A stretch of DNA of 44,108 nt, from positions 1-44,108 of the forward strand of contig JAPUET010000029.1 in assembly GCA_027492465.1 (NCBI GenBank). Direction: 5' to 3'. Source of the stretch: Candidatus Saccharimonadota bacterium (GTDB lineage Bacteria; Patescibacteriota; Saccharimonadia; Saccharimonadales; Saccharimonadaceae). How positions within the stretch are numbered: the stretch's first letter is position 1; each line of letters opens with the position of its first letter. Both the position numbers and the translations under genes were made by a program. A model generated the notes under the pieces. It was not told the origin of the DNA. It saw only the letters and a program-made list of their open reading frames with translations, and searched no databases. Below, piece by piece: positions 1 through 44,108 of this stretch.

Positions 1-127
1 GAAATGGAAGCTCATTGAGCGGAATGTTACCTTGCCCGACGTCGGCGAGGAAACTATCGGCATCCACCGAAGATGTCGGCAAATCCGGTACGCGTAATTG
101 TTCGCTTAATTTTTCAGACTCTGGCAT
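1..127 (-). CDS. 5' end of an unknown protein, cut by the window edge
   Basis: The minus strand opens with ATG at 127-125 and stays open for 42 codons to the window edge. The peptide begins MPESEKLSEQLRVPDLPTSS and is acidic and serine-rich. A purine-rich stretch (AGAGAAGAAAC) just before the ATG could be a weak ribosome-binding site. The gene starts 56 nt downstream of the prfB stop on the same strand, so the two may be cotranscribed. No domain can be recognised in this part: it is not FtsE, which follows prfB in many bacteria. It could be the disordered N-terminus of a longer protein. The reading frame is convincing; the function is unknown. Confidence 0.55.
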   Translation of the reverse strand, partial: MPESEKLSEQLRVPDLPTSSVDADSFLADVGQGNIPLNELPF

Positions 128-183
128 GTTTGTTTCTTCTCTTTTAGCTCAGTGTATAGATTCTGGGCAACTTTCGCAATATC

Positions 184-1263
184 CTATGACACTATTTGCA
201 CGAGAAAAGCATTGATAAATCCATCAATATCGCCGTCTAGAACACTTTTTGCATCCTTGTTTTCAAACTTGGTTCGGGTATCTTTTACTAATGTATAGGG
301 ATGCAGCACATAATTACGAATTTGCGCACCCCAGCTGGCCGATTCGCCCGCGCGTAGATCGGCCAAGTTTTCGGCATGCTGCTCTAGCTGCATTTGTGCT
401 AGCTTACCGCGCAAAATTTTGAGCGCCGTTTCTTTATTCTGAATTTGACTGCGCTCATTCTGGATAGCCACTACAGTACCAGTTGGCAAGTGGGTTATGC
501 GGACGGCACTATCGGTTGTGTTAACGCTCTGGCCACCGTGACCACCACTTCTATATACATCTATTTTTAGATCTTTTTCATCGATTTTCACTTCGTCTGG
601 AGCATCAATCTCGGGCATAATTTCCACCAATGCAAAACTTGTTTGGCGTAAATTATCGCTATTAAATGGGCTCAGTCGCACCAAACGATGCACGCCGTGT
701 TCACTCCGTAGTTTGCCATATGCGTATGGTCCGCGCACAATGTAGGTTGCATTTTTTATGCCGGCCTCTTCGCCACTTGATCGCTCAACTAGCTCCACTT
801 GCATACCGGCTCGCTCTGCCCAGCGCAAGTACATGCGCTCTAAGATTTCGGTCCAATCCTGCGCATCGGTGCCACCAGCTCCCGAACTCAATTTCACGAT
901 CGCTGCATGAGCATCGAATTCGCCGCTTAAGAGTAACTCTTTATGACGAGCCTCGTATTCTTCCTCGAGTGCTGTAAGCTGTGTGTCAAATTCCTCGAGC
1001 ATTGAATCATCGGCAATATCAAGAAGCTCCAAAAGGTCACTCGCCTGTGCCCTCAATACTTGCCATGGTTCAATCTGACTTTTCAAAGCCGCCGACTCGC
1101 GTGCTAACCCTTGAGCACGCTCAGGATTTGCCCAAACATTACTATCGGCAAGCTGCATATCGATTGCCGAGAGTTCTTTGGATCTTGCCTCAATATCGAG
1201 TGTGGTGTAGGCGCTATGAATTTGCTCTAGAAGCTCGTCCACGCGTTTCTTTAGCGGTTGCAT
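184..1263 (-). CDS. prfB: Peptide chain release factor 2 (RF2)
   Basis: Class I release factor that recognises UAA and UGA in the ribosomal A site and triggers peptidyl-tRNA hydrolysis. The 359-aa product has the RF2 codon-recognition tripeptide SPF at residues 198-200 and the catalytic GGQ at 243-245, whose glutamine is the PrmC methylation target (prmC lies at 30607-31449). The frame is continuous from the ATG, so the programmed +1 frameshift that autoregulates prfB in many bacteria is absent. A -10 hexamer TATACT (1271-1276) sits only 7 nt before the ATG, predicting a leaderless or nearly leaderless mRNA. Presence of RF2 argues that UGA is a normal stop here. Confidence 0.97.
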   Translation of the reverse strand: MQPLKKRVDELLEQIHSAYTTLDIEARSKELSAIDMQLADSNVWANPERAQGLARESAALKSQIEPWQVLRAQASDLLELLDIADDSMLEEFDTQLTALEEEYEARHKELLLSGEFDAHAAIVKLSSGAGGTDAQDWTEILERMYLRWAERAGMQVELVERSSGEEAGIKNATYIVRGPYAYGKLRSEHGVHRLVRLSPFNSDNLRQTSFALVEIMPEIDAPDEVKIDEKDLKIDVYRSGGHGGQSVNTTDSAVRITHLPTGTVVAIQNERSQIQNKETALKILRGKLAQMQLEQHAENLADLRAGESASWGAQIRNYVLHPYTLVKDTRTKFENKDAKSVLDGDIDGFINAFLVQIVS

Positions 1264-1272
1264 TACCCTTAG

Positions 1273-1407
1273 TATATCATTAGAGAGAGCCTGCGTAGAA
1301 CGACAGGTATTCTCAAAGAACGATTAGCACATGAATTCCCTACGACGACAATTTTAGAGCCTACCGAAGCAATTGCGCGCCAAATTACCCAACTGTTGGC
1401 GGAGTAG
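1273..1407 (+). pseudogene. Possible 3' remnant of a glutamate racemase-like gene
   Basis: On the plus strand, antisense to the prfB/M48 gap, a short open frame ends at TAG 1405-1407. It encodes a peptide including GILKERLAHEFPTTTILEP followed by TEAIARQITQLLAE. This resembles the C-terminal end of MurI-type glutamate racemases (LLKE..., FP, then a D/E-P/S-x-EA-x-ARQ helix). There is no start codon or upstream domain: the frame is closed by a stop at 1270-1272. It overlaps the last codons of the M48 gene by 23 nt. The similarity is judged by eye over about 35 residues, so a chance match is possible. If real, it marks a lost or relocated gene. Confidence 0.3.
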
Positions 1408-2284
1408 CCGCAGGTTCAACTACTGTCTTCCACTTATCGACATGGCTAAGTCGACGCACGAGGAACGGATGATTACTAAAGGTCTGTGTAAACCGATTGA
1501 ATGGACGCTCGGCAACATACTGCTGCCACTGCCGGGCAACATCATTCATACTGCTCGCAACATCTGGCCCAACATGCACTTTAACCAGGGCTGATTTTAC
1601 TAGTTCCGAATCTGCAAGATACATCAGAGCCAAACGGTCAGCGGTCAGTTCTGCGCGACGTTGCCAAAAACCCGCGAGCCACGAGAAGAAGACTCCAAGT
1701 ACCGGAATATTCATAAATGGCGTAAGGTAAAGCGATGCAACCGTGTGTCCGTACTTCACATGGGCCATTTCATGCAACACCACCATGCGGATTTCATCTT
1801 TGGTCATATAGCGGATCGTTCCTGAATGCAGCACAATCGTGTACGGACGAATAAATCCGAACGCGTAAGCATTAATGACCGGATCCTGTGTAACAAAGAT
1901 TTCAACCCGCGGCATTTCAATGTCGGCGGCAACTTCGTTGACCCAATCTCTAAGCCAGGCATAGGCGCTATATTCTACTTGCAGCGCATTACCAAGCATT
2001 ATTTGGCGCTGCATCTTGAGTATAATCATCCCAAGTCCAAGGATAGTGCCAAATAATAATACCGCCCCTACCACTACACCAATCAGCCCTAAAATCAGCT
2101 CAACTATCGATATCGATTGTGCCGAGGATATCTCGATAAGGTAATTTATTAAAAAATACGCGCTTGAAATCAGGAAAAATACACCAAAAGTCACAAACAG
2201 TACCCCAATGTCACTCGATGAGTGCGCTCGCTTGACAGCTAATTGACCTCTTGTGTACTGGCGTTCGCTTTCATTTGGCTGCAT
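1385..2284 (-). CDS. htpX: M48-family membrane zinc metalloprotease (HtpX-like)
   Basis: Predicted integral-membrane metallopeptidase of the HtpX/Ste24 group, which degrades damaged membrane proteins. The 299-aa protein has two hydrophobic segments near residues 26-52 and 60-90, the zinc-binding HEMAH at 171-175, and a downstream glutamate (AELTADR, E212) matching the third zinc ligand. A further hydrophobic stretch lies near 183-206. Its ATG overlaps the murD stop as TAATG, so translation is probably coupled to murD. It is the last gene of the secA-M16-murD cluster. Whether it is a true HtpX orthologue or another M48 member cannot be settled here, so the symbol is tentative. Confidence 0.85.
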   Translation of the reverse strand: MQPNESERQYTRGQLAVKRAHSSSDIGVLFVTFGVFFLISSAYFLINYLIEISSAQSISIVELILGLIGVVVGAVLLFGTILGLGMIILKMQRQIMLGNALQVEYSAYAWLRDWVNEVAADIEMPRVEIFVTQDPVINAYAFGFIRPYTIVLHSGTIRYMTKDEIRMVVLHEMAHVKYGHTVASLYLTPFMNIPVLGVFFSWLAGFWQRRAELTADRLALMYLADSELVKSALVKVHVGPDVASSMNDVARQWQQYVAERPFNRFTQTFSNHPFLVRRLSHVDKWKTVVEPAATPPTVG

Positions 2285-3594
2285 TATAATCCCTCCACGG
2301 CGGCGATAAATTGATCGCCGCGGTCACTATAACTTTTATATTGATCAAAACTTGCACTGGCCGGACTTAACAGCACAACGCTTCCCGCTGCTGCAACTGC
2401 TGCTGCAACTCCCACAACGTTGGCCATCTTACCCTCTTCTCTTATTACCTCAACCTCTAGCTCCTCACATAGTTCTTTTATGCGGGTACCAGTTTGCCCA
2501 ATAGCAATTACTTTGGTGTCAGTTTCTTTAGCGACCGCCACCACTTCGTGGTAATCGGCGCCTTTATCAGAACCGCCAAGTATCAAGACTTTAGGAGCGG
2601 TAAAACTGTGCATCGCGGCAATTGCGCTCCCCGGAGTGGTTGCAATACTATCATCGTAATAGCCGACCCCCTCCTTTTCGGCGACAAATTTAAGCCGGTG
2701 CGGTAAGCCAGTGAATGCCCGCAGGCCGCGCTCAATGGCCTCGTCATCCACCGTGAAGTGACGAGCTGCGCTAATTGCCGCACAGGCATTTTCAAGATTG
2801 AATGCACCTGGCAACTGCACCGCACTCGTGGGGCAAATCATGGTACCATGCACCATAAAATGGTCGTCTTGGATATACACGGCCTCTTCCGTAGCGTAAC
2901 GAAAGGCCTGAGCCTGCCATATTGCCTGCTCCTCTTCATCCTCAGGCCAATCACCGGTCATAGCAATTTGACGAGAAAATTCGTTGGTCGGATGATAATA
3001 GCAGACGTCATCCTGCCCCTGGTACTGGCGAATATGCGCCTTGGCAGCGAGATATTCAGCAAAATCGGCGTGAACGTCCAGGTGGTCTGGCTCAATACCA
3101 AGGACAACGGCAATCTGCGGTGAAGCGGCGAGATCCCATAATTGAAAACTTGAAAGTTCATACACCACGATATCGTCAGGTTGGATAGCGTTTACTTCAT
3201 CAAGCGGCGGCTGGCCAATATTGCCCACGACATGCACCACTAAACCGGCTTCACGCAAAATCGAGGCAATCAAGCTAACAGTTGTCCCCTTCCCTTTTGT
3301 ACCCGTAACACCGATGATTGGCGCCTGGCAGCGAGCAAAAAACTCGTTCGCCTGCGACCACACCTTGCCGTGAGTCACAATCGAATCGGGCCGCATTGGT
3401 GGTGTTCGTAGCAACAGGTCAAAGTCAGCAAGCCGACTAAAAGCGTCATCGGCAACGATAGCTTGCGCTTCGCGCGGTAGCGGAAATTGGTCGCTAACTT
3501 TATCGGTAACAATCGTCACATCATCGCCGCGATCAACATAGTATCGGTAGCTTGACTGACCTTCTGCTCCGTAGCCTACAATCGCAACCTTCAT
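2284..3594 (-). CDS. murD: UDP-N-acetylmuramoyl-L-alanine:D-glutamate ligase
   Basis: Cytoplasmic ATP-dependent Mur ligase that adds D-glutamate to UDP-MurNAc-L-Ala in peptidoglycan synthesis. The 436-aa product starts with a Rossmann-like segment (VAIVGYGAEGQSS) that binds the UDP-substrate. It carries the Mur ligase P-loop GVTGTKGKGTT near residue 110 and the C-terminal LILGGSDKGADY region near 345. Length is normal for MurD. A -10 element TACAAT at 3602-3607 lies 7 nt upstream of the ATG, so murD may have its own leaderless promoter although it is only 17 nt from the preceding M16 gene. The stop overlaps the next start (TAATG). Confidence 0.96.
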   Translation of the reverse strand: MKVAIVGYGAEGQSSYRYYVDRGDDVTIVTDKVSDQFPLPREAQAIVADDAFSRLADFDLLLRTPPMRPDSIVTHGKVWSQANEFFARCQAPIIGVTGTKGKGTTVSLIASILREAGLVVHVVGNIGQPPLDEVNAIQPDDIVVYELSSFQLWDLAASPQIAVVLGIEPDHLDVHADFAEYLAAKAHIRQYQGQDDVCYYHPTNEFSRQIAMTGDWPEDEEEQAIWQAQAFRYATEEAVYIQDDHFMVHGTMICPTSAVQLPGAFNLENACAAISAARHFTVDDEAIERGLRAFTGLPHRLKFVAEKEGVGYYDDSIATTPGSAIAAMHSFTAPKVLILGGSDKGADYHEVVAVAKETDTKVIAIGQTGTRIKELCEELEVEVIREEGKMANVVGVAAAVAAAGSVVLLSPASASFDQYKSYSDRGDQFIAAVEGL

Positions 3595-3611
3595 GGTTTT
3601 TATTGTACCAG

Positions 3612-4901
3612 TTAAACTTTCGTCTTGAATAACAATTCTAGCTTATCATTTAGTTCAACAAGCTCTTCTTTGGTACCGCCACTCACACCCGCTAGCACCC
3701 ACGTGTTATGTGCAATAAACTCTCGTGCCGTAGCCAGCATGCGTTCAAGATTAATCTTACGGATTGCATCGGGTACCTTTTCGTACTCTTTTACAAAGCC
3801 ATCGCCAAAGTAACGGCCGCTATAAAAATTGCTAATTTGCGATACGGTCTGTGCACCCATTTGGTGACGGCCTAGCGCGTAGCTTTTAGCAGCATCAAGC
3901 TCTTCTTCGGTAATTTTACCGTCACATACAGCCTTTACTTCACGTACAATAATATCAAACAAGCCGCCAGCAGTATCGAGATTTACCTGCCCACCAAAAT
4001 CCCAACTGCTATCATGAAACCCAACCGAAGTTTCGCTGAACATGCCGTATGCAAGGCCTTTTTTGCGCGCCGCGCCATAAATACGCGAATGCAACGTACC
4101 AGTAAGAATTTGGTCAAGGCACGCCATCGCTTCCGACTCTTCGTCATTGAGCTCACGCGGCAACGTCATACTCCACCCAAAGGTAAGGTTGCTTGCCTCT
4201 TTACGACGAATCAGGGTAGGATTTGCACTCGTCAACTCATCCTTTGGCACTTCAAATCGCTCGCCTGCTGGCAAATCCCATTCTTCGAGCATGCGTTGAA
4301 TCTGTGCTTTGCGACCATCAAGCTTACCGGCGATGACAAATCGTAAGTTATTGCTCGTATGGGTACGAGTGTGGTGCTCGCGAATGTCACGTAGTGTTAC
4401 ATTTGGAATAGTCTGGAGACGCTGCCAATAGGTATAGACTGCCTCGCCCAAGAGTTGCTGAATTTTTGGCCATAGTACGCGGTTGTGGTTATTAAGGTAG
4501 CCGGTGAGCTCACTTTTCACGTTACCCTTTTCGGCTTCAAGCTCTTCTTGCTTGAATTTTGGTTGGCAAATCGCCACTTGCTGTAGACGCAAGATTCGCT
4601 CCCACTCAAAATCAGCGCAATCGGCTACGTACACCATAGAAAGGTCGCTCGTCCAGGCATTATGGTAAGCGCCATTTTTGGTAAAGTCTGCCTCATAATC
4701 ATGCTCGTTTTTAAACTCGGCATTAGCACCAAACGCCATATGCTCCATAATGTGAGCTGTTTCGTAGATATCCTTATTTTTGACATATCGGTTACCGGCA
4801 CGAAATTGGAATTGGAAACTCATTACCGTTGCCCCCGGTACATCTATCAATAACCCTCGGGCACCATTTTTCAATCGTACTTCGCTTGTTGTGTGCTTCA
4901 T
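3612..4901 (-). CDS. M16-family zinc peptidase (pitrilysin/processing-peptidase type)
   Basis: The 429-aa protein shows the inverted zinc motif HxxEH as HIMEH at residues 50-54, followed about 75 residues later by a glutamate-rich ELEAEKGNVKSEL helix supplying the third ligand. Length fits one pair of M16 half-domains, as in M16B proteins. Those often act as a complex of an active and an inactive subunit, and no partner gene lies in this window. There is no signal peptide. It starts 1 nt after the secA stop, so the two are surely cotranscribed. A role in clearing peptides linked to export, such as signal-peptide fragments, is possible but is inference from position. Confidence 0.9.
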   Translation of the reverse strand: MKHTTSEVRLKNGARGLLIDVPGATVMSFQFQFRAGNRYVKNKDIYETAHIMEHMAFGANAEFKNEHDYEADFTKNGAYHNAWTSDLSMVYVADCADFEWERILRLQQVAICQPKFKQEELEAEKGNVKSELTGYLNNHNRVLWPKIQQLLGEAVYTYWQRLQTIPNVTLRDIREHHTRTHTSNNLRFVIAGKLDGRKAQIQRMLEEWDLPAGERFEVPKDELTSANPTLIRRKEASNLTFGWSMTLPRELNDEESEAMACLDQILTGTLHSRIYGAARKKGLAYGMFSETSVGFHDSSWDFGGQVNLDTAGGLFDIIVREVKAVCDGKITEEELDAAKSYALGRHQMGAQTVSQISNFYSGRYFGDGFVKEYEKVPDAIRKINLERMLATAREFIAHNTWVLAGVSGGTKEELVELNDKLELLFKTKV

Positions 4902-4902
4902 A

Positions 4903-7533
4903 TTAACGACTCTTCTTGCGATTCTGCCGAGACGCTTTTTTCTTTTTTCGAGCAGCGTTACGCGAACGATTCACTTCGGCGCTCGTTTTGCCTTTTTTGA
5001 CCGAACCATCAAAATCTTTGTCGCGGTTCTGCTCGCCGCCTGTCACTTCGTTAACACCGATTTCAACTGAACGTTCAGCAAGTTTTGTAAGCTCTGTATC
5101 ATGTTCGTCATCAACCGCTTCACGGGTAATCGCATCGGTTTTACGAACGTGGTAAATTGCCCGAAGAACTTCATCGCGCAGCGTCGCCTGCAAGCTATCA
5201 AAGAGCTTTTGTGATTCGCTACGATACTCAACAAGCGGATCGCGCTGACCCACACTACGCCACTGAATGCCTTCGCGGAGGTGTTGCATGTTTTCAAGGT
5301 GCTGCATCCAAAGCGTATCAAGCACTTGCAGATATACTTCACGTTCAATCCCACGAATTAATTCGGTACCGAGCTCTTTTTCTTTTGCAGAGTAGAGTTT
5401 TTGAGCCAACTCAAGCCCAATCTCACGTCGTGTTTTATCCTTTTTCTCGGCTCCCACAAGCTCGATATCGGCATCTTCTGCAGGAATAACACCCGCAAAT
5501 TCTTCAGCAAACCTTGGGTTATTTTTGGCAGGTACAACGGTGATTTCGGCAACTTTTTCCTTAAGCAAGCGCTCTATTTCTGGCTTAATATTGTCGCCAT
5601 CAAGAATCTTTCGACGCATTGTATACACAACTTTACGATGACGATTGATCACATTGTCGTACTGAACAACATTTTTACGCGTATCAAAGTTATAGCCTTC
5701 AACGCGTTTCTGTGCGGCTTCAAGCGTCTTTGAAACAGCCTTATTTTGAATCGCCGTTTCTTCATCGACACCCAATCGGTCCATCAGCATAGCAATCCGT
5801 TCACCCTGAAAAATACGCATGAGGTCATCTTCAGTACTTACATAGAACTGTGTATCACCCGGGTCGCCTTGACGACCGCCACGACCGCGCAACTGATTAT
5901 CAATACGACGAGACTCATGTCGCTCACTACCAATCACCACTAAGCCACCAAGGTCGCGAACACCCTCGCCCAGCTTAATATCGGTACCACGTCCGGCAAT
6001 GTTTGTTGCGAGTGTGATCGCACCTTTTTGACCGGCACGCTCAATAATTGCAGCTTCGTGCTCGTTATTTTTAGCGTTCAAGATTTCGTACTTGATACCT
6101 TCTTTTTTCAGGTACTCGGCAATCATCTCGTTTTTAGCAATGCTACCAGAACCTACCAGTACTGGTCGCCCAGCTTCATGATATTCCTTAACAGCCTGAG
6201 CAACGGCACGTAGCTTACCTTTCTCAGTTTTGTAAATCAAATCATCGTGATCTTTACGCGCAATTGGCTTGTTCGGCGGCACAACCACAACATCAAGACT
6301 ATAAATTTGCTGAAACTCCTCAGCTTCGGTATACGCCGTACCGGTCATTCCTGACAGCTTATTGTACAAACGGAAATAGTTCTGGAAGCTAATAGTAGCA
6401 AGCGTCATGCTCTCTTGCAGCACCGGCACACCTTCTTTCGCCTCGATTGCCTGGTGAAGACCTTCGTTATAGCGATTACCTTGTTTCAAACGACCAGTAT
6501 GTTCGTCGACAATAATCACTTCACCCGCAGTGGTCACAACGTAATCCTTATCGCGTTTAAAGAGGGTCTGCGCCCGCAAGGCTTGATCAATATGGTACAC
6601 GCTCCGAACATATTCAGGCGTATAAAGGTTTTTAATGCCAAGCATTTTTTGCACTTTTTCCACGCCGGCATCAGTAAGGGCAACGCTTCGACGTTTTTCG
6701 TCGAGAATATAATCTTCGGGCACGAGCTTTGCTGCAACTTTGGCAAACTGATAATAGCTTTCAGGATTTTCAGCTGCCGGTGCACTAATAATAAGCGGCG
6801 TTCGTGCTTCGTCGATCAATATGGAGTCAACTTCGTCGACAATTGCAAAGTTCAGGGTGCGCTGCCGCACTAGTTCCGACTCATTTACCATGTTATCGCG
6901 CAAGTAATCAAATCCGAATTCGTTGTTGGTACCGTAAGTGATGTCGGCAAGATACGCCTCTTTTCGGGTGCTTGGGCGAAGTTTCTTCATCCGCGGGTCG
7001 GTGTGCGCCTCGTTATCGTACTTTGCATCATACACGAATGATGCATCGTTAATAATAATGCCTGTTTGCAATCCTAAAGCATCGTAAATCTGCCCCATCC
7101 ATCCGGCATCGCGCTGCGCCAGGTAGTCGTTCACCGTTACGATGTGTACACCTTTACCTTCCAGAGCGTTAAGGTATGCGGCCAGCGTCGACATGAGGGT
7201 CTTACCTTCACCGGTTTTAAGCTCGGCAACATTACCTTCGTGCAACACCATACTACCGATCAACTGCACATCGTAGTGACGCTCACCAATCACCCGCGCG
7301 GCCATCTCGCGCACTACCGCAAAAGCATCTGGCAAAATCGTATCCAATGATTCGCCCTTTTTTGTCAGCCGTTTTTTTAACACCTCAGTCTGCCCAGCAA
7401 GGTCTTTTTTGCTCATTTTTCCGTACTTTGGAGCGAGCTTATTAATTTCATCTACCTTCTTTTGTAGACGCTTCAAAATCCGCTTCTGCGGATCTCCGAA
7501 CACTTTTGTTAATGCTTTATCACGACTTACCAT
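4903..7533 (-). CDS. secA: Protein translocase ATPase SecA
   Basis: Motor ATPase that drives preproteins through SecYEG. The 876-aa product carries Walker A TGEGKT at 107-112, the DEVD box at 233-236 and the SecA signatures TYGTNNEFGFDYLRDN and IAGRGTDIKLG. The usual C-terminal cysteine zinc finger (SecB/lipid contact) is missing. The tail is instead lysine/arginine-rich (ARKKKKASRQNRKKSR), as expected in lineages without SecB. A GAGAGGG ribosome site lies about 10 nt before the ATG. A candidate -10 TATACT at 7585-7590 would give a leader of roughly 45 nt, though the -35 is poor. First gene of the secA-M16-murD-M48 cluster. Confidence 0.97.
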   Translation of the reverse strand: MVSRDKALTKVFGDPQKRILKRLQKKVDEINKLAPKYGKMSKKDLAGQTEVLKKRLTKKGESLDTILPDAFAVVREMAARVIGERHYDVQLIGSMVLHEGNVAELKTGEGKTLMSTLAAYLNALEGKGVHIVTVNDYLAQRDAGWMGQIYDALGLQTGIIINDASFVYDAKYDNEAHTDPRMKKLRPSTRKEAYLADITYGTNNEFGFDYLRDNMVNESELVRQRTLNFAIVDEVDSILIDEARTPLIISAPAAENPESYYQFAKVAAKLVPEDYILDEKRRSVALTDAGVEKVQKMLGIKNLYTPEYVRSVYHIDQALRAQTLFKRDKDYVVTTAGEVIIVDEHTGRLKQGNRYNEGLHQAIEAKEGVPVLQESMTLATISFQNYFRLYNKLSGMTGTAYTEAEEFQQIYSLDVVVVPPNKPIARKDHDDLIYKTEKGKLRAVAQAVKEYHEAGRPVLVGSGSIAKNEMIAEYLKKEGIKYEILNAKNNEHEAAIIERAGQKGAITLATNIAGRGTDIKLGEGVRDLGGLVVIGSERHESRRIDNQLRGRGGRQGDPGDTQFYVSTEDDLMRIFQGERIAMLMDRLGVDEETAIQNKAVSKTLEAAQKRVEGYNFDTRKNVVQYDNVINRHRKVVYTMRRKILDGDNIKPEIERLLKEKVAEITVVPAKNNPRFAEEFAGVIPAEDADIELVGAEKKDKTRREIGLELAQKLYSAKEKELGTELIRGIEREVYLQVLDTLWMQHLENMQHLREGIQWRSVGQRDPLVEYRSESQKLFDSLQATLRDEVLRAIYHVRKTDAITREAVDDEHDTELTKLAERSVEIGVNEVTGGEQNRDKDFDGSVKKGKTSAEVNRSRNAARKKKKASRQNRKKSR

Positions 7534-7626
7534 TACTTCGGTACCCTCTCTTGCTTGTTGGTCATTCAGAAAAATCTATGTACTAGTATACCTCTTATCA
7601 CCACCGAAGGAAAGAGGGCTTATACG

Positions 7627-7655
7627 AAAATCAGCCCTACTGTAGGGCTGATTTT
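7627..7655. terminator. Intrinsic terminator after the hibernation factor gene
   Basis: Perfect 13-bp inverted repeat AAAATCAGCCCTA / TAGGGCTGATTTT with a 3-nt loop. The A and T runs at the stem ends make it potentially bidirectional. It lies 15 nt past the hpf stop and upstream of the secA promoter, so it separates the two units. Confidence 0.85.
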
Positions 7656-7669
7656 GGCGGGCATATTGC

Positions 7670-8047
7670 CTAGGCTAATTCGCGTGCGTAGCTGCGCTTG
7701 AAACGATCGAGCAACTTACGCCTTCCGACGTGCGGAATATGACTTTCTTTGTATTTGCGTAGTTGAGCGCTGAGTTTTGCCTCCACGATGTCCGTTGCTG
7801 CAAGAACATTCATTGTAGAATCTTTCGCAGTAAGCGTTTTTTCCGGAATGTGAAGCAACACCTCTACTTCGTATTTATTACCTTTATCGCGATTTACCTC
7901 AGCGATTTTCACATCGGCGCGCAAACTTTTGCGTGCGTGACGTGGGGCAAGCCTATCAAGACTGCCAATCTTTTTACGAATATATTTCCTTGTAAGATCG
8001 TCGGCCACATAGCTACCGACTCCGGTTATATCAACATTTTCGATCAT
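7670..8047 (-). CDS. hpf: Ribosome hibernation promoting factor (HPF/RaiA family, short form)
   Basis: Binds the 30S decoding region and silences or dimerises ribosomes under starvation. The 125-aa protein has the family pattern of an N-terminal strand (IENVDITGVG), a helix containing LTRKYIRKKIGSLDRLAPRH, then DVKIAEVNRDKGNKYEVEVLLHIP and a second helix beginning DIVEAKLSAQLRKYKE. It lacks the C-terminal dimerisation domain of long HPF, so it is the short type. The start is fixed by a near-perfect SD (AAGGAGGT, 8053-8060) 5 nt before the ATG. Expression probably comes from an extended -10 inside the end of serS and stops at the hairpin at 7627-7655. Confidence 0.92.
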   Translation of the reverse strand: MIENVDITGVGSYVADDLTRKYIRKKIGSLDRLAPRHARKSLRADVKIAEVNRDKGNKYEVEVLLHIPEKTLTAKDSTMNVLAATDIVEAKLSAQLRKYKESHIPHVGRRKLLDRFKRSYARELA

Positions 8048-8052
8048 GTTTG

Positions 8053-8094
8053 ACCTCCTTCGTTTAACCGTTACTTAGTACTTATAGTATAGCA
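8053..8094 (-). promoter_or_regulatory. hpf promoter and ribosome-binding site inside the serS 3' end
   Basis: The minus strand reads TGCTATACT, an extended -10 (TGn + TATACT at 8086-8091), embedded in the last codons of serS. The near-consensus SD AAGGAGGT follows at 8060-8053. The predicted leader is about 30 nt. This would allow hpf to be made independently of serS. Confidence 0.55.
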
Positions 8095-9377
8095 CGATTC
8101 CCTAAATAGGGCCTAAGTACTTCAGGCACTACAACGTCACCTTCGGTGGTCTGGTAGTTCTCTAGAATACCAACAAGAGGTCGCTGACTAAACGCAGTTG
8201 CGTCATTAGTATGAGCAAGCACAATCGTCCCGTCTTCACGGCGAACACGAGTCTTCATCGCCCGGGTTTGATAATCACCAATGTAGTCGGCTGTGTGCGT
8301 TTCGCGGTACATATTTTGGCTTGGTACCCACACTTCTATATCGACGCCCTTGGCATTGGGCCGACCAATGTCTGCCGTACACTTTTCGAGAACATGGTAT
8401 GGCAAGCCAAGTTGCTGCATTAAATATTCCTGAATCGCTACAAGAAATAGATGCTCATTATAGCTAGTTTCGGCCGTCGTAAAGCTCTCCATTTCAAGCT
8501 TGTTGAATTGATGAAGACGGAAAATCCCCTCTGTATCTTTACCGTACGTCCCCGCTTCACGGCGAAACGCCGTCGTGTAGCCAACAAAGCGCCGTGGAAG
8601 ATCTTTCTCATTGAGAATTTCGTCAAGATAGATTGGTGCGATAGTGTGCTCGGCACTTGCATTAAGCCACAGGTCTTCGTCTTCGATTTTATAAGTCTGC
8701 TCTTGCCTATTCAGCCGACCCGTTGCTTCAAATACCGCCTGTTTTGCAACCGCAGGTGGCAAAATCGGGGTAAACGGTTTCGAGCTCACCTCGATTCCGG
8801 CACTAGCTGCAATTTCTTTCAGTACTAATTCGTTGGTAAGTACATCTGTCGCAAAACGCCACAACGCCATCTCAAGAAGTACCAGGTCGCCCATCGTATA
8901 GACAAAGCGACTCCCGGCAATTTTCGCGCCGCGCTCTTTATCGAGCCAACCTTTTGCCTCGGCAATTTCGGCATGGTTTTTCGGTTCAAAATCAAATTGC
9001 GGCTTGTTGCCCCACACCCGAATTTCAACATTTTCGTCTTCGCTCGCCCCAATCGGCACTTCATCGAGTGGTACATTTGGTACTGCTTTGAGTAAGGCTA
9101 AAAAGGTTTCGTCTGCCACGCGGAGGCGGTCTTCAATCTCAGCCAGCTCGGTTTTAATAACCTTACCTTGCTCAATAAGCTCGGGCGCCGGTTTACCACT
9201 CTTCATTTGCCCCGAGATTTCGTTGCGCTTAGTGCGCAGCTCATCCGCCTTAGTCTGTAGCTCACGACGCGATTCATCGGCACTCAAAAGCTCTGGGATA
9301 TTAACCTTGTAGCCTTTTTGCGCAGCGGCCTCTTGAACACGCTCGGGATTTTCCCTGATGAATCGGATATCTAACAT
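8082..9377 (-). CDS. serS: Seryl-tRNA synthetase
   Basis: Class II aminoacyl-tRNA synthetase charging tRNA-Ser. The 431-aa protein begins with the typical MLDIRFIRENPERVQ and the long N-terminal antiparallel coiled coil (about residues 27-100) that binds the tRNA variable arm. The catalytic core includes the TAEHTIAP-like segment (here ASAEHTIAPIY), FRREAGTYGKDTEGIFRLHQF (motif 2) and a C-terminal TRAMKTRVRRE / LAHTNDATAFSQRPLVGILE motif 3. Length is standard. A TATAAT (9385-9390) 7 nt before the ATG with no SD suggests a leaderless transcript. Its 3' end carries the hpf promoter. Confidence 0.97.
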   Translation of the reverse strand: MLDIRFIRENPERVQEAAAQKGYKVNIPELLSADESRRELQTKADELRTKRNEISGQMKSGKPAPELIEQGKVIKTELAEIEDRLRVADETFLALLKAVPNVPLDEVPIGASEDENVEIRVWGNKPQFDFEPKNHAEIAEAKGWLDKERGAKIAGSRFVYTMGDLVLLEMALWRFATDVLTNELVLKEIAASAGIEVSSKPFTPILPPAVAKQAVFEATGRLNRQEQTYKIEDEDLWLNASAEHTIAPIYLDEILNEKDLPRRFVGYTTAFRREAGTYGKDTEGIFRLHQFNKLEMESFTTAETSYNEHLFLVAIQEYLMQQLGLPYHVLEKCTADIGRPNAKGVDIEVWVPSQNMYRETHTADYIGDYQTRAMKTRVRREDGTIVLAHTNDATAFSQRPLVGILENYQTTEGDVVVPEVLRPYLGNRAIL

Positions 9378-9434
9378 AGATTAAATTATAACGTATGTTG
9401 CGAAAATAATCGCCTCTATGGAAAAAGGGGTTCT

Positions 9435-9713
9435 TTATTTAAGACCGTAGGTTTTGTCGAGTAATGCAGCTAAGCTATTTCGAGCAGTCATTAGGTCAGT
9501 CTCCTGCATTGAAAGACTCTCCATCTCTTTGTTTGCGAACTTATCACTCGCACGTCCAGACATTTTTGCTTGAGTAACAACTTCTTGCCGATCTCTGTTA
9601 AATCGGAGCGCATCATCAAGCTCTTTTAGTCGTTCTGCTGCGGCAGCGAGATCTAATTGCTCCTCGGGTACGGGGTCTTCTTTTGGTTTTCTAAATCTAT
9701 CAAATATGAACAT
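9435..9713 (-). CDS. Small charged helical protein, unknown function
   Basis: A 92-aa product starting MFIFDRFRKPKEDPVPEEQ. After a short hydrophobic/basic start the rest is rich in charged residues and alanine and probably forms a helical hairpin (AAAERLKELDDALRFNRD). No TM segment or known motif is visible. The frame could also begin at TTG 9731 with six extra residues. The ATG at 9713-9711 is preferred because a TATAAT (9720-9725) lies exactly 6 nt upstream, and a second TATAAT lies at 9734-9739. It sits between serS and the ABC operon, separated from serS by 57 nt. I do not recognise the family. Confidence 0.7.
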   Translation of the reverse strand: MFIFDRFRKPKEDPVPEEQLDLAAAAERLKELDDALRFNRDRQEVVTQAKMSGRASDKFANKEMESLSMQETDLMTARNSLAALLDKTYGLK

Positions 9714-9750
9714 GATCCTATTATAGCACAAGCATTATAGAATGTCAATA

Positions 9751-11130
9751 TCACTCGGTGCGCAGCGCTTCAATCGGGTCCAGCTTGGCGGCTTTACGCG
9801 CCGGGAAGTAGCCCGCAGCGATAGCGACGATAACAAGAATAGCGATCAATATTGCGATTGGCAACGGCTGGTACACGAGCAAGTAGTTGCCTTCACCAAG
9901 GCCGATTGTATCGGTAATCCACGGGTTCAGCGCCGTTCCTGCGCCCCAAGCTAGCACAGCGCCAATCACGCCGCCCAAGAACCCTATCCAGGCAGCTTCA
10001 TAGCGGAATAGTTTGCTAACATCGCGCCCACGCATACCAAGAGCTTTCATTAAGCCAATTTGCTGGGTGCGCTCTAGCACGCTAATATACTGGGTGTTGA
10101 TGATGCCAAAGATACTTGCAATAAGCGCTAGGACACCAAAGCCAATAACAATACCCTGGATAAGGTTTACGATGGTAAACAGCATGCCTTGCACGTCTTT
10201 GGCGGTCATAGCATAAATCTGCTTATCGGCCAGCTGATCTTTAACGCTGGCGGGGTCTACTCCCTGTTTTACCAACGCCATAACCGTAACATAACTGCGA
10301 TACTGGCTAGTACCTTTGGTAAGATAATCTGACAAATCGCGCGCGGTGTTTTCGGCAATGAATAGCGCGCTACTGGCACTAAGTGATGTGACCGATTGCT
10401 TGCTAACAGCGCGAACTTTCAGCGTAACATCACGTGTTTCGGGTTTAGTATACTTTTCTAAGCCAGCCATGCCCTCTTTAGTAAGAATATCTTGCACTTG
10501 CTGCTCATTGAGCTGCGTTGGTGCCTTCGCAAGATGTACGGTCACATTGGTACCAATAAATTTTTGCGCATCGCTCACACCCAATGTTGATAAAAACGCC
10601 TCTGGCACGACCACTTCGTCATCAGCGATCTGCCGCTTGTCGCCCGGCAAGCTGCCTGCAATAATTTCAGGCCGGACCGATGTGTCAAATACTGTAATGT
10701 CGGTGGTATATTTTTTATCACTCTTAGATGCAAATGTTACATACTGAGCACTTACCAGGTAGGTTGGGGTCACTTTTTCGATGTTCGGGTTGTCCTCGAT
10801 AATTTTTAAATCATCGCTTGAGAGCGCCTTCAGCGTCATACCACCGTACGATGTGGCGTTTTCGGAGTATTCGCGCAAGCCGCCGCCAAGGTTAGTAGCT
10901 CCCGAACCGCTATCACCAAATAACGTTTTATCCTTCACCACCATCAGCATTTGGGGGTCGATATTACTACTGATAATCTTATCAGCATATTGGCGTGAAC
11001 CAGCACCGGCCGCAAGTGCCAGCGTGAGCGTAAAACCACCCACGGCAATCGCTAAACTCGTCAACAGTGTGCGTGCTTTTGCCTGGCGGAGGCTCCGGCC
11101 GGCCCTTCGGATGGTGTCGGTTATTTTCAT
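9751..11130 (-). CDS. ABC transporter permease, MacB/FtsX type (permease B)
   Basis: Membrane subunit of a mechanotransmission-type ABC system. The 459-aa protein has one TM helix near residues 22-45, a large extracytoplasmic domain (about 50-325), and three C-terminal TM helices. The conserved family stretch IINTQYISVLERTQQIGLMK precedes the second of these, and the ending is PARKAAKLDPIEALRTE. It has the same layout as the permease at 11931-13199 but a diverged periplasmic part. It begins 9 nt after the ATPase stop with no clear SD and is the last gene of the PadR-PspC-ABC operon. The substrate is not evident: lipoprotein, peptide or drug export and envelope-stress signalling are all possible. 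Confidence 0.9.
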   Translation of the reverse strand: MKITDTIRRAGRSLRQAKARTLLTSLAIAVGGFTLTLALAAGAGSRQYADKIISSNIDPQMLMVVKDKTLFGDSGSGATNLGGGLREYSENATSYGGMTLKALSSDDLKIIEDNPNIEKVTPTYLVSAQYVTFASKSDKKYTTDITVFDTSVRPEIIAGSLPGDKRQIADDEVVVPEAFLSTLGVSDAQKFIGTNVTVHLAKAPTQLNEQQVQDILTKEGMAGLEKYTKPETRDVTLKVRAVSKQSVTSLSASSALFIAENTARDLSDYLTKGTSQYRSYVTVMALVKQGVDPASVKDQLADKQIYAMTAKDVQGMLFTIVNLIQGIVIGFGVLALIASIFGIINTQYISVLERTQQIGLMKALGMRGRDVSKLFRYEAAWIGFLGGVIGAVLAWGAGTALNPWITDTIGLGEGNYLLVYQPLPIAILIAILVIVAIAAGYFPARKAAKLDPIEALRTE

Positions 11131-11139
11131 CGTGTAGAG

Positions 11140-11847
11140 TTATTGCACCTTTCTCGTAGGCTTGGCTAATTTCGCATCACGGATTGATTCGATCTGGCCG
11201 TCCTTAATATTAATTTGCATGTCGCACTTGGCGGCTAGGTCAGGATCGTGCGTAACGATAATCAGCGTGACACCCTTTTCTTTGTTATAGCCAAACAGCA
11301 TGTCCTCTACCTTTTCACCGGTGACACTATCGAGGTTGCCCGTTGGTTCGTCGGCGAAGATAATTTGTGGCTCGTTCACGATGGCGCGCGCAATAGCGAG
11401 GCGCTGCTTTTGGCCACCCGATAGATTCTTGGCCTTACTATGCAATTTATCAAGCAGCTCTACACTCTCTAGCGCTGCCTGGATTTTTGCCTTACGCTTA
11501 CCGCGCGCTACATCGGCAATTTCAAGCGGCAAACTGACATTATCTGACACACTTTCGTTGCCCTGCACAAAGAAGCTCTGGAAGATAAAGCCAATGGTAC
11601 GAGCGCGGAATTTATCTATCTCTTTTGCTTTCAGGCGCAGAATATCTTGGCCATCTATCACTACTTCGCCGGTCTGTGGACGGTCAAGACCGCTCATGGC
11701 ATGCATGAGCGTAGATTTACCACTACCCGATTTCCCCAAGATAGCAACACTAGTGCCGCTAGGGATAGTAAAACTGACATCCTTCAGCGCGGTAAATAGA
11801 TGTTCCTTTTTACCGTAAGTTTTGGTAACGTTTTTAACCTCAATCAT
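11140..11847 (-). CDS. ABC transporter ATP-binding protein, LolD/MacB/FtsE type
   Basis: Cytoplasmic ATPase energising the two flanking permeases. The 235-aa sequence has Walker A GKSGSGKST at 38-46, signature LSGGQKQR near 143, Walker B IIFADEP near 165, and the H-loop histidine in IIVTHD. The segment GFIFQSFFVQGNESVSDNVSLPL is the Q-loop region typical of the MacB/LolD group. An SD (AAGGA) lies 7 nt before the ATG. The 83-nt gap behind permease A holds a small GC-rich hairpin (GGCGT/ACGCC near 11911-11926) and A/T-rich -10-like sequences, so a weak internal promoter is possible. Confidence 0.95.
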   Translation of the reverse strand: MIEVKNVTKTYGKKEHLFTALKDVSFTIPSGTSVAILGKSGSGKSTLMHAMSGLDRPQTGEVVIDGQDILRLKAKEIDKFRARTIGFIFQSFFVQGNESVSDNVSLPLEIADVARGKRKAKIQAALESVELLDKLHSKAKNLSGGQKQRLAIARAIVNEPQIIFADEPTGNLDSVTGEKVEDMLFGYNKEKGVTLIIVTHDPDLAAKCDMQINIKDGQIESIRDAKLAKPTRKVQ

Positions 11848-11930
11848 TTTCTAGTCCTTATTTTACAGTATCTTATAGTAATTTACGATAGCCGCCGTAG
11901 GCACGAGGCGTTAGCGCACGCCAACACACC

Positions 11931-13199
11931 CTACTCTGTTCTTAGTGCTTCGATCGGATCTAACTTGGCTGCTTTACGCGACGGGAACCAGCCAGAAAGT
12001 ACGGCAACAATCATCAAGCCGGCAATCAGTATAACGCTCGACAGCCAGTCTAGCTGCAATAGCTGCGTCCCAGCCTCTAGATTCAACGCCTTGGTGATTA
12101 CGGGGTTGAGCAGCGTTACAAGATACGCTAGCCCTACGCCAATCGCACCACCCAAGAACCCTATCCAGGCAGCTTCATAACGGAATAGTTTGCCGATGCC
12201 ACCCTTTGGCATCCCCAGCGCTTTCATCAAGCCAATTTGCTGCGTACGCTCTAGTACGCTGATGTACTGGGTGTTGATGATACCAAAGATGGACGCTAAG
12301 ATTGCCAACGCGCCAAAGCCCATTAGGCCGTACTGCACGATATTCACCATATCCATAATGCTGGAGCGCATTTCGGCAAATGTCTGCGCCTCATAGCTGC
12401 CAGCCGCCAGTATATCCTGCTTTACTTGATTAACATCCGCGCCTTCTTTAGCGGTTACCATCAGTGCAAAGTAGCTTTCGGATGCGTCGGCAGGCCGCTG
12501 CGCTTTTGCTATTTCTTCACCGTCTTTGTTGGCTATTCTAAACTGATCTTGGTAAAATGCCAGCGGGCTGGTGGGCTGTTTGTCTACCGCCACGATAGTA
12601 AACTCACGCGTAAATGTGCTGCTGTCGGGGGCGGCAAACGAGGCTGTTATCTTTTTCCTGATAGCCGCTTCGGCATTTTTAAATCCGAACGATTCCACAT
12701 ATTTATGCGGCAGCACAACTTGCCCTGGCAAAATCTCATTGTTTTTACCCAGCGTGCCCGCCGTTAGGTCGATTGCCGTGTTATCGTACTGTACCTGCAT
12801 AACACCCTGATACTGATCGCCACCGTTCGCCGCCACCGAATACATATCGACGCCGAATACCGGCAGCACCTTTTCTACCCCAGCCACCGCAGCGATTTTG
12901 CTACGATCTTTCGGTGTTAGTTCCTTGTATGTACCGGTACTTACGGGCGTTTCGTCGTTCAGTTTTTTCGGCTTATCATCGTTTGCTGCCGCTTCTTGCT
13001 TGGCACTCACCTGTATGGTGCGCATATCGCCGGCACCGCTCACAATGCTATCAAGATAGCTACGACCGCCGTTGCCCGCCGCCATGGCAAGGGCGATGGT
13101 AAATGCGCCCACGCCGATCGCTAAACTTGTTAAAATGGTCCGAGCCTTCGCTTGGCGCAAATTGCGCCCCGCCCGCCGTATTATGTCTGCTGTCTTCAT
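11931..13199 (-). CDS. ABC transporter permease, MacB/FtsX type (permease A)
   Basis: A 422-aa paralogue of the permease at 9751-11130. It has one N-terminal TM helix after IRRAGRNLRQAKARTILTSL, a periplasmic domain of about 240 residues, three C-terminal TM helices, and the same ending KAAKLDPIEALRTE. The N-terminal 40 and C-terminal 150 residues are nearly the same in the two permeases while the middle is different, so they probably form a heterodimer with the shared ATPase. The ATG overlaps the stop of the PspC gene (TAATG) and a strong SD (AAGGAGGGGG) lies just upstream, within the end of that gene. Confidence 0.9.
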   Translation of the reverse strand: MKTADIIRRAGRNLRQAKARTILTSLAIGVGAFTIALAMAAGNGGRSYLDSIVSGAGDMRTIQVSAKQEAAANDDKPKKLNDETPVSTGTYKELTPKDRSKIAAVAGVEKVLPVFGVDMYSVAANGGDQYQGVMQVQYDNTAIDLTAGTLGKNNEILPGQVVLPHKYVESFGFKNAEAAIRKKITASFAAPDSSTFTREFTIVAVDKQPTSPLAFYQDQFRIANKDGEEIAKAQRPADASESYFALMVTAKEGADVNQVKQDILAAGSYEAQTFAEMRSSIMDMVNIVQYGLMGFGALAILASIFGIINTQYISVLERTQQIGLMKALGMPKGGIGKLFRYEAAWIGFLGGAIGVGLAYLVTLLNPVITKALNLEAGTQLLQLDWLSSVILIAGLMIVAVLSGWFPSRKAAKLDPIEALRTE

Positions 13200-14851
13200 T
13201 AGTACGCCCCCTCCTTACTATAGTCATCAAGCTCACGCCCTACTATCACTCTACCGCAGCTATTAGTAATTGTTTTTGCAGCTTGCTCTGTACCGTTGTA
13301 TGTCAGTTTGCCGCTTGACACCGCTTGCACGCGTACATAATCGTCTGTACCTTGCTCAAATGCGGCACAAGCATCTGGCTGGCGCACATTTAGCGCACTC
13401 ACAACGCCGGCTTCTACGGTACCGCCACCATCAACCTGCAAATTAGCGACTGACGCTCTTGCTAATGTTACCGAACTACCGGTTTGGCTAGCTACGGTAA
13501 CAATGTCGTAGCTACCCTCAAGATCAAATTGCGAACTATTTACTGTCACCGTCAATTTAGCTTGGAGCTGATGAGTGGTGTATTGCACAGGTGTAGCGTT
13601 TTCCAATTCTACCGTATCGAGAGCTGGACCGTATATCCTTAAAACAGGTGTCGCCATATATTCCCACGGGCGCTCTCCACCAGCCGTGCTTTTTACTAAT
13701 TTTACGGTTGCAGATAGCCCGTCAGCAGCGATATCGAACTGAGGCTTTACGCCCGGAAGCGAATCCAGTTCATAGCGAGACTGCTCGGACACGATATATT
13801 CGATATGCCCGAAACCTTGGGTATTCTTATCTCCCACAACTTTTAGCAGTTTGATGCTAGAAAATTGCGTTGGTAGATTCACACGTGTTGTCTTGCGAGC
13901 TTGCGTAATGCGTGCTTGCTCTTCAAGGTTACCGTACACTCCTACGCCTACCCCGCTCATAAATGCCGCCAGGCCGACTACCACAATTACGATAACCGCC
14001 GTACTGGTACGCTTTGTCCACTGGCGGCGGAAGGTTGCGCTCGCTAGCACCGTACAAAGCGCTGCAAACAGCACGCCACTCGCCCCAAGCAGTATCATCA
14101 TGAGCATAAACCACCACGATTCGGTCAGCTTCCATTCTGCAATTGGTGAGTATTCCGACTCAAACCCAAAGCTTACACCGGTAACGGCCGCAGCCACACC
14201 AACAATGCTCCCTAAGGCTAGTAGGGCCAGTAGTACGCCCGCGCCATAAATCAATACTTCACGCAATACTCGTACTGTGCCGCTAGCTACCGGCTCGGCC
14301 TGCGCACCCAAACGTTTGATAGATTCTAGTGTCACCGGCTCGCCATTCATGCGCAGCTTTTCAGCCGCGGTGCGCGCTGGAGGAATAATCAACCACAAAA
14401 TCAGGTAAACGATGATAGCCACACCAAATGAGGCAAACAGCAGGACGATAAAAATTAAGCGCACCCATAGCGGGTCAATGCCGAAGAACCGGCCAAGCCC
14501 GGCCAGCACACCGCCCAGCACCGCGCTGTCAATATCGCGATATACTCGCCTGCCGGGCTCGTCGGCAGATTCCGTACCGACCACAATATCGCCCGCACCT
14601 TCGGGTAAAAATTCGCTCGGCTCGCCCAGCTGAGCACGTACCGCGGCGACATCATCAGCCGTAATCACACCGCCAGCCGGCACGCCGCGCTCGCCCAAAA
14701 GCTCGGTAATGCGAATTTCTATATCGCCGAGTAATTCGGGGTCATCGGCGTAGCGCTCGAGTGCCGCTATATACTTTTCTATCGCTTTTTTAGCCGTAAG
14801 TTCTATATCGTAGGCAGTTTTAGCGATGTGAATTCGGGTAATTTCTTTCAT
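13199..14851 (-). CDS. PspC-domain membrane protein with adhesin-like beta C-terminus
   Basis: The 550-aa protein has several modules. Residues 1-95 are a soluble helical region with IEIRITELLGERG and VITADDVAAVRAQLGEPSEF, typical of PspC-family N-termini. Residues 100-165 form the PspC domain (RRVYRDIDSAVLGGVLAGLG, then a YLILWLIIPP helix). Three further TM helices lie near 195-305, and a C-terminal extracytoplasmic region (about 325-550) is rich in beta strands with VELENATPVQY-like repeats, as in GIN/DUF2807 domains. PspC proteins sense envelope stress. The gene lies between a PadR repressor and an ABC exporter, suggesting a stress-sensing module. SD AAGGAG is 7 nt before the ATG. Confidence 0.85.
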   Translation of the reverse strand: MKEITRIHIAKTAYDIELTAKKAIEKYIAALERYADDPELLGDIEIRITELLGERGVPAGGVITADDVAAVRAQLGEPSEFLPEGAGDIVVGTESADEPGRRVYRDIDSAVLGGVLAGLGRFFGIDPLWVRLIFIVLLFASFGVAIIVYLILWLIIPPARTAAEKLRMNGEPVTLESIKRLGAQAEPVASGTVRVLREVLIYGAGVLLALLALGSIVGVAAAVTGVSFGFESEYSPIAEWKLTESWWFMLMMILLGASGVLFAALCTVLASATFRRQWTKRTSTAVIVIVVVGLAAFMSGVGVGVYGNLEEQARITQARKTTRVNLPTQFSSIKLLKVVGDKNTQGFGHIEYIVSEQSRYELDSLPGVKPQFDIAADGLSATVKLVKSTAGGERPWEYMATPVLRIYGPALDTVELENATPVQYTTHQLQAKLTVTVNSSQFDLEGSYDIVTVASQTGSSVTLARASVANLQVDGGGTVEAGVVSALNVRQPDACAAFEQGTDDYVRVQAVSSGKLTYNGTEQAAKTITNSCGRVIVGRELDDYSKEGAY

Positions 14852-14861
14852 ATTTGCTCCT

Positions 14862-15194
14862 TTACAGTTTCTTTAGGGTGGTATTTAATGCGGCGATTTT
14901 GTGCGCAACATGCTGTACTACTTCGTTGCCGTAATCGGTTGTTTTGTAGTATTTGCGCGGCGGCCCCTGCTCACTTTCTTGCCATTCATGCGATAGCAAG
15001 CCGTCTTTTTGCAGCCGGCTGAGTAGCGGATAAATTGTCCCTTCGACAACCACCAACTCGGCATTGCGTAGCTGCATAATGATGTCACTGGTGTACTTTG
15101 CCTCAAGCGAGCATGTCTTTAATACGCAGTACGCTAAAAATCCTTTGCGTAGCTGTACCGCCAACTGCTCAGCATACTTTTCACTTTCTATCAT
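14862..15194 (-). CDS. PadR-family transcriptional regulator
   Basis: A 110-aa winged-helix DNA-binding protein, the short PadR type. The DNA-binding region includes GFLAYCVLKTCSLEAKYTSD and the PadR hallmark VVEGTIYPLLSRLQKDGLL, followed by the wing GPPRKYYKTTDYG. The C-terminal helix serves dimerisation. It is the first gene of the operon and lies 10 nt before the PspC gene. PadR proteins commonly repress their own operon together with PspC/ABC genes. A palindrome AAGGTACCTT in the promoter spacer is a candidate binding site. The predicted start of transcription is only 1-3 nt before the ATG, so the mRNA should be leaderless. Confidence 0.92.
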   Translation of the reverse strand: MIESEKYAEQLAVQLRKGFLAYCVLKTCSLEAKYTSDIIMQLRNAELVVVEGTIYPLLSRLQKDGLLSHEWQESEQGPPRKYYKTTDYGNEVVQHVAHKIAALNTTLKKL

Positions 15195-15202
15195 GGTTCT
15201 AT

Positions 15203-15229
15203 GTTATACAAGGTACCTTACTATGTCAA
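15203..15229 (-). promoter_or_regulatory. PadR operon promoter with candidate operator palindrome
   Basis: On the minus strand a perfect -35 TTGACA (15224-15229) and a -10 TATAAC (15203-15208) are separated by 15 bp. The spacer contains the perfect 10-bp palindrome AAGGTACCTT (15210-15219). The -10 ends 8 nt before the padR ATG. A repressor bound to the palindrome would block RNA polymerase directly, which fits PadR autorepression. The short spacer suggests weak basal activity. Confidence 0.6.
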
Positions 15230-15383
15230 TACGCATCATAGAACTTATTCTACTTCACTTAAGCCAATCGATACATCTTCACTTTCCGACTTGCCTACTC
15301 AGAGGACCACTACTACCATTCATAATGAAAGAAAGGCTACCAAAATAATGGCAACTGTCTAGAAAACTTTATGTATTCAAACG

Positions 15384-16892
15384 TTACAGATTTGCGTCTG
15401 GATACAAACTGCGTGTAACTTCGTCTACTTCGTACCGCAGCTGCGGGAATGGCACACCTTCACGCGCCGTCACACCTTCAAACATCCAAAATACGCGCTC
15501 GCTGTGACCCCACCCACAGGCTGGAGGCATACCGTATTCCAACATTTCCACGTAATCAATGTCTAGCATCATTGCTTCGTCGTCGCCACCATCGCGCATG
15601 CTCTGCTGCTCGACAAAACGGCTGTACTGATCGATCGGGTCGTTGAGCTCGCTAAAGCCGTTGCCAAGCTCGCTCCCAAGGATAATCGGCTGAAAACGCT
15701 CCACTGTATTTGGGTTGTCGACACTGCTCTTTGCTAGCGGAGAAATAAATTTTGGCGTATTAATTAACCAAACCGGCCCTACCACGTCTTTACGGATGTT
15801 CTTCCATAGCTTATCAATACCTCGCGGGATGCTATCGGTCTTTTCTACCTCTAACTTGTTCTCTTTCAGCTTAGCGCTCACTTCTTCAATTGTTGTATTG
15901 TATACATCAATGCTATATTTATCGCGAATGACGGTAGCATAGTCCCACACTTCCCACTCCCCGCTCATATCAACTTCAAAGCCTCGAACGTTAAACTGCA
16001 ATGTACCAAAGGTTTCCTGCAGTACATATTTGTACATTTCTTCCATAAATTTCATGCCATCCTGCCAGTTGGCATAGGCCCAGTACCACTCCATGGCTAT
16101 GTGTTCGGGCAGGTGTTCGTCGCTGTAATTTTCATTTCTAAAGCGCGGGCCGACATCGTATACCTTTTCAAAGCCGGCACCAAGTAGGCGCTTAAGCGGT
16201 AGTTCATGACTAATACGCAAGTAGAAATCCTGATCCAATGCATCCATATGTGTCACAAATGGATTGGCATCCGCACCACCGGTAGTATGTTCTAAAACGG
16301 GAATATTAATTTCACTAAATTCATGGTCGTCTAGGAATTTACGCGTTGCCTGCCAAAACTTTGAGCGACGCAAAAAGCGCTCGCGTACCTCACGATTTAC
16401 GTTCATATCCACATAGCGACGGCGCAAACGCTCTTCTTTGTTAGTAAAGCCCTCTTGCTCGCTCGGCATACCCCGAAGCGATTTAGTGAGCAGACGCAAG
16501 CTACGCACATCAACACTCATTTCACCGGTTTTCGTGCGTATTACCAGGCCTGTAGCCTCTACAAAATCACCTGGATCAAGCAAATTAATCTCGCTCATAC
16601 CAAGCTGACTCGAAGCAGCATTCAGTGGTTCGACAGTGTCACTCTTTAAGAAGAGTTGTAGTTGTCCGCTTGCATCACGCAATACCAAGAAGGCTAGTTT
16701 ACCGAACTTGCGCGTCGCAATGAGTCGCCCCACCACTGTTACCGTTTGGTTTTCAAGCTCATCAAAGTGAGCCAAAATATCTGAAATGTTATGGGTGCGA
16801 TTCGCCTGGGCTGGATACGGATTTACCCCCAGTGCTTTTAAATCCTCTAATTTACGCAGGCGTTCATCACGCAATTCTTTTAATGTTGCCAT
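15384..16892 (-). CDS. lysS: Lysyl-tRNA synthetase, class II
   Basis: Charges tRNA-Lys. The 502-aa protein has the N-terminal OB-fold anticodon-binding domain (about 50-150, VTVVGRLIATRKFGKLAFLVLRD) and a class II core with motif 2 FRNENYSDEHLPEH. The motif 3 area reads GMPPACGWGHSERVFWMFEG near 450. Most bacterial LysRS have GGLGIGIDRL there; the arginine is kept but its surroundings differ, and the following TAREGVPFPQLR is also atypical. TACAAT (16902-16907) lies 9 nt before the ATG with no SD, suggesting a leaderless mRNA. The 189-bp gap beyond the stop (15195-15383) holds the PadR promoter and otherwise nothing I can identify. Confidence 0.95.
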   Translation of the reverse strand: MATLKELRDERLRKLEDLKALGVNPYPAQANRTHNISDILAHFDELENQTVTVVGRLIATRKFGKLAFLVLRDASGQLQLFLKSDTVEPLNAASSQLGMSEINLLDPGDFVEATGLVIRTKTGEMSVDVRSLRLLTKSLRGMPSEQEGFTNKEERLRRRYVDMNVNREVRERFLRRSKFWQATRKFLDDHEFSEINIPVLEHTTGGADANPFVTHMDALDQDFYLRISHELPLKRLLGAGFEKVYDVGPRFRNENYSDEHLPEHIAMEWYWAYANWQDGMKFMEEMYKYVLQETFGTLQFNVRGFEVDMSGEWEVWDYATVIRDKYSIDVYNTTIEEVSAKLKENKLEVEKTDSIPRGIDKLWKNIRKDVVGPVWLINTPKFISPLAKSSVDNPNTVERFQPIILGSELGNGFSELNDPIDQYSRFVEQQSMRDGGDDEAMMLDIDYVEMLEYGMPPACGWGHSERVFWMFEGVTAREGVPFPQLRYEVDEVTRSLYPDANL

Positions 16893-16971
16893 ATGAGATT
16901 TATTGTATCATATCTGTTATCGGTCAGATAATGTGACAACTTTATTTATTTAGTAGCGTGTATAACTTGTA

Positions 16972-17424
16972 TTAAGAAATCGAGGTGATAGTATAGGTAA
17001 TTTCACCCTTTGGGGTAGTGATGGTGGCAGTGTCGCCGACCACCTTGTCCATAAGAGCAATTCCAAGTGGTGATTCGTTGCTGATCTTACCATTTAATGG
17101 ATCGGCTTCAACTGGGCCAACGATCTTGTAAGTGTGCGTGGTACCATTTTGAACTTCTACGGTACTGCCAACATGAACCTTATTCGATTTACGAGCTTTA
17201 ATAATTTCGGCGTTCATCAAAATATCTTCAATTTCGGCAATGCGCGACTCAACTAAGCCCTGCTCTTCGCGGGCGCTATCGTATTCGGCGTTTTCGCTTA
17301 AGTCACCGTAATCTCGCGCTTCTGCGATCTTATCGGCAATTTCACCACGACGGCTTTTAAGCTCGGTGAGTTCTAATTCTAACTCTTTTCGCCCATCTTC
17401 TGTAATCTGATATGCTTTTTTCAT
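16972..17424 (-). CDS. greA: Transcription elongation factor GreA
   Basis: Rescues backtracked RNA polymerase by stimulating transcript cleavage. The 150-aa protein has the N-terminal coiled coil (about 10-75) with the acidic tip sequence ARDYGDLSENAEYDSAREEQ, which contains the catalytic D/E residues. The C-terminal FKBP-like domain includes PVEADPLNGKISNESPLGIAL. Length is slightly below the usual 158. An AGAGGT SD (17431-17436) lies 6 nt before the ATG. It sits 79 nt upstream of lysS and 80 nt downstream of proS, so it is probably a separate unit. Confidence 0.96.
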   Translation of the reverse strand: MKKAYQITEDGRKELELELTELKSRRGEIADKIAEARDYGDLSENAEYDSAREEQGLVESRIAEIEDILMNAEIIKARKSNKVHVGSTVEVQNGTTHTYKIVGPVEADPLNGKISNESPLGIALMDKVVGDTATITTPKGEITYTITSIS

Positions 17425-17504
17425 ATTTATACCTCTAACTCCGAGCCCTGTGGAAGGACCTAACCATATTGATTAGTGTTGTTACCCCTCCAAGATTGCT
17501 TGAG

Positions 17505-18743
17505 TCAGTTTAGTTTAGCAAGTAATGCTTCGTGCGTCAATAGTTCAGTGACACCTGTGGCTCTTGGGGTAAATTCAAATTTTTGCTCCTCTAGAAGACG
17601 GTCACTCACCGTGATGCGATATGGAATACCCATGAGCTCGCTATCGGCAAATTTTGCACCTGGGCGCTCATCGCGGTCATTGTAAATGACTTCAATTCCC
17701 TTGCTTTGAAGTTCCTCGTACAGCTCGTCGGCAATACTCACCGACTCTTTGCCAATCTGCACCAAATACACTGTTGCAGGAGCAACTGAGCTTGGCCATA
17801 TAATTCCCTTCTCATCAGCAAATTTTTCAACGATCACCCCCATCACACGAGTAATCCCCACGCCATACGACGCCAAATATACGCCGTGCCGTTGACCATC
17901 TTCACCAGTATACATAAATCCCATTTTTTCAGACTTTTCGGTACCAAACTTAAATATATTCCCCACTTCAGCACTTACTACCGGTTTTAGAGATGTTTTA
18001 TCAATACCAAGTTCACTAGCTGCATCATCGAGTACCTCTTCGTTAACAGCAACTGTCTGGGCATCATTTACATAGAGTGTATCTTCCCCTGCTGGACATA
18101 TCGTCTGAAATTCATGACTAAATTTCGTAAAAGCACCGCCGCTTGCGAATGTCACAAAGGTGCTGTTGCCAATACCGAGTCGTTCGTAAATGCGTTTATA
18201 TGCCTCAATCGCCTTTTCGTAGTATGCATCACAATCTTCTGCCGTCGCATGCATACTGTACATGTCTTTCATTATAAATTCGCGGCCACGCATAATACCG
18301 CTCTTTGCGCGAACTTCATTGCGTAATTTTGTCTGGAATTGATACACGCTTGCTGGCAAATCCTTGTAGCTCTGAATATACTGCTTCATCATCTCGATAA
18401 TTGCTTCTTCGTGACTCCAGCCAAATCCAACAGGAGTACCGTCTTTGAGTTCGGACTTAAACCACACATCAACCGTCTCATCGTCCCAACGGCCAGTCCC
18501 CTCCCATGTTTCCTTGCGCTGAAGACTACTCATGATGAGCTCTTGGCTACTAATGGCATTCATTTCTTCACGCACGATTTGTTTGATTTTTTCGAGCACT
18601 CTAAGACCGAGTGGCGTATAAGCATATACTCCAGCCATTACTTTATAGACATATCCAGCACGAATAAGGAGCTGGGCATTCAAGGCTACCTCGTCGGCAG
18701 GTGCATCTTTCAGTGTGTGAGTGAAATTCTGTGATAATCGCAT
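17505..18743 (-). CDS. proS: Prolyl-tRNA synthetase, compact form without editing insert
   Basis: Charges tRNA-Pro. The 412-aa protein is about 150 residues shorter than classical bacterial ProRS because the INS editing domain between motifs 2 and 3 is missing: after RGREFIMKDMYSMHATAEDC (motif 2) it goes almost directly to the C-terminal core. It ends with an anticodon-binding domain (VYLVQIGKESVSIADELYEE to SDRLLEEQKFEFTPR). Without INS, Ala-tRNA-Pro cannot be corrected in cis. The ATG is 9 nt from the proB stop. A TACAAT (18755-18760) inside the proB end lies 11 nt before it. Confidence 0.95.
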   Translation of the reverse strand: MRLSQNFTHTLKDAPADEVALNAQLLIRAGYVYKVMAGVYAYTPLGLRVLEKIKQIVREEMNAISSQELIMSSLQRKETWEGTGRWDDETVDVWFKSELKDGTPVGFGWSHEEAIIEMMKQYIQSYKDLPASVYQFQTKLRNEVRAKSGIMRGREFIMKDMYSMHATAEDCDAYYEKAIEAYKRIYERLGIGNSTFVTFASGGAFTKFSHEFQTICPAGEDTLYVNDAQTVAVNEEVLDDAASELGIDKTSLKPVVSAEVGNIFKFGTEKSEKMGFMYTGEDGQRHGVYLASYGVGITRVMGVIVEKFADEKGIIWPSSVAPATVYLVQIGKESVSIADELYEELQSKGIEVIYNDRDERPGAKFADSELMGIPYRITVSDRLLEEQKFEFTPRATGVTELLTHEALLAKLN

Positions 18744-18752
18744 AATTATCTG

Positions 18753-19496
18753 CTATTGTATAATTTTTGTGCCAACTTTTCCAGCTAGCGCCGCTTCAAG
18801 GGCGTCTTCGTGTCCTGCATGGGCAATATAAACTGCGATGTCGGCTTCAAGTGCAACGTGGGCAGCCTGCACTTTACTAGAAGCGCCACCCTTCCCTAGG
18901 TACGATTTTGTTGGCTGAATATGCTTGTCGACCGCGTCAAGCTCTACCGTTTCTAGCCGCCGCTGATTGACCGAACCAAAGTCAGACTGAATGCCGTCCT
19001 GGTCAGTGAGCATGACGAGCTTGCTGGCACCAAGCGCTACCGCAACTTCAGCCGCTAGACGGTCGTTGTCGCCAAAACTAATTTCTTCAAAACTTACGGC
19101 ATCATTTTCGTTGACAACCGGCAATGCGCCGTATTGCCACACCGCTTGCACACTTTCGTGTAACAGCGAGCTCGTGGTACGTTTTTCAAGATCATGACGA
19201 GTCACCAAAACTTGGCCAATTGTCACATCTCCGAACGCCTTTCGCCATTTTCGCAGCAACCCAACCTGACCAATCATACTGAGCGCCTGAAGTTGAGATA
19301 GTTCCATCGGCCTACTCTCAAGATCCAACTGACGCACCCCAAACCCAATAGCCCCAGAGGTTACAAGAATAATATTGTAGTCACCCCGAAGGTTAATAAT
19401 ACTCTTTGCCACCCTGTCAAATGTAGCGCTCGGCCGTTCATGCGTACCAAGTAGTGTACTTGTGCCAACTTTTACCACGAGCACCGGCTTCTCCAT
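18753..19496 (-). CDS. proB: Glutamate 5-kinase, single-domain
   Basis: Amino-acid kinase fold enzyme phosphorylating glutamate in proline synthesis. Motifs seen are VVKVGTSTLLG at the start, LVTSGAIGFG, PVVNENDAVS and FGDNDRLAAEVA. I chose the ATG at 19496-19494 (MEKPVLVV, 247 aa). The open frame runs 70 codons further upstream but that part overlaps the CPBP gene in another frame and does not look like protein sequence. The chosen start overlaps the CPBP stop as TAATG. The C-terminal PUA domain found in E. coli ProB is absent, and no proA or proC is nearby, so the product's fate is unclear. It lies directly before proS. Confidence 0.9.
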   Translation of the reverse strand: MEKPVLVVKVGTSTLLGTHERPSATFDRVAKSIINLRGDYNIILVTSGAIGFGVRQLDLESRPMELSQLQALSMIGQVGLLRKWRKAFGDVTIGQVLVTRHDLEKRTTSSLLHESVQAVWQYGALPVVNENDAVSFEEISFGDNDRLAAEVAVALGASKLVMLTDQDGIQSDFGSVNQRRLETVELDAVDKHIQPTKSYLGKGGASSKVQAAHVALEADIAVYIAHAGHEDALEAALAGKVGTKIIQ

Positions 19497-20227
19497 TAAC
19501 CCGCCGCCCCCGCTACAAAGACAAATGTTACAAAAAACGCTACAGTATTTTTGGCCATATGAAGAATAATTCCCGCCCAAATACTGTCGGTCCGCTCGCG
19601 CAAATAACATGCCACCATGCTCATACAAAATACGTCTATACCAACGTTCCACTGCATATGTGCCAATCCAAAAAGCGCACTCACAATAACGGCTGGTAGC
19701 CACCATAACTTAGTCAATGCACGAAGTCTACCATATAAAAATCCGCGAAAAATAACTTCTTCGGCAACCGGTGTTAGTACCGCAAGCACAATAAACGCCA
19801 CAAGAAGATCGGTGGCATATAGCCTGGTAGACAAACCAAGATCTTGTACCTCGCCAGTGTTCACACCGAAAAATAAACCAGCAATATTTAGCGCAAGCAT
19901 CGTCAAAATAACATAGCCCACCGCCCCAAGCACGGCGAGTCCCAAATCTTTCCAGCTAAGCAACCGCGCGAGAGCGGCGTCGCGAAGACTGACCGAACCA
20001 AACCGATACCATAGCGCGCCGGCAAGGAGGGCGATTGTAACCGCATAGATAGCCAACCGGTAGATGAGCATGGTAACCGTTGAGCTAACAGAATCTACCG
20101 GTAGGTGCGGCTGAATAAATAGGTACAAAAATGCAACAATATACTGTGCCGCAATATATATAATGGCGGTTGCAACAATCCAGGCAAGACCTTCAATGCA
20201 CGACCTCAGCCAGCCTGATTTTTGCAT
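19496..20227 (-). CDS. CPBP-family intramembrane metalloprotease (Abi/Rce1-like)
   Basis: Polytopic membrane protein of 243 aa with about seven hydrophobic segments. It carries the CPBP motif 1 EEVIFRGFLYGRL (EExxxR) after LTPVAE near residue 158, and later histidine motifs (GLAHMQWNVGID near 187). Members cleave membrane-embedded substrates or act in peptide processing and immunity. It sits between rseP, itself an intramembrane protease, and proB. Its ATG is 1 nt after the rseP stop and its own stop overlaps proB, so translation is coupled. The substrate is unknown. Confidence 0.9.
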   Translation of the reverse strand: MQKSGWLRSCIEGLAWIVATAIIYIAAQYIVAFLYLFIQPHLPVDSVSSTVTMLIYRLAIYAVTIALLAGALWYRFGSVSLRDAALARLLSWKDLGLAVLGAVGYVILTMLALNIAGLFFGVNTGEVQDLGLSTRLYATDLLVAFIVLAVLTPVAEEVIFRGFLYGRLRALTKLWWLPAVIVSALFGLAHMQWNVGIDVFCMSMVACYLRERTDSIWAGIILHMAKNTVAFFVTFVFVAGAAG

Positions 20228-20228
20228 A

Positions 20229-21386
20229 TTAAAGTTTCCCTATATCCGCAATCGTAATCAGCACAACAAGAGCCATTAAAACCATGAATCCGGTGCCATG
20301 AATCTTTTCTTCAGTTTCTTTCGTGAGCGGCTTTTTTAGTACACGGTAAAGCGCGGTTACAAACCACCTACCGCCATCAAGCGCCGGTATCGGCAAGGTA
20401 TTCATGACGGCGAGTGTCAGCGAAATGACCGCGGCAAGCATAACGACAAACGTGAGGCCTGCTTTTTCGGCTGCCGGAAAGATCACACCAAAGATTGCAA
20501 GCGGTCCAGCAACACTTGCGCCCGCTTCGCTAAGACGCGCGTTGGCCGCAGTCTGGGTCGACTCGTTGGGCACGAGCTTCATTACAAGACCAGACACGGT
20601 ATTTGCAAGCAGCTGCCCTAAGCCAGCGAACGTTGCCCCGGTGAGCTGGACTGTTGTGCCAATGCCCACAATTGGCGCCGACCATGTTGCTTTAATATAT
20701 TCTCGCTGGGCAGGACCGGCGCCAAGGTAGCCCTGCTTATCGCTATTAGCAGCACGCAGACTCACCTCAGTGGTATGGTTCACACCCTCTCGTTTATAGA
20801 TAACCTGAACGGTTTTGCCCTTCGCATTACTGGCAAGCGACGCAAGATCATCGGCCGCTGCCACCGGTTGGCCATTAAACTGCACTATCTCGTCACCCGA
20901 CTTAAGTCCAGCATTCGCTGCCGGCAAGCCTGCCCCAACCGAGCTTAACACTACGGGATCCCGAATAACTTCGGTATCGGCAGATAAAGAAAATTGATCT
21001 GGTAGAATTTTCGGTAGACCAATCAGTGCAAGAATAGTAAAGAGCACCACAGCCGCCACCCAGTTAACCGCCACTCCCGCAAGCAATACCTGTGTTTTTT
21101 GCCAAAACGTCATAGAACCATAGTCACCTCGGCCGTTATCATCGTCGTGCTCACCCTGTAGCTTTACAAATCCGCCGAGCGGCAGCCAATTCACGCTAAA
21201 TTCAACATTTTTGCCAAGAAAACTTTTTTCTACTTTCTTACTCCAGGCCTTTGGAGGAAAGCCGATACCAAACTCTTCAACGACCGTACCATAGCGACGC
21301 GCAACAAGCGCGTGCCCAAGTTCGTGAATAACCACCAGAACCGTTAACACGATTACACCAATAATAATTCCTATCACTAAGTCCAT
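20229..21386 (-). CDS. rseP: Site-2 protease RseP, M50 zinc metalloprotease
   Basis: Intramembrane protease for regulated proteolysis of membrane proteins and signal-peptide remnants. The 385-aa protein has the zinc motif HELGH in VVIHELGHALVARRYG near residue 22. A PDZ domain lies at about 135-215 (GLPAANAGLKSGDEIVQFNG). The third-ligand motif is MNTLPIPALDGGRWF near 333, and four TM helices are visible. The start is fixed by an SD (GGAGG) that lies inside the last codons of uppS, directly before its stop. dxr and cdsA, usual neighbours between uppS and rseP, are missing. Confidence 0.95.
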   Translation of the reverse strand: MDLVIGIIIGVIVLTVLVVIHELGHALVARRYGTVVEEFGIGFPPKAWSKKVEKSFLGKNVEFSVNWLPLGGFVKLQGEHDDDNGRGDYGSMTFWQKTQVLLAGVAVNWVAAVVLFTILALIGLPKILPDQFSLSADTEVIRDPVVLSSVGAGLPAANAGLKSGDEIVQFNGQPVAAADDLASLASNAKGKTVQVIYKREGVNHTTEVSLRAANSDKQGYLGAGPAQREYIKATWSAPIVGIGTTVQLTGATFAGLGQLLANTVSGLVMKLVPNESTQTAANARLSEAGASVAGPLAIFGVIFPAAEKAGLTFVVMLAAVISLTLAVMNTLPIPALDGGRWFVTALYRVLKKPLTKETEEKIHGTGFMVLMALVVLITIADIGKL

Positions 21387-22088
21387 TTATCCTCCAAATC
21401 GACGCTTGCGCTGCTGATATTCTTTTAGTATATCGGTTACGTCTTCTTTTGTCATTTCGGGCCAAAACTTATCAAGAAACAAAAACTCGCTGTAGGCACT
21501 ACGCCACAGCATAAAGTCGCTTAGACGCTGCTCGCCACTAGTACGAACAATCAAATCACATGGCGGCACCTCGGGATGATCGATTGCTTGCGCAAATGTC
21601 TCAAGAGTAATATCACTTGAACTCATTTTTTGTTCAACTAGCGTTCGTACGGCACGAACAATTTCTTCTTGACCACCGTAATTAAAACACACCGCAAGAG
21701 TTGCACGCGTTCCCGCAGCGCTTTTTTGCTCTGCCTCATCTATAAAGGTAATGATATCGGCTGGCACACCGTCGCGCGAGCCAAGCACAACCACTCTATA
21801 CCCATCATTTACTAGTCGCTTGATATCTGTTTTAAATAAGCGACGGATCAAGCGCATAATACCGCGCACTTCCTCTTCTGCCCTATTCCAGTTTTGCGTA
21901 GAAAAGGTGTAAAGCGAAATATACCGAACCCCTGCATCACTCGCTGCTTCGATCACATCGTAGAGGGCGTTATAGCCAGCCAAATGCCCCTCATAGGTAG
22001 GGAGTCCGTGCTTCTTTGCCCAGCGACGATTTCCGTCTAGAATAAAACCGACGTGGATTGGAATAGTGCCATCATCCTGTATTTGCAT
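21387..22088 (-). CDS. uppS: Isoprenyl (undecaprenyl) diphosphate synthase
   Basis: Cis-prenyltransferase making the C55 carrier lipid for cell-wall precursors. The signature HVGFILDGNRRWAKKHG is at residues 12-28, with catalytic Asp18. Later motifs include LYTFSTQNWNRAEEEV and the C-terminal DLIVRTSGEQRLSDFMLW, EFLFLDKFWPE. I chose the internal ATG at 22088 (233 aa, MQIQDDG) instead of the longer open frame starting at 22139. The latter would overlap frr by 47 nt and adds a basic stretch without family support. The chosen start is 4 nt after the frr stop. The product supplies the lipid used by the LCP pathway seen elsewhere in the window. Confidence 0.95.
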   Translation of the reverse strand: MQIQDDGTIPIHVGFILDGNRRWAKKHGLPTYEGHLAGYNALYDVIEAASDAGVRYISLYTFSTQNWNRAEEEVRGIMRLIRRLFKTDIKRLVNDGYRVVVLGSRDGVPADIITFIDEAEQKSAAGTRATLAVCFNYGGQEEIVRAVRTLVEQKMSSSDITLETFAQAIDHPEVPPCDLIVRTSGEQRLSDFMLWRSAYSEFLFLDKFWPEMTKEDVTDILKEYQQRKRRFGG

Positions 22089-22092
22089 TGTA

Positions 22093-22647
22093 CTAAATGG
22101 TAAGAATATCTTTCTCTTTAGTTTTAAAGGTGTCTTCAAGCATCGCCTGAGTATCTTGCATTAAGCGATCGAACTCTTTCTCAATGAGCTTTATATCATC
22201 TTCTGAGAGTTCTTTATTTTCTTTTTTCGCCTTAGCATCTTTTAGGCCATCCTGACGAACGTTACGTAAAGCAATTCGTGCCTCTTCTAGCTTTTCGCTT
22301 GCCTGCTTCACCAGTTGACGTCGACGCTCTTCGGTTAACGCCGGTACGGGTATGCGCACGACCCGCCCGTCATCGCTTGGGTTCAAGCCTAAGCCTTGGT
22401 CGTTACGAATCGCTGCCGAAACGGCCTGGATAGTGCTCGGGTCAAACGGAGTGATTTGCAGCAGCTGCGCCTCTGGTGCCGTGATATTTGCCACCTGATT
22501 TAGTGGCATAAGCGTACCATATGCCTCAACTTTTACACCATCAAGCATACCGGGGTGCGCGCGACCAGTCCGGATCTTTGCAAGCTCGTTTTCAAAATGC
22601 TCAACAGCCCCCTGCATTTTTAACTCATATTCGTCAGTATCAAACAT
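22093..22647 (-). CDS. frr: Ribosome recycling factor
   Basis: Splits post-termination ribosomes with EF-G. The 184-aa protein matches RRF throughout: FENELAKIRTGRAHPGML near 18-35, PLNQVANITAPEAQLLQITPFD, then the helical C-terminal bundle EERRRQLVKQASEKLEEARI. A ribosome site AAGGGA precedes the ATG (22647). In many bacteria pyrH lies directly upstream; here the upstream space instead holds a divergent pilin-like/EEP gene starting 90 nt away. frr heads the run frr-uppS-rseP-CPBP-proB-proS. Confidence 0.97.
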   Translation of the reverse strand: MFDTDEYELKMQGAVEHFENELAKIRTGRAHPGMLDGVKVEAYGTLMPLNQVANITAPEAQLLQITPFDPSTIQAVSAAIRNDQGLGLNPSDDGRVVRIPVPALTEERRRQLVKQASEKLEEARIALRNVRQDGLKDAKAKKENKELSEDDIKLIEKEFDRLMQDTQAMLEDTFKTKEKDILTI

Positions 22648-22737
22648 ATCATCCCTTACTATTACAGTTCTCTTCTTTAGTGTAGCAGAAAAACACTATA
22701 TAACTAAGGCCGGTAGCGTAGTATAATAAGCGTTAGT

Positions 22738-24060
22738 ATGACACGGGCTAACCTAGGGAAAAAGGGAGTCGTTGGGCTTTTGGCGCTCTTTAGTAGTGTG
22801 CTCATTGTCGTCGCCACACTTACTCCACCAGCTTTCGCAGCATCATGTGGAGACGTCGAAACAGCCATTATTGATTGTGGAAGCTCGGGTGATACGACGG
22901 GTAGTTCGGTAGTCGCTCTGCTCGCACTGAGCATTCAAATTCTTACTGGCGTTGTCGGCATCACAGCTATCGGTGCCCTTATATACGCCGGTATCCTCTA
23001 CTCCTCGGCAAGTGGCAACAGCTCACAAGTAGCTAAATCTAAGGAACTTATTAGCAATACCGTTATAGGCCTTGTGCTATTTGCCGGTATGGCCGTATTT
23101 CTTAACTGGTTAATACCTGGTGGACTATTTAGTGGAAATGCCAAGTTTGGGGCGGGCGGAAATGGTGAAAGCTCAAAATACGCAGATAGTGGCGGCATAA
23201 GAACTGGTCCAGGGAAAATCAACGACAAGGATAATAGCAACATTACCAGCACCAAGCCTGCTCAGGTAACCCTAGCCAGCTGGAATACCTATGTCAACAA
23301 CACTAATAATAAAGGTGTAGCGGCAAAATCAATTCTTAGTAGCGCAGATGTACTTGGCATGCAAGAGGTGCATAAGGCCGCTCAGCGTACAGACGTCAAA
23401 AAGATTGCTTCTAGCACTATCGGCGTATATCTTGCCCCTACCCCGTCTTCCGGCGACAAACATATGGCCAGCTACCCAATCGTTTACAACAAGTCTAAGA
23501 TAGACTTCATATCAGGAGGATTCCGCCGACTTGGCTCAACCCCCGGCCTTACCGACCGCTACGCCGTCTATGCCCTTTTGCGCCTCCGTGCCACTGGCCA
23601 GCAATTTTACTTTGTCAACACCCACTTACCTCCCGGCGTAGAATCGGGCGGTACACCAAAAAGCAACTCCAAAGCCACAGCCTATAAGAATCAAATGGCT
23701 TCACTAACAAGCTTCCTTAAAAATCTGCAAAATAGCAAGATGCCCGTGTTTGTCGTCGGGGACTTTAATGTCAATTACCGCTCTGACGCCTGCAAGACTA
23801 GCTGGTTCCCGTGTAGCGCTATGCACTCTGTCAATACAAAAAGCGCCTTCGAAATAACAAATCTAAGCGGCATCTCATCGTCCCAGGGTACCCATAACAA
23901 TAGCTCGCGACTTATCGATTATGTATTTGTCCATACCGATAGTCGCGTAGCAGTAAAATCCGTTGCCGTACTTGGGGGTAGCAGTAATGGCTTTAGGGGG
24001 TCAGACCACAAGCCTTCTCTGGCTCATATCACCATTACTTCCACACAAACTCAACATTAG
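22738..24060 (+). CDS. Pilin-like (TrbC/VirB2-type) membrane module fused to an EEP nuclease/phosphatase domain
   Basis: The 440-aa protein has two distinct parts. Residues 1-35 form a signal peptide ending TPPAFA. Residues 36-130 resemble TrbC/VirB2 pilins: a cysteine pair (C37, C47), a TM helix near 57-90, a small polar loop GNSSQVAKSKELISN, and a second TM helix ending NWLIPGG. After a glycine/serine linker, residues 178-436 form an endonuclease/exonuclease/phosphatase domain with all key elements: SWNT (N183), QE (209-210), NTHLP (H296), GDFN (341-344), RLIDY (D394) and SDH (422-424). The domain should face outside the cell. TATAAT at 22722-22727 is 10 nt before the ATG. Degrading external DNA or RNA for nucleotide uptake is a reasonable inference; a phospholipase or phosphatase role cannot be excluded. 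Confidence 0.85.
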   Translation: MTRANLGKKGVVGLLALFSSVLIVVATLTPPAFAASCGDVETAIIDCGSSGDTTGSSVVALLALSIQILTGVVGITAIGALIYAGILYSSASGNSSQVAKSKELISNTVIGLVLFAGMAVFLNWLIPGGLFSGNAKFGAGGNGESSKYADSGGIRTGPGKINDKDNSNITSTKPAQVTLASWNTYVNNTNNKGVAAKSILSSADVLGMQEVHKAAQRTDVKKIASSTIGVYLAPTPSSGDKHMASYPIVYNKSKIDFISGGFRRLGSTPGLTDRYAVYALLRLRATGQQFYFVNTHLPPGVESGGTPKSNSKATAYKNQMASLTSFLKNLQNSKMPVFVVGDFNVNYRSDACKTSWFPCSAMHSVNTKSAFEITNLSGISSSQGTHNNSSRLIDYVFVHTDSRVAVKSVAVLGGSSNGFRGSDHKPSLAHITITSTQTQH

Positions 24061-24136
24061 TGCCCAAAGACTCCATTACTAATAGGTAACCTATCGCCCA
24101 AAAGAAAGCAGCCACAAGAGAGGAAAATACAACGCT

Positions 24137-24700
24137 ATGCAACCAGACATCACTCTGTCACCTAAAAAGCCCGTGCTCAAGCGAAATCTTCTTATTGCAG
24201 GAGTTGTCCTCATCATCATAGGTATCGGTCTGAATTTATATCAGCATCAGCCATCGAATGGTCCAACCTGCTTTACCACCAGTGACTACATCGACTTTTA
24301 TCATAGCGCGCCCGGTGACGCCGTTTTGGGGCCCGGCACTACATTTTTTACCCACTCCTATCCGTTCGTACCCGCCACGACAACGCTCGATACCACTGAC
24401 CCCACCATATCGGCATCGCAAGATAGTACTGAAATTGCTGCATTTTATAAAGAGCATACTACTAGGGCAATGGTGTTTACAATAGAGTCCGCCTATCTAA
24501 TCGGCCCCAATGCCGACGGATCTATCGCTGAAAAGCGTACTGAACTACTAAAAAAACTCCTTACCGATGCCGGTATCCCCGCCGAGCTCATCACCACCAA
24601 GACCCATGCATACGAGATTGACGAGGACGGCACAAGCGCCTACGATGATATTGATAATGCCACTATCACGCTGAGTTCTGCTGAAACCTGCCACGAATAG
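24137..24700 (+). CDS. Membrane-anchored extracytoplasmic protein, weakly OmpA-domain-like
   Basis: The 187-aa protein has a short basic start, one TM helix near residues 19-36 (LLIAGVVLIIIGIGLNLY) and an outside domain. It is threonine/aspartate-rich with two cysteines (C45, C185). The C-terminal part AEKRTELLKKLLTDAGIPAE followed by a strand-like DNATITLS loosely recalls the RAxxVxxxLxxxGI helix of OmpA-type peptidoglycan-binding domains, but the key R and D residues are not clear. An AGAGAGGA ribosome site lies about 13 nt before the ATG. It follows the pilin-like/EEP gene by 76 nt on the same strand and ends at a strong terminator, so the two probably form one small unit. Confidence 0.7.
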   Translation: MQPDITLSPKKPVLKRNLLIAGVVLIIIGIGLNLYQHQPSNGPTCFTTSDYIDFYHSAPGDAVLGPGTTFFTHSYPFVPATTTLDTTDPTISASQDSTEIAAFYKEHTTRAMVFTIESAYLIGPNADGSIAEKRTELLKKLLTDAGIPAELITTKTHAYEIDEDGTSAYDDIDNATITLSSAETCHE

Positions 24701-24709
24701 ACTATAACA

Positions 24710-24740
24710 AAATACCGCGGAAGCATTTTCCGCGGTATTT
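24710..24740. terminator. Bidirectional intrinsic terminator between convergent genes
   Basis: Perfect 13-bp stem AAATACCGCGGAA / TTCCGCGGTATTT with a 5-nt loop, A-rich on one side and T-rich on the other. It lies 9 nt past the plus-strand stop at 24700 and 19 nt past the tsf stop at 24760, serving both. Confidence 0.88.
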
Positions 24741-24759
24741 CTAGCATTACAACCGTACT

Positions 24760-25356
24760 TTATTCAGTAACACCCAGCTCAATACGCTTGAACTGGCTAA
24801 TGCGGATGTTCTCGCCAGAAAGGGCGATCTGCTCTTTAATGCGCTCACCGACTGTCTTAGAATCATCAAGCACAAATGTCTGCTCAGATAGCACTTGCTC
24901 GGCAAAATGCTTTTTTAGCTGGCCTTCTACAATTTGCTCACGCATGTTTTCAGGTTTGCTTTTTAGGCCTTCGCTCTCAAGTAATTCCTGCTTTTTCGCC
25001 TCCAATGCTTCAGCCGGAATGTCTTCCATCGTGCTGTAGCTTGGGTTCATCGCAGCGATCTGCATCGCAATTTGATGAGCAAATTCCTTAAATTCCGGAA
25101 GGCGCGCTACGAAATCCGTTTCGCAGTTTACTTCTACTACTACGCCGATACGACCAGAGTGTACATAGCTCTCTACTAAGCCTTCGCGAGTTTCGCGGTC
25201 GCCTTTTTTTTCAGCGCGAGTTAGTCCCTTTTTGCGCATTGCTTCGAGCGCCTTGTCAAAGTTACCGTCCGCTTCAACAAGTGCGGTCTTCGCGTCGGTG
25301 AGGCCAACACCAGTTAGTTCTTTTAATTTCTTAATGTCTTCGATAGTAACCGCCAC
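24760..25356 (-). CDS. tsf: Elongation factor Ts (short form)
   Basis: Nucleotide exchange factor for EF-Tu. The 198-aa protein has the N-terminal UBA-like domain IKKLKELTGVGLTDAKTALV, the conserved KKGLTRAEKKGDRETREGLV and the core ending GVVVEVNCETDFVAR. Like the Thermus protein it keeps one core subdomain and is much shorter than the 283-aa E. coli EF-Ts. The start codon is GTG (25356-25354). An AAAGGAGG SD lies inside the last rpsB codons, and the GTG directly follows the rpsB stop. The pair is one operon ending at the hairpin at 24710-24740. Confidence 0.96.
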   Translation of the reverse strand: MAVTIEDIKKLKELTGVGLTDAKTALVEADGNFDKALEAMRKKGLTRAEKKGDRETREGLVESYVHSGRIGVVVEVNCETDFVARLPEFKEFAHQIAMQIAAMNPSYSTMEDIPAEALEAKKQELLESEGLKSKPENMREQIVEGQLKKHFAEQVLSEQTFVLDDSKTVGERIKEQIALSGENIRISQFKRIELGVTE

Positions 25357-26052
25357 TTAAGCCTCCTTTGTTTTGCCCTCAGCAACCGCTGCGACAAAGT
25401 AGTCGAGCAGTAGCTCAGTACCTTTAATTGCATCGTCGTTACCAGGAATCACATAGTCCACGGCGTTTGGATCGGCATTCGTATCGACAACGCCAACCAC
25501 TGGCACACCGAGGTTTTTTGCCTCAGCAATTGCGTTTTTATCGGTAAGCGTATCAATCACAATTACGAGACCTGGGCGGCCGTTTAAGTCTTTAATGCCA
25601 CCGTACTTCCCGTTCAGTAGATCGATTTCTTCCTGGAAACGCTGTACTTCTAGTTTGTTGTAGCGTTTTTCCAGGTCGCCACTCGCCATGCGCTTTTCAA
25701 GATCTTTTAGTTTCTTGATCTGTGCCGTAACGGTCGCAACGTTGGTCAGCATACCGCCAATCCATCGCTCCGTCACATATGGCTGACCAGCTTTTTCGGC
25801 AGCTGCCTTTACCGCTTCTTTTGTTTGCTTTTTCGTGCCAACAAACAGAATCTGCTTACCGCTTGCCGCAACCTTAGTAATAACAGGTAGTGCCTTATCG
25901 AGCGCTTCAACCGTTTTCGTCAGGTCAATAATGTGACTGTCCTGACGTTTGCTATGAATGTATGGCGCCATCTTTGGGTGCCAACGACTCGTTTTGTGAC
26001 CAAAGTGGACACCAGCCTCGAGCAAGGCTTTAATATCAACAGCAACTGCCAT
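25357..26052 (-). CDS. rpsB: 30S ribosomal protein S2
   Basis: Small-subunit protein bound on the back of the 30S head-body junction. The 231-aa product matches S2 along its length: KALLEAGVHFGHKTSRWHPKM at the start, the coiled-coil insertion around 100-150 (LKDLEKRMASGDLEKRY), and LVIVIDTLTDKNAIAEAKNL, VDTNADPNAVDYVIPGNDDA. It is translated from an SD AGAAGGA 4 nt before the ATG. That SD lies within a stem of a leader with interleaved inverted repeats (26053-26101), so autoregulation by S2 is likely. Promoter at 26129-26157. Confidence 0.97.
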   Translation of the reverse strand: MAVAVDIKALLEAGVHFGHKTSRWHPKMAPYIHSKRQDSHIIDLTKTVEALDKALPVITKVAASGKQILFVGTKKQTKEAVKAAAEKAGQPYVTERWIGGMLTNVATVTAQIKKLKDLEKRMASGDLEKRYNKLEVQRFQEEIDLLNGKYGGIKDLNGRPGLVIVIDTLTDKNAIAEAKNLGVPVVGVVDTNADPNAVDYVIPGNDDAIKGTELLLDYFVAAVAEGKTKEA

Positions 26053-26101
26053 GATATCCTTCTCCCTTCACGCGTGCCCTATTCAGGATATCTGCACGCG
26101 T
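26053..26101 (-). promoter_or_regulatory. Candidate rpsB leader: interleaved repeats, pseudoknot or switch covering the SD
   Basis: In transcript order the leader holds ACGCGTGC (26101-26094), GATATCCT (26092-26085), GCACGCGT (26077-26070) and AGGATATC (26060-26053), then the ATG. The first pairs with the third and the second with the fourth, both as perfect 8-bp helices. The order 1-2-1'-2' means they either form an H-type pseudoknot or are mutually exclusive. The fourth element overlaps the SD, so its pairing would hide the ribosome site. S2 is known to repress its own mRNA in E. coli. That this element does so here is inference. Confidence 0.6.
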
Positions 26102-26128
26102 TGTTTCATTAAAATTTATTACTACACT

Positions 26129-26157
26129 ATTGTAGCATTACACCTACAAAATGTAAA
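26129..26157 (-). promoter_or_regulatory. rpsB-tsf promoter
   Basis: Minus strand: -35 TTTACA (26152-26157), 17-bp spacer, and -10 TACAAT (26129-26134) preceded by TGC, giving an extended -10. One of the strongest promoters in the window. Predicted transcription start is near 26122, leaving a leader of about 70 nt. Confidence 0.75.
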
Positions 26158-26193
26158 TACTTGCCCAACTTCCGCTTATGGTATACTACAGGT

Positions 26194-26691
26194 ATGAAAA
26201 ACGTATTCCGTATCGTTGCTGGCCGCGTGTCTACTTGGGCAGGCTCAGCAACCGTCTTCCTTGGTGCAATTCTCATCGTTCTAATATGGGCGGGCACCGG
26301 TCCCCTCTTTCAGTTTAGCGATACATGGCAACTTGTTATCAATACCGGCACCACAATCATTACCTTTCTAATGGTATTCTTGATTCAAAATACCCAAAAC
26401 CGCGACGGTAAAGCGGTACAAATCAAACTCGATGAGCTAATTCGCGCCACCAAAGGAGCTCGGCAATATTACGTTGGCCTAGAAGACCTCACTGACGACG
26501 AATTGGCCGCGCTTGACCAACAATTCAAAGACCTGGCAGCTCAGCCTAGTACCGCACGCGCCATTAAACGCTTGCAAGAAACAATTGCGCTCGCACACGC
26601 CGAGCGTAAAAATCAATTACCTCATCTGCCGCACCTAATGCCCAGTCACGCCCCAAAAGTGAACGAGCAAAACGTCACTGCGCGCAACTAA
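26194..26691 (+). CDS. Low-affinity iron permease (Fet4-like) family membrane protein
   Basis: A 165-aa protein resembling bacterial members of the Fet4/low-affinity iron permease family. Two TM helices lie near 17-36 and 46-66 with the typical WAGTGPLFQFSDTWQLVINT, then TTIITFLMVFLIQNTQNRD and KAVQIKLDELIRATKGAR. The C-terminal 80 residues are cytoplasmic and helical. The ATG at 26194 was chosen over an upstream TTG at 26161 because a TATACT (26182-26187) lies exactly 6 nt before it. Bacterial members are short and a transport function for them is not proven. It is divergent from rpsB. Confidence 0.85.
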   Translation: MKNVFRIVAGRVSTWAGSATVFLGAILIVLIWAGTGPLFQFSDTWQLVINTGTTIITFLMVFLIQNTQNRDGKAVQIKLDELIRATKGARQYYVGLEDLTDDELAALDQQFKDLAAQPSTARAIKRLQETIALAHAERKNQLPHLPHLMPSHAPKVNEQNVTARN

Positions 26692-26698
26692 CCTACCT

Positions 26699-26727
26699 TT
26701 GACAAGAGGTAGTGTATCTGCTATGAT
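26699..26727 (+). promoter_or_regulatory. rpmE2 promoter, near consensus
   Basis: Perfect -35 TTGACA (26699-26704), 17-bp spacer, -10 TATGAT (26722-26727). The predicted start of transcription (about 26734) lies roughly 3 nt before the ATG at 26737 and no SD is present, so this is one of the clearest leaderless arrangements here. Confidence 0.8.
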
Positions 26728-26736
26728 GGTACGGTT

Positions 26737-27057
26737 ATGAAAAGCAGTATTCACCCACAAGATTACCGCCCTGTCGTATTTAGCGACGATATAGCGGGCT
26801 TCGCGTTTTTGACTCAGTCAACAGCGCAGACTACTGATACGATCCAATGGGAAGATGGCAACACCTACCCACTCGTAAAAGTACACATCTCATCTAAATC
26901 TCACCCGTTCTTTACTGGTGAAGAGAAGATTATCGACACCGAAGGTCGTGTCGACCGCTTTAAGGCGCGCGCCAAAGCCGCCGAAGAGCGTAAAGTCGCC
27001 CTTGCCGCCAAGGCAAAGAAGGCTAACGCTAAAAAAGCAGCTAAGACGAGCGAGTAA
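26737..27057 (+). CDS. rpmE2: 50S ribosomal protein L31, type B (zinc-free)
   Basis: The 106-aa protein begins [21 protein letters not shown] and continues [20 protein letters not shown] and [18 protein letters not shown], the L31 type B pattern without the CxxC zinc cysteines of type A. The last 35 residues are an alanine/lysine-rich extension ([17 protein letters not shown]) longer than in most L31 proteins and possibly RNA-binding. Zinc-free L31 normally replaces the zinc form under zinc limitation. No second copy is visible, so it may be the only one. A terminator follows at 27067-27112. Confidence 0.95.
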
Positions 27058-27066
27058 TCACCCTTC

Positions 27067-27112
27067 CAGTAAAAATAAGAACCTCCTCTACCGGAGGTTC
27101 TTATTTTTACTG
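27067..27112 (+). terminator. Strong intrinsic terminator after rpmE2
   Basis: A perfect 20-bp stem (27067-27086 with 27093-27112) around a 6-nt loop, with core AAGAACCTCC/GGAGGTTCTT and an outer A5/T5 run. It isolates rpmE2 from the next gene. Confidence 0.9.
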
Positions 27113-27181
27113 CCAGTCGACTGCAGTCATCTTTTTACGGTATGCTCACGGTAATACCGCTTCTGCTATAATTAAAGTAGT

Positions 27182-27943
27182 ATGCAACCAGAGCTACAAA
27201 CACCCTTGAGGCCATCTACTGCTACCGTTGAAAGCCAAATCAATAAACGTAAAGCTACTTGGGGTGTTGCCTGCCTGGTTGCCCCAACCATCGTATTTTA
27301 TTTAACCTTTATCGTTTCTATAGCTTCTGACCTGATTACGAGCGCTAACACAGTTTCATGGCCGTCATTGTTTGGCCACACCCCAGACCCTATGACGATA
27401 AAAAGCGGCATACTGCTAAGCATTGGCACGGTCGTAGGCTTAACGTGGCTACCAGGTATTATTATTGGCATTATTCTTCTTGCGACACGCAAATCCATCA
27501 CACCCTACCATGTACAGCCCCGGCAATTGGCCTGGTATATTAGCTTTTGGCTGCTGATAGCCCTACACTGCATACAGGTTCTCGCATTTAGCCTAATGAC
27601 GATAGCAAGTCAATTCAACGTTACAGATCCAGGCATAGGGCTTCTTGTTGCCGCCATCCTCTCAGCCTATTGCTTGCTATGTTTCTACATGGGCGGTGCA
27701 CTGGTACTTACCAAGCGGAGGGCACTGACTCATCCCCTTGCAACACTTACCGCCCTTTTACTCACCCTAAGCCCTAGCGTATTTGTTCCCGCCATCGCCT
27801 TTGGAGGTTTTAGCTCAACACAACAAATTCTCGTTTTCGGAGGTATATTGCTGTTAACAACTACCTTGGGCGCCGTTATGCTGTTGGCGCTTCTTTTTAA
27901 ACGACGAGCAACCGAGCAACCACTGAAAACTTTGCTACAATAA
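27182..27943 (+). CDS. Polytopic membrane protein, unknown family (paralogue 1)
   Basis: The 253-aa protein has about six hydrophobic segments near residues 30-52, 77-103, 116-142, 150-178, 186-210 and 217-240. Its first third carries the stretch KATWGVACLVAPT and later GLTWLPGIIIGIILLATRK, both repeated in the next gene. The N-terminus is proline/threonine-rich and cytoplasmic. No enzyme or transporter motif is visible. An extended -10 (TGCTATAAT, 27164-27172) lies 9 nt before the ATG. It is followed after 7 nt by the paralogue. Confidence 0.75.
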   Translation: MQPELQTPLRPSTATVESQINKRKATWGVACLVAPTIVFYLTFIVSIASDLITSANTVSWPSLFGHTPDPMTIKSGILLSIGTVVGLTWLPGIIIGIILLATRKSITPYHVQPRQLAWYISFWLLIALHCIQVLAFSLMTIASQFNVTDPGIGLLVAAILSAYCLLCFYMGGALVLTKRRALTHPLATLTALLLTLSPSVFVPAIAFGGFSSTQQILVFGGILLLTTTLGAVMLLALLFKRRATEQPLKTLLQ

Positions 27944-27950
27944 GAGTATC

Positions 27951-28295
27951 ATGCAACCAACCTCACAACTCCCCCAAGTACCGCCCCTCCCCGCTAGCAG
28001 CGAACAGGTGCAAAAAACCAACAAACTCAAACTTATATGGGGCGTAGTCTGCCTAGTTGGGCCGACTGCACTCCTTATTATTTCCATCCTGTTATTTGCG
28101 CTCCTCAGTTTTATCGATAGCACACAAACACCACCGTCGGCGCCAAGCGAAAGCGAGAGTTTGTTTGGCGAGTCATCACCAGCACATACGATCACCAATG
28201 TCATCTTATATCTCGTAGGTGCAGTGAGCGCCTTAACCTGGCTACCTGGCGTTATTATCGGCATCATCTTGCTTACTAGTCGTAAGCGAGCATAA
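27951..28295 (+). CDS. Small two-TM membrane protein, unknown family (paralogue 2)
   Basis: The 114-aa protein matches the first third of the preceding gene product: a proline-rich start, LIWGVVCLVGPTALLIISIL, a polar serine/proline loop, and a second TM helix SALTWLPGVIIGIILLTSRK. The shared unit 'WGVxCLVxPT ... LTWLPGxIIGIILL' points to a tandem duplication, followed by a C-terminal extension of copy 1 or loss in copy 2. A TGCTACAAT extended -10 overlaps the previous stop codon and lies 9 nt before this ATG. Its stop codon abuts the 36-bp prfA-like repeat at 28295-28330. Confidence 0.72.
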   Translation: MQPTSQLPQVPPLPASSEQVQKTNKLKLIWGVVCLVGPTALLIISILLFALLSFIDSTQTPPSAPSESESLFGESSPAHTITNVILYLVGAVSALTWLPGVIIGIILLTSRKRA

Positions 28296-28330
28296 ATGAG
28301 AAACAAAATCTTAGCGATTTTTTGGCGCAG
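28295..28330 (+). repeat. Direct repeat copy 1: out-of-place prfA 5' segment
   Basis: These 36 bp match prfA codons around residues 13-24 (29062-29097) with only two mismatches. Copy 1 lies in noncoding sequence right after a stop codon. The two copies flank the unknown minus-strand gene 28388-28921. Confidence 0.85.
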
Positions 28331-28360
28331 AAAGAGCCTTTTTATAAAAAGGCTCTTTTT
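28331..28360. terminator. Bidirectional terminator between convergent genes
   Basis: Fully palindromic 28 bp: AAAGAGCCTTTTTA followed by its complement, then two more T. The usable hairpin has core AGAGCC/GGCTCT and T/A runs on both sides. It serves the plus-strand membrane genes and the minus-strand gene ending at 28388. Confidence 0.75.
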
Positions 28361-28387
28361 AGTTCGCTACAAGATATTCGCGAAGTA

Positions 28388-28921
28388 TTATTTTTGACGC
28401 ATTGACTTAACGATTGCCGCAAGCGCTGTTTTATCGGGGTCAACGTCCCTCGGTGATCCGTCCATATCGTGGGTTACTGCTGGAAACGCAATGGCATCAT
28501 GTAGTGGTATAGCGTCAAGATGTTTGACGCCGCGCCCCTCAGGAGTGCCGGCTACCCACCTATCTGGATAATTAAGAGCTTCAGTCCATCGACCATAGTT
28601 TCTTTTATCGTCCTTTAGCTTTGCGTTCGCGGCTACTTCTGCATGCACAGCATCTGCCAACTCTTTAGGTATGATTGTGCCGCCCACATTACCTTCATGG
28701 GTTTTTTCACTAACGGCTGTCCAATCAACAAACGCAACATGCGTAGCATCCAACCCGCCGAAGGCGTATCTACCCATGGTTCTTGACTTTTTTGGCCCTT
28801 GCGATAGGACTCTATCATATTTAAGCGCCGCGGTGATACTCTCCGCAGTAGGGTCTGCATTAGCATTGGCTCTTGCAGAGTGTGCAAAAGCGCGTTGTTC
28901 ACGTGGATTACGGTTTTTCAT
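28388..28921 (-). CDS. Soluble protein of unknown function
   Basis: The 177-aa product has no signal peptide or TM segment. The N-terminus is basic and alanine-rich (NPREQRAFAHSARANANADP), followed by a probable mixed alpha/beta domain with VAFVDWTAVSEKTHEGNVGG and histidine/aspartate-containing LHDAIAFPAVTHDMDGSPRD near the C-terminus. I do not recognise the family. It has its own promoter (28928-28956) and a terminator. It is surrounded by plus-strand genes and flanked by two copies of a prfA segment, which suggests insertion at this site. Confidence 0.7.
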   Translation of the reverse strand: MKNRNPREQRAFAHSARANANADPTAESITAALKYDRVLSQGPKKSRTMGRYAFGGLDATHVAFVDWTAVSEKTHEGNVGGTIIPKELADAVHAEVAANAKLKDDKRNYGRWTEALNYPDRWVAGTPEGRGVKHLDAIPLHDAIAFPAVTHDMDGSPRDVDPDKTALAAIVKSMRQK

Positions 28922-28927
28922 AACTTT

Positions 28928-28956
28928 ATTCTAGCATATTCTTTATAAAAAATCAA
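28928..28956 (-). promoter_or_regulatory. Promoter of the unknown gene 28388-28921
   Basis: Minus strand -35 TTGATT (28951-28956), 17-bp A/T-rich spacer, -10 TAGAAT (28928-28933), then 6 nt to the ATG. This is a leaderless arrangement without SD. Confidence 0.65.
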
Positions 28957-29008
28957 GTCTTTTATACCCTGTTAGTGATGCTTACCTCTGTAATTTTGTC
29001 TGATTATC

Positions 29009-29017
29009 TGGTATAAT
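29009..29017 (+). promoter_or_regulatory. prfA extended -10 element
   Basis: TGGTATAAT is a perfect extended -10, ending 8 nt before the prfA ATG at 29026. No good -35 is visible, which is usual for extended -10 promoters. Confidence 0.65.
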
Positions 29018-29025
29018 TACTACAT

Positions 29026-30096
<1,071 letters not shown>

Positions 30097-30097
30097 G

Positions 30098-30610
30098 ATG
30101 GGAAAAGCATACCTTATTACCGGCATAGCGGGTGCAGGAAAATCTACCATCAAACAATCTTTGATTGATTTAGGGTATACCGCCTACGACATTGATGACG
30201 GTATGGCTCACTGGGTAAACCGCGAAACCAAAAAGCCCACCGCCTATAGTTCCGCGCTAGTCCCTATGACCGACGCTCATGACTGGCTGGTGAATAAAGC
30301 TGCTTTATTAAAGGCTATCGCCTCAGACAAAGTGGTATTTGTTTGTGGTTCAGCGCACGATCTTTATCAGTACTGCGATTATTTCGATACCGCATTTCTT
30401 CTCCGCTACCCTTCTGCCGATGCCATTAAAACACGGCTTAGTTCGCGCACCAACAATTCATACGGCAAAGACCCCAAAGAACTCGCCAGTATCATTGGTT
30501 ACTGGAAAGAATACGAGCAACGGTATATGCATATTGCCAAAGTGATTGACTGCACCGAGCCGCTTCCAAATATCATCACTACAATTATTTCCACTATTAA
30601 TTCGCCATGA
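30098..30610 (+). CDS. P-loop nucleotide-binding protein, small kinase-like
   Basis: A 170-aa protein with an N-terminal Walker A GIAGAGKST at residues 9-17, preceded by a hydrophobic strand (AYLITG), as in nucleoside/adenylate kinase-like P-loop proteins. A conserved DIDDGMAHW follows the first helix, as for substrate-binding acidic residues, and a lid-like KTRLSSRTNNSYGK lies near 108-121. The frame is open further upstream into prfA, but the ATG at 30098, 1 nt after the prfA stop, gives a natural start at the P-loop. The stop overlaps prmC (ATGA). The substrate is unknown. Confidence 0.8.
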   Translation: MGKAYLITGIAGAGKSTIKQSLIDLGYTAYDIDDGMAHWVNRETKKPTAYSSALVPMTDAHDWLVNKAALLKAIASDKVVFVCGSAHDLYQYCDYFDTAFLLRYPSADAIKTRLSSRTNNSYGKDPKELASIIGYWKEYEQRYMHIAKVIDCTEPLPNIITTIISTINSP

Positions 30611-31449
30611 TAAAGCAGTCAAGTATAAGCAACGATAGTGTCCGCATCTGGACTCGTGATGCGGCCGAAGAGCTCGCAAGCGCAGGCATTGCAAGTGCAC
30701 TCCTTGACGCCGAAATTATACTCGCCCATACCCTGCGCAAAAGTCGTACATGGTTGCATGCACATAGCGAGGATTTAATTAGGGTGCGAGAGTTAGAAAT
30801 AGCAAATGCACGCCTCGCACTTCGCTTAGACCGCACGCCCATTGCCTACATCATTGGCCACAAAGAGTTTTACGGCCGCCTGTTCAAAGTAACCCCGAGC
30901 GTACTCATTCCCCGTCCGGAATCAGAAGCTATTATCACGCTATTAAAAGCGCACTTGCCGGAAAAAGCTACTCGCTTAATTGATGTCGGCACCGGTAGCG
31001 GTTGCCTTGGTATCACCGCTAAACTAGAGCTTCCACAGCTCGAGGTGACTCTTGCAGATATTAGTCACCACGCTCTCAAGGTGGCCGAATCTAACGCACA
31101 GTCCCTAAACGCCGAGGTTACTATCATCAGAAGCGACCTGCTTTCAAAACTCGAAATTCAACATTCACAATTCGACATCCTTCTCGCCAACCTGCCTTAT
31201 GTCGATCCATCATGGGAACGCTCGCCCGAAACTAACGCCGAACCCGAACTTGCCCTCTTCGCGAGTGATGGCGGGCTAGCGCTTATTAAGCGGCTTCTTC
31301 AGCAGGCGCCCGAAAGCCTATTGCCTGGCGGGATCATAATCCTTGAGGCAGACCCAGAGCAACACGCTGCAATTATTGACTGTGCATCCAACTATAATAT
31401 TCACCATATCACCACAGATGGGTACGCGATAGTATTGCGGTTAAACTAA
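30607..31449 (+). CDS. prmC: Release factor glutamine N5-methyltransferase
   Basis: SAM-dependent enzyme that methylates the GGQ glutamine of RF1 and RF2. The 280-aa protein has the N-terminal helical domain, the SAM-binding motif DVGTGSGCLG at 126-135, and the active-site NPPY motif in the form NLPY (195-198, ANLPYVDPSW). The second residue differs from the usual proline; N and PY are kept. The ATG overlaps the previous stop. The stop codon overlaps that of the convergent htrA gene by 3 nt, so no terminator separates the two. Confidence 0.93.
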   Translation: MIKQSSISNDSVRIWTRDAAEELASAGIASALLDAEIILAHTLRKSRTWLHAHSEDLIRVRELEIANARLALRLDRTPIAYIIGHKEFYGRLFKVTPSVLIPRPESEAIITLLKAHLPEKATRLIDVGTGSGCLGITAKLELPQLEVTLADISHHALKVAESNAQSLNAEVTIIRSDLLSKLEIQHSQFDILLANLPYVDPSWERSPETNAEPELALFASDGGLALIKRLLQQAPESLLPGGIIILEADPEQHAAIIDCASNYNIHHITTDGYAIVLRLN

Positions 31450-32615
31450 CTTGAATAGAGACCGAGTGTCACTTTTGCCGTAGCTTCTTTACCATCGCGT
31501 AAATAGGTAATCTCAATCGTATCGCCAGGTCCGTACTGACCAATAAGCGTAGACACGCCTCCGGCCGTACCAACTATCTGCCTATTGATTTTGGTAACGA
31601 TATCTTTTTCCTTCAAGCCAGCCTTAGCGGCGGGACTACCGGCAACCACAGCAACATCCGAGCCGCTGGTCGCCACGTAGGCCCCTTGTTTTACAGGCAG
31701 GTCATATTGCTTAGCGACGGCCGCGGTAATTTCAACATATCGAAGCCCTAGATAGGCGCGCTTTACTCCGTCGCCTGCTACCACAGATTTAGTGGTACCC
31801 TTGGTTGCATTAATTGGAATTGCAAAGCCAATCCCCTCGGCATCTGAGGCCACTGCCGTATTCATACCAATCACTTGGCCGCTAAAGTTGAGAAGTGGCC
31901 CGCCAGAGTTCCCTGGGTTAATCGCAGCATCGGTTTGCAAAAGATCGGTCAACGATTCAACATTATTCTCATCGCCTTGATTGCTGGCCGAGACTGGTCG
32001 TCCCTTGCCCGAGATAATACCGCTGGAAACAGTGTTTTGGTATTGTCCAAGCGCATTCCCGATTGCAATCACCTGCTGTCCAACTCGAACGGTCGACGAG
32101 TCGCCAAATTCGGCCGGCGTAAGATCGCTAACACCATCAATTTTAAGATAAGCGACGTCATTCAAAGGGTCAGAACCGATAACTTTCGCGTCTTCGTACG
32201 TAGTACCGTCGGTCGTTACTACCTGCACCTTAGTTGCTCCATCGACAACGTGGTTATTGGTAAGAATATAACCATCTTTACTTAAAATAATGCCCGTTCC
32301 AGCCGCTTGTTGATCGGCGGCACCGAAAATATTTTGAGCATTCGTGCTTGTCACGATCGAAACAACACTAGGCGCTACTTTTTCTACCACTTTACTAATA
32401 AGGTCCTCGGTAGAAGTCGCGGTAAGATTGCCATCATTTTTTACTGTCTGCACCTCTGTAATGGGCGCGAGATTTGTATGCGTATACCAATAGTAACCCC
32501 CCACCGAAAGCGCGATAAGAATGATACCAACAATAACTGCCACAGTTCCCTTCTTGGTAGAGTTATTATTTACAGGAACGACAGGCGCGGTAACTGGTTG
32601 ATCATTGTTTTGCAT
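31446..32615 (-). CDS. HtrA/DegP-type serine protease, membrane-anchored with one PDZ domain
   Basis: Envelope quality-control protease of 389 aa. One TM helix lies at 23-43, then an extracytoplasmic trypsin-like domain with triad H122 (TNNHVVDG), D153 (DPLNDVAYLK) and S237 (NPGNSGGPL). A single PDZ domain follows (about 285-385, AGLKEKDIVTKINRQIVG). The single TM plus single PDZ layout is that of Gram-positive HtrA. SD AAGGAG is 6 nt before the ATG. It is the last gene of the LCP - membrane protein - HtrA run. Confidence 0.95.
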   Translation of the reverse strand: MQNNDQPVTAPVVPVNNNSTKKGTVAVIVGIILIALSVGGYYWYTHTNLAPITEVQTVKNDGNLTATSTEDLISKVVEKVAPSVVSIVTSTNAQNIFGAADQQAAGTGIILSKDGYILTNNHVVDGATKVQVVTTDGTTYEDAKVIGSDPLNDVAYLKIDGVSDLTPAEFGDSSTVRVGQQVIAIGNALGQYQNTVSSGIISGKGRPVSASNQGDENNVESLTDLLQTDAAINPGNSGGPLLNFSGQVIGMNTAVASDAEGIGFAIPINATKGTTKSVVAGDGVKRAYLGLRYVEITAAVAKQYDLPVKQGAYVATSGSDVAVVAGSPAAKAGLKEKDIVTKINRQIVGTAGGVSTLIGQYGPGDTIEITYLRDGKEATAKVTLGLYSS

Positions 32616-32638
32616 GTTTTCTCCTTGTTTTTACTAGC

Positions 32639-33418
32639 TTACAGGGTGTCTGGGCTAAATAGTCGAGCGAACACATAGGCTGTCACCATAATACTGGCAG
32701 TGAGGATAATGGCAGGTAAAATATCCGCACGCCGAACCGAACCATAGCGGTGATAGCTGTTATATGCCCGCTCTGCTATAAAGCATAGTAGCGTCGTAAA
32801 TAATGCTAGCTGAGAAAACTGAATGGAACCTGAGTTCGGAACGGGATATGCCATCAGCCAGTGAAAACTCACCCAACCTAACTCGGCAAACGCAAAAGCA
32901 CCAATCATACTATACAGTGTGGTATGAGGCTCTTCGTAGCTGCCGAGCACATGACGGCTTACCACATAGCCAATTCCACCCATAGCGAGAACGAAAAAGA
33001 ACGGGTCCCACGCGTATGAAACAATCGAAAGTGCCGTAATCCCAATAAATACCGCTACCGCCGCCTGAAAAGCCACAAATGAGCGCCGTGAGCGGGGCTT
33101 GATAAAAAGCAACCAACCGATATAAAGCAGTGCAATCACGATCTGCGCCACCGTACTTCCCTGAGCAGAAGCAAGCAGCACCACAACGCTAATGCCAACA
33201 ATAATATCGACCATATTGGCAATAAGGTTAGCAAACCAAAAACGAGGCCGAACAGCTAAGACGCGCCACTTACTCAATAGTACCATCAAAAAAGCAAGCC
33301 ACGGTGATTGTGAAGTTGTCACAATAAGATAAATAACGGCGGCGAGCGCAATATTCATGCCTATGTAGGCGAGTTCGCTTACACGAGATCGACGCCTATG
33401 CAATTTCAACAAGTCCAT
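32639..33418 (-). CDS. Polytopic membrane protein, unknown function
   Basis: The 259-aa protein has about eight hydrophobic segments covering nearly the whole length, with a basic N-terminus (MDLLKLHRRRSRVSELAY). A loop with KWRVLAVRPRFWFANL between helices 2 and 3 and a conserved-looking GSYEEPHTTLYSMIGAFAFAEL in the middle are the only distinct features. No known family is recognised. A TACAAT (33429-33434) lies 10 nt before the ATG and an AGAGGA ribosome site in between. It lies between an LCP ligase and HtrA, suggesting an envelope role. Confidence 0.75.
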   Translation of the reverse strand: MDLLKLHRRRSRVSELAYIGMNIALAAVIYLIVTTSQSPWLAFLMVLLSKWRVLAVRPRFWFANLIANMVDIIVGISVVVLLASAQGSTVAQIVIALLYIGWLLFIKPRSRRSFVAFQAAVAVFIGITALSIVSYAWDPFFFVLAMGGIGYVVSRHVLGSYEEPHTTLYSMIGAFAFAELGWVSFHWLMAYPVPNSGSIQFSQLALFTTLLCFIAERAYNSYHRYGSVRRADILPAIILTASIMVTAYVFARLFSPDTL

Positions 33419-33438
33419 ATGTCCTCTTATTGTACCAC

Positions 33439-35124
33439 TTATTGACTCGTTGCAGTTTGGCTCGGCGTCACTACAATCACCACATAGTCCGTTTCGTCGC
33501 CGATAGTTATACCGCTCACGGCATCAACTGATTGTGCCTTAACACCGTAAAGTGCGCTCAGTTTCTCGCCCGTCTTACTTTTTGTCTTGGATCCTACTTT
33601 ATAAATAATGTTTTTTGTGTACTCTTTTTCAGGAGCATTATCGGTGGTATCAATAGTCATACCAAGCGCCTCAAGCTTGTCGGCCTCTGTTTTCGCAAGG
33701 CCCGCGGTTGCTGATCCGTTTAGTACGATCACGTGTGGCTCCTCGCGCTCAATACCCGTTGCATAGAGTTTCTTTTTGATAAATGCTTGAAGATCGTCAA
33801 ACTCAAACTTACCCGCTGCTGGCTGCGCACTTGCAGTAAGAATCTTTTCATCAAGCAAATTAATGCGCACAATTGCATCGTTCGGCACATCGTGTGCCAA
33901 GCTCATAAGTGTACGGATTTCACTAGTATCAAAATTCGTGCGTAAATTTTTACCAACTGCATCAATTAAGCCAGAGACCTTACCAATATTCGTGAGTGTA
34001 CCGGTACTGAGCGCCTTGTCTTTGATTGCAACTATAATTTTTTGCTGATTCTGCTCTCGGTCGAAGTTAGAGTTTCCAAGGCCATAGGTTGGCTCAATGT
34101 CACCTCGAGCCTGCGCTAAGTATAAGGCGTGCTCGGCGTCAAGCTCGGCAGGACCATTTTTGTAATCTATAAAGTGACCATTTGGCGGGCAGTTTTTGAC
34201 CTTTGTTGCCTTAGATGCGTACGGATTACCCCCCATACACTTCCAATCAAAGTTGCTATCCATGACCCCTGGCGCTCCACCACTTCCTTCTATATTGACA
34301 GTCACGGTACCAAGTGCACCAACAATGTCGCGCACTACCGAATAATTAACATGTGCATAGTACGGAATCTCTAAGCCTGTGACTTCGCTTACTTTTTCTT
34401 TTAGCGCAATTGCACCAGCCTTTTCGTCATTTCCATCTTCGTAGTGGCAGCCATATACAACATTAATCTTGCCGCTATACCCAGGCATACATGCTTCGCC
34501 ATACTGCACCTCAAGATCACGCGGAATACTCACCATATAGGCGTCTTTGGTGGTTTGATTAATACTCAGCACCATAATCGAGTCGGTGAGCCATCCCGCT
34601 TCATGACCGGGGTCGTCTTCTGAGGTACCAAACACCAATATATTCGTACGACCACCTGCATCTTGCTGGAGTTTCTTTTGTTGCACCAAGCCAAAGATAT
34701 CGCCATTAAAGACCGAGCTGCTTGCGCTAATCGCTTTATACGCAAGATAGACACCCGCCGCAACAACCCCTACAACAATAAGGATGATTATCCACTTAAT
34801 GATCTTTCGGCGCCGAGATTTCGGGGCCTTTGCATGATGCTTGCGGCGACTCTTTTTTTGCCCCGGTACCGGCTGATCAATTTCGCGCAGCGAATCATCA
34901 ATATCGGCACGCGTTAACCCATGTGTTTCGGTGGGAGTTAGGGCATTTGTTTGTGGCGTAGCAGATGGTTTTTTGCTCACTGTACGACGCGTTTTCGACT
35001 GCGGTACACGAGTACGCTGAAAACTGGTTAAGTCCGCCGGTGGCAGCTTTCTATCAACATCGCTCCCCACCATACCAGGGGAGCGTCGCGGAACAAAGCC
35101 ATCGATGCCGGAATTTTTTACCAT
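33439..35124 (-). CDS. LytR-CpsA-Psr (LCP) family ligase with LytR_C domain
   Basis: LCP enzymes attach glycopolymers from lipid carriers to peptidoglycan. The 561-aa product begins MVKNSGIDGFVPRRSPGM. A 100-residue proline/lysine-rich cytoplasmic part precedes one TM helix near 112-133. The LCP domain (about 165-410) has DSIMVLSINQTTKDAYMVSI, PRDLEV and the arginine-bearing LYLAQARGD, NFDREQNQQKII. A LytR_C domain lies at about 460-555 (HVIVLNGSATAGLAKTEADK). I use the ATG at 35124 because an AAGGGG ribosome site lies 7 nt before it. The open frame upstream to 35190 would run across that site and the candidate promoter. Confidence 0.93.
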   Translation of the reverse strand: MVKNSGIDGFVPRRSPGMVGSDVDRKLPPADLTSFQRTRVPQSKTRRTVSKKPSATPQTNALTPTETHGLTRADIDDSLREIDQPVPGQKKSRRKHHAKAPKSRRRKIIKWIIILIVVGVVAAGVYLAYKAISASSSVFNGDIFGLVQQKKLQQDAGGRTNILVFGTSEDDPGHEAGWLTDSIMVLSINQTTKDAYMVSIPRDLEVQYGEACMPGYSGKINVVYGCHYEDGNDEKAGAIALKEKVSEVTGLEIPYYAHVNYSVVRDIVGALGTVTVNIEGSGGAPGVMDSNFDWKCMGGNPYASKATKVKNCPPNGHFIDYKNGPAELDAEHALYLAQARGDIEPTYGLGNSNFDREQNQQKIIVAIKDKALSTGTLTNIGKVSGLIDAVGKNLRTNFDTSEIRTLMSLAHDVPNDAIVRINLLDEKILTASAQPAAGKFEFDDLQAFIKKKLYATGIEREEPHVIVLNGSATAGLAKTEADKLEALGMTIDTTDNAPEKEYTKNIIYKVGSKTKSKTGEKLSALYGVKAQSVDAVSGITIGDETDYVVIVVTPSQTATSQ

Positions 35125-35226
35125 ATTACTACCCCTTATTGTAGCGGATATAGCCATAAAAAGAAACGCCAAACCGTTTGTGTCTAGCATTTATTTTTAC
35201 CTGGTAATACTGTATACTACGCTGTA

Positions 35227-35838
35227 ATGCAACCAAGCTATCTTACCCGTCATCCAGGACTCAAAGATGCCGTCAGTTTTGTCGGGTTTATTTTGCTGGT
35301 TTTTGTGGGCACACTCCTCATTAACACCTTTATATTCCGCAGTTTTAGCGTGCAGGGTCACAGCATGGACCCAACGCTTGCCGATGGCCAGCGCCTCATT
35401 GTAAACCGCCTACCTATTACCGCCTCGCAGCTCGGCAATAAGCAATATTTTCCCGAGCGCGGTCAAATTATCGTCTTTAAAAACCCACAATTTGTTATTG
35501 GTTCGATGGACGAGTACATCGTAAAACGTGTCATCGCCTTTCCTGGCGAACGTGTCACTGTAACCGATGGAGTACTGAAGGTATATAACGCCGAGCACCC
35601 AACCGGTTACGAACCAGACCTCGCTTGGCGCAAAGATGGCGTTGGTCCTAAATCACCGTCAAGCGGTGAAGGGCTCGATACAACTGTGCCCGATAATACG
35701 GTCTTCGTCAGTGGCGATAACCGCATTGATAATAACTCCTACGACTCACGCACCGGCCTTGGCACCATTCCAACCTTCGATATTGTTGGCCCGGTCTCGC
35801 TACGAATTTATCCGTTCAACAACGTTCACGCGTTTTAG
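35227..35838 (+). CDS. lepB: Signal peptidase I
   Basis: Membrane-bound Ser/Lys protease that removes signal peptides from exported proteins. The 203-aa protein has one TM helix near 17-37, catalytic Ser46 in SVQGHSMDPTL, catalytic Lys100 in EYIVKRVIAFPGERV, and the conserved VFVSGDNRIDNNSYDSRTGLG. TATACT (35213-35218) lies 8 nt before the ATG with no SD. It is divergent from the LCP gene across a 102-nt shared promoter region. The stop overlaps the stop of convergent parB by 2 nt. Confidence 0.96.
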   Translation: MQPSYLTRHPGLKDAVSFVGFILLVFVGTLLINTFIFRSFSVQGHSMDPTLADGQRLIVNRLPITASQLGNKQYFPERGQIIVFKNPQFVIGSMDEYIVKRVIAFPGERVTVTDGVLKVYNAEHPTGYEPDLAWRKDGVGPKSPSSGEGLDTTVPDNTVFVSGDNRIDNNSYDSRTGLGTIPTFDIVGPVSLRIYPFNNVHAF

Positions 35839-36731
35839 CGTTCGAGTAGTTTTGCCAGTCGTTCAAATTCATCTTTGCTCTTGTAGCTAATAACAATCTG
35901 TCCAGCACTATTCGTTGTCTCTTTCACTCGTACATTGGTGCCAAATTGCTTCGCAAGACGCTTAGCGTGTTGTCGAAAAGCGGTATTCACTTCTGGTTTT
36001 GCGGCCGGAGCTTTGCCGGGTTTCGGCGCTGTTTTTGCCCGGGTTGCATATTCTTCAACCATACGCGCACTCCATTCTTCGCGAATAATTCGAGGAATTA
36101 TTGCCTCTATGCTAGCGTCATCAAGGCCAATCAGCGCACGAATCTGCCCTGGCCGAACGGTACCATGCGCAAGTGCCTCACGCGCTACCGACGGCAAGCG
36201 CAGTAAACGCAAAGTGTTGCTCACCGCAGCCGCCGAACGCCCCCCTACCCTGTCACCAATCTGGTCGAGAGTTAAGTTAAATTGATCGCGCAGCTTTAGG
36301 TACGCCGTGGCCGTTTCTAGCGGATTAAGATCGCGACGCTGTAAGTTCTCGATGAGACTCACCTCAAGCTTGTGCTGACCGCTCAGCGTACGCACTAACG
36401 CGGGAATCTTCTCTAGCCCGGCGCGTTCGGCAGCCCGGTAACGACGCTCACCCGCCACAATCATGTAGGCGCCTGCGTGAGGAGTTACGACGATAGGTTG
36501 CAAAATACCATGCTCTTTAATCGAGGCGGCAAGTTCATCAAGCGAAATTTCATCAAAACTGCGTCGCGGCTGATCAGGATCGGCGGTAATTTCCGTCAAT
36601 TTAATCTGGCGCAGGTCGCTAACACTTTCATCTTGCTTTGCGGTAGGATCAAACGATTCATCAAGCAATTCCGTCGGAATTAATGATTCAAAACTGCGTC
36701 CTAGCCCGGTTTTTTTAGCCGACACGTTCAA
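35835..36731 (-). CDS. parB: Chromosome partitioning protein ParB
   Basis: CTP-dependent DNA clamp that loads at parS. The 298-aa protein has the ParB N-terminal domain with SIKEHGILQPIVV and the CTP-binding GERRYRAAERAGL (near 115-127) and LIENLQRRDLNPLETA. A helix-turn-helix region follows (LTLDQIGDRVGGRSAAAVSN), then a C-terminal dimerisation segment. The 5' end overlaps parA by 17 nt. No convincing parS (consensus TGTTTCACGTGAAACA) was seen in the window. Confidence 0.95.
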   Translation of the reverse strand: MNVSAKKTGLGRSFESLIPTELLDESFDPTAKQDESVSDLRQIKLTEITADPDQPRRSFDEISLDELAASIKEHGILQPIVVTPHAGAYMIVAGERRYRAAERAGLEKIPALVRTLSGQHKLEVSLIENLQRRDLNPLETATAYLKLRDQFNLTLDQIGDRVGGRSAAAVSNTLRLLRLPSVAREALAHGTVRPGQIRALIGLDDASIEAIIPRIIREEWSARMVEEYATRAKTAPKPGKAPAAKPEVNTAFRQHAKRLAKQFGTNVRVKETTNSAGQIVISYKSKDEFERLAKLLER

Positions 36732-37497
36732 TCACCTCCTTGGTTACTGCTTTGTAGGCGCGTGCCCCCTTACTGAATTTATCGTACACCCCTATCGGAA
36801 CTCCGTGGCTCGGCGCTTCCGCAAGTCGTACATTACGAGGAATTGTTGCGGTAAATACCTTCGCCGGAAAGTGCTTTGTAATTTCTGCAAGCACCTGTGT
36901 AGAAAGTGAGGTCCGACTATCTACCATGGTTGGCAATACGCCTACAAGGTCGAGCGTAGGATTAAGACTCTTGCGGATGAGTTTCATTGTCTCGAGCAAT
37001 TGCCCCAAGCCTTCAAGCGCGTAAAATTCGGCCTGTACCGGTAGCAGTACGTAGCGCGCCGCAATCAGGGCATTAACGGTTAGCAGGCTCAAACTTGGCG
37101 GGCAGTCAATAATAATATATTCATACCGCTCACCCAGCGACTGAATCGCGTATTTAAGGCGGCTAAACCGATGTTCTGCTTGCGCCATTTCAACCTCTGT
37201 GTTCGCGAGGCTTGGTTCGGTAGGGGCAACGCTAAGGTGCTTAAATTCCGTTGGCGTAATTACCTCGGCAAGCGACTTTTTACCTAAAATAACATCCGCC
37301 ATGGTCGCCTCTAGAGCTTGCTTATCGATACCAAGCCCGCTTGTTGCATTTCCCTGGGGATCAAAATCAATTAACAGCGTGCTATGGTCCGATTTTGCCA
37401 AATAATACGCAATATTGATGGCCGTTGTCGTCTTGCCAACGCCCCCTTTTTGGTTTGTCACCGCAATAATAGTCGATGGTTTTGGTGTCCCCTGCAT
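36715..37497 (-). CDS. parA: Chromosome partitioning ATPase ParA (Soj)
   Basis: Deviant Walker ATPase that forms DNA-bound gradients moved by ParB. The 260-aa protein has the deviant Walker A KGGVGKT at 17-23, LLIDFDPQGNATSGLG (Walker A') and YIIIDCPPSLSLLTVNAL (Walker B). It lacks an N-terminal DNA-binding extension, so it is the chromosomal Soj type. TATAAT (37507-37512) lies 9 nt before the ATG. It precedes and overlaps parB. No dnaA, rnpA or rpmH is near, so the window gives no direct sign of the origin. Confidence 0.96.
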   Translation of the reverse strand: MQGTPKPSTIIAVTNQKGGVGKTTTAINIAYYLAKSDHSTLLIDFDPQGNATSGLGIDKQALEATMADVILGKKSLAEVITPTEFKHLSVAPTEPSLANTEVEMAQAEHRFSRLKYAIQSLGERYEYIIIDCPPSLSLLTVNALIAARYVLLPVQAEFYALEGLGQLLETMKLIRKSLNPTLDLVGVLPTMVDSRTSLSTQVLAEITKHFPAKVFTATIPRNVRLAEAPSHGVPIGVYDKFSKGARAYKAVTKEVIERVG

Positions 37498-37552
37498 GTA
37501 GCTATAATTATACCTTAAGTAGTAAACAGATTCTAGATACTAGATTATAGAT

Positions 37553-37590
37553 ATTAAAACAGAAAACAGCGCACATTGTACGTTGTTTCC
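37553..37590 (-). terminator. Weak candidate terminator after rplU
   Basis: Minus strand: GGAAACAACG, a 9-nt loop, CGCTGTTTTC (8 of 10 bases paired), followed by TGTTTTAA. The 114-bp gap between parA and rplU also has a longer imperfect inverted repeat (AAGTAG near 37517 with CTACTT near 37612). Nothing else is recognised in it. Confidence 0.4.
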
Positions 37591-37611
37591 CTGGCATCTA
37601 AAATCTAGACT

Positions 37612-37917
37612 CTACTTAATAGAAGCTATTTCGATTTTAGTATATTTCTGGCGGTGGCCAGTTTGGGTGTTAACACGTTTTTTGCTTTTGTAGCGAATAA
37701 CGCGTACTTTTTCGCCAGCGACTTTTTCGTCGACAACTTTTGCTTTCACTGCAACACCCTTCACGAGTGGCGTACCGACTGTCGTCTTGTCGCCATCAAT
37801 TACGAGGAGTGCGTCGAGAGTGAGTTCTTTTGTGCCTTCAGGGAGGAGGTCCACCAGGAGGGTCTCTTTTTCGGCTACAAGATACTGCTTGCCACCGATT
37901 TTCACGACTGCTTTCAT
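37612..37917 (-). CDS. rplU: 50S ribosomal protein L21
   Basis: The 101-aa protein starts MKAVVKIGGKQYLVAEKETL and ends with the L21 hallmark VIRYKSKKRVNTQTGHRQKY. An SD (AAGGA) lies 6 nt before the ATG. In most bacteria rpmA (L27) follows in the same operon. Here there is no L27 gene on either side: the next gene downstream is parA, with its own promoter, so the classical rplU-rpmA pair is split or L27 lies elsewhere. Confidence 0.96.
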   Translation of the reverse strand: MKAVVKIGGKQYLVAEKETLLVDLLPEGTKELTLDALLVIDGDKTTVGTPLVKGVAVKAKVVDEKVAGEKVRVIRYKSKKRVNTQTGHRQKYTKIEIASIK

Positions 37918-37969
37918 AATTTTCCTTAAATTAAATTACCTTCAATGAAGTATTGTAACAGATGTAGGG

Positions 37970-38800
37970 TTATTTTACAATCCCGCCACACACAACGTTA
38001 TTGGCATGAAGCCAGCCTTCAAGCGTTCCTCCATCTAGATACTGCCCTTTTGCTCGAACCAGTCTCATATGCTGGCTACCGTTTTCTAAAAGTTCAGTAA
38101 ATGGAGTAAATATATAGTACTCGCCGTCCACATCCGTCGCTACGTAACGCTTTATGGCCTGCAGCATTTCATAAGTTAATAAGTATTTGCTAACATTTTT
38201 TATAAATGGGCTCGGTGGTGTATCGGGGTGCTCATCTATCCGTATAAAGTTATCATCTACATCGGCTACAATTGACCCGTATCGACCGGTAATCGTATCG
38301 TCATCATTGAGCGCGGCACCTAGAATACCATTATAGCCTTCAGGAGTGTTCTCTATTAGTCGTCGTACCTCGCTAGACTCATCAATATTATAAAAGAAAT
38401 CATCGCCCATAAGCACAACTACCGGCTCGTCCGGACCGACAAAGTCAGCCGCAAGCGCTACAGGAACAGCCGTGCCATATTTACCATAGCTAGGCTGGGT
38501 GATAAAGTGCAACTTAACATCTTTCAGGGGCGTAATAAGAGGGAGTAGATCTTCCTTGCCATTCCGGACCAAATAATCTTTCAGTTTAATATTAGTACGG
38601 TAGTATTCTTCGAGCTGGGTGCTATCTTCACCTACCACAAATATTAACTCAGTAATACCAGCCTTTAAACAATCTTGAACAACATAGTCAACTATAGGGC
38701 GATTACCGACAGGTAACATGCATTTTTCGATCGTCTTAGTAATTGGCAGTCGGCGAGCACCCCACCCTGCCACAGGAATAATTGCTTTTGTAATCGTCAT
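37970..38800 (-). CDS. galU: UTP-glucose-1-phosphate uridylyltransferase (GalU-like)
   Basis: Nucleotidyltransferase of 276 aa making a sugar-nucleotide, probably UDP-glucose. The N-terminal motif reads KAIIPVAGWGARRLPITKTI and then EKCMLPVGNRPIVDYVVQD, whereas typical GalU has AGLGTRFLPATKAIPKEMLP. The lysine and LP elements are kept but the glycine-rich loop is altered (GWGARR). Later VVLMGDDFFY gives the metal-binding aspartate and GRYGSI follows. TATACT (38807-38812) lies 6 nt before the ATG. Together with galE at the window end it suggests UDP-hexose supply for the glycopolymers attached by the LCP enzymes. Confidence 0.85.
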   Translation of the reverse strand: MTITKAIIPVAGWGARRLPITKTIEKCMLPVGNRPIVDYVVQDCLKAGITELIFVVGEDSTQLEEYYRTNIKLKDYLVRNGKEDLLPLITPLKDVKLHFITQPSYGKYGTAVPVALAADFVGPDEPVVVLMGDDFFYNIDESSEVRRLIENTPEGYNGILGAALNDDDTITGRYGSIVADVDDNFIRIDEHPDTPPSPFIKNVSKYLLTYEMLQAIKRYVATDVDGEYYIFTPFTELLENGSQHMRLVRAKGQYLDGGTLEGWLHANNVVCGGIVK

Positions 38801-38834
38801 TACTTTAGTATAGCGCAGTTGCTAAGGTTGCCAC

Positions 38835-39068
38835 TTATTCGTCGTCGGATGCAAAATTAAACCATGTCGGGTCTTTTGCGATATCTTCTTCAACGCTACT
38901 CCAAAACTCTGTGAGCGAACGACTATCTGGTGTTGGCTCTAACTGCCAGGTTTCTTCATGAGAATCCTCAATCGCTTGGATCAATTCATCATCTTCATCA
39001 GCTACCGGATTCAGGTGAATCCCGTGTGAGCTATTGGTGTATCGTGAGTGTGATTTTAAGTGCAGCAT
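38835..39068 (-). CDS. Small acidic protein, unknown function
   Basis: A 77-aa product with a basic/histidine N-terminus (MLHLKSHSRYTNSSHGIHL) and a strongly acidic rest (DEDDELIQAIEDSHEETW). No TM segment, cysteine motif or known domain. The frame is supported by a promoter with TTGACT -35 and 17-bp spacer and by a second TATAAA 7 nt before the ATG. It lies 34 nt upstream of galU on the same strand, separated by the galU promoter. I do not recognise it. Confidence 0.6.
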   Translation of the reverse strand: MLHLKSHSRYTNSSHGIHLNPVADEDDELIQAIEDSHEETWQLEPTPDSRSLTEFWSSVEEDIAKDPTWFNFASDDE

Positions 39069-39123
39069 GTTTGTGTTTATAGGTTTATATTTCTATTTAA
39101 GCACAAACATATTAAAAAGTCAA
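39067..39123 (-). promoter_or_regulatory. Promoter region of the small acidic protein with a 9-bp inverted repeat
   Basis: -35 TTGACT (39118-39123), 17-bp spacer, -10-like TTAAAT (39095-39100), and a second -10 TATAAA (39076-39081) close to the ATG. The perfect inverted repeat ATGTTTGTG (39067-39075) / CACAAACAT (39102-39110) spans the -10 area and the start codon. It could be an operator or an mRNA hairpin hiding the start. Confidence 0.45.
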
Positions 39124-39125
39124 GT

Positions 39126-40391
39126 CTACGCGCTACGTCCGCGACCAATAGCCCGTATCACCCCTCTGACTGTAAGCCACGCCACAATCGCGCCTGCGAC
39201 AATTGCCACCCACCAATACCAAGCCAAGCCGCCGCGAGATTCGCTCGGTACGGCAGTATCGGATGTTGCGGCTAGCGTGCGAGCTGCAGCAGCGCCCGTA
39301 TCACCCGCCGACGGCACGGCACTATTATCATCGTTGTTCACTCCACGATCAAGCGCCGCTTGAGCCTCTGCCGATACCTGAGGCGCCAAAAAGTAACGAG
39401 ATGTATCCGTATCCGAAGCCACCGCTACCTCTTTGGTCGTATCACTTGTAGCTGTATCGTCGTCAGTACCGCTGCCACTCGGCGCATATATCGTTGCATT
39501 TCTAATACTACTTGTACCTTGATTTCCCGCGGCATCCAGCGCACTCAGCGAGACAGTGTGTGTCCCAACAGAAAGTCCGGCAATCTGGAACGAAAAGGTA
39601 CCGTCAGAAGCAGCCGTCGCCGTATCCGAAAGTAACACGCCGTCTACCGTTATATATAGCACTGTCACTCCTGGCTCAACCGTCCCACTCACCGTAATGG
39701 CACTTCCGGCCACTACCGAGCTAATAGGTTCAAGAGTAATTGCTGGCGGTATCGTATCTGGAGGTACGGTAACTAAAGCCGTTTTTGGTGCACTTGTTCC
39801 TTCGTGCTGCAGAGCATCTTTTGCCAAAACAGTAATAGTGTAACTGCCAGCACTCAGCCCACTAATGGTAGCAGCAAACGCGCCATTACTTACCGAAATG
39901 TTAGTTGCTGCCGCATTGCCATCTATAAATAAGGTCGCCTCAGTAATATCGGGGTCATCTATTGTGCCCGATATCGCCACATCTTGACCTTCAACAACCG
40001 GTGCAATATCGTCTAATGTCACGGTTGGTTCTTTATCAAGTATGAAATGCAATTCACTGCTATTCCCCGAGGCATCAGTTGCAACCACCGTATGCTGGCC
40101 CTGCCCTGAAACATCTACCATATAACTTGGTGCCGAACCGGTAAATGGCGTATCCGCCACACCATCCAATGTTACAGAATCTAGCTCGTCTTCGGTAATT
40201 GTTAGGGTAACACTCTCGGCTACAACGACCTCACCTTCTTGCAGGCTAAACGTAGGCGCGGTTGTATCTTCTGCCGCATGCGCGGTAGAGGGGAAAGATT
40301 GCTGATTCAGTATTATCGAGCCTAGTAGAATGACACTTACGAAAGCAATATGTATAGTTCGGCTTAACGGCCCTTTTCGCGCGGCTACCAT
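39126..40391 (-). CDS. Surface protein with Ig-like domains and C-terminal membrane anchor
   Basis: The 421-aa protein has a signal peptide (cleavage near STAHA-AED, residue 40). Three beta-sandwich Ig-like domains (about 45-118, 120-208, 212-305) follow, with repeated features such as TDASGNSS, AKDALQHEG and ALDAAGNQG. A threonine/aspartate/alanine-rich stalk (305-390) precedes a TM helix near 392-412 with a basic end (RAIGRGRSA). There is no LPXTG motif. This is the layout of a membrane-anchored adhesin or stalk protein. It is preceded by a strong SD GGGAGGAG and lies downstream of an LCP gene. A role in host-cell contact is possible but unproven. Confidence 0.8.
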   Translation of the reverse strand: MVAARKGPLSRTIHIAFVSVILLGSIILNQQSFPSTAHAAEDTTAPTFSLQEGEVVVAESVTLTITEDELDSVTLDGVADTPFTGSAPSYMVDVSGQGQHTVVATDASGNSSELHFILDKEPTVTLDDIAPVVEGQDVAISGTIDDPDITEATLFIDGNAAATNISVSNGAFAATISGLSAGSYTITVLAKDALQHEGTSAPKTALVTVPPDTIPPAITLEPISSVVAGSAITVSGTVEPGVTVLYITVDGVLLSDTATAASDGTFSFQIAGLSVGTHTVSLSALDAAGNQGTSSIRNATIYAPSGSGTDDDTATSDTTKEVAVASDTDTSRYFLAPQVSAEAQAALDRGVNNDDNSAVPSAGDTGAAAARTLAATSDTAVPSESRGGLAWYWWVAIVAGAIVAWLTVRGVIRAIGRGRSA

Positions 40392-40451
40392 CCTCGCTCC
40401 TCCCTACGGTTAACTGATGTTTCTGCCTTGTCCCCACCGTATCTTGTTTCT

Positions 40452-40480
40452 ATTGTACAGTTATCGGGCAATAGGTTCAA
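40452..40480 (-). promoter_or_regulatory. Promoter of the Ig-like surface protein
   Basis: Minus strand -35 TTGAAC (40475-40480), 17-bp spacer, -10 TACAAT (40452-40457). The leader is about 55 nt and ends in the SD GGGAGGAG, so this gene belongs to the leadered class. Confidence 0.6.
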
Positions 40481-40487
40481 CTTCTCC

Positions 40488-41918
40488 TTAGTCGCGGCCC
40501 TTCAATGTGTCGGTAATTTTCTGCTTTGCGACATCGACTGTTTGTTGGTCTGGCACCATTACATACAAAGGTTGTGCACCCATGCTGTATGTGGCGCTCG
40601 TCGCCCCTGTTCCGTCTACGCTAATAGATTCTACGCTCCATGCGTGTAACGTATCCAATTGGCGATTAGCGAGCTTTGTCAGGTTATCTTGCCCTATGTT
40701 TGTTTGTACGGCACTCTGCGCAGCTTTCAAGATACTTTGATAATTGAGAATATTCCTAGGATTATTCATCTTGGCAATAATCGCCTCTATTACCCGTTGC
40801 TGATTCTTTCCGCGCTGCCTATCGCCCTCACTAAAGCTGTAGCGCTCACGGGCGAACTCAAGCGCACGCTTGCCGTCTACATAATTAGCACCGGTATGAA
40901 ACGACTTGAAATCATAGTCCGAATACACCTCTACCCCGCCCATTGCGTCGATAATCTCCACTAGCGAATCAAAATTAACGCGCACATAAGCTTCTATACT
41001 AGTGCCATATAAATCTTCTAGGGTTTGGCGTGACATATCTATGCCGTACAGTCCCGCGTGGGTCAGCTTATCTTTGGTGCCAGTGGTACCATGAAGTTGC
41101 ACATAGTAATCGCGAGGGGTATTCACGAGTAAAATATGGTTTGTCTGCGGATTAATAACTGCTAGCATATTCACATCACTCCGCGACACCGTACTAACAG
41201 CGCCGTAAGTATCGATACCACTAATGTATAGCACAAATGGCTTACTAACATCGACCGTGGTGGCCGCAGCGTTCTTTGAGCGAACCGTAAAGGTGGCAAG
41301 AACTTCTATAGAAGCGTATATTTGTGGTGTATTGTCGCGCACTGCTTCCATATAAGCACTACTAAGCACCCCAGAATCTGCCGCCTTGTCGTTAAGCGCA
41401 GTCACAAGCGCCGCCAAATTATCATAATTTACGGGCTTGGCAGGCGTCTTGCGCGCAAGCTCCTGCGTTACCTCGCTCTCGCTGTGGTCGCCCTGCAGTA
41501 GCGCAGCCGTAGCAAGCGTATTAAGGGTTAAATGGCGATCTTTGAGGGCCACCACACTATAGGTTTCAGTGGTGTATTCGGTTTGCTGAATGGTTGCGAT
41601 AAACCCGTGCAAGGTAACCGCGGTACTAAAAGCCCCCACGCTAACCACGCCAACAAGCAGCGACAGCGCGATAAGCCACACGTTTTTCGCGGTCGATACA
41701 TGGCTGCGTAATTGGGCACGAAGTATTACGGCCATCGCCACGGCACTCACTAGCACCAGCACTACAAGATACTTGCCCGGAATAAACTTCACTACTACAA
41801 GCGCAATTATTGCGGCCACGTACAGAGTAGCCGCTAGCAGGGCGAGAAGTTTGCGTACCGTATCTAGCGATAGTTTACGGTACCACGCGGGCGGTGGCGT
41901 TACTTGCTTTTTTGTCAT
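40488..41918 (-). CDS. LCP-family protein (second copy, three-TM type)
   Basis: The 476-aa protein has three N-terminal TM helices near 22-45, 50-68 and 80-104. An extracytoplasmic accessory domain (about 115-230) follows, then the LCP domain with SRSDVNMLAVINPQTNHILL, NTPRDYYVQL, NFDSLVEIIDAMGGVEVYSD and ALEFARERYSFSEGDRQRGKNQQRVI, including the conserved arginines. No LytR_C domain follows. The three-TM start is the form seen in CpsA-like LCP proteins, unlike the one-TM copy at 33439-35124. Its ATG lies 17 nt after the VanZ-like gene stop, with a -10-like CATAAT 8 nt upstream. Confidence 0.93.
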   Translation of the reverse strand: MTKKQVTPPPAWYRKLSLDTVRKLLALLAATLYVAAIIALVVVKFIPGKYLVVLVLVSAVAMAVILRAQLRSHVSTAKNVWLIALSLLVGVVSVGAFSTAVTLHGFIATIQQTEYTTETYSVVALKDRHLTLNTLATAALLQGDHSESEVTQELARKTPAKPVNYDNLAALVTALNDKAADSGVLSSAYMEAVRDNTPQIYASIEVLATFTVRSKNAAATTVDVSKPFVLYISGIDTYGAVSTVSRSDVNMLAVINPQTNHILLVNTPRDYYVQLHGTTGTKDKLTHAGLYGIDMSRQTLEDLYGTSIEAYVRVNFDSLVEIIDAMGGVEVYSDYDFKSFHTGANYVDGKRALEFARERYSFSEGDRQRGKNQQRVIEAIIAKMNNPRNILNYQSILKAAQSAVQTNIGQDNLTKLANRQLDTLHAWSVESISVDGTGATSATYSMGAQPLYVMVPDQQTVDVAKQKITDTLKGRD

Positions 41919-41934
41919 TGCACTATATTATGCA

Positions 41935-42384
41935 TTATTTTTTGATATTATGCAATCGTCGCACTCTGTCAATGAGCGCATGGCTCGCAACTCCAATGCT
42001 CGCAGCGGCGGTATCAATCAGTACATCGCGCACTTCCCCGCTACGCCCATGAATAAATAGTTGGTGCGCTTCGTCAAAGCACGCATAGCCACAAGCAATC
42101 ACGATTGCCAGCAGAACAGCTTTTTTACGGGCCATAGTGTGGGTGCGTAGCGCATTATAAATAAGCACGCCAAGTATTAAGTATAAAAACGTATGAGCAG
42201 CTTTGCGTGTGATGAACGATAGCAAGCTTTCGTCGGTACTGCCAGTGACGGTGCCTAAGTATGAAGCAAAAAATTCACTTTGCCCCTGCGAAACAGTCGA
42301 ATTCTGTGCCGAAAATAGAAATATCACTACCATCCAGATAGCAACTAAAGCGTAGCTGAGGTACTGTTTTGTTCGTGAAGACAT
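41935..42384 (-). CDS. VanZ-like membrane protein
   Basis: The 149-aa protein has four TM segments (about 9-26, 64-82, 90-107, 122-140). It shows the VanZ family pattern WMVVIFLFSAQNS at the start, ITRKAAHTFLYLILGVLIY in the middle, and CFDEAHQLFIHGRSGEVRDVLID at the end with the conserved DE-H-Q-F-GR-D residues. VanZ members affect glycopeptide resistance or envelope lipids; their biochemical role is not settled. TACAAT (42393-42398) lies 8 nt before the ATG. It is probably cotranscribed with the LCP gene. Confidence 0.85.
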   Translation of the reverse strand: MSSRTKQYLSYALVAIWMVVIFLFSAQNSTVSQGQSEFFASYLGTVTGSTDESLLSFITRKAAHTFLYLILGVLIYNALRTHTMARKKAVLLAIVIACGYACFDEAHQLFIHGRSGEVRDVLIDTAAASIGVASHALIDRVRRLHNIKK

Positions 42385-42409
42385 TACTATCTATTGTAGC
42401 GTAAATTCG

Positions 42410-42668
42410 TTAGCTCACTACCCATGTAGCAGATTTATTTTTGCCTATCGCAAGCGCGATTGCATCGTACGTAGCAGATGCATCTCGCTTGATTTCATCC
42501 AGCACGGCCTGCTCGGTCGAATTTACAGTGGCATTTACAGGGACATTCCTGGTGTCAAAGTCGATAATCGCCATATCATACAAAAATCTTTTCAGCTCTT
42601 GGCCGCTGCCCGTATCGTAATACTGCTTCAGTAGTCTGTTCGATGGTCATATGAAACTTGTCGTTCAT
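42410..42668 (-). pseudogene. Frameshifted small gene, possibly a primase/helicase-like remnant
   Basis: Reading the minus strand from ATG 42668 gives MNDKFHMTIEQT. The frame then shifts by one base near 42633 into KQYYDTGSGQELKRFLYDMA and on through DFDTRNVPVNATVNSTEQAV to a TAA at 42412-42410. Each part alone is short: frame 1 stops at 42576. Joined, they give a plausible protein of about 85 aa. TATAAT (42676-42681) lies 7 nt before the ATG. The segment with LYDMAIIDFD and a conserved P-x-N/T pattern recalls a short region of phage/plasmid primase-helicases, but this is a weak visual match. It shares a divergent promoter region with 42705-43310. Confidence 0.5.
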
Positions 42669-42704
42669 GGTGCTCATTATACCTCAGTGCTAAAATAGCT
42701 CTAG

Positions 42705-43310
42705 ATGCTAAATACCGATAGACTCACAACTCTCCAGCAAAACGAGTACGAGAGTGCTGCCCGTGCCAATGAACTAAGCACAGAATACACAAAGAACCTT
42801 AATGCCATTAATGGCAGAGTTGTCGTCATTGCCGTCGGTTCGGCGTCGCTGCTTTTTACTTTCATAGGTGTTCTGTTTGGTAGTCAGAGAGAAACATCGG
42901 CACTCGAGTACAAGTATGTCGTACTAGCGGTTATCGGTTTCCTTCTCAGCTCTGGGCTTCTTTTAGCGAGCGGTTGGTTTGCTAGCTTATTTCGATTCAA
43001 CATGGCCATGGGACATAATCTCCGTAATAAAATAGCAACCCGCCGAGAGGAAATCCAGATTACCGAAACAGGCCAAGTTGCCCACTCCAACGGGGCGATG
43101 CTAGAGCCTAAAGATATTGAGTTGCGTCTCAAAACACTAAAGGCCGGGATGGAAAACATGCATGCCGCGTCAAAAAAATGCCAAATGGCCAAAACAATCT
43201 ACCAGACTCTCTACCGCATCTCTCTCCTGAGCGGCTATCTTGTCTTGATTGCAGCATATAGCTTTACCCTCGTATTCTTCTTAGGCATTATAGAGATGAT
43301 TAATCACTAG
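42705..43310 (+). CDS. Membrane protein of unknown function with a helical pair and coiled region
   Basis: The 201-aa protein starts with a charged helix (residues 1-35), then two closely spaced TM helices near 40-60 and 70-93. A 75-residue hydrophilic, probably coiled segment follows (RNKIATRREEIQITE to RLKTLKAGMENMHAAS), then a third TM helix near 173-195. This layout (TM hairpin plus long cytoplasmic helices) recalls SLATT-type two-TM effector proteins of bacterial conflict systems, but no partner nuclease, NTase or CARF gene lies nearby, so this is only a shape comparison. A TAAAAT (42691-42696) lies 8 nt before the ATG. Confidence 0.7.
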   Translation: MLNTDRLTTLQQNEYESAARANELSTEYTKNLNAINGRVVVIAVGSASLLFTFIGVLFGSQRETSALEYKYVVLAVIGFLLSSGLLLASGWFASLFRFNMAMGHNLRNKIATRREEIQITETGQVAHSNGAMLEPKDIELRLKTLKAGMENMHAASKKCQMAKTIYQTLYRISLLSGYLVLIAAYSFTLVFFLGIIEMINH

Positions 43311-43358
43311 TAGAGCTAAACTATTTTATTTTCTGAAGAGCCGTTCTCTAGCCCTTTC

Positions 43359-44108
43359 TTAGCGCACCGCTCCTGCCCGCTTGTATCCTTCAGGATTCTG
43401 TGACTGCCAACGCCAGCTATCCGCGCAGGCCCGATCGATATCCAGCTCGGCCTTCCAGTTCAGCTCGCGCTCTGCCAGCGACACATCGGCGTAGCAGGCA
43501 GCCACGTCGCCCGGCCGGCGGTCAGCAATGGCGTACGGCACCTCGCGTCCGGCGGCACGACTGAACGCCGCGATCAGTTCCAGCACCGAAACACCGTTAC
43601 CAGTACCAATGTTGTAGACTTTGTACTCGTTCGGATGATCAAGATGTGCGACAGCAGCCAGATGCGCAAGCGCTAGGTCAACCACATGTATATAGTCGCG
43701 CACGCCGGTGCCGTCGGGAGTAGCATAATCACCCCCAAATACCTGGACCGTCTCACGCTTACCAACTGCGACTTGGCTGACATATGGTAGTAGATTGTTC
43801 GGAATACCACTTGGATCCTCACCAATACGCCCGCTCTCATGTGCACCCACGGGGTTGAAGTAGCGCAGGCTCGTGATGTTCCAGCCCTGACGCGTTGCGG
43901 CCACATCTTTGAGTATCTGCTCAATCATAAGTTTTGTATAGCCGTATGGGTTAGTTGCACTAAGTGGCATATCTTCAGTAATCGGTAGCTTGGCAGGATC
44001 CCCGTAGACTGTCGCCGACGAGCTGAACACCAGTTTTTTGACTTCATACTGAGCCATCACCTCTAGAAGCACTAGCGTGCTAACAAGGTTGTTATCGTAA
44101 TACTTGAG
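43359..44108 (-). CDS. galE: UDP-glucose 4-epimerase, 3' part (runs off the window)
   Basis: The frame is open from the window edge to the stop at 43359, giving the last 249 residues. Seen are the catalytic SSSATVYGDP and the YxxxK motif in NPYGYTKLMIEQIL, then LRYFNPVGAHESGRIGEDPSG, VRDYIHVVDLA and VYNIGTGNGVSVLEL, all typical of GalE, which interconverts UDP-glucose and UDP-galactose. The N-terminal Rossmann part is outside the window. The 3' half (43360-43570) is visibly more GC-rich than its neighbours, suggesting recent transfer or a different codon history. Confidence 0.93.
   Translation of the reverse strand, partial: LKYYDNNLVSTLVLLEVMAQYEVKKLVFSSSATVYGDPAKLPITEDMPLSATNPYGYTKLMIEQILKDVAATRQGWNITSLRYFNPVGAHESGRIGEDPSGIPNNLLPYVSQVAVGKRETVQVFGGDYATPDGTGVRDYIHVVDLALAHLAAVAHLDHPNEYKVYNIGTGNGVSVLELIAAFSRAAGREVPYAIADRRPGDVAACYADVSLAERELNWKAELDIDRACADSWRWQSQNPEGYKRAGAVR

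Follow-up and report, generated by a model that had tools for sequence, protein, structure and literature searches.

A gene of the Candidatus Saccharimonadota genome GCA_027492465.1, from a tiny bacterium of parasitic type, encodes in one frame a type IV secretion system (T4SS) pilin followed by an EEP phosphoesterase. Together with the gene downstream it forms a two-gene cassette that occupies the same chromosomal place in seven relatives, where a tyrosine phosphatase takes the position of the EEP enzyme. The domains, the catalytic residues, the two-gene cassette, its fixed locus, the swap of the enzyme and the pilin halves that in several cases follow the arrays of their own genomes or genera were all obtained by computation. 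Judging from the sequences, we see about an even chance that the product is a phosphoesterase which Sec exports and a pilin anchors at the surface, in association with the T4SS and stationed with a transmembrane (TM) partner, its enzyme being interchangeable. The window, i.e. the whole stretch of DNA analysed, comprises 44,108 nucleotides (contig JAPUET010000029.1, C29 below) and contains the following features.

22093..22647, minus strand: frr, conserved left flank of the cassette, divergent (gene neighbourhood)
22738..24060, plus strand: pilin-EEP fusion protein, 440 aa (frame, Pfam, catalytic residues, models, profile scores)
22738..22842, plus strand: signal peptide region, residues 1-35, with model helix 8-28 (hydropathy, model)
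22843..23136, plus strand: T4SS 'PGG' pilin module, residues 36-133, with Cys37, Cys47, helices 57-90 and 95-125 and PGG 127-129 (Pfam, conservation, hydropathy, model)
23137..23253, plus strand: disordered Gly/Asn/Ser-rich linker, residues 134-172 (pLDDT <50 for 134-171; composition)
23254..24048, plus strand: EEP phosphoesterase domain, residues 173-437 (Pfam, alignment, model, fold search)
24137..24700, plus strand: partner protein, 187 aa, cytosolic tail, one TM and extracellular domain (profiles, alignment, neighbourhood)
24760..25356, minus strand: tsf, conserved right flank of the cassette (gene neighbourhood)

A pilin and a phosphoesterase in a single frame

The initial annotation had proposed that a pilin and an EEP domain are fused in one 440-aa frame, and this proposal stands. 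The frame (22738-24060, plus strand) is uninterrupted and lies inside the 44-kb contig, both domains were found by Pfam, and the G+C content shows no step at the joint between them. The full-length AlphaFold2 model starts with a signal helix, continues with a two-helix hairpin predicted with confidence and a linker without order (134-171), and closes with the EEP domain. In this model the hairpin was good and the first EEP strand weaker, the alignment having misplaced the start of the EEP fragments, and the EEP domain was modelled alone from a separate alignment. The putative signal cleavage site would be near AFA-A/S. A TATAAT motif is located 10 nt ahead of the ATG of the fusion gene (region 22648-22737), from which its mRNA may be leaderless. 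A phage or plasmid origin was rejected, with no phage match and a single plasmid match that involved only the EEP half at 25% identity. PADLOC, a search for anti-phage defence, gave no match for the fusion protein.

VirB2-like pilins of Patescibacteria (PF18895), in arrays adjoining virB4/virB6, have been published (PMC12102498) and proved essential in Ca. Southlakia epibionticum (PMC10633639). PF18895 (T4SS_pilin) matched residues 67-125 of the fusion with 26.3 bits in the whole protein, just below the cut-off of 26.6, and exceeded it with the N-terminal part alone (28.8 bits) and in the genome search (30.8 bits). TrbC (PF04956), the family assigned initially, had to be replaced by this one, as it gave no match to the fusion protein at E<=1. 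A profile of 104 array pilins, with no fusions in it, scored 109.9 bits against the protein (E 3.7e-33), while the best of 1000 block-wise shuffles, which kept the composition of each block, reached only 17.5 bits; the possibility that the pilin half consists of generic TM helices was therefore discarded. Cys37, Cys47, the IG of helix 2 and the P-x-G at its end are invariant in 18 fused and stand-alone pilins. Like the VirB2-like pilins of Patescibacteria, the fusion has a signal peptide, the Cys pair, two hydrophobic helices separated by a short polar loop (hydropathy; model helices 8-28, 57-90 and 95-125) and the PGG end, and the array pilin of its own genome is 48% identical over 86 aa. However, those pilins are stand-alone or N-terminally extended and found in arrays, whereas the fusion is no small subunit encoded with a T4SS but an orphan of 440 aa on contig C29 with a C-terminal enzyme. 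A second pilin candidate in the window (13949-14113, minus strand) scored 13.8 bits inside a 550-aa multi-TM protein and was taken as a chance match.

In the other half, PF03372 (EEP) matched residues 180-424 with 46.6 bits (cut-off 24.5). The catalytic residues N183, E210, H296, D342, N344, D394, D423 and H424 are all present, and invariant across 17 Saccharibacterial EEPs; N183, E210, H296, D394, D423 and H424 had been correctly picked in the initial annotation, while its D341 and N343 are actually D342 and N344. The EEP-alone AlphaFold2 model (pLDDT 81, pTM 0.87) compares with solved EEPs at Z about 23, the closest being the Bacteroides EEPs 3mpr and 3g6s (Z 23.7 and 23.1; 22-24% identity in the structural alignment). 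The Bacteroides EEPs, TDP2, neutral sphingomyelinase and mannosyl-6-phosphatase (4c1r) all fall within ~1.5 Z units and nocturnin is slightly lower. With the superfamily (3mpr, 3g6s, 4c1r, nocturnin, TDP2) our enzyme shares the fold and all catalytic residues, and it differs from the solved members, to which it is 22-24% identical, in being joined to a pilin. Because nuclease, TDP2, nocturnin, sphingomyelinase and mannosyl-6-phosphatase folds match nearly equally, no substrate can be singled out from the fold. The equivalogs of exonuclease III (TIGR00633, 28.4 bits, cut-off 99.05) and bacterial sphingomyelinase (TIGR03395, 17.8 bits, cut-off 248.2) stayed under their cut-offs, and the viral fold library returned generic EEPs only. 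Nucleic-acid harvesting by the EEP half is possible. It fits a genome without SAICAR synthase and with a ComEC-type DNA importer, a gene content that makes nucleotide salvage plausible. Against harvesting, what the relatives carry in this position is a tyrosine phosphatase and not a nucleic-acid harvester.

A two-gene cassette between frr and tsf

Seven pilin-phosphatase proteins share the layout of the fusion, with an MptpB-type tyrosine phosphatase (PTP, PF13350) replacing the EEP. Altogether there are eight cassettes of fusion plus partner, pilin-EEP here and pilin-PTP in the seven relatives, with one chromosomal position in common. Where the flank is long enough the order is frr, often recF, fusion, partner, tsf and rpsB, with the pair divergent from its flanks. 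The sister cassettes have the same pilin module, the same partner and the same locus, but the PTP that occupies the place of the EEP is unrelated to it in fold and chemistry. Uniqueness of the fusion was thus not supported, since the fused enzyme varies between genomes.

The gene at 24137-24700, suspected from the start to be a partner, turned out to belong to a family that is kept downstream of the seven other pilin-enzyme fusions and is absent elsewhere in the taxonomic family. Its close relatives occur only directly downstream of pilin-PTP fusions, and a profile of the partner family had matches at E<1e-50 in exactly 8 of the 237 genomes of the taxonomic family, always downstream of a fusion, and the match that came after these was at 1e-13. 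The two genes lie within ~10 bp of each other or overlap in all seven PTP cassettes (7/7), and are separated by 76 bp in the pilin-EEP one. In the predicted extracellular domain of the partner C45 and C185 are invariant. The protein has no family match in Pfam. Searched against PDB profiles, its extracellular half gave weak matches, nearly all OmpA-like and including the T4SS protein DotK (E 0.013 to 1.2), and we suspect from this a divergent OmpA-like fold. To the OmpA-like wall-binding domains of OprF, MotY, DotK and Pal the similarity is weak and at profile level (best E 0.013), any kinship being putative, and the partner differs from them in lacking a Pfam match and in placing the domain behind an N-terminal TM. 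A role as cargo-specific immunity protein is unlikely because the same partner family accompanies both EEP and PTP.

Within the genus of the pilin-EEP genome the frr-tsf junction varies, being empty in three genomes and carrying in five a conserved gene of ~235 aa (L111:768-1475, L112:2078-2785 and L116:755-1459 in other species of the genus). In one more genome (G124, L113:133-1383) it holds P0002, an EEP protein of 416 aa anchored by a single TM, in the same orientation and without pilin or partner. The N-terminal tail and TM of P0002 resemble the partner in layout. In the EEP tree, which has long branches, the branching speaks neither for nor against an origin of the EEP half from T4SS-operon EEPs or a common ancestry with P0002. 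In one of the PTP cassette genomes (G370, L170:3284-4138) rpmE- and prfA-like fragments lie between partner and tsf, with further matches to both on the contig, which looks like the scar of a local duplication. The other fusions checked for synteny are located elsewhere than frr-tsf and have no partner.

The pilin halves follow the arrays of their own genomes or genera in several cases

In a tree of 73 pilins the fusions require at least six changes, and in a focused tree a single fused clade was rejected by the AU test, both for the seven PTP fusions (p 4e-7) and with pilin-EEP added (4.7e-9). The focused tree places the fused pilins of G370 (99/97), G378 (93/87) and JAUIBD (83/83) with arrays of their own genome or genus and that of G216 in a 100/99 group with genus g6, while those of HM28 and UBA2951/2952 are not paired with their own arrays. 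The pilin of the pilin-EEP fusion groups there with arrays of genus g1 (95/88), a support that comes from the focused tree only, its position in the 73-row tree not being resolved; by score to this pilin, the array pilin of its own genome ranks 11th of 109. The fused pilin of G370 shows 83% identity to the array pilin of that genome and no more than 54% to other fusions, and the PTP halves are 38-58% alike, one sister pair excepted. That several pilin halves branch with their own arrays in spite of a shared partner and locus suggests that in several cases this half has been kept matched to the T4SS of the cell. Since partner and locus are shared, we infer that the pilin half was more probably converted repeatedly by an array pilin than fused independently at one place.

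Other fusions and other settings of the enzymes

Pilin relatives were found in 210 of the 393 class genomes. The EEP half was detected in 9 of 386 (own genome included) and the combination of both in this genome alone. The nearest pilin relatives led to 80 loci in named genomes, whose record labels read Saccharibacteria, Saccharimonadia, Patescibacteria or gave no group name, and the class was accordingly taken as Saccharimonadia. The domains found C-terminal to the same kind of pilin are PF13350, an alpha/beta hydrolase, a C39-like peptidase, a phosphodiester glycosidase (NAGPA), Big_2 with a CHAP-like tail and SLH. PGG-pilin fusions with esterase-like, C39-like, NAGPA, CHAP-like and SLH domains lie away from frr-tsf (L062, L068, L071, L072, L073, L075, L028 and L136), two of them adjacent in L136. 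In a focused count over the contig set, scanned with a narrow profile of this pilin type by which fused pilins of other types may be missed, C-terminal fusion was seen in none of 65 array PGG pilins and in 7 of 11 pilins at orphan places; the latter count leaves out contig-edge pilins that are not fused, and the former one apparent array fusion that is a run of N. These seven C-fused pilins were found alone or near a contig end.

A reverse layout, with a secreted, repeat-like N-terminal domain of ~260 aa followed by a PGG pilin, was found at L217:4161-5267 (with no other pilin nearby) and L076:2149-3366. In another class of Patescibacteria a 364-aa frame has four consecutive pilin hairpins (G539, L130:2787-3881), and frames of 2900-3400 aa containing a pilin-like hairpin occur in other classes of the phylum (G634, G512, G723 and G525).

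The genome of the pilin-EEP fusion (about 1.0 Mb, 93% complete) has its T4SS locus on contig C9, distant from the fusion gene on C29. It comprises a tandem pilin array, two VirB6-like genes, a VirB4-like gene and a large VanY-ended protein, the VirB6 and VirB4 names being our probable reading of sequences and gene order. EEP domains recur in proteins of 1200-1600 aa right after virB4 in several T4SS operons, some with an M23 peptidase. These large proteins (L120:11040-15488, L121:13452-18278, L122:677-4348, L123:457-4986 and L126:2941-6081) have an exchangeable C-terminal hydrolase, which may be EEP (one to three copies), M23 peptidase or, as in the own genome, VanY. A secreted 930-aa protein of family f6 (L056:325-3117, G146:C22) combines PTP (PF13350), EEP, Big_7 and an LPXTG-type anchor, so that both enzymes of the cassettes are linked here with one another and with the surface of the cell. 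A further EEP gene in the pilin-EEP genome (L002, G000:C37:146-835) has one in-frame TAG and lies near a contig end.

A possible enzyme-bearing pilin at the cell surface

The occurrence of the same enzymes on single-TM, LPXTG and T4SS-operon proteins agrees with the surface placement proposed in the initial annotation, and for the fusion itself a surface topology would follow by analogy with the known arrangement of VirB2 and F-pilin. Sec would export the protein, the hairpin would insert in the membrane and the C-terminal enzyme would remain outside. The pilin half would then join the pilin system of the cell's own T4SS, probably as a minor subunit or at the base, because a pilus would hardly accommodate an enzyme of 260 aa on each of its subunits. 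In this manner the enzyme could be held at the contact with the host cell and act there on host-derived phosphoesters. The partner, perhaps OmpA-like and wall-binding, may belong to this device, where its probable task is to station or stabilise the fusion. The enzyme half would be the interchangeable tool, EEP here and MptpB-type PTP at the same locus in the seven relatives.

The pilin might be just an anchor, given that the same enzymes are found with plain anchors. The protein would then be an ordinary surface-tethered EEP nuclease or phosphatase for scavenging, with no tie to the T4SS. We rate this as possible, though we lean away from it. P0002, at the same locus and in the same genus, has its EEP on a single TM without pilin or partner, the 930-aa protein of another family carries PTP and EEP on an LPXTG-type anchor, the fusion gene is far from the T4SS locus, and the lack of SAICAR synthase and presence of ComEC suit a scavenger. 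But a plain anchor needs no complete pilin signature (two Cys, PGG and 110 bits to array pilins), nor does it need to track the array pilin of its genome or to keep a conserved partner.

If the pilin half was instead a ticket for export through the T4SS, VirB4 would extract the fusion as it does a pilin and the enzyme would be delivered onto or into the host as an effector. To our knowledge, no effector has been shown in this phylum, and the same enzymes on wall or TM anchors point to retention at the surface. We find this reading unlikely, even with varied C-terminal enzymes on one pilin module, a pilin half matched to the own T4SS and an essential T4SS for which known substrates are lacking (PMC10633639, PMC11665869). 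Finally, that pilin-EEP is the sole case among 386 class genomes would be expected of a chimeric gene or of a misassembly that put an array pilin in front of an EEP gene. Such an artefact, frameshift included, we consider extremely improbable, with an uninterrupted frame in the contig interior and with layout, locus, orientation and partner recurring in seven other genomes.

Implications for the T4SS of Saccharibacteria

The T4SS is essential for the epibiotic growth of Ca. Southlakia epibionticum, the one Saccharibacterium tested (PMC10633639). Its role in Saccharibacteria has been described as 'completely unknown', effector delivery being only speculation (PMC10633639, PMC11665869). Term searches of the texts of PMC12102498 and PMC10633639 revealed no pilin-enzyme fusion, and we found no published description of one in the literature searched, which excluded preprints and most subscription journals. 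Returning to the pilin-anchored surface enzyme, the set of pilin-enzyme and partner suggests a tool at the surface that can be interchanged and is directed at host cells. More tentatively, and with less than even confidence, the T4SS pilin could be regarded as a carrier for exchangeable enzymes, encoded in a fixed-locus cassette matched to the own T4SS, with the pilus displaying or delivering them at host contact. If this is true, the essential T4SS of the phylum would have in them a first candidate for its cargo. These half-pilin, half-enzyme proteins and their conserved partner provide named genes for predictions on what the T4SS displays or delivers, and with them a way into how a very large and mostly uncultured group of bacteria exploits its hosts.
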